DNA from: an uncultured Lachnospiraceae bacterium
GTDB lineage: Bacteria > Bacillota > Clostridia > Lachnospirales > Lachnospiraceae
Length of the DNA stretch: 64,000 nucleotides
Assembly: GCA_944383545.1 (NCBI GenBank)
Contig: CALWPY010000011.1
Location: forward strand, 1-64,000
Reading direction: 5' to 3'
This document shows positions 1 through 64,000 of this stretch, in pieces. The notes beneath the pieces are model-generated. The model did not search any database, had not been told where the DNA came from, and saw nothing but the letters and a program-made list of their open reading frames with translations. The first letter of the stretch is position 1; each line of letters opens with the position of its first letter. Both the position numbers and the translations under genes were made by a program.

Positions 1-303
1 GTGGCATACCCTGTGGTCTCATCTGCGGTTGTTGCGGCATTGGACCTCCCTGCATCTGTGGCATACCCTGCGGTCTCATCTGCGGTTGTTGCGGCATTGG
101 ACCTGCCTGCATTTGTGGCATACCCTGTGGTCTCATCTGCGGTTGTTGCGGCATTGCTCCTCCCTGCATTTGTGGCATACCCTGTGGCCTCATCTGCGGT
201 TGTTGCGACATTGCTCCTCCCTGCATTTGTGGCATACCCTGTGGCCTCATCTGCGGTTGTTGCGGCATTGGACCTCCCTGCATCTGTGGCATACCCTGTG
301 GAT
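1..303 (-). repeat. 57-bp coding tandem repeat, five full units plus a partial sixth
   Basis: Units begin at 1, 58, 115, 172, 229 and 286, an exact 57-base period. They differ by a few substitutions and encode a 19-residue unit rich in Q, P, M and G. The array reaches the window edge, so the total copy number is unknown. The period is a multiple of three, so copy-number changes keep the reading frame. Confidence 0.95.
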
Positions 304-949
304 TCGGCTGGAAATTATTGCTTTGAGCTCTGTTTCTCATAACATCCACTTTATTTACCCTTGTATCCTGCATTGATGCAGAATTAATACTAATTTCTTC
401 CATAATGGTATCTAATACAATATTTACACCATTTACAGAGAAATTATCTGCATTTATTGCATTTAAAATTCTTGCAACATAATTATCTCTGTCTTCTTCT
501 CTAAATTTTATATGTGATAATGCCGTTCTGAAAAATCCTGATATTTCCGATATTTCAATAGCAGACTGTTTTACAGGATTAAGTATACATGTAATCTCCA
601 GATTTTCAGGATTAACAAATATATATTCCAAATCTTTAACGATATAGCTTACAGGAATTCCCTGCTGACCTATTGCAAATGCATTGGTAATTCCATGCAT
701 TAGTTTAAGAGTCTCCGTTTTACTTAACGGACGCCTTATAAACATGCTGAAAGACGGCATCTCAGATATGCTGCTTATTACACTTCTTTTTCCATTGCTT
801 TCAACATATTGAAGTGGTGCTATGCCCGAAACCTGCATAGTCTTCAATTTTTCTATTACTCGTTCATCAATAACTTCCCCAAATTCCAAATCGGAAACAA
901 GTTTTAATAACCCCATTTGTTTTTCAACAAGTATTTTACCGTTCTTCAT
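1..949 (-). CDS. DUF6382-type protein with Q/P/M-rich tandem repeats (3' end outside window)
   Basis: Partial: the gene starts with ATG at 947-949, preceded by an excellent AGGAGGT site, and stays open to the left edge (316 codons visible). The first ~200 residues resemble the N-terminal part of the FHA protein at 2338-4062 (shared pattern PL..., then VSYI/LSYI, then IFVNPENLEI versus MYIDPDNLEI), which I recognise as the DUF6382 family of Clostridia. After about residue 210 it becomes a low-complexity Q/P/M/G tract made of 19-residue repeats (MPQMQGGPMPQQPQMRPQG). Family members often end in an FHA domain, so the missing C-terminus may carry one; that is inference. No signal peptide or membrane segment is visible. 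Probably a cytoplasmic signalling or scaffold protein; function unknown. Confidence 0.8.
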   Translation of the reverse strand, partial: MKNGKILVEKQMGLLKLVSDLEFGEVIDERVIEKLKTMQVSGIAPLQYVESNGKRSVISSISEMPSFSMFIRRPLSKTETLKLMHGITNAFAIGQQGIPVSYIVKDLEYIFVNPENLEITCILNPVKQSAIEISEISGFFRTALSHIKFREEDRDNYVARILNAINADNFSVNGVNIVLDTIMEEISINSASMQDTRVNKVDVMRNRAQSNNFQPNPQGMPQMQGGPMPQQPQMRPQGMPQMQGGAMSQQPQMRPQGMPQMQGGAMPQQPQMRPQGMPQMQAGPMPQQPQMRPQGMPQMQGGPMPQQPQMRPQGMP

Positions 950-1050
950 GATTACCTCCTCTATTTCTTACATTCGCAGTACATTAAAATAGCACACTTA
1001 AAATGCAAAAAAACATCTAACTCCCACAATTCATAAAAACTTTAATAAAT

Positions 1051-1079
1051 ATTATAATTATAATAAGCAAGAGCGTCAA
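1051..1079 (-). promoter_or_regulatory. Sigma-A-type promoter for the DUF6382 repeat protein
   Basis: On the minus strand, -35 TTGACG (1074-1079) and -10 TATAAT (1051-1056) are separated by exactly 17 bases, about 100 bases upstream of the ATG at 949. Confidence 0.6.
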
Positions 1080-1123
1080 CAACATAAGTCAAAGTTTAAT
1101 ATCAATTTAACAATAATATATAT

Positions 1124-2227
1124 TTAATGTACCTGATATCCGGCAGGTTTATCTTTAAATGTGCTTATGACTCCCAGAATAATTCCTACGGCAATAGCCA
1201 GCGCTCCCACGCCCATCATACTTATAAAATGACTTGAGCATACAATCAGCCATATAAATGCTGCAAGCGCTATTATCATACTTATAAGCTTTGCTCTTTT
1301 ACTATTTATAACCGTAAATATAAGCATTGCAATTCCGCAAAGTATAAATATCCAAGGTGTAATCATAAGGGCAACTTCACCATTTACCAGAAGATGAAGT
1401 GTACCTGAAATTTCATCAGCTAAATCGCTGTCCACTTCAAGTCCATTTGAATTAAGCTCTCTGAGTCCATATGCCAAATAGGCATCTATCTCCTCTACTG
1501 CGTCCTTTAAATCTGATTTTCTTACACCATTGTCATCTGCTATATCAATGATATCATCGCTCAAATCATAAAGCTCAAATAAATTTAATCCGTCACTTAC
1601 GCTTATATCAATATCCGAGCCCAAACTGTCGGATATTCCAAAATCAGAATAATCGTCATAATCATAAGAATTACCCTCTAATAAACTGTTTAAAGACTGT
1701 CCTTTATATTCCACGTCAAAATGCATACTTGCAAAATTCATAAAAGGTGCAACAATAAATAGAACAGCAGCTATTATTCCAAACATACAAAATACGCTTA
1801 TTCCCATCTTTTTTACGCCTGTTGTGAACTGTCCTCCTACTGATTTTAGATTGTTCACTGCACCCTCAGCCGCCTTACGGACTTTCTGAAAATCGTCTGT
1901 CTGCACCTGTGGCTGCTGATAGTATTGATTTGTATTCTGATATCCCATATTTCCGCCCTGAGGACTCATGTTCTGATACCCCATATTTTGTCCCTGCGGA
2001 TTCATGTTCTGATATCCCATGTTTCCACTCTGAGGATTCATATTTTGATATCCCATATTTTGTTGCTGTGCATTCACGTCCTGATATCCCGTGTTTTGTT
2101 GCTGTACCTTATCCTGACTCTGATTATATGAATAATTACCCGCCTGTTCCGGCTGTTCTTTTCCGCATACGGTACAGAATTTTGCATTATCATTAATACT
2201 TCCACCGCAATAAACACATTGTTTCAT
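1124..2227 (-). CDS. Zinc-ribbon membrane protein with N/Q/M-rich repeats
   Basis: The N-terminus has a CxxC...CxxC zinc ribbon (CVYCGG, then CTVCGK 14 residues on), followed by five 12-residue repeats of the type QGQNMGYQNMNP, then a transmembrane helix (ISVFCMFGIIAAVLFIVAPF), an acidic 150-residue region presumably outside the membrane, and two or three more hydrophobic helices near the C-terminus. I chose the ATG at 2225-2227: GGAGG lies nine bases upstream, whereas the upstream in-frame TTG at 2236 abuts the ribosome site. Zinc-ribbon plus membrane proteins of this layout are common in Lachnospiraceae and uncharacterised. The neighbours are DUF6382 proteins, and both classes carry low-complexity repeats, so a shared envelope-related role is possible but unproven. 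Confidence 0.85.
   Translation of the reverse strand: MKQCVYCGGSINDNAKFCTVCGKEQPEQAGNYSYNQSQDKVQQQNTGYQDVNAQQQNMGYQNMNPQSGNMGYQNMNPQGQNMGYQNMSPQGGNMGYQNTNQYYQQPQVQTDDFQKVRKAAEGAVNNLKSVGGQFTTGVKKMGISVFCMFGIIAAVLFIVAPFMNFASMHFDVEYKGQSLNSLLEGNSYDYDDYSDFGISDSLGSDIDISVSDGLNLFELYDLSDDIIDIADDNGVRKSDLKDAVEEIDAYLAYGLRELNSNGLEVDSDLADEISGTLHLLVNGEVALMITPWIFILCGIAMLIFTVINSKRAKLISMIIALAAFIWLIVCSSHFISMMGVGALAIAVGIILGVISTFKDKPAGYQVH
1925..2104 (-). repeat. 36-bp coding repeat (five 12-residue units)
   Basis: Five consecutive units matching QxxNMGYQNMNP within the zinc-ribbon membrane protein. The units have diverged slightly (NTGYQDVNA in the first, NMGYQNTNQ in the last), as expected of an older repeat array. 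Confidence 0.85.
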
Positions 2228-2285
2228 ATTTACCAACCTCCAAATTCTAATTTATACAATTTTCAAAATATATAATCTGCAACAA

Positions 2286-2326
2286 AAGACTGTGTCAGTA
2301 ATGCAAACTATTATAACACAGTCCTT
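2286..2326 (-). terminator. Terminator-like hairpin after the DUF6382-FHA gene
   Basis: GACTGTGT (2288-2295) pairs with ACACAGTC (2316-2323). On the minus strand the stem is followed by TTTTG. It lies just past the stop of the gene ending at 2338. The 20-base loop contains TATAAT on the minus strand, which could also serve as a -10 box for the gene starting at 2227. Confidence 0.5.
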
Positions 2327-2337
2327 TATTTATACGA

Positions 2338-4062
2338 TTACCTTATTTTAAATACAAACTCTTCATCTCCGAGTTTCACCTTACAATCATGCTTAAGAAG
2401 TGCTTCTTCGCCTTCTTCTACTCTTATTCCATCGACGTATGTATGATTTGTAGATTTATTATCCTTAATATAACAAGAGCCATCCTTCTGTAATATAATT
2501 GCATGCTGCCTGCTGACTGCCCCATTACCATCAATAGTATAATCCACTCCTCTGGATGCTTTACCTAATTTAAAGACAGGCTTAGTCAGCATTATTCTTT
2601 CTTCTGTATTGACTCTTACAAGATATGGAGATATTTTTAAAGTTCCGGTAGTCCCAAACATACTGTTATTTGCATTTGAAACACCCTTAAATAAGTTAGC
2701 TCCTCTTGCAGGTCTTATCGGAGTTGCCGCTTGTTTTTTCTTTTCTTCTTCGGCATCACTCAAAGTTTCTATTCCTTTTTCCGAAGTCTCCTCCTTCGCT
2801 TCTGTTTGCCCCATGTCTACTGCCTTTTCTTCATCAGCCTGCTTTTCAACTTCTTCTGATTCTTCCTGCTCGACTGCGGCATTTTGAATTATTGCAGCTC
2901 TGTTTACTTTAATTGTATTTTTCTTAATAACAGGTCGGCTTTCCAGCAGCTCATCCAATTCATCTAAAGAACGGATATGGTCAGAATGCGCCTCTTCTTT
3001 AACCGTCTTTGCAATCGGCATATCACCATTTACAATTCTTTCAAGCCTTGCCTTTATCTGTTCTATTGTTTCACCTGATGCAGGAGCTTTTTCATTTAAT
3101 TTAACACGTGATATATTTTTGTTTATTTCCTGTTTATCTGAAACTTCATCCTTTTCTTCAGTTTTCTCAGTTCCGGCAGTTTCTGTCTCTTCCTGAATCG
3201 TCTGTGTCTTAGTTTCAGAATTATTCTGTGTCAATGAATCTTCTGTCTTGGCTTCATCAGATTCTTCCGTCTTCAAAATTCCTTCAGGAATTACCGTTCC
3301 GGTTTGTTCAAAATTTTCCTCAAATTCTTCATCATCATCTCCGATTTCAGGAAGTACATCATCAGAGCTGTCAAGACTGTTTATAAAATCGCTTATTCCT
3401 TCTTTTTTCTCCCCGCTCTCAACCTGCTCTTCTTCAACTGTATTAACTACTTCCGCTCCGTCTTCCGATTCAATCACATTCTCGTCGGAATGCTCAAGTC
3501 CCGAGTCTTCCATTATGGCCTCAACAAGCCCTATAAGCCCTCTGAGATTAAATGTATCACTGTTAATATATGTTAATAGCTTTCCTACATAACTCAAATC
3601 TTCTTCTACATCATACTTTAAATTTGCCAGAAACTGTCTGACAAACCCTTTAAATTCTGTTGAAATTGCCGTTTCACTTTCTACCGGAAGGCAGATAAAT
3701 TTAATTTCCAGATTATCAGGGTCTATATACATAAACCCTTTATTAAGCAAAATATAAGACAAATGAATTGCCTGTTCCTTGCAGCTCACCATTGCAAGTG
3801 CAATATTTCTTAAAATATTAAGCACCTTTTCACAGTTCATAACGCCGGAAATATATTTTTCAAGAGGCATTCTGCCGGTAACATCATATGTGAGGTAGTC
3901 ATAATCATCATCTTCCTCATATATAATATCAATAAGCTCTTTTATATGATTTTCTTCACAAAAATCCAAAACCTCTTCGTCAATCTCACAGCCTTCCCCA
4001 ACAATATAAGTAAGATAACGCTCCCGTCCGATATTTTTTGCTCTGAAACTAAAACTTCTCAT
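2338..4062 (-). CDS. DUF6382 and FHA domain protein
   Basis: 574 residues. The N-terminal ~200 residues are the DUF6382-type domain. A long acidic Glu/Ser/Thr-rich linker (~200-480) follows, then a C-terminal FHA domain (~490-574) with the core pattern LGKASRG...VSRQHA...NKSTNHTYVDG. FHA domains bind phosphothreonine peptides, so this is probably a cytoplasmic reader of Ser/Thr kinase signalling; no kinase lies in the window. It starts 23 bases after the mltG stop with a strong AGGAGG site, so the two are probably co-transcribed. A relative with a shorter linker and membrane helices closes the Tad locus (14364-15584). Partner and substrate are not known. Confidence 0.85.
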   Translation of the reverse strand: MRSFSFRAKNIGRERYLTYIVGEGCEIDEEVLDFCEENHIKELIDIIYEEDDDYDYLTYDVTGRMPLEKYISGVMNCEKVLNILRNIALAMVSCKEQAIHLSYILLNKGFMYIDPDNLEIKFICLPVESETAISTEFKGFVRQFLANLKYDVEEDLSYVGKLLTYINSDTFNLRGLIGLVEAIMEDSGLEHSDENVIESEDGAEVVNTVEEEQVESGEKKEGISDFINSLDSSDDVLPEIGDDDEEFEENFEQTGTVIPEGILKTEESDEAKTEDSLTQNNSETKTQTIQEETETAGTEKTEEKDEVSDKQEINKNISRVKLNEKAPASGETIEQIKARLERIVNGDMPIAKTVKEEAHSDHIRSLDELDELLESRPVIKKNTIKVNRAAIIQNAAVEQEESEEVEKQADEEKAVDMGQTEAKEETSEKGIETLSDAEEEKKKQAATPIRPARGANLFKGVSNANNSMFGTTGTLKISPYLVRVNTEERIMLTKPVFKLGKASRGVDYTIDGNGAVSRQHAIILQKDGSCYIKDNKSTNHTYVDGIRVEEGEEALLKHDCKVKLGDEEFVFKIR

Positions 4063-4085
4063 TCTGTTCCCTCCTAAGCCTACTT

Positions 4086-5147
4086 TTATTCATCAACAAC
4101 CTGTGTCTCAATATGTTCCTCGTATGTTTCAGTAAATACATGCGTACCCAGTTCTTCATTATCTACATGATAGAAATAATAATTATGCTCCTCCGGATAT
4201 AAAACCGCTTTTATGCAATCCAGTCCCGGGTTACATATAGGCCCAACTGGTAATCCTGTATATTTATAGGTATTATAAGGTGATTCCAGTTCAGTTTCCG
4301 CATAAGTTATGGTTGATTTATTGTACATACCTTCCGTAAGAGGATATAACACACTTGGGCATACCTGAAGCGGCATACCGTCTTCCAGACGATTGTTCAT
4401 TACTCCTGCCACTATTGCCCTCTCCTCCGGCACCTTACATTCACGTTCCACGATAGATGCCCTTGTAATCAGCTCATAAGAATTATATCCCAACTCTTCG
4501 GCTCTCGTACGGATATCCTCTGTATAATAATTATCAAATGTCTCAAGCATCCACTCTACAAGTGATTCTGCTGTGGTTGTTTCATATATGTCATATGTTG
4601 CAGGGAAAAGATATCCTTCCAGTCTGTACCTCACATTTGCTCCCGCAGGCACATCAGCAAGATATGGAAAATCAGATGTGGTGACTGACTGTACCGCACT
4701 TATAAACTCTTCTTTTGTGCATATTCCCTGACTCTCACATCTGGCGGCAATCTGGTCTATTGTAAAGCCTTCCGGCACTACAAGCGTATCTATTACTTCA
4801 GGACCTTCATAAGAAGGGGACATGGCTTCCATCATATCAAGGGTATTCATTCCCGTATTCAACTCATAAGTTCCGCTTTGCAGTTTACCTCTGTACCCTG
4901 AATCCTGGGCACGCTTTACAAATGCTCCCTCAAATTCTATAAGGCCTGCTTTTTTTAATATGGCAGCAATCTCCTTTAAAGAAGCCCCGCTTGGAATTTC
5001 TACCGTCACGGTTTCACCGTCATATGTTTCAGTATTTGTATATTCCTCCTGATATGCTCTGTAATAATCCCTTGCGTAATCGACTATTACCAGAAACAAC
5101 GAGAAAAATGCTGCTATTACAATTATGGTTTTTACAATTTTTACCAA
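4086..5147 (-). CDS. mltG: Endolytic murein transglycosylase MltG (YceG-like)
   Basis: 353 residues: one N-terminal membrane anchor (IIVIAAFFSLFLVIVDYA), a LysM-like region, then the YceG catalytic domain with the conserved catalytic-Glu segment ITRASIVERE near residue 233 and the C-terminal motif YNTYKYTGLPVGPICNPG. MltG cleaves nascent glycan strands outside the membrane and is thought to set strand length during peptidoglycan synthesis. The start is TTG at 5145-5147, with GGGG about eight bases upstream; an in-frame TAA lies just before it and no ATG or GTG is available. It is upstream of the DUF6382-FHA gene in the same direction. Confidence 0.9.
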   Translation of the reverse strand: MVKIVKTIIVIAAFFSLFLVIVDYARDYYRAYQEEYTNTETYDGETVTVEIPSGASLKEIAAILKKAGLIEFEGAFVKRAQDSGYRGKLQSGTYELNTGMNTLDMMEAMSPSYEGPEVIDTLVVPEGFTIDQIAARCESQGICTKEEFISAVQSVTTSDFPYLADVPAGANVRYRLEGYLFPATYDIYETTTAESLVEWMLETFDNYYTEDIRTRAEELGYNSYELITRASIVERECKVPEERAIVAGVMNNRLEDGMPLQVCPSVLYPLTEGMYNKSTITYAETELESPYNTYKYTGLPVGPICNPGLDCIKAVLYPEEHNYYFYHVDNEELGTHVFTETYEEHIETQVVDE

Positions 5148-5204
5148 TTTCTTTACCCCATTATCAGTTTATTTTTATATATTGTGTCCCATATATGGAC
5201 ACAC

Positions 5205-5233
5205 TTGAAGTAATTTTACATTAATGTTATTAT
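5205..5233 (+). promoter_or_regulatory. Putative promoter of the cyclophilin gene
   Basis: TTGAAG (5205-5210), 17 bases, then TATTAT (5228-5233), about 45 bases upstream of the TTG start. Confidence 0.4.
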
Positions 5234-5277
5234 AGTAACATCTTTTATAAATAATTTCAAGAAAGGACTGATATATT

Positions 5278-5796
5278 TTGGCAAATCCTATTGCAACTAT
5301 TACAATGGAAAACGGAGACATCATGAAATTTGAACTTTATCCTGATATTGCCCCTAATACGGTTAAAAATTTTATTTCACTTGCAGGCAGTGGTTTTTAT
5401 GACGGGCTCATATTTCACAGGGTCATCAGCGGTTTTATGATTCAGGGAGGATGCCCTGACGGAAGAGGAACAGGAGGTCCCGGATATTCAATAAGGGGAG
5501 AATTTTCTTCCAACGGTTTTAAAAATAATCTGGCGCATACCCCGGGTGTAATTTCAATGGCACGCTCAATGATGCCTGATTCAGCCGGCTCCCAGTTTTT
5601 TATAATGCATAAAACCTCTCCACACTTAGATGGTCAGTATGCCGCTTTCGGAAAAATCACTGAGGGAATGGACGTGGTTAATAAAATAGCCGAGACACCT
5701 ACGGGATATGCAGACAGGCCCCTTAAGGAGCAGAAGATAAAAAGTATCACTGTAGATACCTTTGGTGAAGTTTACGACGAGCCGGAGAAGTTGTAA
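5278..5796 (+). CDS. Cyclophilin-type peptidyl-prolyl cis-trans isomerase
   Basis: 172 residues, the usual size for a single-domain bacterial cyclophilin without signal peptide. The active-site segments FHRVISGFMIQGG, SMARS...DSAGSQFFI and HLDGQYAAFGKI are all present. It catalyses proline isomerisation in the cytoplasm and assists folding. The start is TTG at 5278, preceded by GAAAGGA at a suitable distance; the next in-frame ATG lies within the first beta strand. It stands alone between divergent mltG and convergent lysA and ends at a strong bidirectional terminator. Confidence 0.95.
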   Translation: MANPIATITMENGDIMKFELYPDIAPNTVKNFISLAGSGFYDGLIFHRVISGFMIQGGCPDGRGTGGPGYSIRGEFSSNGFKNNLAHTPGVISMARSMMPDSAGSQFFIMHKTSPHLDGQYAAFGKITEGMDVVNKIAETPTGYADRPLKEQKIKSITVDTFGEVYDEPEKL

Positions 5797-5834
5797 ATTT
5801 AAATTTGTTTTTTGTGTTACCTGTTAAGCAAAAC

Positions 5835-5898
5835 AAGAGCCGGAACTATATTTATTATTTCAATCAAAATATAAATATAGTTCCGGCTCTTATTTTTT
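5835..5898. terminator. Bidirectional terminator between cyclophilin and lysA
   Basis: A perfect 21-base inverted repeat (5835-5855 with 5871-5891) with a 15-base loop is followed on the plus strand by a run of seven T. On the minus strand the stem is followed by a weaker TTGTTTT. It sits between convergent genes and probably serves both. Confidence 0.9.
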
Positions 5899-5929
5899 TC
5901 CGAAAGGCATGAATTTTATGGAAACGTGC

Positions 5930-7183
5930 TTAAATTACATTCCAGTAGCCTTCAAGTGTCGCAAAATAATCCTCCGGTGTCTCTGCTCTTCTTATCTGTG
6001 TCACGGATTTATCAGTACGAAGCAAAAGCTCAGCGGACTTAAGTTTTCCGTTATAATTATATCCCATTGCAAATCCATGGGCTCCTGTATCGTGTATTAC
6101 TATATAATCCCCCATATCAATCTTAGGGAGTTTTCTGTCTACCGCAAATTTATCATTATTTTCGCAGAGTGAGCCTGTTACATCATATACATGGTCACAT
6201 GGCATATTTTCTTTGCCAAGCACCGTAATATGATGGTATGCACCGTACATTGCAGGACGCATGAGGTTTACCGCACAGGCATCAACGCCAATATATTCCT
6301 TATAGATATGCTTTTCATGAATGGCAGTAGTAACCAGATGTCCGTAAGGAGCAAGCATAAATCTTCCCAGCTCTGTGTATATGCTTACGTCTCCCATTCC
6401 GGCAGGAACAAGTATTTCTTCAAATACCTTTCTTACACCTTCACCTATAGCCATTATGTCATTCGGCTCCTTATCAGGTGTGTATGGTATTCCCACTCCT
6501 CCTGATAGGTTGATAAAGCTTATCTTTACTCCTGCTTCTTTTTCTATCTCCACGGCGGTTTCAAATAATATTTTTGCAAGAGTAGGATAATATTCATTTG
6601 TAACGGTATTACTTGCAAGAAATGCATGCATGCCGAACTCTTTGGCTCCGAGTTCTTTTAAATCCTTATATGCCTGAATTATCTGCTCTTTTGTCATTCC
6701 ATACTTGGCATCTCCCGGATTGTCCATTATTGTGGTTGATATGGAAAATGTTCCGCCCGGATTGTAACGGCAGCTTATTCTTTCAGGTATTCCGCACGCC
6801 TCTTTTAAAAATTCAATGTGTGTATAATCATCCAGATTTATGGTTGCACCCAGCTTTCTTGCCAGTTTAAATTCCTCAGCCGGCGTATCATTTGAAGAAA
6901 ACATGATTTCCCTGCCTAAAATATTGCATTTTTCAGACATCAGAAGTTCAGTAAGCGATGAACAGTCAGTACCGCATCCCTCTTCATGCAGAATTTTTAA
7001 TATTGTAGGATTAGGTGTTGCCTTAACAGCAAAAAATTCTTTGTAGCCTTTATTCCATGCAAAAGCCTTTTTAAGCTTTCTTGCGTTTTCCCTGATTCCT
7101 TCCTCATCATAAATATGAAAAGGTGTAGGATATGTTTTTGTTATTTCATCTATCATTTCCTTAGTCACAAACGGTGTTTTCAT
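5930..7183 (-). CDS. lysA: Diaminopimelate decarboxylase
   Basis: 417 residues, a fold-type III PLP enzyme. FFAVKATPNP near residue 50 carries the PLP lysine. The glycine-rich phosphate-binding segment LSGGVGIPYTP and the C-terminal active-site segment TGSLCENNDKFA (Cys and Asp of the substrate pocket) agree with LysA rather than the alanine racemase branch. It decarboxylates meso-diaminopimelate to L-lysine in the cytoplasm. Carboxynorspermidine decarboxylase is a related alternative but fits the C-terminal motif less well. The ATG at 7183 has AAAGGA upstream and its own promoter at 7232-7260. Confidence 0.87.
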   Translation of the reverse strand: MKTPFVTKEMIDEITKTYPTPFHIYDEEGIRENARKLKKAFAWNKGYKEFFAVKATPNPTILKILHEEGCGTDCSSLTELLMSEKCNILGREIMFSSNDTPAEEFKLARKLGATINLDDYTHIEFLKEACGIPERISCRYNPGGTFSISTTIMDNPGDAKYGMTKEQIIQAYKDLKELGAKEFGMHAFLASNTVTNEYYPTLAKILFETAVEIEKEAGVKISFINLSGGVGIPYTPDKEPNDIMAIGEGVRKVFEEILVPAGMGDVSIYTELGRFMLAPYGHLVTTAIHEKHIYKEYIGVDACAVNLMRPAMYGAYHHITVLGKENMPCDHVYDVTGSLCENNDKFAVDRKLPKIDMGDYIVIHDTGAHGFAMGYNYNGKLKSAELLLRTDKSVTQIRRAETPEDYFATLEGYWNVI

Positions 7184-7231
7184 CTTTTTGTCCTTTCTGA
7201 AGCAATAAAGTCTTATATTTTTCTACGTTTT

Positions 7232-7260
7232 AGATTATTAAGATTTATCCGTTTTGTCAA
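7232..7260 (-). promoter_or_regulatory. Sigma-A-type promoter of lysA
   Basis: On the minus strand, TTGACA (7255-7260), 17 bases, TAATCT (7232-7237), about 50 bases upstream of the lysA ATG. Confidence 0.6.
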
Positions 7261-7280
7261 CTGTTATTTAGTTAAATCAC

Positions 7281-7323
7281 AAAAATGGAGCCCCATTACA
7301 TAAGATTTATGTAGTGGGGCTCC
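7281..7323 (-). terminator. Terminator of the 862-residue protein gene
   Basis: A 17-base stem (7287-7303 with 7307-7323, one G-T wobble pair) with a three-base loop. On the minus strand it is followed by ATTTTTG. It ends the leftward transcript from 7511-10486. Confidence 0.85.
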
Positions 7324-7510
7324 CAAAAATTTTGGGGGAAGGTATTATCCTTCTACGAGAAAATATTGAGTGCTTTGCACACAACCAACTGGAACATCTT
7401 TAAGATAACAATAATTTATGTAATTCTTAAGTCTTAACTGTGAATTTTTTTTGAATTACCATTGTTTTTTTGAACAGGTTGTGTAAATTCTGTTAAATCT
7501 TGTAATTATC
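7324..7510. other. AT-rich gap between the terminator and the 862-residue gene
   Basis: Together with the lysA promoter and the terminator this makes a gene-free stretch of about 327 bases. Apart from a small hairpin (GAAGG/CCTTC near 7338-7352) and T-rich tracts I see no gene, RNA or repeat. Confidence 0.5.
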
Positions 7511-10099
7511 CTAATAAAACATAAAAGTATAAATTATATTTCCGCCTCTTTCCATGCTTGTTTCAAAATTTCTTCTCTCAGTTCTTACTTCTTCTCCCAA
7601 AACAGGGTCATAATACCTTATATGCGTAGAATTATAACTGACCACAAGTACATAACGGCCGTCTTCCAGCATAACAGTAAAAGGTATTCCCTGACCGAGA
7701 TATATAAGTGCCGTATCCAGGTCCGCGCCTGAAATATTCAGTCCTCTCACACCATCATATAATGAAAATGCTTCTTCCCAGCTTTCCGTAATGGCAAGTT
7801 CACTATACACTGCCTCGTTTCCCGAAGCCAGTATACTCATATATTCACACGCCTGAAGACTTTCAGAAATATCATCACAACTCATATAATCAAACATTCC
7901 TGCAACCGTATTATAGGATGCGGCTTTTCCCTGTCTGAATATAATATTACCCTGATTATCCACAACTATACCGCCCTTATTCTGAGCTTCCATAACTGCT
8001 TCACCGATGCTTAAATATTCCTTTTCATATCCGGTATTACTAAAGAAATAGCACGTACTGTTTCCGCCTTCCATATCGATATAAAGATTATCGGCAGTTT
8101 CAATAATTTTATTTTTTGTCATAATTTCCCTAGGAACATTCTGCACATAAACATTAGCAGGGAATACCAGAGAAAGTTTTGTGTATTCAAAATCATCATA
8201 AACAGAACTGATAAAAACGCCTCCGTTTCCCTCTTCCTGTTTATATGAAATATAATCAGGCTCTGCCTCTTTAGTCCCACTTTCTGTAGCCTCAATTCTT
8301 GTCAGATATATTATATCCTCCTGTATATCCACCTCTGTTACCAGCATATTGTCCTTCTGATAGCTTTTTATCATATCTCCGTTTTCGTCAACAATATTAA
8401 TTGTACTTAACGCTATTTCAGTATTTCCGTCAGTGCCTGTACTTATATTACCAGTCGCAGCCTCTCCATAAATAAAATCAGTCCCGATAAACCCTATAGG
8501 ATATAATACGCCGTTTGTCGCAGTCTTTTTGCTTACGGAGCCCGTTTTAAAATTGTATATGGTTATCTCTTTTATTTCGTCGGTCTTATCTGTATCAGGA
8601 TATGCCGCCAGTTTCATGTCATCCGATATGCAGAGATAACCTTGCGGGATGTTTTCTGCGACATAAACCAGCTCTTTATCATCTGTATTATATCTCATAA
8701 TAGAGTTATTAAGCATAAAATAAAAATCAGATGTCTGTGCGTCATAATAGGTAAATTCCCCTACCTGTTTTTTTAATATTCCGTATGGCGCAGCACACTC
8801 AATAAAGCAGAGCTCTGTATTTTCTGCCGTTTCATGGTTATAGAGGGTCAAAAGTATTCCGTTTTTTCCTTCATGATTTCCTCTGCTTATATAACCGTAA
8901 ACGGCAAAAATAACATTTCCGTCATCATCAATGGAAATTATATTTATATCGCTTTTCTGCTCTATCTCACGTACATTGGTCACACCATTCTCCCATGCCC
9001 CATAAATATTTGTCATGGTGGTTTCTCTGTAATCATAAAGCCACAACTGTCCTTTTACGGTAAAAGCCGCCTTTCTACAGTCCTCCGTAGTCATGTAATT
9101 TATATTATTTTCTTCATTTATACCCAGTATAACGCTGTTTTTCCCGGCATCTATATCATTATACCTAAAGTAAGACTCCTGATACCTGTCAAAACTCTGA
9201 AGTACTGTCTTTCCCAAAGCATCATCATAATAAATATTATAGTATTCGCTTATATAATAATTAAGCACTCCGTCCTCTGATGTCGAAGATACAATATATT
9301 TCATTTCAATAAGCGCATATTTTTCATCAATTTCCCTTACAACAGGTATTGCCTCACTTATTCTGTCAACATCCAGTCTGCCCCATGTCAAAAGGTCATA
9401 GTCTGACTCTAAATTTACACGAGACAAATCAGTGCTGTTTCCGTTATCAGAATTTATAAGATTTTCCGTAATTATATTATCCGGCTCTTCTGTTGAATAT
9501 ATCATATCGCCAGACTGCTCCGGGCTGTTTTTTTCTTCATTAATTTCAAATGTTTTTTCATTAAACTGAGCCACAAATGCAAGGCTTTCCGCCAGATACT
9601 GCCTGTCCAGCCTTACCACTCTTGTATAATATCTTGCATACTCTGATTCATCATGGTGAGCAATGATTACAAGAACATATTCCGTACCGCTGTCTAAATC
9701 CATCCTCAATTCCAGATTATAGCTTCTGTAACCATCCTGTCTTGAAGGCTCTCCAAGTTCCCCTTCTTCAATCAGGGAATCCCCGTTCAGATTTCTCAAT
9801 TCATAGCTGTAGCTCTCGGCATAATCATAGTCATCTTTTATCAAAATCCTAATTTGTTTATTATCATCAACAGGTATTATGGACTCCCTCATAAGGCTTG
9901 TATCAATATCCTGAGTGTAACCTGACAACCGGTTTATGGTCATATCTGCATATTCTGTATATATAACCGGAAGCACAGGTGCATCCACCTCAGCCGACAC
10001 ATTGTCATATCCATTATTATTAATTTTATCAACGATTAAAACGGTGACTGAAAATATCACTATCAGGACCACCGCTTTAATCATAATTTTCTTCCACAT
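7511..10099 (-). CDS. Membrane-anchored extracytoplasmic protein of unknown function
   Basis: 862 residues. One N-terminal helix (IKAVVLIVIFSVTVLIV) acts as uncleaved anchor or signal; the rest is hydrophilic, acidic and beta-rich with many short strands ending in Tyr and Asp, suggestive of repeated beta-sheet or propeller structure, but I cannot name a family. The last ~120 residues (YLGQGIPFTVMLEDGRYVLVVSYN) resemble the start of a papain-like or peptidase C39-like fold, a weak impression only. The ATG at 10099 has AAGGA upstream. It lies 12 bases after the 124-residue gene, so the pair is probably one operon. Confidence 0.75.
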   Translation of the reverse strand: MWKKIMIKAVVLIVIFSVTVLIVDKINNNGYDNVSAEVDAPVLPVIYTEYADMTINRLSGYTQDIDTSLMRESIIPVDDNKQIRILIKDDYDYAESYSYELRNLNGDSLIEEGELGEPSRQDGYRSYNLELRMDLDSGTEYVLVIIAHHDESEYARYYTRVVRLDRQYLAESLAFVAQFNEKTFEINEEKNSPEQSGDMIYSTEEPDNIITENLINSDNGNSTDLSRVNLESDYDLLTWGRLDVDRISEAIPVVREIDEKYALIEMKYIVSSTSEDGVLNYYISEYYNIYYDDALGKTVLQSFDRYQESYFRYNDIDAGKNSVILGINEENNINYMTTEDCRKAAFTVKGQLWLYDYRETTMTNIYGAWENGVTNVREIEQKSDINIISIDDDGNVIFAVYGYISRGNHEGKNGILLTLYNHETAENTELCFIECAAPYGILKKQVGEFTYYDAQTSDFYFMLNNSIMRYNTDDKELVYVAENIPQGYLCISDDMKLAAYPDTDKTDEIKEITIYNFKTGSVSKKTATNGVLYPIGFIGTDFIYGEAATGNISTGTDGNTEIALSTINIVDENGDMIKSYQKDNMLVTEVDIQEDIIYLTRIEATESGTKEAEPDYISYKQEEGNGGVFISSVYDDFEYTKLSLVFPANVYVQNVPREIMTKNKIIETADNLYIDMEGGNSTCYFFSNTGYEKEYLSIGEAVMEAQNKGGIVVDNQGNIIFRQGKAASYNTVAGMFDYMSCDDISESLQACEYMSILASGNEAVYSELAITESWEEAFSLYDGVRGLNISGADLDTALIYLGQGIPFTVMLEDGRYVLVVSYNSTHIRYYDPVLGEEVRTERRNFETSMERGGNIIYTFMFY

Positions 10100-10111
10100 A
10101 TAAGTATTTCC

Positions 10112-10486
10112 TTAAAAATATCTACGGCGTCTCTTATATCTTCCCCGCCTCATCATGCATTCATTAAATACCAGAACTTCTATCAACTGCTTAAGCATGC
10201 CGTCACTTTTATCATCGGCATCTCCCATTATTCTGCTGTAAATTTCTCTTGCAATCCTCAAAAAGGTTTCTTTATCAGGATAATCAGCAAACATAGGACT
10301 GCCTTCATACTCCATCCTGTCGCACCTGTCCTCAACCAAGGCAAGAATAAGTCTCGCCTTTGCAGGATACATTTTTTTCAGATACTCCTGGTCTTTAAAC
10401 ATTTCTTCTTCACTTATCATGTTTTCTTCAGGAATCATAAGTCCTGACGGCATCTTTGCTACAGGAATATACTCAAACTCATTCAT
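10112..10486 (-). CDS. Small conserved-looking hypothetical protein
   Basis: 124 residues, acidic at the N-terminus, helical in the middle (YPAKARLILALVEDRCDRMEYE) and very basic at the end (MRRGRYKRRRRYF). No signal peptide or membrane helix, and no family I recognise. It immediately precedes the 862-residue membrane-anchored protein, so it may be its cytoplasmic partner. Its Shine-Dalgarno AAGGAG lies inside the right arm of the terminator at 10494-10541, 11 bases before the ATG, so the hairpin could also affect its translation. Confidence 0.75.
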   Translation of the reverse strand: MNEFEYIPVAKMPSGLMIPEENMISEEEMFKDQEYLKKMYPAKARLILALVEDRCDRMEYEGSPMFADYPDKETFLRIAREIYSRIMGDADDKSDGMLKQLIEVLVFNECMMRRGRYKRRRRYF

Positions 10487-10493
10487 TAGTCTT

Positions 10494-10541
10494 AAAACTC
10501 CTTACCGGCTTTATTTTAATATATGCCTGTAAGGAGTTTTT
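10494..10541 (-). terminator. Terminator hairpin of pfkA overlapping the next gene's ribosome site
   Basis: AACTCCTTAC..GGC (about 10495-10509) pairs with GCC.GTAAGGAGTT (about 10525-10539), with T-rich tails on both strands. It follows the pfkA stop. On the leftward transcript the 3' arm includes AAGGAG, the ribosome site of the gene starting at 10486. Confidence 0.75.
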
Positions 10542-10546
10542 GTGTG

Positions 10547-11620
10547 CTAATCTCCGAATGATATTCCCAACATTTTTGCGCTTTTAACTATTTCATCATC
10601 AGGGTCTACATATTTCAGTTTTCCTGCCGACTCCGACAAAGGCATGCTTGTCACTTCACCGTTTTTCATTATAACAAGCTTACCAAATTCTTTATTTACA
10701 ATCATTTCAGCAGCCTTGGCTCCGAATCTGCTTGATATAACTCTGTCATAAGGAACAGGGCTTCCGCCTCTCTGAGTATGTCCCGGTACAGCCACCCTGA
10801 CATCACAGCCTAATTTCTTTGTAATTAAATCTGCTATTTCATATGCAGTAGAGGCATAAGGAGATTCTTCCATTTTTTTCTTTCTTTCCTTCTTTGGCAT
10901 ATCAGCAAGTTCTTTTGAAATGGCGCCTTCGGCAACTGCAAGTATGGTAAATTTCTTTCCTGCCTTATTTCTGTTTTCTATCGCCTTATATACATTTTTA
11001 ATGTCATATGGTATCTCAGGAATAAGAATTACGTCTGCTCCTGCCGCAATACCTGCATGAAGTGTTATCCAGCCCACTTTATGTCCCATAACTTCAACTA
11101 CAAATACTCTGTTATGTGATGCTGCGGTTGTATGAATACAGTCAATGGCATTAGTAGCTATATCCACCGCACTCTGGAAACCAAAGGTCATATCCGTTCC
11201 CCATATGTCATTATCAATGGTCTTAGGAAGACCTATTACATTTAATCCTTCTTCACTGAGCAGATTTGCCGTCTTCTGAGAGCCGTTTCCACCCAAAACA
11301 ACAAGACAGTCAAGTTTAAGTTTTTTATAAGTTTCCTTCATTGCAGGAACTTTTTCCAACCCGTCATCTGTAGGTACACCCATCATTTTAAACGGCTGTC
11401 TCGATGTACCGAGAATTGTTCCACCAACAGTAAGTATTCCGGAAAAATCCTCAGACTTAAGCTTTTTGTAGTTACCATACATAAGTCCTTTATATCCTTC
11501 CAAAAAGCCGTAAATTTCCACCTTGTCACACAAGTTATAGAGACCTTTTACAACTCCACGCATAGTAGCATTAAGAGCCTGACAATCGCCTCCGCTTGTA
11601 AGCATTCCGATTCTTAACAT
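10547..11620 (-). CDS. pfkA: 6-phosphofructokinase
   Basis: Phosphorylates fructose 6-phosphate in glycolysis. Motifs: MLTSGGDCQALNATMRG at the N-terminus, GGNGSQ, PKTIDND (catalytic Asp region), VEVMGHKVGWITLHAG, and PGHTQRGGSPVPYDR near the end. The Gly after GGN favours ATP as donor, while the Lys in PKTIDND is typical of PPi-dependent and mixed group III enzymes, so donor specificity is open. I chose the second ATG (11620), nine bases after AAAGGGG; the first ATG (11629) abuts that site. It is the last gene of the dnaX-ybaB-recR-pfkA run. Confidence 0.92.
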   Translation of the reverse strand: MLRIGMLTSGGDCQALNATMRGVVKGLYNLCDKVEIYGFLEGYKGLMYGNYKKLKSEDFSGILTVGGTILGTSRQPFKMMGVPTDDGLEKVPAMKETYKKLKLDCLVVLGGNGSQKTANLLSEEGLNVIGLPKTIDNDIWGTDMTFGFQSAVDIATNAIDCIHTTAASHNRVFVVEVMGHKVGWITLHAGIAAGADVILIPEIPYDIKNVYKAIENRNKAGKKFTILAVAEGAISKELADMPKKERKKKMEESPYASTAYEIADLITKKLGCDVRVAVPGHTQRGGSPVPYDRVISSRFGAKAAEMIVNKEFGKLVIMKNGEVTSMPLSESAGKLKYVDPDDEIVKSAKMLGISFGD

Positions 11621-11643
11621 AGGTATCATCCCCTTTCAATAAA

Positions 11644-12243
11644 TTATAAATCTATCCTTCCTTCCAGTGCCCGAAGCAATGTAACCTCGTCTATACATTC
11701 CAAATCTCCTCCGACTGGAACACCGCTGGCAATCCTTGTTACCTTTATGCCCGCCGGCTTTACCATTTTGGATATATACATTGCCGTGGCTTCTCCCTCC
11801 ACGCTTGAATTTGTGGCAATAATAAGCTCCTTCACATCTTCTTTCTGAAGCCTTACCATAAGTTCTTTAAGCTTAATATCCTGAGGTCCTATTCCGGCAC
11901 TCGGATTGATAACTCCATGCAGAACGTGATAAACACCTTCATACTTGCCGGTCCTTTCATATGCCGCAAGTTCTCTCGGAGTTTCTACCACCATAATCGT
12001 ATTATGGTCCCTCGATTTAGAACTGCATACGGGACATTCTTCATTATCTGTAATAGTATAACACGTTTTGCAGTATTTTATATGTTTTTTAGCATTTATG
12101 ATAGAATCTGACAAGGCCTGCACTCTGTCCTCAGGCATGTTTATAATGTAAAAAGCAAGTCTCTGTGCAGATTTACCACCGATTCCCGGAAGCCCGGACA
12201 ATTCCTCAATAAGTCTGTTTACCTGTCCTCCGTAAATATTCAT
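11644..12243 (-). CDS. recR: Recombination mediator protein RecR
   Basis: 199 residues, normal length. Order: helix-hairpin-helix ([17 protein letters not shown]), a four-cysteine zinc finger (CKTC...CPVC, ~57-72), a Toprim domain ([12 protein letters not shown]) and the C-terminal Walker-B-like segment. RecR works with RecO/RecF to load RecA on gapped DNA. Its ATG overlaps the ybaB stop by one base (TGATG), so the two are translationally coupled. The order dnaX-ybaB-recR is conserved widely in bacteria. Confidence 0.97.
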
Positions 12244-12590
12244 CAGAAAGGAAAGCCTCCTCCTAAGCCGCCCGTTATCTTGCCCATTTCGGTTTTTTCA
12301 TCCTCGCTCTGCATCCTGAAAGCTTCATTTACGGCTGCCATAATTAAATCTTCAAGCATTTCAATATCGTCTTTATCCACTACCTCTTCGTCAATATGGA
12401 CCTCAACCAGTTCTTTTTTACCTGAAACCTTTACCTTTACAACTCCGCCACCGGCTGCTGCCTCATATTCTTTTTCTTCAAGAGCCTTTGTGGTATCCTC
12501 CATCTGCTTCTGCATCTTCTGTGCCTGCTTCATCAGATTATTCATATTTCCCGGCATCATTCCTCCCGGATAACCGCCTCTCTTTGCCAT
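12243..12590 (-). CDS. YbaB/EbfC family nucleoid-associated protein
   Basis: 115 residues with a Gly/Met-rich N-terminus ([27 protein letters not shown]), the [22 protein letters not shown] core and a C-terminal GGLGGGFPF. Members are small dimeric DNA-binding proteins. It is located between dnaX (12 bases upstream) and recR (overlapping), the usual place for this gene. Confidence 0.96.
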
Positions 12591-12602
12591 TTTACAATCC
12601 TC

Positions 12603-14258
12603 CTAATTTTCATATTCTATTTTAAATTTTATTTTTGATATATCTCTGTTTTCATAATCTGCGTTTACAGCTTCCTTTGGGGATACTTTCTGTACATTAA
12701 TTTTCACATCCCTTTCCGTAAGCTCCGAGATAACCCTTTCTATTTCCTGAATATTTTCAGGCTGTTCAAAATATTCAATAGCCAGTTCATTATCCGGTGT
12801 TTTATATAATACTATATACAGATTACCTGCGTCTTTTCCTGCCACAACTTTTGCTTTTTTAATATAGTTTCTTGCAACAGGCGAGATTTCCTTTACTATT
12901 TTCTTATCCCAAAGAGAAACTATTTTCATGAGTTCTTCATAATCAGCTTTAGGATAGGACGCCCGAAGATTTTCTTTTATAATTTCACTTTTTTCTTCAG
13001 GTGAAACATTTGAAAATTTATCTTCTTTTACATCAGCCGAATCAATATTTTCTTTTGTACTTAATTTTATCTTTCCATCTTCAATATCCTGCTTTAATTT
13101 ATCCAGTTCCTCGGCTTTTTTCTCAAGTACCTCCAGCCTGCCTATAAGAGCCTCGTAGTTATTTTCCATCTGAGGACGACACATTTTAAGCACAGCCATC
13201 TCCAGAGAAACTCTTTTTCTGGTCGAATACTTTATATCAGACGCAAGCTTCTGAAGAATATTTATATATCTTATCAAATCCTCTTCCGAAAATTTTTCAG
13301 CCAGAAGAGATATCCTCTGAACATTTTCAGATGTCATGTCCAGACTGTTTGCAGTATCGGGAGACATTTTAATAAACAACATGTTTCTTATAAACCAGAT
13401 ATAGTCATTCACAAATTGTGTTATGTCATTTCCCTGCCAGACAATCTCATTTATTATATCAACCACACTGACAACCCTGTCATCACCTACTGCCTCAGTC
13501 AGTCTTGCAAAAACATCCACATCTACGGCGCCGATAATACTCAGCACCTGTTCATATGTGAGCTTTTCACCCATATTAAATGATATGCATCTGTCAAGTA
13601 TGCTCAATGCATCTCTCATGGAGCCGTCCGCTGCCCGCGCCACATAATCAACAGCTTCCCTATCCGCTTCGGTATTTTCCCTCTGTAACAGCTCGGTTAA
13701 TCTTTCCGAAATTGTTTCTACCGATATTCTTCTGAAATCATATTTCTGACATCTTGAAAGAATTGTTATCGGAATTTTATGAGACTCCGTAGTGGCAAGA
13801 ATAAACATTACATATTCCGGCGGCTCTTCAATGGTTTTTAATAAGGCATTAAAAGACTGATTAGTCAGCATATGTGCTTCATCTATTATATATACCAAAA
13901 ATTTTCCCTGCGTGGGGGAATATCTCACGGACTCTTTAATCTGCCTTATATTATCTACACCATTATTCGATGCGGCATCTATTTCAATTACATTCATGGC
14001 TATACCTTTGGAGATATTCACACACGATGCACATTTATTACATGGATTTCCGTCTATGGGATGTTCACAATTAACTGTCTTTGCCAGAATTTTTGCAACC
14101 GTTGTTTTACCGGTACCTCTCGTTCCGCAGAAAAGGTATGCATGTCCGATTCTGTTATATTTTATCTGATTTTTAAGTGTTGTAACAATATGGTCCTGCC
14201 CTTTAACCTCGTCAAATGTATCAGGGCGGAATTTACGGTACAATGCCATGTAAGACAT
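12603..14258 (-). CDS. dnaX: DNA polymerase III subunit gamma/tau
   Basis: 551 residues. Walker A GTRGTGKTT near residue 45, a zinc-binding module (C..HPIDGNPCNKCASC), Walker B VYIIDEAHML, sensor SRCQKYDFRR, then the collar domain and a charged C-terminal tail (~370-551) corresponding to a tau-like extension. It is the clamp-loader ATPase of the replisome. The ATG at 14258 follows GAGGAAG. It heads the operon with ybaB and recR. I did not find a convincing programmed frameshift site. Confidence 0.96.
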   Translation of the reverse strand: MSYMALYRKFRPDTFDEVKGQDHIVTTLKNQIKYNRIGHAYLFCGTRGTGKTTVAKILAKTVNCEHPIDGNPCNKCASCVNISKGIAMNVIEIDAASNNGVDNIRQIKESVRYSPTQGKFLVYIIDEAHMLTNQSFNALLKTIEEPPEYVMFILATTESHKIPITILSRCQKYDFRRISVETISERLTELLQRENTEADREAVDYVARAADGSMRDALSILDRCISFNMGEKLTYEQVLSIIGAVDVDVFARLTEAVGDDRVVSVVDIINEIVWQGNDITQFVNDYIWFIRNMLFIKMSPDTANSLDMTSENVQRISLLAEKFSEEDLIRYINILQKLASDIKYSTRKRVSLEMAVLKMCRPQMENNYEALIGRLEVLEKKAEELDKLKQDIEDGKIKLSTKENIDSADVKEDKFSNVSPEEKSEIIKENLRASYPKADYEELMKIVSLWDKKIVKEISPVARNYIKKAKVVAGKDAGNLYIVLYKTPDNELAIEYFEQPENIQEIERVISELTERDVKINVQKVSPKEAVNADYENRDISKIKFKIEYEN

Positions 14259-14363
14259 GATTCAAACTTCCTCTCTGCCTGAACTTCACAATACACAACA
14301 TGAAAACATCATGTCCATGTTTTATTATAAATTAAACCGGGAGTTAAATCAACGATTTTCGGA

Positions 14364-15584
14364 TTACAGACAATAATATTCTTCATCCGCAAACCTTACT
14401 GTATCTCCGTATTTCAGTTTTACGGAATTTCCGTTATAAATTCTCATATTATTAACATACGTGCCATTTGTTGAGTTCATATCCGTAACTGTCACTGTAT
14501 TTCCGTTCTTTATTATATTTGCATGTATTCTGCTTATCCCTTCATTTGATATATAATAGTCCGCATTGTTTTTTATTCTTCCTACCAGTACCGAGCCGTT
14601 TTTCAGTATAATAACCCTGTTCCCGTTTGAAACAGCCGGCACAAGCTTCGTTACTTCTTTTACCCGTTCCATATCTTGCGCTGCTTCATTTTCTTTTTTT
14701 ACAATTTCAAATTCATTTTCCCTACGATAATTTTTCATATCCTCATCTATTTCTTTTTCTTCATTATCTTCTGTTATGACCGCAAAAGTAATGAGCGACG
14801 CAAATACTATGATTCCAACTATGATTTTCAGTGCTCCGGCCTTTAGATTTATGTACACCACTGCAGAAATAAAAACCGCAACTAACCCAATCATAATTAC
14901 ATAGAGCAATTTTTTTCTTCTTTTTCCTCCTGTATACCTATTAAAATCATTTTCTGTTTTACATTCATCAGCCGTTTTTTCGGTCCAATCATAAGCGTCA
15001 TCTTTTCTTTCTTCCGGTATGCTGTTTTTTTCATCAAAAACATACCTCATCTCATTTAAATAATCTAATAATATTGCCGGTGAAAAGTTATCCTCTATAA
15101 CTCTTGCATATAAATCATAGATTATCAGCACGTCATCTTTTTTCTTATGATTATGATTTTCAATAATCTGTTCAATTAACCTTTTCATCTGTATTTGAAA
15201 ATTTATATTAATGCCGGGAATATACATAAAAATATATTTCCCGGCATAAGTATCGTATAATATGTAATCCAAATCCATAAATACATTTGAAGTACTCAAA
15301 AGAAAACTTTCTGCCTCTGACAACGCCTCCATAATGTTATTAAACAATTTGTATATATCTGCTTTATCTGTGCCTTCCTTGTCGAGCATTCCTTTAGCCA
15401 CATGTAACCCGTCAGTCTTATACATTAAAACAACTGTATCATCCTGCCTGCATACTTCCGGTTTTAAAATAAAATTAAACAGATTATATTTAAGCATATT
15501 TAATTCATATTCTTCAAGTACCTTTGTTTCAACTTCTACCGTGTAATATCTACTCAGGCCAATATTCTTCTCGTATATTTTCAT
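14364..15584 (-). CDS. DUF6382-like and FHA domain membrane protein at the end of the Tad locus
   Basis: 406 residues. The N-terminal ~190 residues resemble the DUF6382 region of the proteins at 1-949 and 2338-4062. Two membrane helices follow (~230-275, LLYVIMIGLVAVFISAVVYI and ALKIIVGIIVFASLITFAVI), then a C-terminal FHA domain (~315-406) with VGRIKNN...GISRIHA...MNSTNGTYVNN. FHA domains read phosphothreonine, so this may link pilus assembly to Ser/Thr kinase signalling. Its start overlaps the upstream TadE-like gene by 35 bases, placing it firmly in the Tad operon. The ATG has GGAGGTGG upstream. Confidence 0.85.
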   Translation of the reverse strand: MKIYEKNIGLSRYYTVEVETKVLEEYELNMLKYNLFNFILKPEVCRQDDTVVLMYKTDGLHVAKGMLDKEGTDKADIYKLFNNIMEALSEAESFLLSTSNVFMDLDYILYDTYAGKYIFMYIPGININFQIQMKRLIEQIIENHNHKKKDDVLIIYDLYARVIEDNFSPAILLDYLNEMRYVFDEKNSIPEERKDDAYDWTEKTADECKTENDFNRYTGGKRRKKLLYVIMIGLVAVFISAVVYINLKAGALKIIVGIIVFASLITFAVITEDNEEKEIDEDMKNYRRENEFEIVKKENEAAQDMERVKEVTKLVPAVSNGNRVIILKNGSVLVGRIKNNADYYISNEGISRIHANIIKNGNTVTVTDMNSTNGTYVNNMRIYNGNSVKLKYGDTVRFADEEYYCL

Positions 15585-15966
15585 ACATCTGCCACCTCCT
15601 CAAACGGTCGGTACAAATATTTTTTTCAGTGCCGCATTCAATTTCATTACCCGTATATCCCCGTGAATTTATATTACATATTATTAATATTTTTTCTCTG
15701 GATAAACTGTTTTGCATCACCTTTGCTTCTCCAAAAATCATCATGCGGTTAATTCCCGTCATAATATTTTCCATGTCCACAGTCTCATCCGGCGGGACAG
15801 TATATATTGCCGAATACAAATTTGCCCTTGCCGTTTCTCTGTCCGTAAGATTTACAAAACAAAAAACAAACATCATTATTATCATAATTATTAAAGGAAT
15901 GATTATACTTATTTCAATTATAAAGCTTCCTCTGTTATTAAGTCGTTTTAATTGCATCTCTGACAC
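15550..15966 (-). CDS. TadE-like pseudopilin (second copy)
   Basis: 138 residues. A short basic leader (LKRLNNRG) is followed by SFIIEISIIIPLIIMIIMMFVF, the glycine, +5 glutamate and hydrophobic helix typical of type IV pilin-like TadE proteins. The remainder is a small extracytoplasmic domain with two cysteines. GTG start at 15966 (GGGAGG nine bases upstream); it overlaps the preceding TadE-like gene by 19 bases and the following FHA gene by 35. Probably a minor pseudopilin of the Tad pilus. Confidence 0.85.
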   Translation of the reverse strand: MSEMQLKRLNNRGSFIIEISIIIPLIIMIIMMFVFCFVNLTDRETARANLYSAIYTVPPDETVDMENIMTGINRMMIFGEAKVMQNSLSREKILIICNINSRGYTGNEIECGTEKNICTDRLRRWQMYENIREEYWPE

Positions 15967-16739
15967 TTTGGCAAACCTCCCGCCTCACTTATTTTTATCC
16001 TGTATACAGTACGTTTTAACCCACTGCAGTTAAGTGTACTGTGATACTTATATCCTTCATCTGTCACATAAACCCAATCTGCCGCTTCATTTCCGCAATA
16101 ATGACATTTATCATATCCGGCCGAAACGGCATCATCATAATTTGAAAGTCTTATACTATATAATAAATGGGAACAGTTTCTGTCGGAATGATATACTTCT
16201 CCGTTTTCTGCAACATATACATATCTGTCATATTCATCCACATCTTCATATGCCTTTTTTTCATATCCCAGATATGCTTTTTGTCTTATTATCTCCTCAC
16301 ATTCCCTCTCATAAGTTCCGATAAAAGGAATTTCCACAACTATTTTATACCTGCAATTCAAAATGACATATCCTTCTTCATCAGGAAACAGAGAGCCATC
16401 CAGATTAATTCCGTTTATACCGTTTTTCACATATTTTTTTACCGCAGATTTATCATCCAGATACTCTTCCAACTTCATTTCCGCCAGTAAAATTTCAAGT
16501 ACACCCTGAGTTTCATCACTTCTTATATTTTCTGTAAAGTAAGCATATTCAGCCATATACTCTGCCGTCTCTATGGCTGCCTCATACACAACACTTTCCA
16601 CCGAAACAGTCTCTGCAAAGTAAAGCAGGGCAAGCATTGCAAGCATAAATATCGGAATTATGATTACAGCTTCCAAAGTCGCACTGCCTTTATCAGCTTC
16701 TTTATTTATTTTATTATTTTCTGATTTTAATTTTCTCAC
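15948..16739 (-). CDS. TadE-like pseudopilin with two C-terminal cysteine/histidine modules
   Basis: 263 residues. The N-terminal KGSATLEAVIIIPIFMLAMLALLYF is a pilin-type signal helix of the TadE family. At the C-terminus two repeated modules (~173-216 and 222-263) share the pattern YVxxxGxxYHSxxNCSxL...KCxxC, i.e. one His and three Cys per module, probably metal-binding outside the membrane. Start is GTG at 16739; no ATG exists in frame, the ribosome site is weak, and the open frame extends about 28 codons further up into the GC-rich element at 16741-16923 without an ATG, GTG or TTG. Role: minor pilin of the Tad system. Confidence 0.83.
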   Translation of the reverse strand: MRKLKSENNKINKEADKGSATLEAVIIIPIFMLAMLALLYFAETVSVESVVYEAAIETAEYMAEYAYFTENIRSDETQGVLEILLAEMKLEEYLDDKSAVKKYVKNGINGINLDGSLFPDEEGYVILNCRYKIVVEIPFIGTYERECEEIIRQKAYLGYEKKAYEDVDEYDRYVYVAENGEVYHSDRNCSHLLYSIRLSNYDDAVSAGYDKCHYCGNEAADWVYVTDEGYKYHSTLNCSGLKRTVYRIKISEAGGLPKCQRCN

Positions 16740-16740
16740 C

Positions 16741-16923
16741 CCACAAAAGAACTCTTTGTTTTCCCTGAGGCGGATACCTTCTAATCGGTCGGAATCGCGA
16801 TTACACGCGAAAGAAGTACAAGATTATGTACCGTTTGCACCGGAGAGGACTTTAAGAATTTGTGATTAGAAAATATCCGTTTCAGGAAAAACAAATCGTC
16901 TCATTCTTCATATTATTTAATTA
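16741..16923 (-). other. Unexplained GC-rich structured leader inside the Tad operon
   Basis: 183 gene-free bases between the DUF5702-like gene and the first TadE-like gene. About 16760-16850 is more GC-rich than its surroundings and can form several small hairpins on the transcribed strand: GTACA/TGTAC near 16816-16831, CGCG/CGCG near 16797-16810, and ACAAAGA/TCTTTTGT near 16742-16758. It does not match the riboswitches or SRP RNA I know. It could be an mRNA element, a dispersed repeat or gene remnant. Confidence 0.45.
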
Positions 16924-18333
16924 TCAATATGCAGCTTCTTTTCTTATTTCAAATAAATTGTCCTGATATGACACACTTATATCTGTCGTAAAGCCTGTTA
17001 TGGCATTTTTAATTCTAAAATCCTCGTATTCCTGTCTGGTATTTAATTCTATAATATCCAACATTCTGTAATAAGCCCCGTCCATATCAAATACCATTAA
17101 AACCATAAGAAATCCTTTATAATCCATACCGTTTTCATCCTCGGGGCATTCATATTCATTAATGTTTCCCAAGCGGTCCAGATGTGTTATCCAATTATCC
17201 GAATTTTTAACATAAGGTATGGTTTTTCCTTCCAACAGCCCCTTCACCTCAACCATCCCCTCTATGTACGCCCAGCATCCGGCTATAAGATACCTTACAA
17301 CCGGCTCAGGTACTGCCGTAAAAACGGAGATTGAAAATGAAATCTTTTTAATTTCATTCATTTTTTCTACATCTGAAATAAGATAAGCATAATTAACCGG
17401 AAGTCTTAAGGCCAGAATTCTATTTACAACAGCTTTATAATTTTCATAATCACTTTCTTTTCCACATATTATATATTCCATTTCCAAATTTAAGTATGAA
17501 TCCATATTTTTATCATCAGTGACACATTTGAATACTTCCTGAGCGTATACTATACCCGCCGCATCATTTACCATACTGTTAATCCATGCTCCGCCCGAAA
17601 TATCTCTTTTCAAGTTCTCATAATCATTAAATTTAATATTTACGTCATTTGACGCAAATATATTGGTATATTCAAATGAAGGCATCTGATATCTTATAAT
17701 TGTATTTTCTGATAGCAAAAGATTTTCAGGTGCAATCAGCATATGGATACCCAGCATGTCATAAACCATAAGCCTGTTTCTGGGGTCTTTTACATCCGAT
17801 TCTTCTGAAGCATTGTCTGCTTCGAAAGCTTCATATTCACTTTCATCCGATACACCGTAAACCACATTGTCCATCTCATCCAAAGTGCCGACATCTACAG
17901 GCCGGTCCTCACCACCCGCGGCACTTACCAGCTCATCAACTGCATATTCTGTCGCAGAGTATTTCAAATAATCCGTAATCTGTCTTTTAAATTCTTCACA
18001 GTCATTATCAAGAATACTTACCGTATCAGAAAGCACTACAGATTCCACTTCATATTCTTCTCCAAGCGTATACTCAAGATTTCCTTCAATTATTTCCTCT
18101 ATCCTGCCTTCTCCATATCCACCGTAATCCTTATCTAAAAGGAGAATATGATAATGTTCAAAAATATAACTGTTATAATCAGCTTTTACACCGGACACGG
18201 CAGAGTCTGATGCCGCTACGGCTTTTGTTTTTGCAGAATAAACCTTTAATCCGTTTAATATGACAGAAAACAGAATCAGAGCCGCCGATGTTATAATGCA
18301 TAAAAATATTGTAATTTTCCCCTCATTATTCAT
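16924..18333 (-). CDS. DUF5702-like Tad pilus-associated protein
   Basis: 469 residues. The N-terminus NNEGKITIFLCIITSAALILFSVILNGLKVYSAK is a TadE/TadG-like leader and membrane helix; the long C-terminal part is acidic and extracytoplasmic. The layout matches the DUF5702 proteins often found in clostridial Tad loci, thought to replace TadG. The ATG at 18333 follows AGGAGGAG closely. It lies 17 bases after the flp pilin gene. Its exact job is unknown; probably a minor pilin or envelope component. Confidence 0.75.
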   Translation of the reverse strand: MNNEGKITIFLCIITSAALILFSVILNGLKVYSAKTKAVAASDSAVSGVKADYNSYIFEHYHILLLDKDYGGYGEGRIEEIIEGNLEYTLGEEYEVESVVLSDTVSILDNDCEEFKRQITDYLKYSATEYAVDELVSAAGGEDRPVDVGTLDEMDNVVYGVSDESEYEAFEADNASEESDVKDPRNRLMVYDMLGIHMLIAPENLLLSENTIIRYQMPSFEYTNIFASNDVNIKFNDYENLKRDISGGAWINSMVNDAAGIVYAQEVFKCVTDDKNMDSYLNLEMEYIICGKESDYENYKAVVNRILALRLPVNYAYLISDVEKMNEIKKISFSISVFTAVPEPVVRYLIAGCWAYIEGMVEVKGLLEGKTIPYVKNSDNWITHLDRLGNINEYECPEDENGMDYKGFLMVLMVFDMDGAYYRMLDIIELNTRQEYEDFRIKNAITGFTTDISVSYQDNLFEIRKEAAY

Positions 18334-18350
18334 ATTCTCCTCCTGATTAA

Positions 18351-18521
18351 TTAATATATTTTCCTGGCATCACGACTTATAGAATTCCATATATTTTCCG
18401 CAAGACCTGTAATCTGCTCCTGAAATATTAAGGCCAGTGCTATTAATACCACCAATATAAGTATAACCTCTATAACTCCAACACCCCTGTTGTCATTCTT
18501 TATTCCTGTAAATTTCTTCAT
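18351..18521 (-). CDS. flp: Flp-type major pilin (Flp1-like)
   Basis: A 56-residue protein: basic leader with NDNRGVGVIEVILILVVLIALALIF, i.e. the cleavage Gly, the +5 Glu and a long hydrophobic helix, then a short polar tail. This is the size and build of Flp1-like type IVb pilins of Gram-positive Tad systems. It has GGAGGGAG upstream of the ATG (18519-18521) and ends TAA at 18351. It lies between tadC (16 bases) and the DUF5702-like gene (17 bases). It is presumably cleaved by a TadV-type prepilin peptidase, which is not encoded in this window. Confidence 0.87.
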   Translation of the reverse strand: MKKFTGIKNDNRGVGVIEVILILVVLIALALIFQEQITGLAENIWNSISRDARKIY

Positions 18522-18537
18522 GCATCTCCCTCCTCAC

Positions 18538-19986
18538 CTAGATTTTCCCTACGAATTGAGAAATTGCAGGGAACATTATTATCGCCATAACTACAACCAT
18601 TAAAAGCATCATTGGCAAAAGAAGTTTGCCCGAGGCTTCTTCGCCTTTTTTTCTTGCAAAATCCTTTTTCTTTAAAACCGCATTAAGTTCCTCCTGTTCC
18701 AAAAGCTCAAGCAGGTTTGAATTACCCCGATTCACGTTTTGCCCGATAAGAGACATAAGCTTCATATAAGAAGGAAGTCCAATTCTATTTCCACACTTTG
18801 CATATGCTTTATCCTCTGCTACTCCCGAATCGATTTCATTCAACAAAATTCTGATTTCATCATTCAGTATATTTTGATTTTTTTCGCCGCCCTCCTTACA
18901 GGTTTCATTTACTATTTTTCTTAATGCTCCCCGCATAGTTTCACCCGCTCCCAGAAGCAGAACAATTCTGTTAATAAATTCAAAATATTGGAGTTCCAGG
19001 ATATCATCTCTCTTTTTCCCTTCATTCATAAGATTTTCTACCCGTACTGCAGATAACACCACTGCAAGAATTACAAACAGAATAAACACTTTGCATATTT
19101 TATCGTTTACAGTCTCTGTTTTCAGCTCTATTTCTGCTCCGCTTATATCGGAAGGAATCAAAAAACTTTCCTTAGTTCTTTCCTTTTCCTCGATGTTCTC
19201 CAATTCTTTCTTTGCTTTTTCAATACCGCTCATTTCATAATCAGATTTCAGCACTCTGACCGTCCATGTTCTTTCCACAACATAATCTTCAAAAGAAACA
19301 CATGCACCTATATTTACAAGACAGTCTTCTTCCGAATCCCTTTTAACAATCCCGTCCGCTGTTATTATTTGGCTGTTATCTGTCTTCCACGTTATCTCCA
19401 GAGTTCCGTCTTCATTGGTATCAGGGAAATACAAATTACTTTTTATATTATCCATATCAGGGTTTTCTGCCGTAATAGCCTTTTCCAGATATTCAAAGGT
19501 TTTTTCTGCCGCAGCTAAAAACTCTTCATATGTATACTCCCTGGGCTCTACTTCATACAGAAATACCTCCGAGGCACCTTCCTCCCTGATAAGTATCTCA
19601 TATGAAATTTCTTTTCCTCCGTATCCGTCTCTTAATACATCATTTTTTTTAGCCGTATTGCCATTTAATAAAAGAGTAATCCCCACAGAAAATACATTTA
19701 TAACAAATAACAGCATTATAAATTCAGCCAAAAGTTTAATCAGAAATAAATTTGCAATTTCTTCCTGTTTCTTTTGGGACACGGCATGAATCTTTCTCAT
19801 TGCCGTTTTTACCCTGTCTCCTGCATTTTTTAAAAATTTCTTTTTCAAAAGGAATTCTGCCTGCGGATAAAACATTTTTGCCCAATTATTTTTTATTTTT
19901 AAAGTTTTGTACTTACTGTAATTTTCTCTGCTGATTATTGCCAGCATCATAAAGCCCAGAATCAAGGCAATATTTATATATATCAT
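18538..19986 (-). CDS. tadC: TadC-like type II secretion F-domain protein with an extracytoplasmic insertion
   Basis: 482 residues, much longer than usual TadC (~300). Helix 1 at 1-18, a cytoplasmic stretch, helix 2 (~83-110), then about 170 residues predicted outside the membrane containing a segment like the bacterial atypical Ig-like fold (EITWKTDNSQIITADGIVKRDS...RTWTVRVL), helix 3 (~300-320), a T2SSF domain (~335-450) and a final helix (LLLPMMLLMVVVMAIIMFP). It forms the inner-membrane platform of the Tad pilus with TadB. The ATG immediately follows the tadB stop (no gap). The insertion could contact the cell wall or assembling pilus; inference. Confidence 0.83.
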   Translation of the reverse strand: MIYINIALILGFMMLAIISRENYSKYKTLKIKNNWAKMFYPQAEFLLKKKFLKNAGDRVKTAMRKIHAVSQKKQEEIANLFLIKLLAEFIMLLFVINVFSVGITLLLNGNTAKKNDVLRDGYGGKEISYEILIREEGASEVFLYEVEPREYTYEEFLAAAEKTFEYLEKAITAENPDMDNIKSNLYFPDTNEDGTLEITWKTDNSQIITADGIVKRDSEEDCLVNIGACVSFEDYVVERTWTVRVLKSDYEMSGIEKAKKELENIEEKERTKESFLIPSDISGAEIELKTETVNDKICKVFILFVILAVVLSAVRVENLMNEGKKRDDILELQYFEFINRIVLLLGAGETMRGALRKIVNETCKEGGEKNQNILNDEIRILLNEIDSGVAEDKAYAKCGNRIGLPSYMKLMSLIGQNVNRGNSNLLELLEQEELNAVLKKKDFARKKGEEASGKLLLPMMLLMVVVMAIIMFPAISQFVGKI

Positions 19987-20724
19987 TCACACCTCAATAT
20001 CCACAATCTTAGTTCCTAAATAATATGACCCGCATATAACAGCGAGACATATTGTCATAAATACTGTTCCAAAAACATTACCGTATAAAGAAACCATATA
20101 TCCCGGATTTACAAGTTTCAGATAAGCTAAAATCAAAACGGGCATTACTGTCATAATTTTCTGTTCGCGTTTTTTTGCGGCAGTTATTACACTTATTTCC
20201 CTTTTGGTATCAATTTTCATAGATATATTTGATACCGTTTTTCTGATAATCCTGATAAGATTTCCACCTGTTTTTCCGGCAGTCGATACTACCGCGGCGA
20301 AATCCTTTATCTCCCTTATCCCGCTTCTTTCTCCAAAATCACAAAAAAGATTTTCTATGGGAACATTTACGCTTAATTTCACTGTCATTAATTTCAATTC
20401 GTTTTCTATCATGCTCCCTTCCGGATACAAAAGCTTAATATCCGAAAGTGCCGCATAAATCGACTTTTCCAATGAAGCACCTGTAGAAAGCGCACTGTCT
20501 ATCGATATTATCATATCCTTAAATTCTTCCACGAGCTTATCTTTTATCCTCTTTTTACGCTCTTTCTTATCCAGATTCAGTTGAAAAACTGCTATGGGTA
20601 TTCCAATCACTGCTCCCATTATTGAATCATAAAAAAGCATACTCACTGTCGCGATAAGTACAAAAAGCTTCACTGCCTCTATAATAATTTCACGGACCTT
20701 GGGCTTCAGCTTTTTATACTGCAT
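19987..20724 (-). CDS. tadB: TadB-like pilus platform protein
   Basis: 245 residues: two N-terminal membrane segments (IIEAVKLFVLIATVSMLFYDSIMGAVIGIPIAVFQL), a T2SSF cytoplasmic domain (FKDMIISIDSALSTGASLEKSIYAALSDI...VSTAGKTGGNLIRIIRKT) and two C-terminal helices. TadB and TadC make the inner-membrane core that the TadA ATPase drives. It overlaps the end of tadA by 19 bases and abuts tadC. Confidence 0.87.
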   Translation of the reverse strand: MQYKKLKPKVREIIIEAVKLFVLIATVSMLFYDSIMGAVIGIPIAVFQLNLDKKERKKRIKDKLVEEFKDMIISIDSALSTGASLEKSIYAALSDIKLLYPEGSMIENELKLMTVKLSVNVPIENLFCDFGERSGIREIKDFAAVVSTAGKTGGNLIRIIRKTVSNISMKIDTKREISVITAAKKREQKIMTVMPVLILAYLKLVNPGYMVSLYGNVFGTVFMTICLAVICGSYYLGTKIVDIEV

Positions 20725-21968
20725 AAATCGCTCTCCCTGTATATGCCAAGAAGCCCTGCAGAAGCAAGCTTTGATGTATCAGCAAGCTCATTATACTTTA
20801 CAAGTTCTCCCTTTACTTTGCTTCCATAAGGAGCAGTCTCTTCAAATTTATATAACGTATTCAAATTAATTTCTCCGTTTGTCATCCCCATTACCTCACT
20901 TATCTCAATAACCTTTCTTGTCTTATCCCTCATTCTCCCCAAATGAATAATAATATCAAGTGCCGATGATATCTGGCGTCTTACAGCCTCTATCGGAATC
21001 TCCATTCCCATAAGCACCATGGTTTCCAGTCTGAAAAGCATATCCCTCGCCGAATTTGCATGTCCCGTTGAAATACTTCCCGAATGTCCCGTGTTCATTG
21101 CCGAAAGCATATCTATAGCGGCATCATCCCTTACCTCTCCCACGATAATTCTGTCCGGGCGCATCCTAAGACTCGTTTTTATTAAATCCCTTATGGTTAT
21201 TCTGTTTTTCCCCTCTACATTTGCATTCCTTGTCTCAAGCCTTATAAGATTTGAAATACCGTTTATCTGAAGTTCAGCCGAATCCTCAATGGTAATAAGA
21301 CGTTCAGTTTTAGGAATGTATTCCGAAAGCGCATTTAAAAAAGTTGTCTTACCTGCACCTGTACCACCTGAAATAAAAATGTTATATCCGGCTCTCACAA
21401 GAAGATTCAAAAAAAATGATATATCGGGAGTCAGTGCCCCAAGATTTTCAAGCTGTTTCATGTCCATAATCCTTTTGGGGAACTTTCTTATTGTTACCGC
21501 CGGGCCGTCAAGAGAGACCGGGTTTAGCACTATATTTACTCTTGAGCCGTCTGAGAGTGAAGCATCTACAATGGGCTCCGATTCATTTACCCTCCTGTTG
21601 CATCCTGCCGTTATCTGTTGAATCACGGAAAACAGTCTTTCTTCATTTTCAAAACTTTTACCGTATTTGGTTATAATCCCGTTTTCTTCAATATAAATAT
21701 CTCTGTAACCGTTTATCATTATTTCAGAAATATTATCATCATCTATAAGCTCTGATATTACATCAAATCTTCTTATGGAATTAAAAATATCCTGCTTTAG
21801 GCTTACTTTTTCCTTAAGAGGAATATAATTTTTCCCGTCATATTGCATAATACATTTATCTATGGCTTTCTTTACTTCCGAATCCTCAACCTCACCATAC
21901 ATATCGAGCTCGGCCAGCACTGAGTTAATTAAAGTTTCCCGCAAACTGTAGTCACTTTCCGGCAACAT
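20706..21968 (-). CDS. tadA: TadA/CpaF-family pilus assembly ATPase
   Basis: 420 residues. Walker A FISGGTGAGKTTFLNAL near residues 200-210, the Asp box (TIEDSAEL), Walker B (MRPDRIIVGEVRDDAAIDML) and a His box (NTGHSGSISTGHANS) are all intact, with the CpaF-type N-terminal domain ahead. It powers assembly of the Flp pilus from the cytoplasmic side. It overlaps tadZ by 17 bases upstream and tadB by 19 downstream. Confidence 0.95.
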   Translation of the reverse strand: MLPESDYSLRETLINSVLAELDMYGEVEDSEVKKAIDKCIMQYDGKNYIPLKEKVSLKQDIFNSIRRFDVISELIDDDNISEIMINGYRDIYIEENGIITKYGKSFENEERLFSVIQQITAGCNRRVNESEPIVDASLSDGSRVNIVLNPVSLDGPAVTIRKFPKRIMDMKQLENLGALTPDISFFLNLLVRAGYNIFISGGTGAGKTTFLNALSEYIPKTERLITIEDSAELQINGISNLIRLETRNANVEGKNRITIRDLIKTSLRMRPDRIIVGEVRDDAAIDMLSAMNTGHSGSISTGHANSARDMLFRLETMVLMGMEIPIEAVRRQISSALDIIIHLGRMRDKTRKVIEISEVMGMTNGEINLNTLYKFEETAPYGSKVKGELVKYNELADTSKLASAGLLGIYRESDLCSIKS

Positions 21969-22941
21969 TTACCACCGTCCTAATCATTTCTGTTTCTTTA
22001 TAAGTAACATTCGGTACTTCAACGCTTATTATTCTGCTCATAATAAATCTTAAGTCCATATCTTTGAGCAGTTTATAAAACGCCTTAACTTTTACTTCCG
22101 ATTTTATGTCCCTCATAACCGGCATATAAACAGCATTAAATAATTCCAGTATTCTATAATCGCACAGCACGCCTCCTCCTATATCGAATACTATTGTCGA
22201 GAATCTTCCTGACGCCACAAGCAAATCTATAAACCACTTCATGTCATCCCTGTTTAAGTCTTTGAAATCACAAAAAGGTCCTATAGAATTTAACATATAC
22301 AGATTCCCTTCCCTTATCACCGAATCTGATATAACGCTCATCATGTCAGGAATTCTCTCTTTAATATGGTACAAAATATTTACCATACCATACTCCTCAC
22401 CTGAATACTCTTCCATTCCTATATATAAACCGCCTCTCACCTCATCATTTGCAGCTAAAGCCTTTGCAAATTCTGTTTTTCCACTTCTCCCGACAGGTGA
22501 AAATACACATATGCACTCAGCGCCCTTTCTTGGAGACATATCATTTTTAAGTAAAATTTCTTTAATATTCAGAAAAATATCTTCCATGCTCATAAACTTA
22601 AAAATGCTTTTCCCTTTTTTTGAAACACCTTCTTCCATATCTGTTGTGAGATGTATATACCTGACACCGAATAAATACACCTCACCTTTACCGCCGACTG
22701 GAGGGAGGGGGTCGCCCGCAATACCGCATTGCGATTTTATTTCGTGGAGTTCTTTGCTGTCCACAGAATATCCGGACAATATCAGGTCCAATTCATTATT
22801 CTTAAGATAATCATTGACAGCCCTGATACTGGTAAAGGCAACTGCACTAATTACGGGATTTTTTCTTGAATTAATATATTCCATAAACTTTACCGTATAT
22901 ACTGCATCGCTGTCACATATCCCTATCCTGTATTTTTTCAA
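21952..22941 (-). CDS. tadZ: TadZ/CpaE-like protein (receiver-like plus degenerate MinD-type ATPase)
   Basis: 329 residues. The N-terminal ~120 residues look like an atypical receiver domain (YRIGICDSDAVYTVKFMEYI). The rest is a SIMIBI-type fold with a degenerate Walker A (SPVGRSGKTEFAKAL, ~153-167). TadZ/CpaE proteins position the pilus machine at the cell pole. First gene of the Tad operon. Start is TTG at 22941 with AAAGGAGG six bases upstream. Residues ~65-84 are encoded by a GC-rich repeat element (22691-22750) shared with the GtrA-YfhO gene. Confidence 0.77.
   Translation of the reverse strand: MKKYRIGICDSDAVYTVKFMEYINSRKNPVISAVAFTSIRAVNDYLKNNELDLILSGYSVDSKELHEIKSQCGIAGDPLPPVGGKGEVYLFGVRYIHLTTDMEEGVSKKGKSIFKFMSMEDIFLNIKEILLKNDMSPRKGAECICVFSPVGRSGKTEFAKALAANDEVRGGLYIGMEEYSGEEYGMVNILYHIKERIPDMMSVISDSVIREGNLYMLNSIGPFCDFKDLNRDDMKWFIDLLVASGRFSTIVFDIGGGVLCDYRILELFNAVYMPVMRDIKSEVKVKAFYKLLKDMDLRFIMSRIISVEVPNVTYKETEMIRTVVNVAGK
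22691..22750. repeat. Nested-hairpin repeat element inside tadZ
   Basis: Begins CCGCCGACTGGAGGGAGGGG, nearly the same as 27045-27064 in the GtrA-YfhO gene (CCGCCGACCGAAGGGAGGGG), and continues in parallel into GCGATTTT. It contains a six-base-pair hairpin CGCAAT/ATTGCG (22717-22733). The element is read through in frame by tadZ; the shared core is in a different reading frame from the YfhO copy. Confidence 0.7.
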
Positions 22942-23030
22942 TTTTAACCTCCTTTCGTTTAATCTTTCAGATGAGTGTAGGTAAACTTTAACATTATTTT
23001 TGTGTAATGTAAAGTATTATTTTAATATGT

Positions 23031-23046
23031 TTTGTTGCGCAACAAA
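23031..23046. promoter_or_regulatory. Perfect 16-base palindrome upstream of the Tad operon
   Basis: TTTGTTGCGCAACAAA, perfectly self-complementary, about 90 bases upstream of the tadZ start. Its length and position suit a dimeric regulator's operator. It lacks the usual TTAA...TTAA half-sites of Rex. No regulator can be assigned. Confidence 0.4.
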
Positions 23047-23124
23047 TCGTTTCTTTTTTATATATTTTTCCGCAAAATCTTAGTGCAAAACCAACAGATT
23101 ATTAGTAAAACATATAGCAGAACA

Positions 23125-23153
23125 TAAAAAATGCGCACCATTTTGGTGCGCAT
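23125..23153 (-). terminator. Terminator of the hybrid histidine kinase gene
   Basis: ATGCGCACCA (23131-23140) pairs with TGGTGCGCAT (23144-23153) around a three-base loop; on the minus strand a run of six T follows. It lies just past the histidine kinase stop at 23185. Confidence 0.9.
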
Positions 23154-23184
23154 TAAAATCATGCATTTTTTTGCGGGAGATATT

Positions 23185-24945
23185 TTAATTTTCTTTCTTA
23201 TCTATGTACTTATTCAGTGTATCTACAACAGTATTCAGATTATAAGGTTTGGCAATATAATCGTCGAGCTTATTTTCAAGTATACGCTCTTTGTCTCCAA
23301 ACATCGCCCTTGCAGTAACAGCAATTATAGGAAGACGTTTTCTGTGCTCTTTCTGCTCAATTTCCCTTATTTCCTGAGTAGCAGCTATACCGTCCATTAC
23401 AGGCATCTGCACATCAAACAGTGCAGCATCATATTTTTTCTGCTTAAAGAGCTCAATAGCCTTTTCTCCGTTTTCAGCTATGTCATAAGAAAATCCTGCC
23501 ATACCCAGAAGCTTTCCTATTACCTGCTGATTTACAGGCTCATCCTCTGCGACAAGAATTCTTGCATTCTTACCGTTAGCATTAATTGAAAATAAAGCAG
23601 CTGATTCTTCCTTCTTTTCATCTTTATTTTCAACCTCTGCTGCCTTAACCACCTTAAGCGGTATTTCTGCAATAAATGTAGAGCCTACGCCCTCTTTACT
23701 CTGTACGGAAATATTACCATTCATAAGCTCGACAATCTGCTTTGTAATTACAAGTCCGAGGCCTGAGCCGCCGTATTTTCTTGTATCCGAAGAATCCACC
23801 TGAGAGAATCTTATGAAGAGTTTTCCCATGTTTGCCTCGGAAATACCTATACCTGAATCGGCAACTGCAATCCTTATCTTAATCTGCTCATTTGCATCAT
23901 CCATAGCTGCAATTTTAACTCTTACACCGCCCTCGGAAGTAAATTTAATTGCATTTGAAAGCAGACAGTTAAGCACCTGCTGTATTCTCTGTCCGTCACC
24001 TTTAACAAGCTTCGGTATATTGTTTCCAAATGACACATCAAGAGAAAGTCCTTTATTGGTTGCCGCAGGTACCTGTGCGGCAACAGTCTCTTCAATAGCT
24101 GCCTTTACATCAAAAATTTCTTCTTTTATCTTATATTTACCTGCTTCAAGTTTACTGATATCCAAAATATCATTGATAAGTCTTAAAAGTGTATCAGCAC
24201 AATTTTTTGCCGTAACAAGATTGTCTCTATAATCCGCCTGCAGATCATCTGCCATAAGGGTAAGCTGAAGCATTCCTAAAATTCCATTGATAGGGGTTCT
24301 TATTTCATGGCTCATGTTGGCAAGGAATTCAGCCTGTGTCTTATAAGCAGCATTTGCATCTTCAATAGCTTTTGAAAGTTTTGTCTCGGTTTCCTTCTGC
24401 TCAGTCACATCAATAACAACCATGTTTACATAATCTGATTCAGATTTATACATTACGGTATTGAAAACTTTTCCGAGCTTCTCCATCGTAATTTCCACAT
24501 CCATCAGGTCGCCCTTTTTGGTACCTGAATTATTGTATGCATTAAACCATGCATTGATATCCTGAAGCACCTCTATTTTGCTGTCCCCCAAAATCCTGTC
24601 CTGATAATCCTGAGGATCAAGATTAAAATAGTTTCCAAACTTTTCGTTTGCATCTACCATAGTGTAGCCTATAACATTTCCGGCTGTATCACTTATAACC
24701 TTTGCCTGTGCAAATCCAATGGGAAGATTCATAAACAGCTTTCTGTATTTGTCATTTATTGAGGATTTATTATCCTCACCGCAAAGTGCAAATATAACAA
24801 AAGCAATATAAGCCACCTGCAGAATCAACATTATAACACCCACAACCGTGCTTCCCGCAATTATGCCTATAATCCCGAGAACTGCCTCGACAGCGGCAGA
24901 TATTATAAGTATATTCCGCCATCCCAACTCTTTAAATTTTTCCAT
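23185..24945 (-). CDS. Membrane hybrid sensor histidine kinase
   Basis: 586 residues. Two N-terminal membrane helices (~10-65), a PAS-like domain (~75-190), HisKA with FLANMSHEIRTPINGILGM near residue 212, HATPase (NAIKFTSEGG, DSGIGISE, KYGGSGLGL), and a C-terminal receiver (~465-586) with phospho-acceptor Asp in FDVQMPVMDG and the Lys of IAKPYN. No separate response regulator or output gene is adjacent, so the signal probably passes through the receiver to an unlinked partner. I prefer the ATG at 24945 (AGGGGTG just upstream) over the GTG at 24963, which lacks a ribosome site. Confidence 0.93.
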   Translation of the reverse strand: MEKFKELGWRNILIISAAVEAVLGIIGIIAGSTVVGVIMLILQVAYIAFVIFALCGEDNKSSINDKYRKLFMNLPIGFAQAKVISDTAGNVIGYTMVDANEKFGNYFNLDPQDYQDRILGDSKIEVLQDINAWFNAYNNSGTKKGDLMDVEITMEKLGKVFNTVMYKSESDYVNMVVIDVTEQKETETKLSKAIEDANAAYKTQAEFLANMSHEIRTPINGILGMLQLTLMADDLQADYRDNLVTAKNCADTLLRLINDILDISKLEAGKYKIKEEIFDVKAAIEETVAAQVPAATNKGLSLDVSFGNNIPKLVKGDGQRIQQVLNCLLSNAIKFTSEGGVRVKIAAMDDANEQIKIRIAVADSGIGISEANMGKLFIRFSQVDSSDTRKYGGSGLGLVITKQIVELMNGNISVQSKEGVGSTFIAEIPLKVVKAAEVENKDEKKEESAALFSINANGKNARILVAEDEPVNQQVIGKLLGMAGFSYDIAENGEKAIELFKQKKYDAALFDVQMPVMDGIAATQEIREIEQKEHRKRLPIIAVTARAMFGDKERILENKLDDYIAKPYNLNTVVDTLNKYIDKKEN

Positions 24946-25024
24946 AAGTACACCCCTATTCACATAAAATGTCTTGTTAACAATCGCTGTATAAATAATA
25001 TCAGCTTTTTTCTCTAATACATCA

Positions 25025-25053
25025 TTTTACTATAATAATTATTTTCGGTCAAT
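25025..25053 (-). promoter_or_regulatory. Putative promoter of the hybrid histidine kinase
   Basis: On the minus strand TTGACC (25048-25053), 17 bases, TAAAAT (25025-25030). It overlaps the 3' end of the GtrA-YfhO gene. Confidence 0.4.
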
Positions 25054-28000
25054 GTCATAATTGGTCATTTCTTCTATTTTTGTTCTTCTTTTTAGTAATA
25101 ATATACAAAATATAATCCATGATACTGCAGACAGTCCCATTCCCAAAAACAGCCCTTCAGGATAATATATCATTTCTATATTATGACTTCCCTCAGTAAG
25201 GTCAACGGTAAGGAATGCCTCTCCTGCCTCTTTTATCTCTGCACGTTCACCATCAATATATACGCGCCATCCTTTATCATAAGGAATGGAGGTAAATAAT
25301 GTCATGTCACTGTTTACCGTAATATTTCCTTTAATGTATCCGTCATCCCATTCTTCAACATCAAGAGGATATCTGCTTATTTCAGCATAGTATTTCTCAA
25401 ATTCCTCTATATTAAATTCAGAGAGATTTGCCGTTAAAGTTCCATTTTCAGAAAAACCGCTGCTAAAATCAATTTCTATGGTTACTATATCTCCTGCTTC
25501 CAGATTTCCTATATGAAACATCTGCTGCTGATATCTTCCGTCGGTAAGCTCGGTACCGTTTATATAAAATGTCAGCTCTCTCATATAATTTCCGCGAAGA
25601 TTCATATAATAATCACCGGCCTTTGAAACAGTAAATGAAGCCATTATATTCAGACTGTTTTCTGTTGCTCCCGTGTAAGATATCTGTCTTGAATCCGTGG
25701 AGTAAGACACCTGACATTCCGTACCTGATGAAACAGTCATATCAGGTATAGGTACTTCCGTGAAAATATATGATGTGCCCACAGCATAATGGACGAAATT
25801 ATTAAGACATTCCGAAGCTTTCCCCAAATCTCTGTCCCAGTCATATATACTGCTTTCCACTGCGTATGCTATAGGAAGAGTATATTTATTTTCATATACC
25901 TTTACTTCATCTGTCTCCGCTACAAGCTCCATTGTATTTTCTTCTGCAAAATATTCCCCATCTCTTACATAAACATATCTTACTCCAAGCATGGAATTTG
26001 TTACAGGAGTTGCGCCCTTATATAAATATTCATTTGCCGCCGTATAAAAGCCCAGACGTGCCATAACCGTAACCGTATCTCCTCTCACGGTAGAGCAGAA
26101 TGTTCCTACACTTTTCATGTTGTTTAAGGTGGCTTCGTCAAGCATTATCGGGTCTGCGAGTTCTTCACGATAAAATCCATAGTTTTGTTCCTCGGAATAT
26201 TCAGATATGTAACTTACCATATCCTGCATTTCCTCAACGTGCTGCATATAATATCCTATGTCTGCGTTTCCGTTTGACGTAAAACCAAACGCCGCATTTA
26301 CAAGAATTTCCGCCATAAAGAAAACCGAGGTAATAACAGATATTATTTTTCCTTTTACAGCTCCGGTTTTTCTTAAAATGAGCATAGCGGCATAAATCAC
26401 AGCAAGGCCGGACGAAAGAAGTACCATAAGCCAGCCTCTCTCAAAATCACCCGCTTCATACTTGCACAGCAGGAAGAAAGAAATTGTAAGAAATAAGCCT
26501 GATACAATATATGCCGGATGAACTGTCTTAATTCTTCCCACCATCTCATATCCTATATAGAGAAGCACAAAGATATACACAAATGAAAATCTGTTTGGAA
26601 TTCCATACTGGTCATGAAATCCATGCCATATAAAATTTAAAAGCGTGGAATTAAAGCTCACTGCAATAATGGCAAGCAGTATAATTTTTCTTATTCTTTC
26701 AGCCAACGGAATTTTTTCCGTAAAAATATATATGAACAAAAGCAGTATTGTAAAAATACCACAATAAATATTTGCTCCGCCGTCAAAGGTCTGGTTTTTA
26801 ATCGGCTCCGTTAAAAACAGATGTTGTTTTAATATCAAAAATATATTTCCGTACCAACTGTGTTCGGGCAGCCCTGCCTTTGCTGAGGCAGTTGTCATAA
26901 TTGCCAGGTATGATGCGAGAAGGGAAAACGCAGCCATTCCCGCTGAAAGTATCGAAGTTCCTGCAAATAAAAGTCCGTCTGAAAAAAACTTTTTAATATT
27001 TGCAGACACTATCGCAGAGCGATTTTCATGCGTCGAGTCATTTGCCGCCGACCGAAGGGAGGGGGCCACCCGAGACGCCATCGCAGAGCGATTTTCATGC
27101 GTCGAGTCATTTTTATGGCTGTATGCAAGAAACCACAAAACCATAAAAATACATATTATAAATGCAATATAATAATTGCAGTACATACAGTAAAACATGG
27201 AAAGGCAGTAAAGCTTGATATCTCTTTTTTCCATCATCCTTTCAAAGCCGAGGATGATAAGAGGAAATACCATTATACAGTCCATCCACATTATATTCCA
27301 GTAATAACCCACAACATAATTGCTGAGTGCAAATGCCACGGCAAATGCAGTTATATAATAATTATTTGATACCCTGTTTCTTCTCCTTGAAAGATAGTAT
27401 CCGAAAGTCATGGCAGTTATTGTTATTTTTAATGTCGCAATAATTGACATTGCCGCAGGGAGCCCCATTCTGTTGAAAAAAATTATAATCAGATTAATCG
27501 GGCTTGCAAGATAGTACATAAACAGGGACATAAAATTCACGCCAAGTCCTATGTCCCATGTATAAAACATGTTTCCTTCGTTTTTTAGTTTGTCCTGATA
27601 ATCAGAAAAGAAAGGCAGATACTGATGAAGGCTGTCTACTATAGTAAGAGAACGGTCCCCAAACGGAGCCACCCTGCCTATTACCATTACAAAAATCATA
27701 AAGATAAATGTAATCAGTCCCGCAAGAAGCCACGACCTGTTTTTCATCACTCTTTCCCTAAGGCCTCTTTCATCTCCGTTAAAGACAAAAATTTTACTGA
27801 AAACATAATTAATTACTACAACAGCAACCTGCACGCCAATCTTTGCAACAATCTCGTTTATCCTGAAGCTGTCGCACAAAAGGCTCAGTCCGATAACCTC
27901 TACCGCCATTGACACAAGCCTTGCTCCTATAAAGGAGACAAACTCAATTAAAAGCCTCCCCGTACTTCCCGAATGGCTTTTAAAAACAAAAAACTTGTTT

Positions 28001-28179
28001 GCAAAATAAGCAAATGCTATAGCTGCCGAAACAGCTATAACATTACATACATTTCTGCTTATATCCGTAAAATATCTAAGCATAAAGAAGCATACAAAAT
28101 TTACTGCCGTTGTACAGGCTCCTGCTATAAGATATCTTACCTTGTCATTATTTAATAATTTTAGTACCAAATTCCCCAT
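25039..28179 (-). CDS. GtrA-YfhO fusion, large membrane protein
   Basis: 1046 residues. The N-terminal ~140 residues are a GtrA-like four-helix domain (VRYLIAGACTTAVNFVCFF). The rest is a YfhO-type membrane protein with about a dozen helices (GDRSLTIVDSLHQYLPFFSDYQ) and an extracytoplasmic C-terminal domain, then a final helix near residue 1020. YfhO proteins are linked to glycosylation of cell-wall polymers such as lipoteichoic acid; GtrA-like domains are thought to handle lipid-linked sugars. The fusion fits a lipid-carrier glycosyltransfer role at the membrane. Residues ~357-390 are an insertion encoded by a GC-rich repeat element (27011-27112), in a predicted cytoplasmic loop. Confidence 0.87.
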   Translation of the reverse strand: MGNLVLKLLNNDKVRYLIAGACTTAVNFVCFFMLRYFTDISRNVCNVIAVSAAIAFAYFANKFFVFKSHSGSTGRLLIEFVSFIGARLVSMAVEVIGLSLLCDSFRINEIVAKIGVQVAVVVINYVFSKIFVFNGDERGLRERVMKNRSWLLAGLITFIFMIFVMVIGRVAPFGDRSLTIVDSLHQYLPFFSDYQDKLKNEGNMFYTWDIGLGVNFMSLFMYYLASPINLIIIFFNRMGLPAAMSIIATLKITITAMTFGYYLSRRRNRVSNNYYITAFAVAFALSNYVVGYYWNIMWMDCIMVFPLIILGFERMMEKRDIKLYCLSMFYCMYCNYYIAFIICIFMVLWFLAYSHKNDSTHENRSAMASRVAPSLRSAANDSTHENRSAIVSANIKKFFSDGLLFAGTSILSAGMAAFSLLASYLAIMTTASAKAGLPEHSWYGNIFLILKQHLFLTEPIKNQTFDGGANIYCGIFTILLLFIYIFTEKIPLAERIRKIILLAIIAVSFNSTLLNFIWHGFHDQYGIPNRFSFVYIFVLLYIGYEMVGRIKTVHPAYIVSGLFLTISFFLLCKYEAGDFERGWLMVLLSSGLAVIYAAMLILRKTGAVKGKIISVITSVFFMAEILVNAAFGFTSNGNADIGYYMQHVEEMQDMVSYISEYSEEQNYGFYREELADPIMLDEATLNNMKSVGTFCSTVRGDTVTVMARLGFYTAANEYLYKGATPVTNSMLGVRYVYVRDGEYFAEENTMELVAETDEVKVYENKYTLPIAYAVESSIYDWDRDLGKASECLNNFVHYAVGTSYIFTEVPIPDMTVSSGTECQVSYSTDSRQISYTGATENSLNIMASFTVSKAGDYYMNLRGNYMRELTFYINGTELTDGRYQQQMFHIGNLEAGDIVTIEIDFSSGFSENGTLTANLSEFNIEEFEKYYAEISRYPLDVEEWDDGYIKGNITVNSDMTLFTSIPYDKGWRVYIDGERAEIKEAGEAFLTVDLTEGSHNIEMIYYPEGLFLGMGLSAVSWIIFCILLLKRRTKIEEMTNYDIDRK
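27011..27112. repeat. GC-rich nested-hairpin repeat element inside the GtrA-YfhO gene
   Basis: Two identical 33-base copies (27011-27043 and 27080-27112, start ATCGCAGAGCGATTTTCATG) lie 69 bases apart, with the core CCGCCGACCGAAGGGAGGGG (27045-27064) between. Each copy holds a hairpin ATCGC-AGA-GCGAT; the right copy is enclosed by an outer stem GACGC/GCGTC. Because 69 is a multiple of three the reading frame is kept, giving NDSTHENRSA twice in the protein. Related sequence occurs in tadZ and at 58037-58083. Confidence 0.85.
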
Positions 28180-28221
28180 ATGACTTTTCTCAATCCATTT
28201 TTAACATTTTTACATTACTGC

Positions 28222-30483
28222 TTATTTTAATCCGGTCAGGATATATATAAGCGGTGAATTCCAATAAATTGTAATCTCATTACATGAAAAACTCTGAGCA
28301 TTGTCTACATAACGCTGTGCTGCAGGTGCATCATAAAGCACTGCTTTACTGTATGGGTCTTCAAGATTACTGTCAGGACCCCCTACAAGCATACCGGGCA
28401 TGGACTGCTCCAGTACCATTGAAGGCCTGTGGTGTGTTGACTGAGGAGAGACTGTACCGTAACCTGTTACAAAGCAATATCCTACCGCATTTGCGCCAAG
28501 CAGATAATCAAGCTGCTTCTTTGCAAATTCCATATAAGAAGCATCACCTGAAATCTTGTACTGCATAAGTAGTGTCATGCCGTTATTTGCCACTGTCATG
28601 TTACTTCCCCAAGGATAAGTGGTAAGAAGGGACATGAAATATCCGTCATCAGAGCCCCTTGCCACTATATAATCAGCTTCTTCCTTGATTTTTGTTTTAA
28701 AATATTCTATTTCTGAATCCACACCTGTAACATCCGCTTTAATAAGATCATACATACCATATGTTCCTACATCCGCCCATCCGAGACCCGTACGTGCAGA
28801 AGAATATTCAGAAATGGCATTTTTATATTCGGCTTTTCCTGTTGCAATATAGAGCTCGCAAGCAGCCCATAACAGTTCATCACTTGTATAATTATCAGGA
28901 TATTCTCCCGTAACTATATCATCAGGATTCTTATATCTGTCATTATCATGTCCATCTTCTATATATGCCCAAGCCGCCTCTGCCGCTTCAAGACATTCTG
29001 CGGCAAAATCAGCATCATATTCTGCATAAAGAAGAGATGCTTTTGCCATTACTGCAGCAAAGTCGGCAGTAGCCGTAGTAGATATAGGCGCCAGATAAAG
29101 CTGGTCGTTTTCTTCTTCAGGCATTACGGTTTCAGGGAACACAAGGCATGTCACTTTATGATATACACCGCCTGATGTATCCTGCATCTTGAGCATCCAT
29201 TCAAGTTCATATCTTGCCTCATCCAGGAGGTCAGGTACTCCGTTTCCGCTTTCAGGAATTCCTATGTCATCTGCAGTCTGGTTATAATCCTCATATGCAA
29301 TCAATAAATCCTGTACAGTTTTTGCTCCCGGCACCACATATCTTCCGTAGTCACCCGCATCATGCCATCCGCCGGACACATCCTTTGTTTCATTTGTTCC
29401 GTAAACAACTGCATCTCCCGTATGGCACGCCACATGAGCAAAATCTCCTGAAATGTCAGAATCCAGTTCTACTCCGCATCTCTGATTATAGAGCATAAGT
29501 ATAACGTCCTTATACATATCATCATATATTCCTTCACCTATGGTGAACTCATATGTTTCGCCTGAGTCTGAAGATACAATCTTATAAGTTCCCGGCTCAG
29601 TAACTTCTGAAAAGTCACCATGTCTTGTTTTTCTCTTGTTAGGGTCATCATAAAATGCTCTTCCGTATGTACCTTCATACACTGTCTCACCGGTTTCTAT
29701 ATTAACAACCTCAAATGTTTCATCCACATCACTGCCTACAATTACGGTCTTTACATCATCAGGAAGATATCCTATCTGGCTGACACTTACAAGCGGCGCT
29801 TCTGCAACCTCTTCTGCAATTTCCGCATTGGAAACATCCTTTACAACGAGCTGTATATTATCAAAATAAATATTATGCTGTCCCGGGTCAGCGTCCATGT
29901 CCTCCATCTTACCCATATTAAAACAGAGTCTAGGTGCCGGGTCAGTGTCTTCCTCCATCTCAAAATCCACGGAAATTGTCTGTGTCTCCGTAGTTACATC
30001 TATATATTCTCCGACATATGCATGATAATCACCACCGTTAATCTGGAGTCTCCATTCCAACTTACGGTCTATGTCGGAACGAACGTCAAAAGTAAATGTA
30101 TATACGCAACCCTTAACAAGTTCAAAGCCGTCATAGTATGCCTGATTTGCATAATCCAGATTGCCGCACGATGTTATGCCTACAACCATTTCGCCATCCT
30201 CTACGGTCAGGTCAAATACTCCTCCGTTGGAATACTTGGTAACGTCCTGCAGTTCTCCGTCATCAAAATTCAAGTCTATAAGCACCATCCCGTTTTCAAG
30301 CTGCATTTCTTCTTCCTCTGTAACCTCTTCAGTTACTTCTTCAGTGTCTTCAACCGATGCATCAGTAACAGTTGCCGTATCCTCGGTGGTTACCGTTGTT
30401 TCATTATTTTCTCCGCAGGCTGCCATGGAAAGCATCATAGCGGAAGCCAGTATCAAAGCTGCTGCCTTTTTAAATTTTCTCAT
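28222..30483 (-). CDS. Glycoside hydrolase family 9 lipoprotein (endoglucanase-like)
   Basis: 753 residues. Lipoprotein signal with lipobox LSMAAC (Cys ~22), a Thr/Glu-rich linker, a carbohydrate-binding-like beta domain (~60-215), the CelD-type Ig-like domain (~225-320, VSVSQIGYLPDDVKTVIV), and a GH9 catalytic domain. The paired catalytic Asp residues are in SGGWHDAGDYGRYV (~residue 371); the GH9 signature STHHRPSMV and the acid Glu in CNEITIYWNSPLIYIL (~735) are present. It should hydrolyse beta-1,4-glucans at the cell surface, anchored by lipid; no dockerin is seen. AAGGAG precedes the ATG. The start overlaps the hisA stop by 14 bases. Confidence 0.93.
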   Translation of the reverse strand: MRKFKKAAALILASAMMLSMAACGENNETTVTTEDTATVTDASVEDTEEVTEEVTEEEEMQLENGMVLIDLNFDDGELQDVTKYSNGGVFDLTVEDGEMVVGITSCGNLDYANQAYYDGFELVKGCVYTFTFDVRSDIDRKLEWRLQINGGDYHAYVGEYIDVTTETQTISVDFEMEEDTDPAPRLCFNMGKMEDMDADPGQHNIYFDNIQLVVKDVSNAEIAEEVAEAPLVSVSQIGYLPDDVKTVIVGSDVDETFEVVNIETGETVYEGTYGRAFYDDPNKRKTRHGDFSEVTEPGTYKIVSSDSGETYEFTIGEGIYDDMYKDVILMLYNQRCGVELDSDISGDFAHVACHTGDAVVYGTNETKDVSGGWHDAGDYGRYVVPGAKTVQDLLIAYEDYNQTADDIGIPESGNGVPDLLDEARYELEWMLKMQDTSGGVYHKVTCLVFPETVMPEEENDQLYLAPISTTATADFAAVMAKASLLYAEYDADFAAECLEAAEAAWAYIEDGHDNDRYKNPDDIVTGEYPDNYTSDELLWAACELYIATGKAEYKNAISEYSSARTGLGWADVGTYGMYDLIKADVTGVDSEIEYFKTKIKEEADYIVARGSDDGYFMSLLTTYPWGSNMTVANNGMTLLMQYKISGDASYMEFAKKQLDYLLGANAVGYCFVTGYGTVSPQSTHHRPSMVLEQSMPGMLVGGPDSNLEDPYSKAVLYDAPAAQRYVDNAQSFSCNEITIYWNSPLIYILTGLK

Positions 30484-31264
30484 ACCCTTCTCCTTCTATA
30501 TATTTTAAAACTTCCTCAAATGCCATGTCGCCTCCGAATAAATCCAAAGCACTTCCGACAGTGACATCCAGTTTGTTTTTTCCCAATTTTTTAAGTTTTT
30601 CCAAATCCTCAAATGACCCTACTCCTCCTGCATATGTAACCGGTATTCCGTCCCAGCTTCCCAGAAGTTTTGCAAGTTCTTCTTCAATCCCCTGCGCCTT
30701 CCCTTCAACGTCCACCGCATGAATCAGATATTCATCACAGTATTCTGAAAGCTCTGTAAGAAGCTTATGTGAAATTACGGTGTCAGTAAATTTCTGCCAC
30801 CTGTCCGTGACAATATAATATTTTCCGTCTTTTTTTCTGCAGCTTAAATCCAGTACTACATGTTCTTTACCCACTGCTGAAACAAGCTTATCCATATTAT
30901 TAAAGTTTACGGCACCATCCTTAAACACATATGAGGTTGCTATTATATGAGAGGCTCCCATATTTATAAATTCCTCCGCATTTTCAGAATTTACTCCGCC
31001 TCCTATCATCATTCCCTTCGGAAAATGAGCCAGAGCCTTTTTTGCCTCTGCAAGGTCAGCGGTATAAAATTCACTTCCGGCAGGATTTAAAAGTATAATA
31101 TGTCCGCCCTTAAGCCCTCTTTTTTTATAGAGTTCCGCATAAAATCCCGCATCCTGACGTGAAACAAAATTTTCATATGCTTCATTTCCTGCATCCTTAA
31201 GGCTTCCGCCGACAAGCTGCTTAACTTTTCCGTTATGAATATCTATGCATGGGCGAAACCTCAT
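30470..31264 (-). CDS. hisA: Eukaryotic-type phosphoribosylformimino-AICAR-phosphate isomerase (HIS6-like HisA)
   Basis: 264 residues, (beta/alpha)8 barrel. FRPCIDIHNGKVKQLVGG, YAELYKKRGLKGGHIILL, MIGGGVNSEN, VVLDLSCRKKDG, YLIHAVDVEG, VTYAGGVGS and GSALDLFGGD agree step by step with yeast HIS6 as I remember it rather than the usual bacterial HisA. It performs the fourth step of histidine synthesis. No other his gene is in the window. I chose ATG at 31264 (GAGGAA seven bases upstream) over GTG at 31279. Its 3' end overlaps the GH9 gene. Confidence 0.88.
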   Translation of the reverse strand: MRFRPCIDIHNGKVKQLVGGSLKDAGNEAYENFVSRQDAGFYAELYKKRGLKGGHIILLNPAGSEFYTADLAEAKKALAHFPKGMMIGGGVNSENAEEFINMGASHIIATSYVFKDGAVNFNNMDKLVSAVGKEHVVLDLSCRKKDGKYYIVTDRWQKFTDTVISHKLLTELSEYCDEYLIHAVDVEGKAQGIEEELAKLLGSWDGIPVTYAGGVGSFEDLEKLKKLGKNKLDVTVGSALDLFGGDMAFEEVLKYIEGEGYEKI

Positions 31265-31466
31265 TTTAAGCTTCCTCACTTTCTTCCTGTTACATACCGA
31301 TTATATGATTGTAACATATTGCGTCATTTAAATAAAGTTATATTCTGAATTTTGTTTCTATAAAAAGTTGTATTAATAATACTATGCTTATCCGCATTCC
31401 ATGTGTTAAAATATATAAATAATGTGCACATCAAAGTATTATATGGATAGGGATTGAGAGGAAATT

Positions 31467-32834
31467 ATGACTAATTTTAAACTTAAGCAGGAAATTAATG
31501 ACTGTCTGCTTTATGCAGACCTTATATCAAATCAGGGATTTGAGCCGGAAGGAGAAATCCGCCTCAGAGACATGGTAAAGTTTGACTTTCTTCAATTTAT
31601 AGGATTTTTGTTTGAATCAGACGGTTCTACCATACAGCCAGAGCTTACATTTATACAGGAGCATCTGGGAATGTACTTTACGGTAGAAAAGTTTTTAAGA
31701 TTTAAGTATGACAGGTGTATGGGTAAGGATTTTATAAATACCCCTCCCCGTTCCCTGACTTATTTTGCGAAATATGACCTTACCCAAAAGGCTGTTTCTT
31801 CAGATAAACCACTAAACAAATCACGCTTTCTTGTCAAGGTTTATATTGATTTGGGACAGGCATTTATAGACATAAATAACGCTGATTCTGCAGGTATTGC
31901 AAACCTGACCAACTATACACTCATGCTCGAAAACTATCTTAAACAGCTTTCACTTTATTCTTCAGATATAACAGCTTCACAGACTTCTCCTGTAAACAAA
32001 CAACCTGCGGAAGAAAAAGATGAAACCCTTGAAGCCCTTATGGAAGAACTCAATTCCCTTACGGGTCTTGACAATGTAAAGCAGGATATCAACAATCTGG
32101 TAAACCTGCTTAAGGTTAAAAAAATGCGTGAAGAAAGAGGCATGAAACAGCCTTCTATATCCCTTCACCTTGTTTTTTCCGGAAATCCCGGCACCGGAAA
32201 GACTACTGTTGCCAGACTTCTTGCAAAAATATACAAAAAGCTGGGTGTTTTAAAAACCGGGCAGCTTATAGAAGTGGACCGTTCAGGTCTTGTTGAAGGC
32301 TATGTAGGACAGACCGCCGCAAAAACAAAAAAGGTAATTGAAAGTGCATTAGGCGGTGTACTTTTTATAGATGAAGCATATACTCTCACTGAAAATAAAG
32401 GAGATAATGATTTCGGGCAGGAAGCAGTCGATACCCTGCTCAAGGAAATGGAAGACAATCGTGACAACCTTGTTGTAATCGTTGCCGGTTACACAGATTT
32501 AATGGAAAATTTTGTCGAATCTAACCCGGGGCTGAAATCCCGTTTTAATAAATATATATTCTTTGCCGATTATACAGGCGACCAGTTATTTGAAATTTTT
32601 ATGGGAATGTGTCGTGCTCAGGATTATATACCTGACGAGGAAGGTGCAGCCTATGCAAAAAAATATCTGACCGACCGCGCAAAACAGCATGATGAAAATT
32701 TTGCCAATGCACGTGAGGTCAGAAATTATATAGAACGTGCCATTTCAAGGCAGGCATCACGAATAGTATCCATTAAGGACATCGATGATGCCACCCTGAA
32801 AACACTTACATTAATTGATTTAAAAGAGGATTAA
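31467..32834 (+). CDS. AAA+ ATPase of the CbxX/SpoVK type
   Basis: 455 residues. The N-terminal ~170 residues form a helical domain I cannot name (perhaps TerB-like). The AAA+ core starts near residue 190: Walker A FSGNPGTGKTTVARLL (~238-246), pore-loop segment LVEGYVGQTAAKT, Walker B GVLFIDEAYTL (~296), sensor residues in AGYTDLMENFVESNPGLKSRF. CbxX-type proteins are hexameric remodelling ATPases, often associated with secretion or sporulation. Target unknown. AGAGGAAA lies before the ATG. It converges on the CHAP/ChW gene, with only one base between the stops. Confidence 0.85.
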   Translation: MTNFKLKQEINDCLLYADLISNQGFEPEGEIRLRDMVKFDFLQFIGFLFESDGSTIQPELTFIQEHLGMYFTVEKFLRFKYDRCMGKDFINTPPRSLTYFAKYDLTQKAVSSDKPLNKSRFLVKVYIDLGQAFIDINNADSAGIANLTNYTLMLENYLKQLSLYSSDITASQTSPVNKQPAEEKDETLEALMEELNSLTGLDNVKQDINNLVNLLKVKKMREERGMKQPSISLHLVFSGNPGTGKTTVARLLAKIYKKLGVLKTGQLIEVDRSGLVEGYVGQTAAKTKKVIESALGGVLFIDEAYTLTENKGDNDFGQEAVDTLLKEMEDNRDNLVVIVAGYTDLMENFVESNPGLKSRFNKYIFFADYTGDQLFEIFMGMCRAQDYIPDEEGAAYAKKYLTDRAKQHDENFANAREVRNYIERAISRQASRIVSIKDIDDATLKTLTLIDLKED

Positions 32835-32835
32835 T

Positions 32836-34425
32836 TTACTTTTCAACGAAGCAGTTTACGGTACTTCCCGGAGCTGCTTTTCCTTTTTCAACTAATACTA
32901 TTTCAATCCCCTCAAGGCGATAAGAATATCCTGCAGAGCCCGCCGGCTCTCCATTCTTTGCCCATCCGAGCCATCCCAGCTTCTGAACATGTACCCTGTA
33001 ATAAATATCGTATTTTTGTGCTATTTCACCTGTCAGTTTTATTTCTATTGCCTCAAGACGTTTGGACTGTCCGCTTGTTCCTGACATTTCTCCGTCACTT
33101 ACAAAATCTTCTTCCCATCCGTAGGTCTGTACATGAGTTCTATATGAAACCCCGCCTTCGTATGGCAGATTAGTAAGTTTTATTTCTATACCCTCAAGGC
33201 GTTTGGACTGTCCGCTTGTCCCTGACATTATTCCGTTTGCAGACCATTCCTGCCAGCCATAAGTCTGCACATGAGTTCTGTAAAGGACGTTAGGCTTGTC
33301 TGACCCTGAAGCATATATAGCATTTCCTGTAGTTGATATGTAAGCTGATACCTGAGTGGAATCATTTCTTACAGGCGGCTCTTCACCTTTTTTTACAACC
33401 ACTATTTCTATTCCTTCAAGACGTTTTGAATATCCCGAAGTTCCTGCAGGCTCACCGTTTTTTGCCCAGTTAAGCCATCCGTAAGTCTGAGCATGTACTC
33501 TGTAATAAACGTCATACTTGTCCTTATCAGCTCCGGTAAGCTGAATCTCTATTGCCTCAAGACGTTTGGACTGCCCGCTTGTTCCTGACATTTCTCCGTC
33601 ACTGCTCCATGACTGCCATCCGTAGGTTTGAACATGGGTTGTATACTGTATTCCCAAATTTTCATTTCCTGAAACCTTTATATTTATACCTTCAAGTCTC
33701 TTTGATTCTCCACTGGTACCGGACATTTTTCCGTTATTTACCCAGCTCTGCCAGCCATAGTTCTGCACATGAGTCCTGTATGTAACATCTACATCAGGCA
33801 CCGTTCCGTTTTCCTGAGAAGTATCTGTACCATTATTTGAATCACCATCTGAAGTTCCTGCAGAATCATCTATCGGATTTGTTATTGTAACATCTTCAGG
33901 AAGAATATAAATGTATCCCTGAAATGTTCTGGATTTCATAAAATCCGAGCTGTCCTTCTTCATTGTGGTCAGGTAAAAATTCTCTTTATTATAACGGGAC
34001 TCTGAAATAATTACAGTGCCGTCGCTGTTTACCTGCTCAACCACTGCTACGTGTCCCCCGTTTTTCCAACAGGCAATCGCACCTACTCTTGGCTCCTGTC
34101 CATATTCATAATATCCGTTCTGTATATTGTAATCATACCATGTGTCAGCATTGTACCTACTGAGTTTAGGCTCTGTACCAAGAATTTCATAAGCTCTTCC
34201 GTATGCGTATGCCGTACAGTTCGGTAACCCGTATCCGTATTTTTCAAAAAGATTCATATCTGAATAATAATATTCATTATCCGCATCGGGCTCCGTAAAT
34301 CTTGGTGAAAATGTTATTTCAGTTTTACTTTCTGCCGCTTCCACATTATATGTACTTATCTGAAATATGGAAATAATCATAATCATCGCCATAAGAAACG
34401 ATATTAATTTTGTACTTTTTTTCAT
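32836..34425 (-). CDS. Secreted CHAP-domain cell-wall hydrolase with six ChW repeats
   Basis: 529 residues. Signal peptide (KLISFLMAMIMIISIFQISTYNVEA), then a CHAP amidase/endopeptidase domain (~50-175) with catalytic Cys in LPNCTAYAYG and His in NGGHVAVVE, a Ser/Asp/Gly-rich linker, then six ChW repeats (clostridial hydrophobic, conserved Trp, e.g. YRTHVQTYGWQSW...SKRLEGIEI). The repeats fall into two similar triplets (1-3 and 4-6), separated by a ~35-residue spacer. It probably acts on peptidoglycan; ChW repeats may bind the wall or polysaccharide. It has a strong promoter at 34459-34487. Confidence 0.92.
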   Translation of the reverse strand: MKKSTKLISFLMAMIMIISIFQISTYNVEAAESKTEITFSPRFTEPDADNEYYYSDMNLFEKYGYGLPNCTAYAYGRAYEILGTEPKLSRYNADTWYDYNIQNGYYEYGQEPRVGAIACWKNGGHVAVVEQVNSDGTVIISESRYNKENFYLTTMKKDSSDFMKSRTFQGYIYILPEDVTITNPIDDSAGTSDGDSNNGTDTSQENGTVPDVDVTYRTHVQNYGWQSWVNNGKMSGTSGESKRLEGINIKVSGNENLGIQYTTHVQTYGWQSWSSDGEMSGTSGQSKRLEAIEIQLTGADKDKYDVYYRVHAQTYGWLNWAKNGEPAGTSGYSKRLEGIEIVVVKKGEEPPVRNDSTQVSAYISTTGNAIYASGSDKPNVLYRTHVQTYGWQEWSANGIMSGTSGQSKRLEGIEIKLTNLPYEGGVSYRTHVQTYGWEEDFVSDGEMSGTSGQSKRLEAIEIKLTGEIAQKYDIYYRVHVQKLGWLGWAKNGEPAGSAGYSYRLEGIEIVLVEKGKAAPGSTVNCFVEK

Positions 34426-34458
34426 GACTTCCTCCGATAGTTTTTTCTTGCAATTAAT

Positions 34459-34487
34459 ATATTACAATTTTGTTACAATTTTGTCAA
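34459..34487 (-). promoter_or_regulatory. Consensus promoter of the CHAP/ChW gene
   Basis: On the minus strand TTGACA (34482-34487), 17 bases, TAATAT (34459-34464), about 34 bases before the ATG. The spacer contains a direct repeat (TTGTAACAAAATTGTAA pattern). Confidence 0.7.
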
Positions 34488-34549
34488 CTATATATTAACA
34501 TTTGTTTTGTTAAAAACATCTGAGCAGGTCTAAAATACGGAAAACAAAA

Positions 34550-34592
34550 AAACAGGCGTTGCCCGAAATAATCGGGCGGAGCCTGTTTTTTT
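34550..34592 (-). terminator. Terminator of the phosphoglucomutase gene
   Basis: AACAGGC.TTGCCCGA pairs with TCGGGC..GCCTGTT around AATA. T-rich tails occur on both strands. It lies 80 bases past the pgm stop, after the hairpin at 34630-34669. Confidence 0.85.
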
Positions 34593-34629
34593 CATCATCA
34601 TGTCGCCTGTCGGCTCCATGTGTTCATTC

Positions 34630-34669
34630 GCATTATGCCGGATTCCGCAAGCGCAATCCGTCGCAATGC
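34630..34669. repeat. Nested hairpin in the 3' untranslated region of phosphoglucomutase
   Basis: Outer stem GCATT/AATGC (34630-34634 with 34665-34669), inner stem CGGATT/AATCCG (34639-34644 with 34655-34660), innermost CGC-AA-GCG. It starts directly beyond the pgm stop. The flank GCTCATTTATATCAT resembles GCTCATTTTATCACAT at 58072-58087, so this may be a diverged member of the nested-hairpin family. Confidence 0.5.
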
Positions 34670-34673
34670 TCAT

Positions 34674-36407
34674 TTATATCATATAATTTATCATTTCAAG
34701 TACGCTGTCTCCAAACTTCTTTGAAAGTTCCTCTGCATCCTCAAGGCTCTTTCCCTTTACGCCAAAGTAAAATTTAATCTTTGGCTCTGTTCCTGAAGGA
34801 CGCACACAAAGCCATGCATCATCCGTGAGTTCATAATAAAGTACATTTGACTTTGGAAGGAATGTAGGTGTAATAGCTCCTGTCTTAAGATTTTTCACTA
34901 TATCAGTATCATAATCTCTTACAGCTATAACATCATATCCTGCCACTTTTTCCGGTGTATTATTTCTGAGTCTGCTCATAATTGACTGGATTTTTTCGAG
35001 TCCGTCAATTCCCTTAAGGGTAACAGTCTTTATATCATCAATCCAGTAGCCATATCTCTCATACATATCAATCATGGCATCCCAGAGAGTCTTTCCAAGT
35101 GACCTGTAATATGCCGCTGCCTCGCAGAGAGCCATTGTTGCCACTACGGCATCCTTATCTCTTGCGTGTGTGCCTATCAGACATCCGTAACTTTCTTCAA
35201 AGCCAAAAAGATATGTTCCCTTACCCGAATGCTCATATCCGAGAATCTTCTGACCTATAAACTTAAAGCCTGTGAGGCATTCCTCAAGTTTCACACCGTA
35301 ATACTTTGCTATGCATGCAGCAAGGTTTGTGGTTACTATTGTTTTTACCAGAACACCGTCTTTAGGAAGACCTCTTGTAGCCTTTATCTGTCCGATTTCA
35401 TAATCTGCAAGGAGACTTCCTGACATATTTCCCGTAAGACACATATACTCACCTGTCTTTGCGTCCTTTACATAAACACCAAGCCTGTCTGCGTCAGGGT
35501 CCGTTGCAAGTACAAGGTCTGCATCTTTTTCTTTTGCAAGCTTAAGAGCCAGCTCGAATGCCTCCTTTGCTTCAGGATTAGGATAGGAAACCGTTGGAAA
35601 TTCTCCGTCAGGCAGTTCCTGCTCCGGCACTACATATACATTTTCAAAGCCAAGTTCTTTAAGCACTCGTCTCACAGGTATATTTCCTGTTCCGTGAAGA
35701 GGAGAATATACTATTTTAAGCTCTTTACCGTATTTATCTATACATTCCTGATGAATTACCAGTTTTTTAAGCTCTGCGATATAGGCATCATCTACTTCAC
35801 TTCCAATTATATTGTAAAGTCCGGCTGCTTCTGCTTCTTCCTTAGAAATCATTTTTGCATCCTGAACTTTGAGCTTTTTAACCTCAATCATAATACCTAT
35901 ATCATTAGGAGGAGTTATCTGCGCTCCGTCCTCCCAGTAAACCTTATAACCGTTATATTCAGGCGGATTGTGGCTTGCAGTTATATTAATTCCGGCTATG
36001 CATCCAAGATGCCTTACCGCAAATGAAAGCTCCGGTGTAGGCCTTAAGGATTCAAATCTGTATGCCTTGATTCCGTTTGCAGCCAGACAAAGTGCTGCCA
36101 CATCTGCAAATTCAGGTGAACATCTTCTGGAGTCAAATGCTATTGCAACACCCTTTTTCTGTCCGCCCTTCTGTATAATATAGTTTGCAAGACCCTGAGT
36201 AGCCTTTGCAACTACATAGTCATTCATTCTGTTTATACCTGCACCGATTATTCCTCTTAATCCGGCGGTACCAAATTCCAACTCTGCATAAAAACGCTCT
36301 TTTATCTCTTTTTCGTCATCCTTGATTGCAAGAAGCTCTTTTCTTACTTCATCACTAAAAAAGGAATCTGTTGTCCATTCCTCATACATTTTCATGTAGT
36401 CCATCAC
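34674..36407 (-). CDS. Phosphoglucomutase/phosphomannomutase (PgcA-type)
   Basis: 577 residues, typical for the long alpha-D-phosphohexomutase of Firmicutes. The phosphoserine loop ITASHNPPEYNGYKV, the metal-binding ATDPDADRLG, the sugar-binding GFEESYG and the C-terminal phosphate-binding RPSGTEPKIKFY are all intact. It interconverts glucose 1- and 6-phosphate for glycolysis and nucleotide-sugar synthesis. Starts GTG (36407) or ATG (36404); AGGAGG lies seven bases before the former. The stop directly precedes a nested hairpin and a terminator. Confidence 0.94.
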   Translation of the reverse strand: MMDYMKMYEEWTTDSFFSDEVRKELLAIKDDEKEIKERFYAELEFGTAGLRGIIGAGINRMNDYVVAKATQGLANYIIQKGGQKKGVAIAFDSRRCSPEFADVAALCLAANGIKAYRFESLRPTPELSFAVRHLGCIAGINITASHNPPEYNGYKVYWEDGAQITPPNDIGIMIEVKKLKVQDAKMISKEEAEAAGLYNIIGSEVDDAYIAELKKLVIHQECIDKYGKELKIVYSPLHGTGNIPVRRVLKELGFENVYVVPEQELPDGEFPTVSYPNPEAKEAFELALKLAKEKDADLVLATDPDADRLGVYVKDAKTGEYMCLTGNMSGSLLADYEIGQIKATRGLPKDGVLVKTIVTTNLAACIAKYYGVKLEECLTGFKFIGQKILGYEHSGKGTYLFGFEESYGCLIGTHARDKDAVVATMALCEAAAYYRSLGKTLWDAMIDMYERYGYWIDDIKTVTLKGIDGLEKIQSIMSRLRNNTPEKVAGYDVIAVRDYDTDIVKNLKTGAITPTFLPKSNVLYYELTDDAWLCVRPSGTEPKIKFYFGVKGKSLEDAEELSKKFGDSVLEMINYMI

Positions 36408-36535
36408 AAAATGTCCTCCTTGACCTTATCATTCACTCTTCTTAAAAATACCGCTAAACAAGCGTCACAAAATATACTCATTATATAAAAGGGCGCACTA
36501 AACCCATACTTGATTAGAGTATACATTAAAATGTT

Positions 36536-37519
36536 TCAAATGTGAAGAGAATAATAACTTTTAAATTCAAAAAGTGTATTTTTTTTCTTTTCTTCATCAT
36601 CAATTACTTTTTCCAGCTTTTCCTGCATCTTCGGTGATATCCATGTTTTGGATGAATTCATATACTGATTACTTATTTTATAAAATTTTTCAGGAAAGCT
36701 GAGTAATATGTATATATATTCGTAATCACTCTCGCAAAGTTTTATATACCTTCCGTACTCTTCTAAAATAAGCTTTAAAATTTGAAAACTATATCTGTTT
36801 TTTTCCAAAGCCTTTCTTAAAAAATGATATAAATCTGCAAGCTGATTTCCTGCATAAAACCTGTCAAAATTAATTGTTGCAATAAATTTTGACGTATTAA
36901 TCACACTGTGATAATCATATGTCCCGTGGCAATATCCGTATCTTTTTTTATCCTCATCAGTTCTTCCGCTATATTTTTTCTCACACTCCAGCGCCTGGTT
37001 GTAAAAGTAATCATATGCCTCCATATACAAAAGCTCAAAGCTCTTTTTGCCCGTTCTTCCTCCTATGAAATTTCTTATACGTTTAAGCTCCCTGTTTCTT
37101 TTTGCAAAATCACAGTCATTCCTTATATGAAGCTTTTCCTTCATGTCATTATATACCTTTGCAGCACACAGATGAAAATTCGCCAGATTTCTGATTGCAT
37201 TCCTTATATCATCCATGCCGGTTATAAGACATTCCCTTCCTTCAAAGAACATTCTCATGACATATGGATTTCCATATCTGTCATATGTAACCAGCTCGCC
37301 TTCTCTGTTCGGAATACATCTGTCAATATTACAAAAGCCTGCATCGCTAAGCATTTCCTTAAACTGATACTCGGAAGCAAGCCGTCCTTCAGATTCCGTC
37401 AGGGGCTTAAGCTGCCTGATGCCTTTATCAGTTTTCAGGATAATTGCCCCACGTCCTCTTATGCTCTGTATAACTTCCACATCATATTCCTGATACACTT
37501 CCGACATTTTTTCAGACAA
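36536..37519 (-). CDS. CotS-like protein with degenerate kinase fold
   Basis: 327 residues with the choline/aminoglycoside-kinase-like fold of CotS spore-coat proteins (LKPLTESEGRLASEYQFKEML near the N-terminus, IRNLANFHLCA mid-protein). The catalytic loop reads YCHGTYDYHSVI where active members have HGDxxxxN, and the metal motif reads INFDR rather than IDFD, so kinase activity is doubtful. TTG start at 37519 (GGAGGGG eight bases upstream); the TTG at 37534 overlaps the ribosome site. Suggests a spore-forming lineage, although no coat cluster is present here. Confidence 0.72.
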   Translation of the reverse strand: MSEKMSEVYQEYDVEVIQSIRGRGAIILKTDKGIRQLKPLTESEGRLASEYQFKEMLSDAGFCNIDRCIPNREGELVTYDRYGNPYVMRMFFEGRECLITGMDDIRNAIRNLANFHLCAAKVYNDMKEKLHIRNDCDFAKRNRELKRIRNFIGGRTGKKSFELLYMEAYDYFYNQALECEKKYSGRTDEDKKRYGYCHGTYDYHSVINTSKFIATINFDRFYAGNQLADLYHFLRKALEKNRYSFQILKLILEEYGRYIKLCESDYEYIYILLSFPEKFYKISNQYMNSSKTWISPKMQEKLEKVIDDEEKKKNTLFEFKSYYSLHI

Positions 37520-37579
37520 AACAATCCCCTCCAAACATCATTCTCCTTAATAATATGAAGATTAAAGGGGATTTATACC

Positions 37580-38914
37580 TTATTTCATAGCCTTCACCAA
37601 TTCAATCAGTGTTTCCCTTTCATTAAGCTCCGGATTTTCTAAAACTTTATCGAGCAAATACTTCAGCGTTTCACCCATTTCTTTACCGGGCTTCATTCCC
37701 AGCGCTATCAAATCATTTCCGTTTATTGCAAGGTCCTTTATTTTAAGGCACTGTTTTTCCGAAACAACAGTGTCATACATTTCCTTCATCTTTCTTATAT
37801 TTTCTTCCTTTTCCTCCCGTTTATACATACTTTGTGCAAGCATGTCCGCTCTTCTTATGGCTATAAAATCAGAAAAATTTTCAATACCCATTTTGCTCAT
37901 GGCACGTCTGAAGCTCTTAATGGTAATTTCTCCGCCTATTCCGTAATCGTGCCAGTACACAAGATTTTTAATCTTTTTGATTGTGTCATTGTCCATTTTA
38001 AGTCTCTTTAAAACTTTGTCTGCAATCTCTTCACTTATTACATTATGCCCGGCAAAATGGTCGAAGCCTTCATCATCCTGCTTTTTTGATGCAGGCTTTC
38101 CTGAATCATGCAAAAGTGCAGCATATCTTAAAACCTTATCTTTAGGGACATTTTCCATAACCTTAAGCGTATGATGACCTACGTCATAAATATGGTGTTT
38201 TATATTTTGCGGTGTCTCCATCATAAGGTCAAATTCCGGAAGAATCACAGCCGTTATTCCGAGTCTGTATGCCGTCTCAAGCATTCCCGGATTATCGGAT
38301 GTAATAAGCTTTGTAAGTTCTGTCTGTATGCGCTCGGCACTTATTTCCTTTAAGTCCTTTGCCAGATTCTTTATGGCACATTCGGTCTCCTCATCAATTT
38401 CAAATCCAAGCTGCGCCGCAAATCTCACGGCTCTTAAAATTCTGAGCGCATCTTCATTAAATCTTTCGATAGGATTTCCCACACACCTTATGACCCTTTT
38501 TTCAAGGTCTTCCATTCCGCCAAACAAATCCACGAGCCCTGTCTCATCATTATATGCCATTGCATTTATGGTAAAGTCACGCCTTTTTAAATCTTCCTCA
38601 AGGCTTTTTGTAAAGGAAACGGACTCAGGTCTTCTGTGATTTTCATACTTTCCGTCAATTCTGTAGGTTGTAACCTCATAGCCCTCTTTTCCAAACATAA
38701 CAGTAACCGTTCCGTGCTCAATTCCCGTATCTATGGTCCTTTTAAATATTTCTTTTACCTGATACGGCTCGGCGGATGTGGTAATATCCCAGTCATCGGG
38801 CGTTTTATTAAGGAGGCTGTCTCTTACACAGCCTCCTACTATATACGCCTCAAAGCCCTCTTTATTCAATTCTTCAATAATATGCCTTGCGGCATCGGGC
38901 ATTTCTATTTTCAT
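37580..38914 (-). CDS. cca: CCA tRNA nucleotidyltransferase
   Basis: 444 residues. Class II nucleotidyltransferase head domain (AYIVGGCVRDSLLNKTPDDWDITTSA with the catalytic DxD-like DWD), then RRDFTINAMAYN and ERIQTELTKL, followed by an HD domain (AALLHDSGKP). It adds or repairs the tRNA 3' CCA. That fits the lone tRNA gene here, which lacks an encoded CCA. It is 17 bases downstream of proS, so co-transcribed. Confidence 0.95.
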   Translation of the reverse strand: MKIEMPDAARHIIEELNKEGFEAYIVGGCVRDSLLNKTPDDWDITTSAEPYQVKEIFKRTIDTGIEHGTVTVMFGKEGYEVTTYRIDGKYENHRRPESVSFTKSLEEDLKRRDFTINAMAYNDETGLVDLFGGMEDLEKRVIRCVGNPIERFNEDALRILRAVRFAAQLGFEIDEETECAIKNLAKDLKEISAERIQTELTKLITSDNPGMLETAYRLGITAVILPEFDLMMETPQNIKHHIYDVGHHTLKVMENVPKDKVLRYAALLHDSGKPASKKQDDEGFDHFAGHNVISEEIADKVLKRLKMDNDTIKKIKNLVYWHDYGIGGEITIKSFRRAMSKMGIENFSDFIAIRRADMLAQSMYKREEKEENIRKMKEMYDTVVSEKQCLKIKDLAINGNDLIALGMKPGKEMGETLKYLLDKVLENPELNERETLIELVKAMK

Positions 38915-38931
38915 TTTCTACCTCGTTCATT

Positions 38932-40368
38932 TTAATAAGCTCTTCCGAAGTATACCATCTTCTTTGCAGGCTTACCGCAGTATACGCAGGTATCTGCAAT
39001 ATGCTCCTGTTCAAAAGGCATACATCTTGTGGTTGCGCCTGTTTCTTCCTTAATTGCATTTTCACAATCCTCGCTTCCGCACCACATAGCCTTAATAAAT
39101 CCCTGCTTTTCTTCTATAATGTTCTTAAACTCTTCCCAGTTAAGGGCAACATGTGTATTTTCATCTCTGTGTGCCTTTGCTCTTTCAAACATGTCCTTCT
39201 GGATTTCTTCAAGAAGCTGTGGAACTTTTTCAGAAAGCTCATCTATCTTTACGATAGTCTTTTCTCTGGTATCCCTTCTTACAAGCACTGCCTGTCCTGC
39301 TTCGATATCCTTAGGTCCTATCTCTATACGTACAGGAATTCCTCTCATTTCCTGCTCGGCAAACTTAAATCCAGGGCTCTTATCGGTTGCATCAACCTTT
39401 ACTCTTACAGTGTCACAAAGAGCCTTTCTGATTTCTTCTGCCTTTTCAAGTACGCCTTCCTTCTTCTGCATGATAGGAACTATCATAGCCTGAACAGGTG
39501 CTACTCTTGGAGGAAGCACAAGTCCGCTGTTATCTCCGTGTACCATGATTATCGCACCGATAATTCTGGTTGACATACCCCATGATGTCTGGTGTACATA
39601 CTGAAGTTTGTTTTCCTTATCGGTATACTGTATTCCAAATGCCTTTGCAAATCCGTCACCGAAATTGTGGCTTGTACCTGACTGAAGCGCCTTTCCGTCA
39701 TGCATAAGCGCCTCTATGGTATATGTTGCCTCTGCGCCGGCAAACTTTTCCTTATCTGTCTTCTGTCCTCTTATAACAGGAATTGCAAGCACTTCTTCGC
39801 AGAAATCAGCATATACATTGAGCATAAGCTCTGTTCTTTCCTCTGCCTCTTCTGCTGTTGCGTGTGCCGTATGTCCTTCCTGCCACAAAAATTCTCTGGA
39901 ACGAAGGAATGGTCTTGTTTCCTTTTCCCACCTTACAACTGAACACCACTGGTTATATACCTTTGGAAGGTCTCTGTATGACTCAACCTCTTTCTTGTAA
40001 AAATCACAGAAAAGTGTTTCAGATGTAGGCCTTACGCACATTCTTTCCTGAAGAGGATTCATTCCTCCCATTGTTACCCATGCAACCTCGGGTGCAAAAC
40101 CCTCCACATGGTCCTTTTCCTTCTGAAGCAGGCTCTCCGGTATGAAGATAGGAAGATAAACATTTTCCACTCCTGTTTTCTTAAATCTCTCATCAAGCTG
40201 TTTCTGTATATTCTCCCACAGTGCAAATCCGGCAGGCTTAATAACCATACATCCCTTAACACTTGTATAGTCCATAAGCTCGGCCTTTTTTACAACGTCC
40301 GTATACCACTGTGCAAAATCCTCATCCATAGAAGTTATCGCTTCTACAAGTTTCTTCTCTTTAGCCAT
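38932..40368 (-). CDS. proS: Prolyl-tRNA synthetase, archaeal/eukaryotic-like type
   Basis: 478 residues, the short form without editing insertion. Class II motifs: motif 2 [24 protein letters not shown], motif 3 [14 protein letters not shown], plus the C-terminal zinc-like module with CMPFEQ...[18 protein letters not shown] (the ProRS type-3 ending). It charges tRNA-Pro. No T-box leader fits: the upstream pseudouridine synthase stop is only 34 bases away. Confidence 0.96.
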
Positions 40369-40402
40369 TTCATTTATATCCTTTCCTGATTACATATATT
40401 AT

Positions 40403-41104
40403 TTAAAACTCATCAAGCTCTATCATGTCAAATGCCTCACCCTGAGGCTCTTTTTTTAAAACAATATGTTCACCCGTAACGGGATGTTCAAATTCCAGTC
40501 TTGAAGCATAAAGTCCAATCTGTCTGTACTTCTTTTTGGAGTTCTTAAATAATTTATTATATTTTGTATCACCCCAGATTCCCGCACCATGTGCGGCTGT
40601 CTGCACTCTTATCTGATGATGCCTTCCTGTATCAAGCTGTATAAGCACATATGAGAGCACGCCCTCATCGGTTTCAAATTCATCAATAACCTCGTAGTAA
40701 AGGCTTGCTTTTTTAGCTCCCCTGGTCCCCTTTGCGACAACAGATGTGACATTTGTTTTTTTATCATGATAAAGATAATCCGAAAGCTCCCCGGCTTCAT
40801 CCGGCAGGCTCCCCGTAAGAATTGCCTGATAGTATTTCACCATTCCTCCGTCCTGCATGATGTCGCTTAAAGCTGCCGCGCATTCCCTGGTTTTTGCAAA
40901 TAACATTATACCCCCTACGGGTCGGTCCAGTCTGTGTATCGGAGCTACATACGGCTCATCATCTTCCTCCGACCTGTCAAAGAGATAATTTTTCAAAATA
41001 CATATCATGTCCTCTGAATTGGACCTGTCTCCCTGTGCCGGCACCCCGCATGGCTTAACGCAGGCTATTATGTAATTATCCTCATAAATTATTTCCGGTT
41101 TCAT
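40403..41104 (-). CDS. RluA-family pseudouridine synthase
   Basis: About 233 residues. PIHRLDRPVGGIMLFAKT carries the catalytic Asp; YYEVIDEF, VLIQLDTGRHHQIRVQTA and the C-terminal EFEHPVTGE support the RluA/RluC/RluD family. It lacks an S4 domain, and its RNA target is unknown. I chose the ATG at 41104; the GTG at 41122 would overlap the GCGGAG ribosome site. It precedes proS. An inverted repeat TATACTAC/GTAGTATA lies upstream (41136-41179). Confidence 0.88.
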   Translation of the reverse strand: MKPEIIYEDNYIIACVKPCGVPAQGDRSNSEDMICILKNYLFDRSEEDDEPYVAPIHRLDRPVGGIMLFAKTRECAAALSDIMQDGGMVKYYQAILTGSLPDEAGELSDYLYHDKKTNVTSVVAKGTRGAKKASLYYEVIDEFETDEGVLSYVLIQLDTGRHHQIRVQTAAHGAGIWGDTKYNKLFKNSKKKYRQIGLYASRLEFEHPVTGEHIVLKKEPQGEAFDMIELDEF

Positions 41105-41202
41105 TTTGTAATTTCTCCGCACCGCATCTTAATTTATACTACGGTCTTTAGTTTTATTTTTTCAAATATGTAGTATAACATTAAATCATTCCAATGTGTA
41201 GC

Positions 41203-41811
41203 TTATTTTTTGAATAATCTTCTTTTTTTCTTTGTTTTTGCACTCTGCATTTCCCGAAGAAGCCTGTCCAGCTTCTTATATCTTTCTTCTGCCCTTTCTT
41301 CCTGTTCTCTCATAACAGTATCCATCTGTTTTATGACAATTTCTGATATCTGAGATTTCATATTGTCACTTACTGCCTGTTCAACCGATTCTCTTATCAC
41401 TTCGTTTAAGCCGCTATTTATGGCAGAGAGTACCGCCCTGTTCATAACAGCCTGAAGCTGTGCCATTTTAAAATCCACAACCCTGTTTTGAGTTTCCAAA
41501 TCAGAAGAAATAACCTCTGCCGCACCTGCTGCCTCTTTCTCTGCCATATCTTCAGTATTATTATCTGATGTATTAATTTCCGTATTCTTTTTTAATGCAT
41601 TCCTTATCGCTTTTAGTGATATTCCGTTCTCTTTAAGCCTTTTTACTTCTTTTAACAGCCTTATGTCCTTTTCGCTGTAATAGCGGTGCCCCATTTCGTT
41701 TCTTTCTATATTTAACTCCAGCTCCTCCTCCCAATATCTAAGGACATGCGGCTCTACAGAAAGAAGCTTTGCAGCCTCTTTTATCATATATTTATTATTT
41801 AATATTTCCAT
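41203..41811 (-). CDS. MerR-type DNA-binding regulator
   Basis: 202 residues. N-terminal MerR winged-helix domain (MIKEAAKLLSVEPHVLRYWEEELELNIERNEMG with RYYSEKDIRLLKEVKRLKENGISLKAIR), an acidic linker, then a C-terminal coiled coil ending in a highly basic tail (SAKTKKKRRLFKK). There is no effector domain I recognise. The coiled coil may dimerise. GGAGGAAG precedes the ATG. Confidence 0.83.
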   Translation of the reverse strand: MEILNNKYMIKEAAKLLSVEPHVLRYWEEELELNIERNEMGHRYYSEKDIRLLKEVKRLKENGISLKAIRNALKKNTEINTSDNNTEDMAEKEAAGAAEVISSDLETQNRVVDFKMAQLQAVMNRAVLSAINSGLNEVIRESVEQAVSDNMKSQISEIVIKQMDTVMREQEERAEERYKKLDRLLREMQSAKTKKKRRLFKK

Positions 41812-41984
41812 AATCTTCCTCCTGTCATTTAACTGCCATTCAAATCCTTTAACTCTGATATCATGTTATCACAAGGAATGATTTTAATCCTCAATTTTCG
41901 TGCGCACTTTATTACTCATTCCATGTAATTTCGACTTTATCGCACAACCTGTATGTTTTAAATTTGGGGTGATGTTCAAAATCG

Positions 41985-42013
41985 TTGCATTATTTCTATA
42001 TAATGGTTATACT
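41985..42013 (+). promoter_or_regulatory. Promoter of the DUF885 lipoprotein gene
   Basis: TTGCAT (41985-41990), 17 bases, TATACT (42008-42013), about 35 bases upstream of the ATG at 42048. Confidence 0.6.
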
Positions 42014-42047
42014 AATTTCATAACCAAAAACACGAGGGGGGTAATTT

Positions 42048-43946
42048 ATGTTTATTAAAAAATTAAAGAAGACAATTTCTCTGATTGTTGCATCAGCCAT
42101 GCTTTTATCCTGTGCGGCATGTGGAAAAGAAAGCGGTTTTAACCAGACTTCAAACACTACTGAAGACAACGGACCGTCCACACAGCAGACAACAGAGCCT
42201 GCAGATATTGAAGATGACTTAAATACAGGCGATACAGGCGATGCAGAGATACAGGAGGCATTTGAAACATATCTGGATGATTACTTTTATGAGTATGTAA
42301 CAAGTGATACAATTTCCTATCACTATACGATTTCAAACCCTGACAGTTTCGGAATTGAGCCGCCTGAGGCTACATTGGGCGATACTGACATGTCCGAAGA
42401 AGCACTTGAAAAAGAAGCCGAAGAATATCAGGCTCAGATTGATGAACTCATTGCAATCGACCGTGACGGACTTGACGAAGAACAGCAGTTTACCTATGAT
42501 GTTTTACTTGCATATCTTGAAAATGAAATGAAAATTTATGATAATGTTTATCTTTACGAGCCATTTTCTCCAATGAGCGGTCTACAGTCAAATATTTCCA
42601 CTGTATTTACGGACTATGCCTTTAATTCAGAGGAGGACGTACAGGACTATATTTCCCTTTTAAACCAGGTGCGTGATTATTTCGGCGCCTATCTCGAATT
42701 TGAAAGATTAAAGTCCGAAAACGGTTACTTTATGGCAGATGAAACGGCAGACTCAGTAATCGAGCAGTGCGAGACTTTTATAGAGAATACAGATGACCAT
42801 TTTATGATTGAGCTTTTCAATTCCAGGGTTGACGAACTGGACTTCTTATCTGATGAAGCAAAGGAAGACTATAAAGAGCAGAACAGGGACGCGGTTTTAA
42901 ATTCCCTTATTCCTGCATTTCAGGACACCATTGACACCTTCAACGAACTTAAAGGCACTGGTACAAATGATGGCGGTGTATGTAATTACGAAGGCGGCAG
43001 TGATTACTATGAATATCTTCTTGCAAAAAGAATCGGAACATCTAAATCACCTGAAGAGCTTATTGAAATGCTTGATGCGCGGTATAATGAAATTCTCATG
43101 GAAATGTACTACATTATGATGGGAAATGAAGCGGCTTACACATATTATGTGGAAAATTACGATAACCTATATCCTGAGCTTGAAAACATGACACCTGAAG
43201 AAATTATTTCAGAAGTTAAGGAAGCTACCGAAAATTACTATCCTGAAACTGATGATATACCTTATACCATAGATTACCTTGACGAAAGTCTGGAAACCAT
43301 AATGGAAAACACATTGGCATATTATCTTTCACCTGCCATTGACAATCCTGACAATAACGTAATGAAAATAAACGGAAGCCACGGTACATCAGGCCTCTGG
43401 CAGACTTTGGCACATGAAGGTTTCCCCGGACATATGTACCAGAATGTATACTACCTGTCAACAGACCCTGAGCCTGTAAGATGTATTTTAAGCTTTACGG
43501 GATATTCTGAAGCATGGGCCGTATATGTAGGTTACGATGCGGTAAAAAAATATGACTTTCCTGATGCAGACGAAACAATAAGGGAAGACGTGGCACAGCT
43601 TGCAGCTCTTGACTCAGAGTTTTCTTATCTTATAATGGCTCGTATTGACCTGGGAATAAATTATGAGGGCTGGACTCTGGAGGACACGGAAAACTATATG
43701 ACAGGTTTGGGACTTAATGCCGCATCAGCGGAAGAAATGTATTATGTATTTGTCGGCGACCCTGCCGTATACCAGAGCTATTCCACAGCTTATTATGAGT
43801 TACTAGAGCTTAAAGAATATGCTGAAGACGAGCTTGGAGATGATTTTGACGTAGTTGAATTTGAAGATGCAGTCCTTAAGGCAGGCCCTTGCCAGTTTTC
43901 TCTTCTCAAGGAAAAAATTGATGAATATATCGAGGACACAAAGTAA
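42048..43946 (+). CDS. DUF885 family lipoprotein, predicted metallopeptidase
   Basis: 632 residues. Signal peptide with lipobox LLSCAAC (Cys ~25), acidic linker, then a DUF885 domain. The zinc-protease-like HEGFPGHMYQ motif (HExxxH family variant) and the helical FTGYSEAWAVYVGYD segment are present. DUF885 proteins are related to M3/M32-type peptidases by fold and are predicted hydrolases; the substrate is unknown, presumably an extracellular peptide. GAGGGGGG lies before the ATG. It stands alone with its own promoter. Confidence 0.9.
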   Translation: MFIKKLKKTISLIVASAMLLSCAACGKESGFNQTSNTTEDNGPSTQQTTEPADIEDDLNTGDTGDAEIQEAFETYLDDYFYEYVTSDTISYHYTISNPDSFGIEPPEATLGDTDMSEEALEKEAEEYQAQIDELIAIDRDGLDEEQQFTYDVLLAYLENEMKIYDNVYLYEPFSPMSGLQSNISTVFTDYAFNSEEDVQDYISLLNQVRDYFGAYLEFERLKSENGYFMADETADSVIEQCETFIENTDDHFMIELFNSRVDELDFLSDEAKEDYKEQNRDAVLNSLIPAFQDTIDTFNELKGTGTNDGGVCNYEGGSDYYEYLLAKRIGTSKSPEELIEMLDARYNEILMEMYYIMMGNEAAYTYYVENYDNLYPELENMTPEEIISEVKEATENYYPETDDIPYTIDYLDESLETIMENTLAYYLSPAIDNPDNNVMKINGSHGTSGLWQTLAHEGFPGHMYQNVYYLSTDPEPVRCILSFTGYSEAWAVYVGYDAVKKYDFPDADETIREDVAQLAALDSEFSYLIMARIDLGINYEGWTLEDTENYMTGLGLNAASAEEMYYVFVGDPAVYQSYSTAYYELLELKEYAEDELGDDFDVVEFEDAVLKAGPCQFSLLKEKIDEYIEDTK

Positions 43947-43961
43947 TCACAAAAATAAAAG

Positions 43962-43990
43962 TTGACTTATAACTTTGGTAAAGCTATACT
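43962..43990 (+). promoter_or_regulatory. Consensus promoter of pckA
   Basis: TTGACT (43962-43967), 17 bases, TATACT (43985-43990), leaving a leader of about 85 bases before the start codon. Confidence 0.7.
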
Positions 43991-44081
43991 TATGAGAGAT
44001 TTAGGATAATATTGGCAGTACTTTATTACCCTGCCATTTCCATAAGAAATCTAATAAATTAAAAAACTAGGAGGAATGAAA

Positions 44082-45773
44082 ATGTCAACAAAAGCTATGT
44101 ACCCAATTAGTGAAATCGGCGCAGGCAAGCCTGGTTTCTCAAAAACACGTTCCATAATTGAAACTGCTTTTTATGGAAACAACGTAGTAAAGGTTAACAC
44201 TCTTAAGGAAGCTTATAACCTTGCTAAGAATTCTCCGGGAACAATCGTAACAGATATGCCTGTTTACAGAGGAGAAGAATTCGGTCTTGATTCCGATGCA
44301 AAGGTTTTATTATTTAATGACGGTGCCGTTACAGGTCGTTACGCAGCAGCACGCCGTATTAAAGGCGAGCCTGGTGTTGATGATGCAAAACTTGACAAGG
44401 TAGTTATGGACGCTGTCTACAAGACACGTTGGAAGAAATTATATCACGCTACAGTATTCGTAGGTCTGGACCCTGAATTTATGGTTAAGGCTCATCTTCT
44501 TATTCCTGAAGGTGAAGAAAACCTCATGTATTCATGGATGCTTAACTTCCAGTATATGTCAGATGAATATGTAAAGATGTACAAGGCTTCAAAGCCTGTC
44601 GGAGACGGTAAGGAAACAGATATCTACATCTTCTCAGACCCACAGTGGGCACCAACAGAAAGCCCTGATGTAGATTACAGCTGCTTAAGCGACCCACTTA
44701 CTCTCTGCTATTTCGATACAGATGAGAACTGTGCTGCAATCCTTGGTATGAAGTACTTTGGAGAGCACAAGAAGGGAACTCTTACAATGGCTTGGGCTAT
44801 CGCTAACAGAAACGGATATGCTTCATGCCACGGCGGACAGAAGGAATATTTATTATCTGACGGCTCTAAGTTCGTTGCTTCAGTATACGGACTTTCAGGA
44901 TCAGGTAAGTCAACTCTTACACATGCAAAGCATGACGGAAAGTATGATATCAAGGTGCTTCATGATGATGCGTTCATTATCAATACAGATACCTGTGCAT
45001 CTATCGCTCTTGAGCCTACTTACTTTGATAAGACTGCAGATTATCCTACAGGATGTGCAGATAACAAGTATTTATTAACATGCCAGAACTGTGCTGCTAC
45101 AATGGATGAGGATGGAAAGATTCAGCTTGTTACTGAAGATATAAGAAACGGTAACGGACGTGCTATCAAGTCTAAGCTTTGGTCACCAAACCGTGTAGAT
45201 AAGATTGACGCTCCTGTTAATGCTATCTTCTGGATTATGAAGGACCCTACAATCCCACCTGTAGTTAAGTTAAAGGGCTCAGCTCTTGCATCAGTTATGG
45301 GTGCTACACTTGCTACTAAGACTTCTACTGCTGAGCGTGTTGCTGCAGGAACAGACTTAAATGCAATCCGTATCGTACCTTATGCTAACCCATTCAGAAC
45401 TTACCCACTCGTAAATGATTATGAGAAGTTCAAGAAGCTCGTTGAGGAGAAGAATGTAGACTGCTACATCATCAACACAGGCGATTTCATGGGCAAGAAG
45501 GTTAAACCTGCAGACACATTAGGAATTCTTGAAACAATCGTTGAGAGAAGAGCTACCTTCAAGCAGTGGGGACCTTTTGAAGACATCGAAATCATGGATT
45601 GGGAAGGATTCACACCTGATTTAAATGATGCTGATTACAAGGCACAGTTAAAGAATGCTATGGAAACCCGTGTAGATGCAGTTAAGGGCTTTGCTACAAA
45701 GAAGGAAGGATATGACAAGCTTCCTGATGAGGCTCTTGCAGCACTTCAGAAGTTGGTTGATGCTTTAGCATAG
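44082..45773 (+). CDS. pckA: Phosphoenolpyruvate carboxykinase (ATP)
   Basis: 563 residues. The P-loop YGLSGSGKSTLTHA (~269-277) and the metal/oxaloacetate-binding HDDAFII are present. It interconverts oxaloacetate and PEP; in fermentative gut Clostridia it often works in the CO2-fixing direction. I chose the second ATG (44082), seven bases after AGGAGG; the first (44076) is one base from it. Codon use is unusually biased to a few codons compared with neighbours (AAG, GTT, GCT frequent), consistent with high expression. Confidence 0.95.
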   Translation: MSTKAMYPISEIGAGKPGFSKTRSIIETAFYGNNVVKVNTLKEAYNLAKNSPGTIVTDMPVYRGEEFGLDSDAKVLLFNDGAVTGRYAAARRIKGEPGVDDAKLDKVVMDAVYKTRWKKLYHATVFVGLDPEFMVKAHLLIPEGEENLMYSWMLNFQYMSDEYVKMYKASKPVGDGKETDIYIFSDPQWAPTESPDVDYSCLSDPLTLCYFDTDENCAAILGMKYFGEHKKGTLTMAWAIANRNGYASCHGGQKEYLLSDGSKFVASVYGLSGSGKSTLTHAKHDGKYDIKVLHDDAFIINTDTCASIALEPTYFDKTADYPTGCADNKYLLTCQNCAATMDEDGKIQLVTEDIRNGNGRAIKSKLWSPNRVDKIDAPVNAIFWIMKDPTIPPVVKLKGSALASVMGATLATKTSTAERVAAGTDLNAIRIVPYANPFRTYPLVNDYEKFKKLVEEKNVDCYIINTGDFMGKKVKPADTLGILETIVERRATFKQWGPFEDIEIMDWEGFTPDLNDADYKAQLKNAMETRVDAVKGFATKKEGYDKLPDEALAALQKLVDALA

Positions 45774-45803
45774 TAATACAAATAAAATAACACAAAATAA
45801 ATC

Positions 45804-45830
45804 AGGGGGCTTTTAAATAAAGCCCCCTTT
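45804..45830 (+). terminator. Terminator of pckA
   Basis: AGGGGGCTTT pairs with AAAGCCCCCT around a short loop, followed by TT. It lies just past the pckA stop. Confidence 0.88.
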
Positions 45831-45859
45831 AATATTATCTGATTTTTAATTTTTATATC

Positions 45860-46978
45860 TTAAATATGTAACATCTCTTCACACTGTTCCAGATACTTTA
45901 TAATTGACAGCTTCTGAGGGCACGCCTTTTCACACTGACCGCATTTTATGCAATCTGCGGCAGAGCCTTTACCTGAAACTGCCTTTCTATACTCCTCTTC
46001 CGCCTCTTTTTTAAGGCCATTTCCAAGCTGTTTGTTTGCCGCTGAAAAAATCTCAGGAATCGGTATATGTTTTGGACAGCCTTCTGTACAATAATGACAT
46101 GCCGTGCAGGGAATAGTTGAAGAATTTCCCATTATTCGCTGAGCCTTTTGAATAATTTTCTGTTCCTCCTCATTAAGAGGCTTGAAATTTTTCATGTACG
46201 AAAGATTATCTTTCATTTGTTCAATATTTGACATTCCCGAAAGCACAGTGATAATTCCGTCCAGAGATGCCACAAATCTTATAGCCCATGAAGCATAGGA
46301 CATATCAGGATTATAAGCTTTCATAAGCTTCTTTACTTCTTCAGGGGGATTTGCCAGATTTCCGCCCTTTACCGGCTCCATCACAACTATTGACTTACCA
46401 TGCTTTCTTGCCACCTCATAATTTGCCCTTGAAGCAACAGACGGTTTTTCCCAATCCTCATAGTTAATCTGAAGCTGTACGAAATCCACTTCCGGATGCT
46501 CATTTAAAAGCTGGTCCAAAAGGCGAGGTCCTGCATGAAATGAAAATCCCATATATTTGATAAGTCCTTTTTCCTTCTGTTCTTTTACAAAATCCCACAA
46601 ATGAAATTTATCATACTTCGTATAATTATTTTCCATCATGGCATGAAGGAGATAGTAATCAAAATATCCTGCACCTGTGCGCTCCAGACTGGTATAAAAC
46701 TGTTTCTTTGCGGCCTTTTCCGTAGGTGCCAGCATAAATGCATTTAACTTTGTAGCAAGAGTGTAAGATTCTCTCGGATATCTCTCAACAAGAGCTTTCT
46801 TAATTGCATCCTCAGAGCCCGGATATACAAATGCAGTGTCGTAGTAAGTAAATCCCGACTCCATAAATAGGTCCACCATTTTTTTAACTTGTTCAATATC
46901 TGTGCGAAGGCCTTTTTTCGGCAGACGCATAAGACCAAAGCCGAGTTTAGGCACTTCCTTTCCAAAAAAATCTGACAT
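45860..46978 (-). CDS. Aldo/keto reductase with C-terminal 4Fe-4S ferredoxin module
   Basis: 372 residues. AKR barrel with FGLMRLP, the YYDTAFVYPGSE catalytic Tyr region and KLNAF; the C-terminus has two cluster motifs, CTACHYCTEGCP and CIKCGQCEKACP, forming a pair of 4Fe-4S sites. Fe-S aldo/keto reductases of this type are common in anaerobes; substrate unknown. AGGAGG precedes the ATG. No partner gene is obvious. Confidence 0.92.
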   Translation of the reverse strand: MSDFFGKEVPKLGFGLMRLPKKGLRTDIEQVKKMVDLFMESGFTYYDTAFVYPGSEDAIKKALVERYPRESYTLATKLNAFMLAPTEKAAKKQFYTSLERTGAGYFDYYLLHAMMENNYTKYDKFHLWDFVKEQKEKGLIKYMGFSFHAGPRLLDQLLNEHPEVDFVQLQINYEDWEKPSVASRANYEVARKHGKSIVVMEPVKGGNLANPPEEVKKLMKAYNPDMSYASWAIRFVASLDGIITVLSGMSNIEQMKDNLSYMKNFKPLNEEEQKIIQKAQRIMGNSSTIPCTACHYCTEGCPKHIPIPEIFSAANKQLGNGLKKEAEEEYRKAVSGKGSAADCIKCGQCEKACPQKLSIIKYLEQCEEMLHI

Positions 46979-47085
46979 GGCTTTTCCTCCTTTTCAGATG
47001 AATTCTTAATATAAAGTATAAAATTACATCTGCTAAATATCAAATACCTTGTATTTATTTTTTGCCATGCCTTATGAGCATTATA

Positions 47086-47122
47086 TAAAAGGGACTATCT
47101 ATTTCCCGACAGCCCCTTTTAT
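47086..47122 (-). terminator. Terminator-like hairpin after spmB
   Basis: ATAAAAGGG (47086-47094) can pair with CCCTTTTAT (about 47114-47122) across a ~20-base loop, past the stop at 47139. The poly-T on the minus strand is part of the stem, so it is moderately convincing. Confidence 0.5.
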
Positions 47123-47138
47123 ACATTTGCCTTTATAT

Positions 47139-47666
47139 TCATGTTACAACTCCCGCTATTAAAACACTTACAATTATCCCCACTATAGTGGTAAAAAGCG
47201 CTCCCGGCAGAGTCCATCTTGTTTTTGTAACTTTAACTGACATATAGTAAACCGACATGGTATAGAAAATAGTTTCAGTACAGCTAAGCATTATGGAAGC
47301 ACACATTCCAAGATATGAATCAGTACCATACGTTCTGAATATATCCAGAGCCATCCCGGTTGCCGCAGATGAAGAAAACATCTTTACTATGGCAAGCGGT
47401 ATTATTTCAGAAGGTATTTTAACAAATTCCGTTACAGGAGAAATTACATCTGCCACGATTTCCAGAAATCCTGAAATTCTCGCAAAGCTTACTGCGGTAA
47501 GAAGTCCTACCAGAGTAGGAGCTATATCTATCACAATTTTAAAGCCCCCTTTTACGCCTTCTATAAATTCATGATAGACAGGCACTTTTTTCCAAAAACC
47601 ATACAAAACTATATATACTATAACAACAGGAAGTATCCAATCAGAAATAACTGCAAAATATTCCAT
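47139..47666 (-). CDS. spmB: Spore maturation protein B-like (nucleoside recognition domain)
   Basis: 175 residues, four or five helices; the Gate/nucleoside-recognition motif PTLVGLLTAVSFARISG and PLAIVKMFSSSAATGMALDI are typical of SpmB. In Bacillus, SpmA and SpmB affect spore-core dehydration; biochemistry is unknown. SpmA usually sits next to it, but it is not seen here: flanking genes are an aldo/keto reductase and a radical SAM protein. Confidence 0.85.
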   Translation of the reverse strand: MEYFAVISDWILPVVIVYIVLYGFWKKVPVYHEFIEGVKGGFKIVIDIAPTLVGLLTAVSFARISGFLEIVADVISPVTEFVKIPSEIIPLAIVKMFSSSAATGMALDIFRTYGTDSYLGMCASIMLSCTETIFYTMSVYYMSVKVTKTRWTLPGALFTTIVGIIVSVLIAGVVT

Positions 47667-47749
47667 AAAAATACCCTGACATAAAAGAAAGTAACTCTAC
47701 TTAATCCTATGCTGGGGTTATCATAATTATGTTATTATAAAGTAATTAT

Positions 47750-48685
47750 TCACACCTTACGCCCCTGATAAGCACCACGCAGCTTCATTTCTTTATGCAG
47801 TGTATTAAGCACCTCTATCTTATTTACGGACCACAGTGGGGCGATAAGCAATTTCCTATCCCCGTCACCTGTTACTCTGTGTATCACTATATCCCTGTCA
47901 AGAAGCTCTATTGAATTTATCAGAATATCTATATACTGCGAAAGTGTGAGTACCTCAAACCTGCCTTTAAGAAAATCTCCTGCCAAATCAGTACTTTTTA
48001 ACACATGCAGAAGCTGTAGTTTTACACCAAAAGGCTTATTTCTACTCACATATTTAACCGTTTCATACATCATTTCCGGAGTTTCACCCGGAAGTCCTAA
48101 TATAATGTGAACTATAACCGGAATACCTATTTCCTTTAGCTTTTTAACAGCGTCATCATAGACTGAAAGATTATAGCATCTTCTGATATATGCAGCTGTT
48201 TTTTCATGAATTGTCTGAAGTCCCAGTTCAACCCATATGAATTTATCCTCATATTTCTTTTTAAGCCTGGAAAGAAGTGAAATAACATCCTCGCCAAGAC
48301 AGTCAGGACGGGTTGCGATTGAAATTCCGATTACTTTTTCTTCTTTTAAAGCATTTTCATATATACTTTCCAATATATCTACGGGTGCATAAGTATTGGT
48401 ATAAGCCTGAAAATATACCATGAATTTATTTAAATTAGGATTTTTTTCATATGCCTTATCAAGCGTCGGTGCAAGAAGTTCCCTTAAATTTTCCGGTGAA
48501 ACAGCAAAACTTCCGCTTCCACCCGCACAAAATATGCAGCCCTTATCCGAGAGAGTACCGTCCCTGTTAGGGCAGGTAAAGCCTGCATCTATTGAAATCT
48601 TTCCGCATTTTTCATGATATTTATTCTTAAACCATGCCCCGAGAGAATAATAGGGCTTGTCGTACCATTCTGTTTTATTATTCAT
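47750..48685 (-). CDS. Radical SAM protein of the TIGR01212 (YhcC) type
   Basis: 311 residues. The cluster motif CGKISIDAGFTCPNRDGTL...GCIFCAGGGSG-type (C...C and FC spacing larger than the usual CxxxCxxC) identifies this family, together with FQAYTNTYAPV, SIATRPDCL, VELGLQTIHE and HIILGLPGE. Function unknown. It starts eight bases inside the end of the epimerase gene, so the two are coupled. Confidence 0.9.
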   Translation of the reverse strand: MNNKTEWYDKPYYSLGAWFKNKYHEKCGKISIDAGFTCPNRDGTLSDKGCIFCAGGSGSFAVSPENLRELLAPTLDKAYEKNPNLNKFMVYFQAYTNTYAPVDILESIYENALKEEKVIGISIATRPDCLGEDVISLLSRLKKKYEDKFIWVELGLQTIHEKTAAYIRRCYNLSVYDDAVKKLKEIGIPVIVHIILGLPGETPEMMYETVKYVSRNKPFGVKLQLLHVLKSTDLAGDFLKGRFEVLTLSQYIDILINSIELLDRDIVIHRVTGDGDRKLLIAPLWSVNKIEVLNTLHKEMKLRGAYQGRKV

Positions 48686-49757
48686 AACTGCTCTCTAATA
48701 TACTTACAGCCCTTTTAATACCCTCACTGATTCCGACCTCTGCCTTCCAGCCGAGATTCTCAAGTCTTGTACTGTCCAGTATTTCAGGAGTAATTTTCGT
48801 ATAATCCTGTACCGGCTCTTTTTCATCCTCCGGATTTTCAAATGAAAGGGTAAGATTTCTTTCAGGAAAAGCAGAAACCGCAATCTTTGCAAAATCTCTT
48901 ATTGTAACATTTGAATTTTCACTCGAAATATTATAAGGCTGTCCGCATTCACCACATAAAAGTATCTTAAGCAGAGCCGAAGCCGTATCAGTTACATAGC
49001 AGAACGAACGGTATGGCGCACCATTACTCTTAAGAAGTATATTTTCATGTCTCACCACATTTGCGATAAACTGCGCCCACACCCTGTCATCGTCCAGGGA
49101 GCTTGCTCCGTAAATATAGCTCGGTCTGGCTATCTTAATGTCCATACCATACTGTTTTATATAGCAGGCACAGAGAGTCTCTGCTGCTCTTTTTCCCACA
49201 GCATAGCAGTTTTTATACGAGTCATGGTCGAGATATCCCACAGTCTCTTCCTTTAATGAGTGAGAGCCGTCCCTGACCGCTCCATAAGTCTTAAGACTGG
49301 ATATAAATAGTACCTTTGCATTACAGTCCTTTGCATATGAAAGGGCATTTACCGTACCCGTAAGATTTGCATTTATCGTACCCACAGGGTCATTTTCAAA
49401 ATGCCATGCCGATGCCTGACTTGCCGCATGAATTACAAAGTCCGCCTTTTCCTCAAAGGAAAACGGCTCGCATACATTCTGCGTAATTAAACATAAGTCA
49501 TCTCTTTCTGCAAGCTTTCCGTATTTCTTTAATGCCTTTTCCCTGTTTCTAACCATTCCGAGCACGCGGATATTCGCATCATATATATCATTTCTAATCA
49601 GAAATGCTACAGTCAGATAATAGCTTATAAATCCGCCTGCACCCGTAATAAGTACGGTTTTTCCTGACAGCATATCCCACGGAATATCTGCTTCTGCAAC
49701 TTCATATATATCGTTATATATTGCGTTTATCACATTATCTTTAACATTACTGCTCAT
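48678..49757 (-). CDS. NAD-dependent epimerase/dehydratase (extended SDR)
   Basis: 359 residues. Rossmann nucleotide motif VLITGAGGFISYY (GxxGxxS variant of GxxGxxG), VIHAASQAS, catalytic SSLKTYG and YAVGKRAAE (YxxxK). It probably modifies a nucleotide-activated sugar or alditol. The preceding gene is an IspD/TarI-like cytidylyltransferase overlapping by 11 bases, so a CDP-activated substrate for a surface polymer is a reasonable inference. A radical SAM gene overlaps its end. Confidence 0.85.
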   Translation of the reverse strand: MSSNVKDNVINAIYNDIYEVAEADIPWDMLSGKTVLITGAGGFISYYLTVAFLIRNDIYDANIRVLGMVRNREKALKKYGKLAERDDLCLITQNVCEPFSFEEKADFVIHAASQASAWHFENDPVGTINANLTGTVNALSYAKDCNAKVLFISSLKTYGAVRDGSHSLKEETVGYLDHDSYKNCYAVGKRAAETLCACYIKQYGMDIKIARPSYIYGASSLDDDRVWAQFIANVVRHENILLKSNGAPYRSFCYVTDTASALLKILLCGECGQPYNISSENSNVTIRDFAKIAVSAFPERNLTLSFENPEDEKEPVQDYTKITPEILDSTRLENLGWKAEVGISEGIKRAVSILESSYE

Positions 49758-50487
49758 ACTTCATTTCTTCCTTTGCAAACAGTTTAAAATTCTGATAGAA
49801 AAAGTTTGCCCTTAATGTTTCCAAATCCTCAGGAGTTGTTACCTTTATGTTATTTCTTTCCCCGATAAAAAGATGTACCGGCTCTCCCAGCTCTATAAAA
49901 AGCTCACTTGAAGAAACAGGATTCAAAATGTTTCTCTTATAAGCCTCATCATGTGCCCAGAGTATCTTTTTCATTGTATAGCCCTGAGGCGCCTGTGTAA
50001 TATACATGGAGCTTCTCTTATAGCTCTTATTACAAATCTCTCCGTCCTCGCTGTAAAGCAGGGAATCAATACTTGGAGTAACAGGAACTGCAGTTCCGTA
50101 TTTTTTTGTATATTCAATGCAGTTATCAATTAACTCCTTTGAGAGCATAGGTCTTACACCGTCACAGATTAAAATTATGTCATCATCTGCCTTTGAAAAT
50201 TCTGCCGTCTTTACCACTCCGTTATGAATGGAGTCAAAACCTGTATCTCCTCCCGAGATAACAGCTTTTACCTTCTTTATCTGGAACTTTTCAATTAGCT
50301 CATTCAGATAAGGAATCCAGTCTTCCTTGCACGCCACAACTATCCAGTCAACATCATCATGTATCGCAAAATGTTCCATTGTTCTTATAATTATAGGTTT
50401 TCCCCCTACCTCAAGGAATTGCTTTGGCATGTCCGACTGTTTCATTCTCGTGCCCACGCCGCCCGCAAATAACATTGCAGTTACCAT
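49747..50487 (-). CDS. IspD/TarI-family cytidylyltransferase
   Basis: 246 residues. AMLFAGGVGTRM (CTP-binding glycine loop), DMPKQFLEVGGKPII, the ILICDGVRPM acidic site, APQGYT and IKVTTPEDL at the end. The family makes CDP-methylerythritol (IspD) or CDP-ribitol (TarI). Linkage to a nucleotide-sugar-type epimerase and the HNGV variant rather than isoprenoid genes favours a teichoic acid or capsule role, but IspD cannot be excluded. GAGGAGG precedes the ATG. Confidence 0.83.
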   Translation of the reverse strand: MVTAMLFAGGVGTRMKQSDMPKQFLEVGGKPIIIRTMEHFAIHDDVDWIVVACKEDWIPYLNELIEKFQIKKVKAVISGGDTGFDSIHNGVVKTAEFSKADDDIILICDGVRPMLSKELIDNCIEYTKKYGTAVPVTPSIDSLLYSEDGEICNKSYKRSSMYITQAPQGYTMKKILWAHDEAYKRNILNPVSSSELFIELGEPVHLFIGERNNIKVTTPEDLETLRANFFYQNFKLFAKEEMKYEQ

Positions 50488-50587
50488 ATAAACCTCCTCT
50501 TAATCCTCTGTTTGCTATAGTTTAACAACCGCTTCTATTTTAGTCAATTTATAAGATTAAATTTTCATTATTTATTCAGAATATAAG

Positions 50588-51808
50588 CTATTCACCCTGC
50601 TTATAAGAGCTCAAAAAATCTGCCATACGGGCTGCAGCCACTTCAAGCTGTTTAATCTCCGGCAGATACACCAGCCTGAAATGGTCCGGCTTCTCCCAGT
50701 GAAAGCCTCCTCCATGAGTAAACAAAATATGTTTTTCCTTAAGGAAATCCAGTGCAAACAGCTCATCGTCCTTTATGTTAAATTTATCTGTATCTATTTT
50801 AGGGAATATATAAAATGCAGCCTTAGGTTTCACCGCAGTTAATCCCGGAATGTCATTGAGTGCCTTATATATAAATTCCCTCTGCTCATAAATTCTTCCG
50901 CCCGGAACAAGAAGCTTATTTGTCTCTTCTTCCATTTCAAGAGCAGGTGCTATAACCGACTGTGCCGGTACATTTGAGCAGAGTCTCATTGAGGAAAGAA
51001 GATTAAGTCCCTCTATATATCCTTTAGTATTTGTCTTGTCACCGCTAATACTCATCCAGCCTACCCTGTATCCGGCTATAAGATGTGATTTGGACAGTCC
51101 GTTAAATGTTATCACGGTACAGTCAGGTGCAAGGCTTGCTATTGAAGTATGCTCCAACCCGTCCATTACCAGTCTGTCATAAATCTCATCCGCAAATATG
51201 ATTAAATCATTTTTCCTTGCAAGCTCCACAATCTCCATAAGTATTTCTTTTGGATAAAGTGCACCGGTAGGATTATTTGGATTTATTATAACAATTCCCT
51301 TTGTCCTTGGTGATATCTTTTTCTTTATGTCATCTATATCAGGATTCCACTCAGCTTTTTCGTCACATACGTAATGAACGGCAGTCCCGCCCGAAATAGT
51401 AACCGAAGCTGTCCAAAGCGGATAATCCGGCGCAGGAACAAGGACTTCATCACCATAATCCAAAAGTCCCTGCATGGACATTGTAATCAGCTCACTTACT
51501 CCATTTCCTGTATAAATATCATCTATGGTAACATTTGGTATGTTCTTCTTTTTACAGTATTTTTCAATCGCTATTCTTGCGGACATAAGGCCTTTGGAAT
51601 CCGAATAACCTTCAGTCTCTGTAAGGTTATCCGACATCATCGCTATAAGATTATCCGGCGCCTCAAACCCGAATGGTGCAGGATTACCTATATTAAGCTT
51701 CATGACGTCTATTCCGGCATCCCTCATACGGTTTGCCTCGTCCATGACAGGTCCTCTTATATCGTAGCACACATTATTAAGCTTAGATGATTTTTCAAAT
51801 ACTCGCAT
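50588..51808 (-). CDS. Class I aminotransferase, alanine-type (AlaA/AlaT-like)
   Basis: 406 residues. PLP-lysine segment TFNGLSKSHLIAGYRVGWMS, cofactor residues INPNNPTGALYP and FADEIYDRL, and LRLVYLPE with the substrate-carboxylate Arg near the end. The closest E. coli relative in motif is AlaA (NGLSK-type). It most likely interconverts alanine and glutamate with pyruvate and 2-oxoglutarate. CGGAGG precedes the ATG; it starts just after trpF. Confidence 0.9.
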   Translation of the reverse strand: MRVFEKSSKLNNVCYDIRGPVMDEANRMRDAGIDVMKLNIGNPAPFGFEAPDNLIAMMSDNLTETEGYSDSKGLMSARIAIEKYCKKKNIPNVTIDDIYTGNGVSELITMSMQGLLDYGDEVLVPAPDYPLWTASVTISGGTAVHYVCDEKAEWNPDIDDIKKKISPRTKGIVIINPNNPTGALYPKEILMEIVELARKNDLIIFADEIYDRLVMDGLEHTSIASLAPDCTVITFNGLSKSHLIAGYRVGWMSISGDKTNTKGYIEGLNLLSSMRLCSNVPAQSVIAPALEMEEETNKLLVPGGRIYEQREFIYKALNDIPGLTAVKPKAAFYIFPKIDTDKFNIKDDELFALDFLKEKHILFTHGGGFHWEKPDHFRLVYLPEIKQLEVAAARMADFLSSYKQGE

Positions 51809-51813
51809 TTTAG

Positions 51814-52425
51814 TTACCTCCGCATTCTTACCACATTAACAAAACTTTCTATCTTTTCAGGGTCTTTTCCCAATCCCCGGTCCTTTTCCACACCTGAACT
51901 TACATCAACCGCATCAGGCTCCACAAAATCTATTGCGACTTTTACATTTTCCGGAGTGAGTCCGCCTGCAAGAATTACCGTTTTTTCTCCGCAGGAAATA
52001 TCTTTTAATTTATTCCAGTCAAAAGTCTTTCCGCTCCCGGGCTCTCCTGCATCAAATACATACCCTGTAATTTTATCACAATTATGATAAAACTCATACT
52101 CCTTTGTGTCAATTTCATTAAATGCTTTTAATATGGGAATTTGTGCTGTATTTATCAGCTCCTGAGACAAATTCCCATGCACCTGAATATAATCAAATCC
52201 CGCAGTCTCTATTTCTTTTAACTGTCTCATGTCAGGCGATACTGTCACAGCCACGGTTTTTATTTCTTTATTTAAATAAGGGAATATACTCTTTGCCTTT
52301 TCAATGGAAATATTCCTTTTACTTTTCGGATAAAAAAGTACAAAGCCTGCAAAATCAACTTTATTCTTATTTAAATATTCTGCTTCATTACTTTCCGTTA
52401 TTCCGCAGATTTTTATTTTTGTCAA
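51814..52425 (-). CDS. trpF: Phosphoribosylanthranilate isomerase
   Basis: 203 residues, normal TrpF length. KIKICGITESNEA at the N-terminus (catalytic Cys), FVFYP-like AGFVLFYPKSKRN, VQVHG-like YIQVHGN, LAGGLTPENV and DVSSGVE near the end. It catalyses a step in tryptophan synthesis. Start is TTG at 52425 with GGGAG nine bases upstream; starting at GTG 52497 would add 24 residues the family does not have. No other trp gene is nearby. It precedes the aminotransferase by six bases. Confidence 0.93.
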   Translation of the reverse strand: MTKIKICGITESNEAEYLNKNKVDFAGFVLFYPKSKRNISIEKAKSIFPYLNKEIKTVAVTVSPDMRQLKEIETAGFDYIQVHGNLSQELINTAQIPILKAFNEIDTKEYEFYHNCDKITGYVFDAGEPGSGKTFDWNKLKDISCGEKTVILAGGLTPENVKVAIDFVEPDAVDVSSGVEKDRGLGKDPEKIESFVNVVRMRR

Positions 52426-52557
52426 TGTAATCAACTCCCAAAGTCCTAAAAAATATGATTTTTCACCCTTGGTATCATAATATACCTCTCTTTTCACCTT
52501 CGCAATATCTTATTTTACCGCATATAATATTTTAAATACTATTATATGGAGAATTTC

Positions 52558-53070
52558 ATGCTAAATCAAAATATGTTTTTAGATATTATAGACGGCACAA
52601 TCCCCGATGCGGTAAGCATTATAAGCGGCGGAAGCAAATACCCTGCAATAAAGGGGCTCGTTCAGTTTTATCAGATACCGTTTGGCGGAGTGCTGATTGA
52701 AGCTGAATTTACAGATTTACCTTTTATTCAGAATAATTCCCCTGCCTTTCACGGATTGCATATACACGAAAAAGTCGACTGCTCTGATGATTTTGCTAAT
52801 ACAGGCATGCATTACAACAAAAACCACACACACCACCCTGCTCACAGCGGTGACCTGCTCCCCGTTCTAAATAACAACGGGTACAGCTATATGGTTTTCT
52901 TTGATGCATTTCTGGATATAAAAGACATTATCGGAAAGTCGGTTATCCTTCATGAACACAGGGATGACTTTACTGCGGACCCGTCAGGTAACTCAGGTGA
53001 AAAAATAGCCTGTGGCATAATAACTACCGTCAAAAGAAGAAGTTACAAAGATATAGGCAGAATGCTTTAA
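52558..53070 (+). CDS. sodC: Cu/Zn superoxide dismutase family protein, no leader
   Basis: 170 residues. Ligand pattern present: FHGLHIHE (His 68, 70), MHYN (bridging His 85), HHPAHSGDL (His 93, 96, Asp 99) and VILHEHRDDF (last Cu ligand). The disulfide Cys pair is kept (VDCS and ACGI). The active-site Arg that guides superoxide is replaced: GEKIACGI has Lys where GxRxACG is normal. No signal peptide, so it would be cytoplasmic unless exported by another path. I chose ATG 52558 (GGAG six bases upstream) over 52546. Confidence 0.85.
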   Translation: MLNQNMFLDIIDGTIPDAVSIISGGSKYPAIKGLVQFYQIPFGGVLIEAEFTDLPFIQNNSPAFHGLHIHEKVDCSDDFANTGMHYNKNHTHHPAHSGDLLPVLNNNGYSYMVFFDAFLDIKDIIGKSVILHEHRDDFTADPSGNSGEKIACGIITTVKRRSYKDIGRML

Positions 53071-53189
53071 AAACAGGTAATTTAAGTCATAATAATTATA
53101 TTTTTGCTCATTTTTGTTATAGAAATGGTATTATCAGGAATCTATAATCACATTTACATTTGAAAAAATTACGAAAGGATAATACCATT

Positions 53190-54569
53190 ATGAGTATGAC
53201 AAAAACCACCGATATGACCGTCGGCTCACCTTTTAAACACATAATTAAGTTTGTCGGACCTACACTTCTTGGATACCTCTTCCAGCAGTTTTACAGTATG
53301 GTAGATACAATAGTTGTAGGTCAGTATCTGGGAAAAGATGCTCTTGCCGCGGTTGGCTCCACAGGCTCAATTAACTTTATGATAATAGGCTTTTGTATGG
53401 GTACCTGCAATGGTCTTGCCATACCTATAGCACAGCGTTTTGGCGCAAAGGACTATAAGAGTTTAAGGAAGTACCTTGCAAACGGCATATGGACAGCTAT
53501 ATTCTTTGCAATTATTATGACAACAGCCGTATGTCTCCTCTGCAGAAATATACTCGAATGGATGCATACACCTTCCAATATAATAGATGATGCCTACAGT
53601 TATATTTTTATTATATTTTTAGGAATTCCGGCTACTTACCTGTATAACCTTACATCAGCCATTTTACGTTCCATAGGCGACAGTAAGTCTCCTGTATACT
53701 TTTTGCTTATATCATCACTTTTAAATATTGTACTTGACCTGATACTTGTAACCCCTATGGGTGTTGCCGGCCCTGCCATTGCGACAGTTATCTCACAGAT
53801 GGTTTCAGGTATACTTTGCCTTATTTATATGGCTAAAAAATTTGAAATACTCAGATTTTCCCGTTCAGAAGCAACAGTTGACATGCATTGTATATCAATA
53901 CTCTGCAAAATGGGACTTCCAATGGGACTTCAGTATTCAATCACTGCAATAGGCAGTATAATACTTCAGACCTCGGTAAACGGACTCGGCTCAGATGCAG
54001 TGGCAGCAATGACTGCCGCAACAAGACTTGGCGGATTCTTCTGCTGTCCGTTTGATGCACTCGGTACAACCTCGGCTACATATGGCGGTCAGAATGTCGG
54101 TGCCGGAAAGCTCGACCGTATAGGTCAGGGATTAAAAAGCTGTATTGCAATCGGCTTTTGCTACAGCATACTTGCTTTTATTGTACTTTTCTTCTTTGGT
54201 GACGACTTAGCACTTCTTTTCTTAGAGAAAAGTGAAGGAGAAATACTTGATAACGCACACCTGTCCCTCTTATGGTCCAGCGCCACATACTTTTTACTTG
54301 CACTGGTTAATATAATACGATTCCTCATACAGGGTCTTGGATTTTCGAGTCTTGCAATACTTGCCGGTGTATTTGAAATGTTTGCGCGTGCAACTGTCGG
54401 CTTCTTCCTGGTACCTGCACTCGGCTATGTGGGAGCATGTATGGCAAGCCCGCTTGCATGGCTTGCCGCAGACATCTTCCTTATACCTGCATACTTCCAT
54501 GTAATGAAGACACTTAAAAACAGGCGTCTTCAGCATTTTGAAGAAGCTGAGCTTCCTCAGCAGGCGTAA
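53190..54569 (+). CDS. MATE-family multidrug/sodium antiporter
   Basis: 459 residues, twelve predicted helices. MATE features: GSPFKHIIKFVGPTLLGYLFQQFYSMVDTIVVGQYLG at the N-terminus, the internal repeat beginning CKMGLPMGLQYSITAIGSIIL. It exports drugs or cationic compounds with Na+ or H+. Start ATG 53190 (AAGGA ten bases upstream) rather than TTG 53160. Its last 56 bases overlap the 3' end of the convergent adenosine deaminase gene. Confidence 0.93.
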   Translation: MSMTKTTDMTVGSPFKHIIKFVGPTLLGYLFQQFYSMVDTIVVGQYLGKDALAAVGSTGSINFMIIGFCMGTCNGLAIPIAQRFGAKDYKSLRKYLANGIWTAIFFAIIMTTAVCLLCRNILEWMHTPSNIIDDAYSYIFIIFLGIPATYLYNLTSAILRSIGDSKSPVYFLLISSLLNIVLDLILVTPMGVAGPAIATVISQMVSGILCLIYMAKKFEILRFSRSEATVDMHCISILCKMGLPMGLQYSITAIGSIILQTSVNGLGSDAVAAMTAATRLGGFFCCPFDALGTTSATYGGQNVGAGKLDRIGQGLKSCIAIGFCYSILAFIVLFFFGDDLALLFLEKSEGEILDNAHLSLLWSSATYFLLALVNIIRFLIQGLGFSSLAILAGVFEMFARATVGFFLVPALGYVGACMASPLAWLAADIFLIPAYFHVMKTLKNRRLQHFEEAELPQQA

Positions 54570-55446
54570 GCCCAATCTCCCTTTTAAGGAGCATAAATTC
54601 TTTAGAAACGGTCGTATCAGACACTGTCATGTTATCAGTGTTTACCGTGACCTTAATTCCCATATTTAATAACTTCTTTACCGGGTGCAGTTTAATATCG
54701 GAAACTGCACCCGTTTGTATGTTACTTGTCGGGCATGTTTCAAGCACAATTCCCCTTTTCTTTATTTCCATAAGCAGTTCTTTATCATAAACCGCATTCA
54801 CTCCGTGGCCTATTCTTCTTGCACCCATCCTCACAGCCTCCCAAACACTTTCAGGGCCTGCTGCCTCACCCGCATGAATGGTAAACGGTATATTAAGCCT
54901 TCGGGCAAGCTCAAATTCTTCCCTGAAATTTTCCGTCGGATATAGAGCTTCAGCACCCGCAAGGTCTAAAGCACATACTCCCTTCCCTAAGAATTTTTCT
55001 GCCATGCGCACTGTTTCCATATTGCTTTCTTTATTATTGTCTCCTCTCATAAGGCAGAGTATGAGTTTTGCTTTAACTCCCGTTTCTTTTATCCCCTTTT
55101 CCATACCTTTAATTGCAAAAAACACCGCATCTTCCTGCGTAAGTTCTTTCCTTGTATGAAGCTGAGGTGCAAATCTTATCTCTGCATAGGTTATGCCATT
55201 TTCTTTAAGCCTAATCATCAAATCATATACAGCCGTCTCAAGAGCTTTGCCCTTTTGAAGAAGGGCAAGCGGCAAATCAAATTTTTCCAGATACTCATTA
55301 AGACTTCCGCACTTTATATCTGCTCTAAGATATTTGATAAGTTCATCTTTATCAAATGAAGGCAAATTTATACCCTGGCTCATTGCAAGCATTATCACTG
55401 TTTCAGGCGGCAGGGAGCCGTCCAGATGTAAATGTAAATCTATCAT
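54514..55446 (-). CDS. add: Adenosine deaminase, C-terminus shortened
   Basis: 310 residues. Zinc site MIDLHLHLDGSLP, RFAPQLHT, HAGEAAGPESVWEA (HAGE) and GHGVN; the Asp of VNTDNMTVSDT completes the metal/catalytic set. Deaminates adenosine or a close analogue to inosine. The protein stops after ...NAEDACF, roughly 15-20 residues before the usual ending (LPEEEKxxL type), inside the convergent MATE gene. All catalytic residues remain, so it is probably active. Confidence 0.88.
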   Translation of the reverse strand: MIDLHLHLDGSLPPETVIMLAMSQGINLPSFDKDELIKYLRADIKCGSLNEYLEKFDLPLALLQKGKALETAVYDLMIRLKENGITYAEIRFAPQLHTRKELTQEDAVFFAIKGMEKGIKETGVKAKLILCLMRGDNNKESNMETVRMAEKFLGKGVCALDLAGAEALYPTENFREEFELARRLNIPFTIHAGEAAGPESVWEAVRMGARRIGHGVNAVYDKELLMEIKKRGIVLETCPTSNIQTGAVSDIKLHPVKKLLNMGIKVTVNTDNMTVSDTTVSKEFMLLKREIGLTPAEEAQLLQNAEDACF

Positions 55447-55565
55447 ATAATCCTCCCGTTACAATTTATTTTTATAATTTTATCATGCGTAATAAGAAAA
55501 AGGAATTTTTTTATAATATATTCTATAAAATAGTACCATACATAAATAACCGGAGTACTTATTCC

Positions 55566-56939
55566 ATGTACACAGCAATAAAATTCATAAATGACAAAAT
55601 ACTCTGGGGACCGCCCATGCTTATTTTAATACTTTCCACAGGCATCTGCCTTGCCGTTGCCACCCGTGCAGCCATATTCAAAAATTTTAGAACTGTCATG
55701 AAATATACTTTGGGGACACTCATTCCAAATAAAAAAAAACGGGAAAAAAATAAAGCATCAGATTCAGGTACCATATCACCTTTTCAGGCGGCCTCCACAG
55801 CCCTTGCCGCTACTGTCGGCACCGGAAATATAATAGGCGTTGCCACCGCAATCCAACTGGGAGGTCCCGGTGCCATTTTCTGGATGTGGATTTCCGCACT
55901 TTTGGGAATGGTAATTAAATTCAGTGAAGTTACTCTTTCGGTTGCCTATCGTAAGAAAAATGAAAGCGGAGAATTCGTCGGAGGCCCCATGTATTATATT
56001 ACAGACGGTATCGGAAAAAAATGGCTTGCAATACTTTTCTGTATATTCGGCTGCATCTCTTCCTTTGGAATAGGGAGCTCCGTACAGTCCAACTCTCTTT
56101 CCGGCTGTCTTCATGATGCCTTTGGAATAAATGTCTCCGTTACAGGAGCCGTGACGGCAGTTCTTGCCGCCATGGTACTTATAGGCGGAATAAAACGTAT
56201 ATCTAAGGTCGCTGAGATACTTGTTCCGTTTATGTCACTCTTTTATATACTCGGTGCATTAGCAGTTCTTTTTATTAACCTGGATAAAATACCTGCCGCC
56301 TTTTCTGATATCTTTCATGATGCCTTTACAGGTACGGCGGCTTCGGGAGGCTTTCTCGGCTCCAGTATGCTTTATGCCATGCGAATAGGCACATCCCGTG
56401 GTATTTTTACAAATGAAGCAGGTCTTGGCAGTGCCCCAATCGCCCATGCCTCAGCTTCAACCGACCATCCTGCACGGCAGGGTCTTTGGGGGGCTTTTGA
56501 AGTGTTCTTTGATACCATAATTATGTGTACCATAACCGCACTTGTAATAATTACTTCAGGACTTTGGAAACTTCCTGATGCAATAGCCCCAAATGCCGCC
56601 GCCCGCATATCATTTGATATAAGCATTCCGGGAAGCGGATATATCGTCACTGTAGGAATGGTACTCTTTGCATTCGCCACAATTATTGCCTGGTACTATT
56701 ATGGTGAAAAATGCGCCGAATTTCTGATGGGCAGAAAAATAATCATACTCTATCAGATTGTATATATTTTTTCCATATTTTTGGGTGCCACTGTAGATAT
56801 AACCACTGTATGGGAAACAGCCGATTTATTCAATGGGCTTATGGCGCTCCCAAACCTTGCAGCCTTACTTTTACTGACGCCTGAAATCAAAAAAATATCT
56901 GTGGATTTTTTTAAGAATCCTGACAAAATAAGAAAATAA
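55566..56939 (+). CDS. Sodium:alanine symporter (AGCS family)
   Basis: 457 residues. NDKILWGPPMLILILSTGICL, ALAATVGTGNIIGVATAIQLGGPGA, MWISALLGMVIKFSEVTLSVAYR, SRGIFTNEAGLGSAPIAHA and about eleven helices are typical of AGCS alanine/glycine:Na+ symporters. I chose ATG 55566 (CCGGAG ten bases upstream), which gives the normal N-terminus; the open frame extends upstream to 55356 but that part overlaps add and lacks family sequence. Confidence 0.9.
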   Translation: MYTAIKFINDKILWGPPMLILILSTGICLAVATRAAIFKNFRTVMKYTLGTLIPNKKKREKNKASDSGTISPFQAASTALAATVGTGNIIGVATAIQLGGPGAIFWMWISALLGMVIKFSEVTLSVAYRKKNESGEFVGGPMYYITDGIGKKWLAILFCIFGCISSFGIGSSVQSNSLSGCLHDAFGINVSVTGAVTAVLAAMVLIGGIKRISKVAEILVPFMSLFYILGALAVLFINLDKIPAAFSDIFHDAFTGTAASGGFLGSSMLYAMRIGTSRGIFTNEAGLGSAPIAHASASTDHPARQGLWGAFEVFFDTIIMCTITALVIITSGLWKLPDAIAPNAAARISFDISIPGSGYIVTVGMVLFAFATIIAWYYYGEKCAEFLMGRKIIILYQIVYIFSIFLGATVDITTVWETADLFNGLMALPNLAALLLLTPEIKKISVDFFKNPDKIRK

Positions 56940-56952
56940 GACATAAAAAAAG

Positions 56953-57026
56953 TCGATGCGACAGGATTCGAACCTGCGACCTCTGCGTCCCGAACGCAGC
57001 GCTCTACCAAACTGAGCCACGCATCG
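56953..57026 (-). tRNA. tRNA-Pro (anticodon CGG)
   Basis: Cloverleaf: acceptor CGATGCG/CGCATCG, D arm GCTC/GAGC, anticodon stem CTGCG/CGCAG with loop TTCGGGA (anticodon CGG), T arm GCAGG/CCTGT with TTCGAAT. Discriminator A; CCA is not encoded, so the CCA transferase (37580-38914) would add it. A T-rich run follows the 3' end. Confidence 0.97.
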
Positions 57027-57031
57027 ATATT

Positions 57032-57046
57032 GGGGCTTTACGCCCC
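57032..57046 (-). other. Small hairpin between degV and the tRNA
   Basis: GGGGC/GCCCC with a five-base loop, past the degV stop. There is no T-run on the minus strand, so it may be a processing or weak pausing structure and the tRNA may be co-transcribed with degV. Confidence 0.35.
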
Positions 57047-57064
57047 TTTATTCATTTTACTGAT

Positions 57065-57928
57065 TTACGGTTTACCCGCCAGAAAACCAAATCCGAGTGC
57101 ATTTGGTCCCGTATGGGTACCTATGGTATGATTTATCTCGATAATCTTATCAACTTCTATACCTGTTTCTGCTTTTATACGTTCCACAAGCTCTACTGCT
57201 GACTGTCTGTTATGGGTATGTACAACCACAAAATATGTGTGGTCAGGCTCCATGCCTTTCATAACATCCATAAGCTCATCCACAGCCTTCTTTCTTGTAC
57301 GTTTCTTTTTAAGTACCTGAATTTTCCCTTCAACAAGATGAAGTATCGGCTTTATATCAAGTGCAGTTCCAACCTTTCCGCTTAAAGGCGAAAGTCTTCC
57401 GCCCCGAACAAGATACTGAAGGTCGTCAACAACAAACATTGCCTGAAATTTAGACTTTATGCTTTCAATATAATCTCTTATTTCCTCTATTCCCTTTCCC
57501 GCTTTCTGCATATCCCGTGCCATATAAACCATAAGTCCGGCACCTGCTGATGCATTCAGGGAATCCATTACAATTATTTTCCTTTCAGGATATATAGATT
57601 CAAGCTCCTTTGCAACCGTACAGGCTGTGTTGTAGCTTCCGGAAAGCTCAGAAGAAAATATAATTGCTAAAATATCCTTTCCTTTATTCAGCTCAGCCTC
57701 AAAAAGCTCTTTTATCCTTGCAGGATTACAGCCCATTGACATTGCTTTTTCGCCATCATAAAGTCTCTTATAAAAAGATGCTGAATCAAGTTTTATCTCA
57801 TCTCCATAAATAACACCATCATTAAAATGATAGTATTGAGGCATTATGACTATTCCTTCTGCCTCAGCATATGACGGCTCAACATCTGTATTTACATCCG
57901 TCATTATAGTAAATTCATTTCCAACCAT
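57065..57928 (-). CDS. DegV-family fatty-acid-binding protein
   Basis: 287 residues. FTIMTDVNTDV near the N-terminus, IIFSSELSGSYNTACTVA (lipid-head phosphate-binding loop), VMDSLNASAGAGLMVYMA and LVRGGRLSPLSGKVGTALDIKPIL are DegV motifs. These proteins bind fatty acids, some feeding FakA kinase (FakB role). No fakA here. The ATG has GGAG but at a long 14-base distance. Confidence 0.9.
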   Translation of the reverse strand: MVGNEFTIMTDVNTDVEPSYAEAEGIVIMPQYYHFNDGVIYGDEIKLDSASFYKRLYDGEKAMSMGCNPARIKELFEAELNKGKDILAIIFSSELSGSYNTACTVAKELESIYPERKIIVMDSLNASAGAGLMVYMARDMQKAGKGIEEIRDYIESIKSKFQAMFVVDDLQYLVRGGRLSPLSGKVGTALDIKPILHLVEGKIQVLKKKRTRKKAVDELMDVMKGMEPDHTYFVVVHTHNRQSAVELVERIKAETGIEVDKIIEINHTIGTHTGPNALGFGFLAGKP

Positions 57929-57985
57929 ACAACTATGATAAACTCCTTATTTCTCATTCATCAAATTTCTGTTGCGGAACGTTTC

Positions 57986-58083
57986 CAATGCGACGCGCTC
58001 ATTTCACATCACCAATCCGCAGGATTTATGATGCACGCACAGCGCCATCGCGCGCGACTTTCATGCGCTGTGCTCATTTTATC
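57986..58083. repeat. Tandem nested-hairpin repeat elements between degV and the dehydrogenase gene
   Basis: Two consecutive nested hairpins. First: CATCA/TGATG (58007-58011 with 58029-58033) enclosing AATCC-GCA-GGATT (58014-58026). Second: GCACAGCGC/GCGCTGTGC (58037-58045 with 58065-58073), nine perfect pairs, enclosing a self-complementary TCGCGCGCGA (58048-58057). Stretch 58044-58083 aligns with 27078-27118 (GCCATCGC...GCGA.TTTCATGCG...TCATTTT). No gene; the gap 57929-58142 is otherwise AT-rich. Confidence 0.8.
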
Positions 58084-58142
58084 ACATGAAGCAGGGAGTT
58101 GCCATAGTTTCAAAAAATATTAACAAAATTTAATATTGGGCA

Positions 58143-59201
58143 TTAAAACTCTTCTTCCATCATGTTATAAATTTCCGAAAGCTTTTCACATGATAAATCT
58201 GTCTCATCAAGGATTGTATACCTTTCAGCTCTGGTATACTTTGCCCTCTGCCATGCATCCGTAAAAATTTCCTCAGTTATTTTCCAGTCTGAAGGTTTAA
58301 CGGGCATATTATAGGCATGAAGCAGTTTTCTTATCTTTGTAATATTTCTGTTCTGAAATATACATGCCGCATAACTTCCCATTGCTACCGCTATTCCATG
58401 AGGAACATAAAGTTCATCGGCAAAATTTTCTTCAAGTGAATGGCAGAAAAGGTGCTCAGAGCCGCTGCTCGGACGTGAATTTCCGGCAACCTCCATAGCA
58501 AGTCCTCCCATAACCAAAGCCTGCGTAAGAACTTTAATAAAGCTCTTACTCTTTATGGATTTTTCCTCATTATAGCAAATGGAATTAAATGCCATTTTTG
58601 ACATCATATATGCAAAGTCATCAAGCTGCGTCTTTCCTCTTTTTTCAGCAATTCTCCAGTCATTTAAGGCGGTATACTTGCTTATTGTATCTCCTACCCC
58701 TGCCAGAAGCTGTTTTTCGGGACAGCTCATGATGATACCTACATCAACTATTATACTGCTTGGAATTGTACAGCCAAATGTTTTTCTCTTTAAACCCTCG
58801 GTACCGAGTACCGCAACAGGTGAAGCGAGACTGTCATTACTTAGTGTGGTAGGCAGACATATGAATTTTACCTTACTTACAAATGCAGCGTACTTGGCCA
58901 GGTCCAGAACTTTTCCCCCGCCAAATCCAATCACTACTCCGATGTCATTCATACAGACATATTTTGCAAGCTCTACCGCCTGGTCAAAAGTTCCTTCCTC
59001 CACCAGATAAATCTCACTGTATTTGAAATCTTTTATTATTTCATCAATAGTATCATTAAACAACTTTTTTAATGATTCCTCGGTTACTATTATAACCTTT
59101 TTATTTGCAACATCCGGTACAGTGTCTGAAATCAGTTCATCAATTCTGGATAAAACTCCTTCTTCAACAATCATATGATAAGGAAGCTTAAATCTGTTCA
59201 T
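58143..59201 (-). CDS. Glycerol-1-phosphate dehydrogenase-like (EgsA/AraM family)
   Basis: 352 residues, iron-containing-dehydrogenase fold. GVVIGFGGGKVLDLAKY (NAD site), CLPTTLSNDSLASPVAVL, AGVGDTISKYTALNDW, SGSEHLFCHSLE and YVPHGIAVAMGSY (metal-ligand His) match the G1P dehydrogenase/AraM branch rather than alcohol dehydrogenases. It would reduce DHAP to sn-glycerol 1-phosphate. In Bacillus this leads to heptaprenylglyceryl phosphate through PcrB, not found here. Its start overlaps CinA-C by about 14 bases. Confidence 0.82.
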   Translation of the reverse strand: MNRFKLPYHMIVEEGVLSRIDELISDTVPDVANKKVIIVTEESLKKLFNDTIDEIIKDFKYSEIYLVEEGTFDQAVELAKYVCMNDIGVVIGFGGGKVLDLAKYAAFVSKVKFICLPTTLSNDSLASPVAVLGTEGLKRKTFGCTIPSSIIVDVGIIMSCPEKQLLAGVGDTISKYTALNDWRIAEKRGKTQLDDFAYMMSKMAFNSICYNEEKSIKSKSFIKVLTQALVMGGLAMEVAGNSRPSSGSEHLFCHSLEENFADELYVPHGIAVAMGSYAACIFQNRNITKIRKLLHAYNMPVKPSDWKITEEIFTDAWQRAKYTRAERYTILDETDLSCEKLSEIYNMMEEEF

Positions 59202-59700
59202 TACTTATTTCCCCTTCAAGCATTTTTACAAGAATATCATACACAAAGTTTACACTTAATTCGCGTACTTTATTCCTGCCTACAGCTCCAAAATGCTTTG
59301 TATAGGTTTTTACCACGCCACATAAATAAAATCCGAAACACACAGTCCCTACCGGCTTTTTTTCAGTTCCTCCCGTAGGTCCCGCAATACCGGTTATTCC
59401 AACCGCCACCTCAGAATTAGTATTTTTCGCGGCGCCGCGTGCCATTTCTTCAGCAACCTCTTCACTTACCACGCCAAATTTTTCGATTGATTTCTCATCT
59501 ACTCCCAGATACTTAATCTTTGCATCATTGGAATATGTTATAAATCCGGCATCAAACACCTTTGAGGCAGAGGGCACATTTACAAGCCTTGCAGCAGCCT
59601 TTCCCGCAGTGCATGATTCCGCAAAGGATATATGATACCCCTTATCTATAAGCATTTCAGTCACTGTTGTTTCTTTCTCAGGCTCCCTGAAAACTACCAT
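59188..59700 (-). CDS. CinA C-terminal domain protein (nicotinamide-nucleotide amidohydrolase-like)
   Basis: 170 residues, standalone CinA-C/PncC. ISFAESCTAGKAAARL (catalytic Ser), DAGFITYSNDAKIKYLGV, GVVSEEVAEEMARGA and AVGITGIAGPTGGTEKKPVGTVCFGF are all present. It deamidates NMN to NaMN in pyridine-nucleotide recycling. I chose ATG 59700 (AGAGGTG just upstream); GTG 59709 is within that ribosome site. Overlaps the dehydrogenase start. Confidence 0.92.
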   Translation of the reverse strand: MVVFREPEKETTVTEMLIDKGYHISFAESCTAGKAAARLVNVPSASKVFDAGFITYSNDAKIKYLGVDEKSIEKFGVVSEEVAEEMARGAAKNTNSEVAVGITGIAGPTGGTEKKPVGTVCFGFYLCGVVKTYTKHFGAVGRNKVRELSVNFVYDILVKMLEGEISNEQI

Positions 59701-59753
59701 AATTATCACCTCTTAAACTCATCAAAAAACACAGTATAAAATATTCTATGTAA

Positions 59754-60314
59754 TTATGCCGCATTTATTATTTCAACAAGGCCTCCCACAGTGCCTTCAT
59801 AACACTTATAAAGTCCTTCCTGCCTTGTAAAATCATTAGGATGATAGAGCGCGGCAGGCTTAAATGGTTTGATTGCATTATGTGACTCCAATAAATTTAC
59901 GACAAACTGCGAACAGAAATAATATCCTGGTCTTTTTATTTTTGGAAGATATTTAAAATAACACAAAATCAGACCCACAAGACTGTAATGGAATCGCCAC
60001 CTCTCCCTGTACATTTCCATAAGTCTGAATTTTATATCCATATATGTATCTTCAGAAACCTCCAGCTCAAATAACGCACACGGCGTATTTTTATGTTTTA
60101 TGATAAGCCCCTTCTCTATGCTTTCAGATACAAATCCTGCAGGAAGTAAAAATCTCTGATATCTTCTTCCGAAGCTGTACATATTCCTGCAATCCGCCTG
60201 CATTGCTATACACGCATGTGTATACCTTTCCTTCGTGAGCTTATATATAATTTTTGATACAATGGACTGAGTCCTGATTAACAATATGTAAATTTTCTTA
60301 TTTTCTTCTGCCAT
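59754..60314 (-). CDS. Permuted papain-fold (NlpC/P60, YiiX/LRAT-like) protein
   Basis: 186 residues. RYTHACIAMQAD supplies a His and, later, YYFCSQFVVNLLESH a Cys in the order His-then-Cys expected for circularly permuted NlpC/P60 hydrolases; YHPNDFTRQ provides a possible third polar residue. No signal peptide. The substrate may be a lipid, peptide or acyl-CoA; not assignable. Downstream of the BlaI-like gene by ~150 bases in the same direction. Confidence 0.65.
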   Translation of the reverse strand: MAEENKKIYILLIRTQSIVSKIIYKLTKERYTHACIAMQADCRNMYSFGRRYQRFLLPAGFVSESIEKGLIIKHKNTPCALFELEVSEDTYMDIKFRLMEMYRERWRFHYSLVGLILCYFKYLPKIKRPGYYFCSQFVVNLLESHNAIKPFKPAALYHPNDFTRQEGLYKCYEGTVGGLVEIINAA

Positions 60315-60462
60315 AGCATACCTTAATATCCTTCACCAAATACAAAATCCATAACTTATAATACAGGATACTTACCTCCGATAATTTTAATTTTTCATGA
60401 CACCAATACCTTTTTATTTTAACATTAATATTTATAAAGTACAAGTAATGTTGTTTTTTTAA

Positions 60463-60825
60463 TTACTGTAAGGTAATTATTGCCTCTAAATCCTCCTTTT
60501 TAATAAGATTTTCTTCCACCATAAACTTTAATGCCTCATATACATTTCCGCCAAACCAGAAGTTAATAAACTTATTATTTAAATATTTTAAAAATGTTTC
60601 TTTTTCCACTGTCGGCTTATAATAATATAAAACGCCTTGCTTACGGCTTGTTACAAAGCCTTTTTTAACCAGATAGCCCATATAAGTACTTATTGTTGTT
60701 CTTACATATTTAGCATGTTTTCTTTTTTCAACTTCTTCAAGTATTTCCCTCACCGCCATTTCTTCCTGCTTTTCCCACAGAACACTCATTAATAATAGCT
60801 CAAATTTTGTAATATCGTAATCCAT
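60463..60825 (-). CDS. BlaI/MecI-family winged-helix repressor
   Basis: 120 residues. TKFELLLMSVLWEKQEEMAVREILEEV...RTTISTYMGYLVKKGFVTSRKQGVLYYYKP is the winged-helix domain, followed by a dimerisation helix region (FLKYLNNKFINFWFGGNVYEALKFMVEE). BlaI repressors normally pair with an M56/BlaR1-type sensor protease, absent here. AAGGAGG precedes the ATG. It may control the downstream hydrolase or the ABC genes upstream. Confidence 0.87.
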   Translation of the reverse strand: MDYDITKFELLLMSVLWEKQEEMAVREILEEVEKRKHAKYVRTTISTYMGYLVKKGFVTSRKQGVLYYYKPTVEKETFLKYLNNKFINFWFGGNVYEALKFMVEENLIKKEDLEAIITLQ

Positions 60826-61060
60826 GATTACTTCCTCCTTAAAAATATACTTTTATACTACTTTATATTATTTCGAGCTATTATTCAACATTTTATGAAT
60901 AATCTGTTTATTTTCATTGTGTCTTAAACCGAAATTTCGCACCAAAATATACGGAAATTGTATTTGATATTATTATCTTTTATTGATAATGTTACAGAAA
61001 AAAGATTTGAACATCAGAATTAAAAGCATATAGATGTTATATTTTTTTTACTTTTTGATT

Positions 61061-61690
61061 TTATGGATATAGTAATTTCCCATTTTCCAAAGTAAACACC
61101 TCATCACACAATATATTTATGTCCTCACGATTATGACTTGTCAGAAGTATTAACTTTCCTTCATCTTTGAGGGTAAGAAGTAGTTTCCTGACAAAATCTA
61201 TGCCGTCTTTGTCAAGTCCGTTCATAGGCTCATCAAGAATCAAAATTGTCTGATCTTCCATAATAGCCTGAGCAATGCCCAGTCTCTGTTTCATTCCCAG
61301 ACTGTACTTTTTGACCGGCAGCTTCAGTATTGGAATAAGTCCGCACATTTCTAAAGCTTCCTCTATTTTTTCTTTATCTGCTTTCCGCCTGATTCCGTAA
61401 AGCATTTTAAGATTTTTCAACCCTGAATAATATGGTATAAACCCGGGATTTTCAATAATGATTCCCGCATCCTTAATATAATCTGTATCTCTTCCTATAA
61501 TTTCATAATTTACAATTACTTCACCGGAGGTAGGTCTGATAAATCCGCATATACATTTCATAAGCATGGTTTTCCCACTACCATTGTTTCCGACCAGTCC
61601 GTATATTTTTCCCTCAGACATAATTAAATTTATATCAAATAAAATCTGACGTCCTTTTATACTGAGATTTAAATTTTTTACTTGTATCAT
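61061..61690 (-). CDS. ABC transporter ATP-binding protein
   Basis: 209 residues. Walker A GLVGNNGSGKTMLMKC (~33-41), Q-loop in the AGIIIENPGF region, signature YSLGMKQRLGIAQAI, Walker B ILILDEPMNGLD and H-loop LLTSHNRED are all intact. It probably drives the two membrane proteins encoded just before it (61703-62554 and 62541-63404). This exporter layout resembles bacteriocin/antibiotic self-protection or lantibiotic-type transporters. Confidence 0.95.
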   Translation of the reverse strand: MIQVKNLNLSIKGRQILFDINLIMSEGKIYGLVGNNGSGKTMLMKCICGFIRPTSGEVIVNYEIIGRDTDYIKDAGIIIENPGFIPYYSGLKNLKMLYGIRRKADKEKIEEALEMCGLIPILKLPVKKYSLGMKQRLGIAQAIMEDQTILILDEPMNGLDKDGIDFVRKLLLTLKDEGKLILLTSHNREDINILCDEVFTLENGKLLYP

Positions 61691-61702
61691 ACACTTTCCC
61701 CT

Positions 61703-62554
61703 TTATACTTCATTGTACTGTTTACTCAAAGAAAATGCCAAAACCATAAGAAGTAAGTTTATAATTCCAAAGTATAAATATGACCAACCTATCGGAAGTA
61801 ACGGTACACTGCTATACTCTGTATAATGCAGCCATGTAATAGTATGAGGCATGGGAAATAACCACATATTCCTCATTCTCACGGCACTGGCGATTGTCCC
61901 TAAAACAATTAACATGCAATCCATAAATATTCCAATTATCTTCTTTTTGATAAGTGAAAATACCAGTAACAGCATTGAGAGCATAATTAAATATGATATA
62001 AGCAGAAGCGTTGTATGTATTAATGTCTGAAACAAGGACATCTGATTATAAAGATTTTCAGGTACCAGTTCCACTACATATTCTCCCGCCCGTTCAGGAA
62101 ACATTGAAACATATTTTGTTACTGCACTGCTGTAATCCATGCTCCAGTCCGTAAAATCAAGTGATAACAAAAGAGATATGACAAATACAAAAAACGCAAG
62201 AATGACAGATATCATAATTGCATATAATATCTGACTTAATACCCATATCCTTTTACTGCATCTTATATTAAAAAAATAAAGACTTTCTCCTTCCCTTGGA
62301 AAATCTGCAATTATAACCAAAAATAAAATAGGAAGTATCAGTACAATCATTCCTGAATTACCGATTGCAACATATGGCTCAAAAGCGGACAGCTTATATC
62401 CTGTAGATATACTCATAGCTCTAAGCGGCTCAACAATCAGAATATTAATAAAAATAACAAATAATGCCAATATTATTATTTTCGTGCTTCTTACAAATCG
62501 TGAAACCTCCATGCACGAAAGCTTCCATATTGTTTTTAAATTATTCAAAGCCAA
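61703..62554 (-). CDS. ABC-2-type transporter membrane protein
   Basis: 283 residues, about six helices (KIIILALFVIFINILIVEPL; IVLILPILFLVIIADFP; ILYAIMISVILAFFVFVISLLLSL) with an extracytoplasmic loop between helices 3 and 4. TTG start at 62554 with AAAGGGG about seven bases upstream; overlaps the preceding permease by 14 bases. Pairs with the ATPase 12 bases downstream. The substrate is unknown. Confidence 0.77.
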   Translation of the reverse strand: MALNNLKTIWKLSCMEVSRFVRSTKIIILALFVIFINILIVEPLRAMSISTGYKLSAFEPYVAIGNSGMIVLILPILFLVIIADFPREGESLYFFNIRCSKRIWVLSQILYAIMISVILAFFVFVISLLLSLDFTDWSMDYSSAVTKYVSMFPERAGEYVVELVPENLYNQMSLFQTLIHTTLLLISYLIMLSMLLLVFSLIKKKIIGIFMDCMLIVLGTIASAVRMRNMWLFPMPHTITWLHYTEYSSVPLLPIGWSYLYFGIINLLLMVLAFSLSKQYNEV

Positions 62555-63404
62555 ATTCAGCCCCTTTTCTTTTTAACAGATATAGAGTTAAAAGAAATCC
62601 AAGCAGATAAATTAAAACGGCAACTGCCAAAGAAAGCAATACATTCCTATATGTATATTGATTTATGTCTAATAATGATTCCCAGCTCAATACAGAACTT
62701 AAATTTATAATAAATTCGTTTTCTTTCACCAATGCATCATTTTGAATTTTAATGACAACCTGTCTCCAGATGTACTTTAACATAATCGGCAGGCAGATAA
62801 GAATGTATTTATCCACAAAGAAAACAGCTGCCAGATAAGCAAAAAGATTTACACACATTCCATACAAAAAAGCACCCATACAGCGCATCAGACAAAAAAG
62901 CGGCTCATTAAAATCAGGATGCATTTCCATGTAAACACTTATATCCGCCGGCGGGTACTCATTTATAGCCGGAAATCTTGCAAATATTATAATTCCGAAA
63001 ATCATATAGCCGGTCAGCATAATAACCCCACCGCTAAACATGGCAGAAAAAAGTTTTGAAACGGCATATTTAAAATTACTTTCACGAATCAGTAAAAATC
63101 TGTTAAATCCCGTCTGCTTTTCATTGGAAATAGTATAACGATATCCGATACTCAGAAAAAATACAATTAATAATTGTGTCCATGTTCCGATTCCTTTTAT
63201 CCATATATCGTATCGATTCATTAAGGTATCAGTAAGCATAGCCTCCTTGTTTAAGAAGAACATAAGCTCCATAATAGTATAAGTTTTTCCGCTTAAAGAC
63301 ACATAACCCTCACTTATAAGGCATACAAACACCACACCTATACAGGAAATTATAAAGAAAGGCAGATGTAAACTTTTTTTGATTTCACCCTTTATAAAAT
63401 GCAT
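62541..63404 (-). CDS. ABC-2-type transporter membrane protein
   Basis: 287 residues, about six helices (HLPFFIISCIGVVFVCLI; LLIVFFLSIGYRYTI; FLYGMCVNLFAYLAAVFFV; NVLLSLAVAVLIYLLGFLLTLYLLK). I chose ATG 63404 with GGGAGGAG just upstream, one base after the stop of the preceding gene; longer starts would overlap it. Second membrane component of the same transporter. Confidence 0.77.
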   Translation of the reverse strand: MHFIKGEIKKSLHLPFFIISCIGVVFVCLISEGYVSLSGKTYTIMELMFFLNKEAMLTDTLMNRYDIWIKGIGTWTQLLIVFFLSIGYRYTISNEKQTGFNRFLLIRESNFKYAVSKLFSAMFSGGVIMLTGYMIFGIIIFARFPAINEYPPADISVYMEMHPDFNEPLFCLMRCMGAFLYGMCVNLFAYLAAVFFVDKYILICLPIMLKYIWRQVVIKIQNDALVKENEFIINLSSVLSWESLLDINQYTYRNVLLSLAVAVLIYLLGFLLTLYLLKRKGAEFGFE

Positions 63405-63405
63405 A

Positions 63406-64000
63406 TTACTCCTCCCTGAATGAATAATAATACACATCTCCCGAAAGTGCATTTACATATACCCGCATTTCCTGTGAATTGGTGATATTTATTCCTTCAA
63501 ACTGCCAACATGGATATATTATCTGATTTTCTTCTTCATATTCACATATACAGTATATTAATTCTGCTTTATTCACTTTAAACATCAGATTTGAAGCCAG
63601 AAAATCACTCATGTATGATACTGCATCTTTCAGAGTTAATATATCTTCCTGTTCTTCAATAAGGCTTTCAAGCTGTTCAGCCTCTGAATATCCTGTATAA
63701 GCCGCTACCGTATCTCCATTTATCATATAAGCGGTTTTCATATCTTCATAAATATAATAATCATAAAATGTCCGATAACCTGTTTCCGAATATGCAAAAG
63801 GTACTCCGCAAAAAACTCTTCGTACCGTTACAACCTTTGCTGCGTCCCCTATTTTTACATTTCCTAAAACCAGTTCCCACTCTTCATCAGCCATATCACT
63901 AACCTTTCCCGAAGATACAATAATCTCAGAGTTAGAGCCCAACGCGTCCCTTGCGGCCAGTTTATCAGAATTAAGATATTCTGTTATTGAGCCGTCACTC
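63406..64000 (-). CDS. Extracytoplasmic-looking protein of the ABC operon (5' end outside window)
   Basis: Partial: the reading frame stays open through position 64000 (residues ...SDGSITEYLNSDKLAARDALGSNSE...), so the start is beyond the right edge; the in-frame TTG at 63942 is only an internal Leu. About 198 codons are visible. The end (NALSGDVYYYSFREE) resembles PepSY/YycH-type domains, a weak impression. It is one base upstream of the first permease, so it belongs to the ABC operon. Function unknown. Confidence 0.7.
   Translation of the reverse strand, partial: SDGSITEYLNSDKLAARDALGSNSEIIVSSGKVSDMADEEWELVLGNVKIGDAAKVVTVRRVFCGVPFAYSETGYRTFYDYYIYEDMKTAYMINGDTVAAYTGYSEAEQLESLIEEQEDILTLKDAVSYMSDFLASNLMFKVNKAELIYCICEYEEENQIIYPCWQFEGINITNSQEMRVYVNALSGDVYYYSFREE

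Follow-up and report, generated by a model that had tools for sequence, protein, structure and literature searches.

The segment that lies within the GtrA-YfhO gene of an uncultured Lachnospiraceae bacterium is one copy of a dispersed repeat family, which occupies about 25 loci of the same type (type 1) in the genome (G000; 2.26 Mb in 23 contigs). We consider it likely that the segment derives from a non-autonomous, dispersed and structured repeat that was inserted into the YfhO gene and then duplicated in tandem. The window, i.e., the whole stretch of 64,000 nucleotides that was analyzed, comes from contig C11 of this genome.

The gene that carries the insert (25039-28179, minus strand; ORF list and Pfam) encodes a GtrA-YfhO fusion protein of 1046 aa with clear Pfam matches (YfhO, E 2.3e-138; GtrA, E 3.4e-21). 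On the basis of the sequence and the homologue alignment, the whole insert was placed at 27002-27112 on the plus strand, and its ends can be moved by up to 4 bp because ATTT flanks both sides (26998-27001 at the left edge, plus strand, as well as 27040-27043 and 27109-27112). It consists of one full 69-bp unit and one partial unit, arranged on the plus strand as partial unit, ATTT, full 65-bp unit, and ATTT. The partial unit (27004-27043, plus strand; model positions 31-62, 20.8 bits) holds hairpin A only, with its ATTT. The full unit was matched by the covariance model at 27043-27111 on the plus strand with 86.9 bits, and comprises hairpin B (27044-27066, plus strand), with invariant G-A steps, followed by hairpin A (27071-27106, plus strand). 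The stretches 27004-27043 and 27073-27112, spaced 69 bp apart, share 95% identity across 40 nt and contain an exact 33-mer (27011-27043 and 27080-27112). Several elements of the initial annotation thus hold, namely two identical 33-base copies 69 bases apart, an unbroken reading frame, and a composition unlike the AT-rich surroundings (64% GC in the full unit versus 37-41% in three surrounding 2-kb blocks). Its estimate of about 34 added residues needs to be raised to 37 (residues 358-394; 111 bp), and its 69-bp duplication is accurate as to the length of the unit (65 bp plus ATTT) and not as to the first copy, which is the second hairpin of the unit alone. The ATTT flanks may represent a 4-bp target duplication, in the window copy only. 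In an AlphaFold model of YfhO built with 28 sequences, residues 359-382 of the insert had pLDDT values below 50 (mean 83.7). A 57-bp tandem array at the start of the window (1-367) showed no visible relation to the repeat, and a tRNA was the only Rfam match at gathering cut-off across the window.

Homologues of the host protein were represented by the best 80 of 466 relatives, 79 of which were aligned. The insert columns were empty in 77 of these 79, as the initial annotation had anticipated, and the remaining two (L094 and L134) carried unrelated residues there. In a second set, 52 of 60 genomes had a match to the host protein; among the matches listed, none spanned the insert, and those that reached it ended at ~349-362 or started at ~392-408. 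The flanks align as SHK-N-IKKFF versus SHK-x-IKKFF, and therefore 37 residues were gained and none lost. These comparisons indicate that the YfhO segment is an insertion, missing from the homologues examined.

Further copies in the genome, also expected by the initial annotation, were recovered both by BLASTN (37 matches, self and overlapping pieces counted) and with the covariance model, R1 (75 matches at E<=1 and 52 at E<1e-4, with 150 of 374 candidates scored). The first 57 R1 matches were sorted by type, leaving six unsorted and one not fetched. Among the 57, the window unit (type 1) accounted for 32 matches at 24 loci, and a sister unit (type 2), which has a different first hairpin followed by the same kind of hairpin A, for 18 matches at 16 loci. 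By eye, one unsorted match is a nested type 1 (C1:61983) and two are type 2 (C22:1 and C11:58026), bringing the totals to ~25 type-1 and ~18 type-2 loci. The window itself holds a second, diverged type-1 copy (22689-22754, plus strand, 42.9 bits), which lies antisense within ORF 21952-22941 (minus strand) and keeps its frame, and a type-2 copy (58026-58077, plus strand, 29.4 bits) with no long ORF across it. Type-2 copies were also observed at or near contig ends (C3:248483-248545, C5:154939-155001, C12:23-85, and C22:1-32), where they probably broke the assembly, so that copy numbers are lower bounds. Tandem type-1 pairs, the window pair included, have a period of 69 bp in six of seven cases and of 74 bp in the other, as read from coordinates. 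Since some of these pairs lie outside genes, the 69-bp period is a property of the unit and not of coding.

A structural alignment of 16 units from 11 loci (15 distinct rows) showed that the unit is made of two separate hairpins, B and A. Hairpin B has a constant frame (GCC-G-CC-GA ... GA-GG-G-GGC), and its first pair is G-C in nine and T-A in six of the 15 distinct rows, with no exceptions. The consensus hairpin A has an outer stem of eight pairs, an inner stem of five, and an unpaired stretch on the 3' side; two outer pairs of the window copy are G-A. The 3' foot of the hairpin is variable (GAGTC, TCGTC or GCGTC). Pairing was found in 94.6% of the cells of the real alignment versus 84.4% in shuffled and 31-50% in slid controls, the slid control being biased toward the structure because it was drawn with the sequences already in view. 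Compensatory changes, with both sides altered, affected 10 of the 20 pairs, and RNAalifold returned from the same alignment 16 pairs, all contained in the hand-drawn set. No pairing between the ends of the unit was predicted. The window unit folds with an unremarkable energy (z of -0.72 and -0.01 for the two strands), and the second window copy gave a z of +1.08.

The initial annotation knew of no named family with this sequence; a named relative does exist in GA-cis (RF02987), which appears in the Rfam 15 paper. Its gathering score of 34.7 bits was reached nowhere in G000. Specifically, the GA-cis model matched the window unit partially, at hairpin B (24.4 bits), and four type-1 tandem junctions over its full length (25.5-29.9 bits); its best score in the genome, 33.7 bits at C16:13993, fell on a different module. 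That module forms a tandem array (C16:13993-14162; L037/L044) with GA-cis scores of 33.7 and 29.5 bits, and is absent from the R1 matches. The hairpin frame of GA-cis is present in the window-type unit, and the order of the Rfam model, A then B, is seen across tandem junctions only, as single copies run B then A. In the reverse search, 26 R1 matches were listed outside G000, and the four examined, in G002, G129, and G406 (two), coincided with independently found RF02987 matches. Moreover, an above-cut-off GA-cis contains a stretch (G002:C64:51408-51434) that matches hairpin B of the window with 96% identity over 27 nt. Within the family, 6 of 120 genomes carry GA-cis above its cut-off; a draw of 391 genomes from the class gave three, each of them a member of that family. 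The likeness thus lies in the same two hairpins with G-A steps; the window-type copies differ in scoring below gathering, in being numerous, and in lying partly within genes. We class the window unit as a relative of GA-cis and not as a member.

Interrupted units reveal nesting within hairpin loops. Among type-1 units, the added piece measured 84 bp in all seven placed cases (six units). It lies in the loop of hairpin A in four (C5:20785, C16:1934, C16:1772, and C12:2208, after consensus position 42-43; loop 43-45) and in that of hairpin B in two (C1:27343 and C1:61983, after position 11; loop 12-14), and a second piece at C1:61983 falls in hairpin A, where the aligner puts it at 39. C1:57019 looks similar by eye, lacks the second half and was not placed, and C5:75482 is truncated inside the piece. 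The nested copies are related, so that independent insertion events are few. A counter-example is provided by C9:79257, where a type-2 unit appears, by eye, to lie within an internal and not an apical loop.

A comparable arrangement was found in G106, from another genus of the same family, which has 20 GA-cis matches and a long dispersed palindrome (54 pieces matched). The apex is closed in two palindromes (L272 and L275), and seven (L267-L271, L273, and L274) have an extra apical hairpin; in six of these, ACGT borders the hairpin left and right. GA-cis occupies the apex of that extra hairpin at L039, L042, L045, and L051; at L053, the search gave no match. Side by side, L039 (1330-1665) and L267-L275 look like an apex filled stepwise, first closed, then with a hairpin, and then with GA-cis. 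At the L039 locus, the sibling species G406 and G422 retain both flanks and lack the element (E<=1); G424 has matches on both sides, the right one starting far from the site, G421 has a match on the left only, and none was obtained for G423.

Type-1 copies lie in frame within ORFs at six loci, the YfhO gene of the window included. The others are a GH3 glucosidase (C4:99231), PheT (C9:18602), an ORF with a glutathionylspermidine-synthase domain (C1:381911), an ORF with no Pfam match (C20:713), and the window ORF 21952-22941, which has a weak TadZ-like match only (20.1 bits, below cut-off). In the GH3 protein, the insert is flanked by two blocks that align with PDB 5k6l (query 493 | 544, chain 473 | 476), the PDB chains aligned to PheT have a shorter loop at the insert position, and no PDB relative was found for the ORF with the glutathionylspermidine-synthase domain. 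Other copies are less clean: the one at C16:35313 holds a stop and divides two ORF pieces, the one at C1:4199 sits between ORF pieces in different frames that apparently belong to one gene, and those at C5:1862 and C17:32585 supply the end of a gene. The surroundings of C1:4199 and L189 look like a duplicated gene region with pieces in different frames. Across the 15 distinct units, 66 of 90 frames were open versus 60.2 +/- 3.4 after shuffling, and 16 of 300 shuffles reached a value as high. This weak excess, together with at least two intragenic copies that are not clean, does not favor coding compatibility by design as the main reading; the compatibility is mostly a by-product of composition. 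This mixture of clean and broken copies therefore looks like chance events filtered by selection.

The compensatory changes and the invariant G-A steps would also suit the rival reading suggested by the name GA-cis, a regulatory RNA acting in cis that was copied because it regulates many genes and that functions within genes too. Consistent with such a role, most of ten GA-cis copies in G129, G076, G002, G137, and G029 lie just before or between genes of the same strand. The copies in G000, however, run in both directions and inside unrelated genes, two of them appear to break an ORF, and five of the six in-frame copies are antisense to their gene. The YfhO copy is one of these: its structured strand runs opposite to the mRNA, so there is no need to postulate an RNA function in this transcript. 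Likewise, the copies in G106 occur on either strand relative to their neighbors and within the dispersed palindrome. We therefore regard a regulatory RNA as improbable.

Under the preferred reading, insertion of a mobile repeat, the unit would be copied in trans by a transposase or another nicking-joining enzyme that recognizes the hairpins formed by the strand bearing the G-A steps. It would land in DNA rich in A+T or inside another hairpin's loop, and slippage or unequal exchange might then generate the 69-bp tandem. Copies within genes would survive only if their length is divisible by three, they are read through without a stop, and the added peptide forms a loose loop at the surface. With a single genome of the genus covered, no movement of type 1 itself was observed. 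Across 13 type-1 loci, no consistent target duplication was detected (longest-match sum of 17, a value also reached by 16% of re-pairings, versus 11.5 for re-paired flanks); for the window copy, the left flank was taken on the assumption that the first unit lost hairpin B. The search for a mobilizer covered two transposase families, PF01797 and PF00665, and yielded neither a mobilizing enzyme nor an autonomous relative. PF00665 matched one IS3-like rve-type element (C1:360551; region L278) with no R1 match nearby; the ORF that precedes it resembles, by eye, a truncated carbamoyltransferase. Carriage by phages or plasmids found no support either. The full unit had no match at E<=0.01 in phage and plasmid collections, and a degenerate hairpin-B pattern hit 10 viral stretches, about the chance number by a rough estimate, with no GA-cis at gathering and a best R1 score of 22.9 bits versus 76.7-93.5 for the 19 best units of G000.

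REP sequences share the bulged hairpins, the dispersal, and the intragenic copies (PMC3733652), and the repeat could be of the REP kind, mobilized by a RAYT (Y1) transposase since lost or hidden in an assembly gap. However, Y1_Tnp (PF01797) had no match in G000 in a search that was positive in 5 of 14 control genomes, and the variable 3' foot keeps no invariant GTAG or CGTC tag. In addition, the words Firmicutes and Clostridi are absent from the main text of PMC3733652. This origin is thus very unlikely. The insert could also have arisen within the YfhO gene alone, by local expansion or as an assembly artefact with no link to a repeat family. The tandem copies, and several type-1 or type-2 copies at contig ends, would fit this idea, but it is already refuted by the dispersed copies, with the unit on many contigs, the often shared tandem period and the compensatory changes, and deserves almost no credence.

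As for known systems, the initial annotation likened the insert to coding-compatible palindromic elements. The comparison stands in that the repeat is dispersed, GC-rich, structured, in frame, and absent from homologues; it fails in that there are two hairpins with no end-to-end palindrome, no consistent target duplication, and a compatibility due mostly to composition. Rickettsia palindromic elements (RPE) are likewise dispersed, structured, and in frame in conserved protein genes, and are described as stem-loops of 105-146 bp with terminal inverted repeats (PMC2229807), whereas the unit here measures 65-69 bp and has another sequence, in another phylum. In-frame copies in unrelated conserved genes, as in RPE, were found here; a single long stem-loop with terminal inverted repeats at its base was not. 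REP and REPIN sequences are also short dispersed hairpins that form tandem groups, some in coding regions (PMC3733652); the repeat differs in the tag not being kept and in the Y1 transposase not being found, and CGTC REPs are said to be without a RAYT transposase too (PMC3733652). The repeat therefore resembles RPE or intragenic REPs in behavior and falls outside the definition of either. As regards MITEs, the window copy has ATTT on both sides with no consistent duplication over the 13 loci, terminal repeats were inspected by eye, and the one rve-type IS that was inspected for shared ends had no R1 match near it. Finally, IS1397, ISKpn1, and IS621 also place a mobile sequence inside a palindromic repeat (PMC1525189), but in those cases the invader is an IS with its own transposase, whereas here both invader and host are small gene-less modules.

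Both in-frame insertion of palindromic repeats, by RPE and others (PMC2229807) and by intragenic REPs (PMC3733652), and the targeting of palindromic units by IS elements (PMC1525189) are already known. A search by title and the start of abstracts, in mostly non-subscription literature, returned no paper on the repeat family, none that treats GA-cis as mobile DNA, and none on nesting step by step in hairpin loops.

More speculatively, GA-cis and its relatives could be not ordinary regulatory RNAs but mobile modules of Lachnospiraceae that lack genes, form hairpins, and together make up a superfamily. Such modules would prefer the apical loops of existing hairpins, make palindromes grow in a nested fashion, and land occasionally in frame in genes. 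We hold this broader proposal only tentatively, and somewhat doubt it; if true, it would call for an enzyme able to join structured single-stranded DNA to the loops of hairpins. The presence of empty and filled hairpin loops in one genome makes loop-targeted insertion directly testable. If the mobile reading is right, RNA motif searches restricted to intergenic DNA could mistake repeats for regulators. GA-cis, a named RNA family of unclear role, gains a testable reading as mobile DNA, and the repeat supplies an example, from the Lachnospiraceae, of conserved genes, PheT among them, that tolerate selfish insertions.
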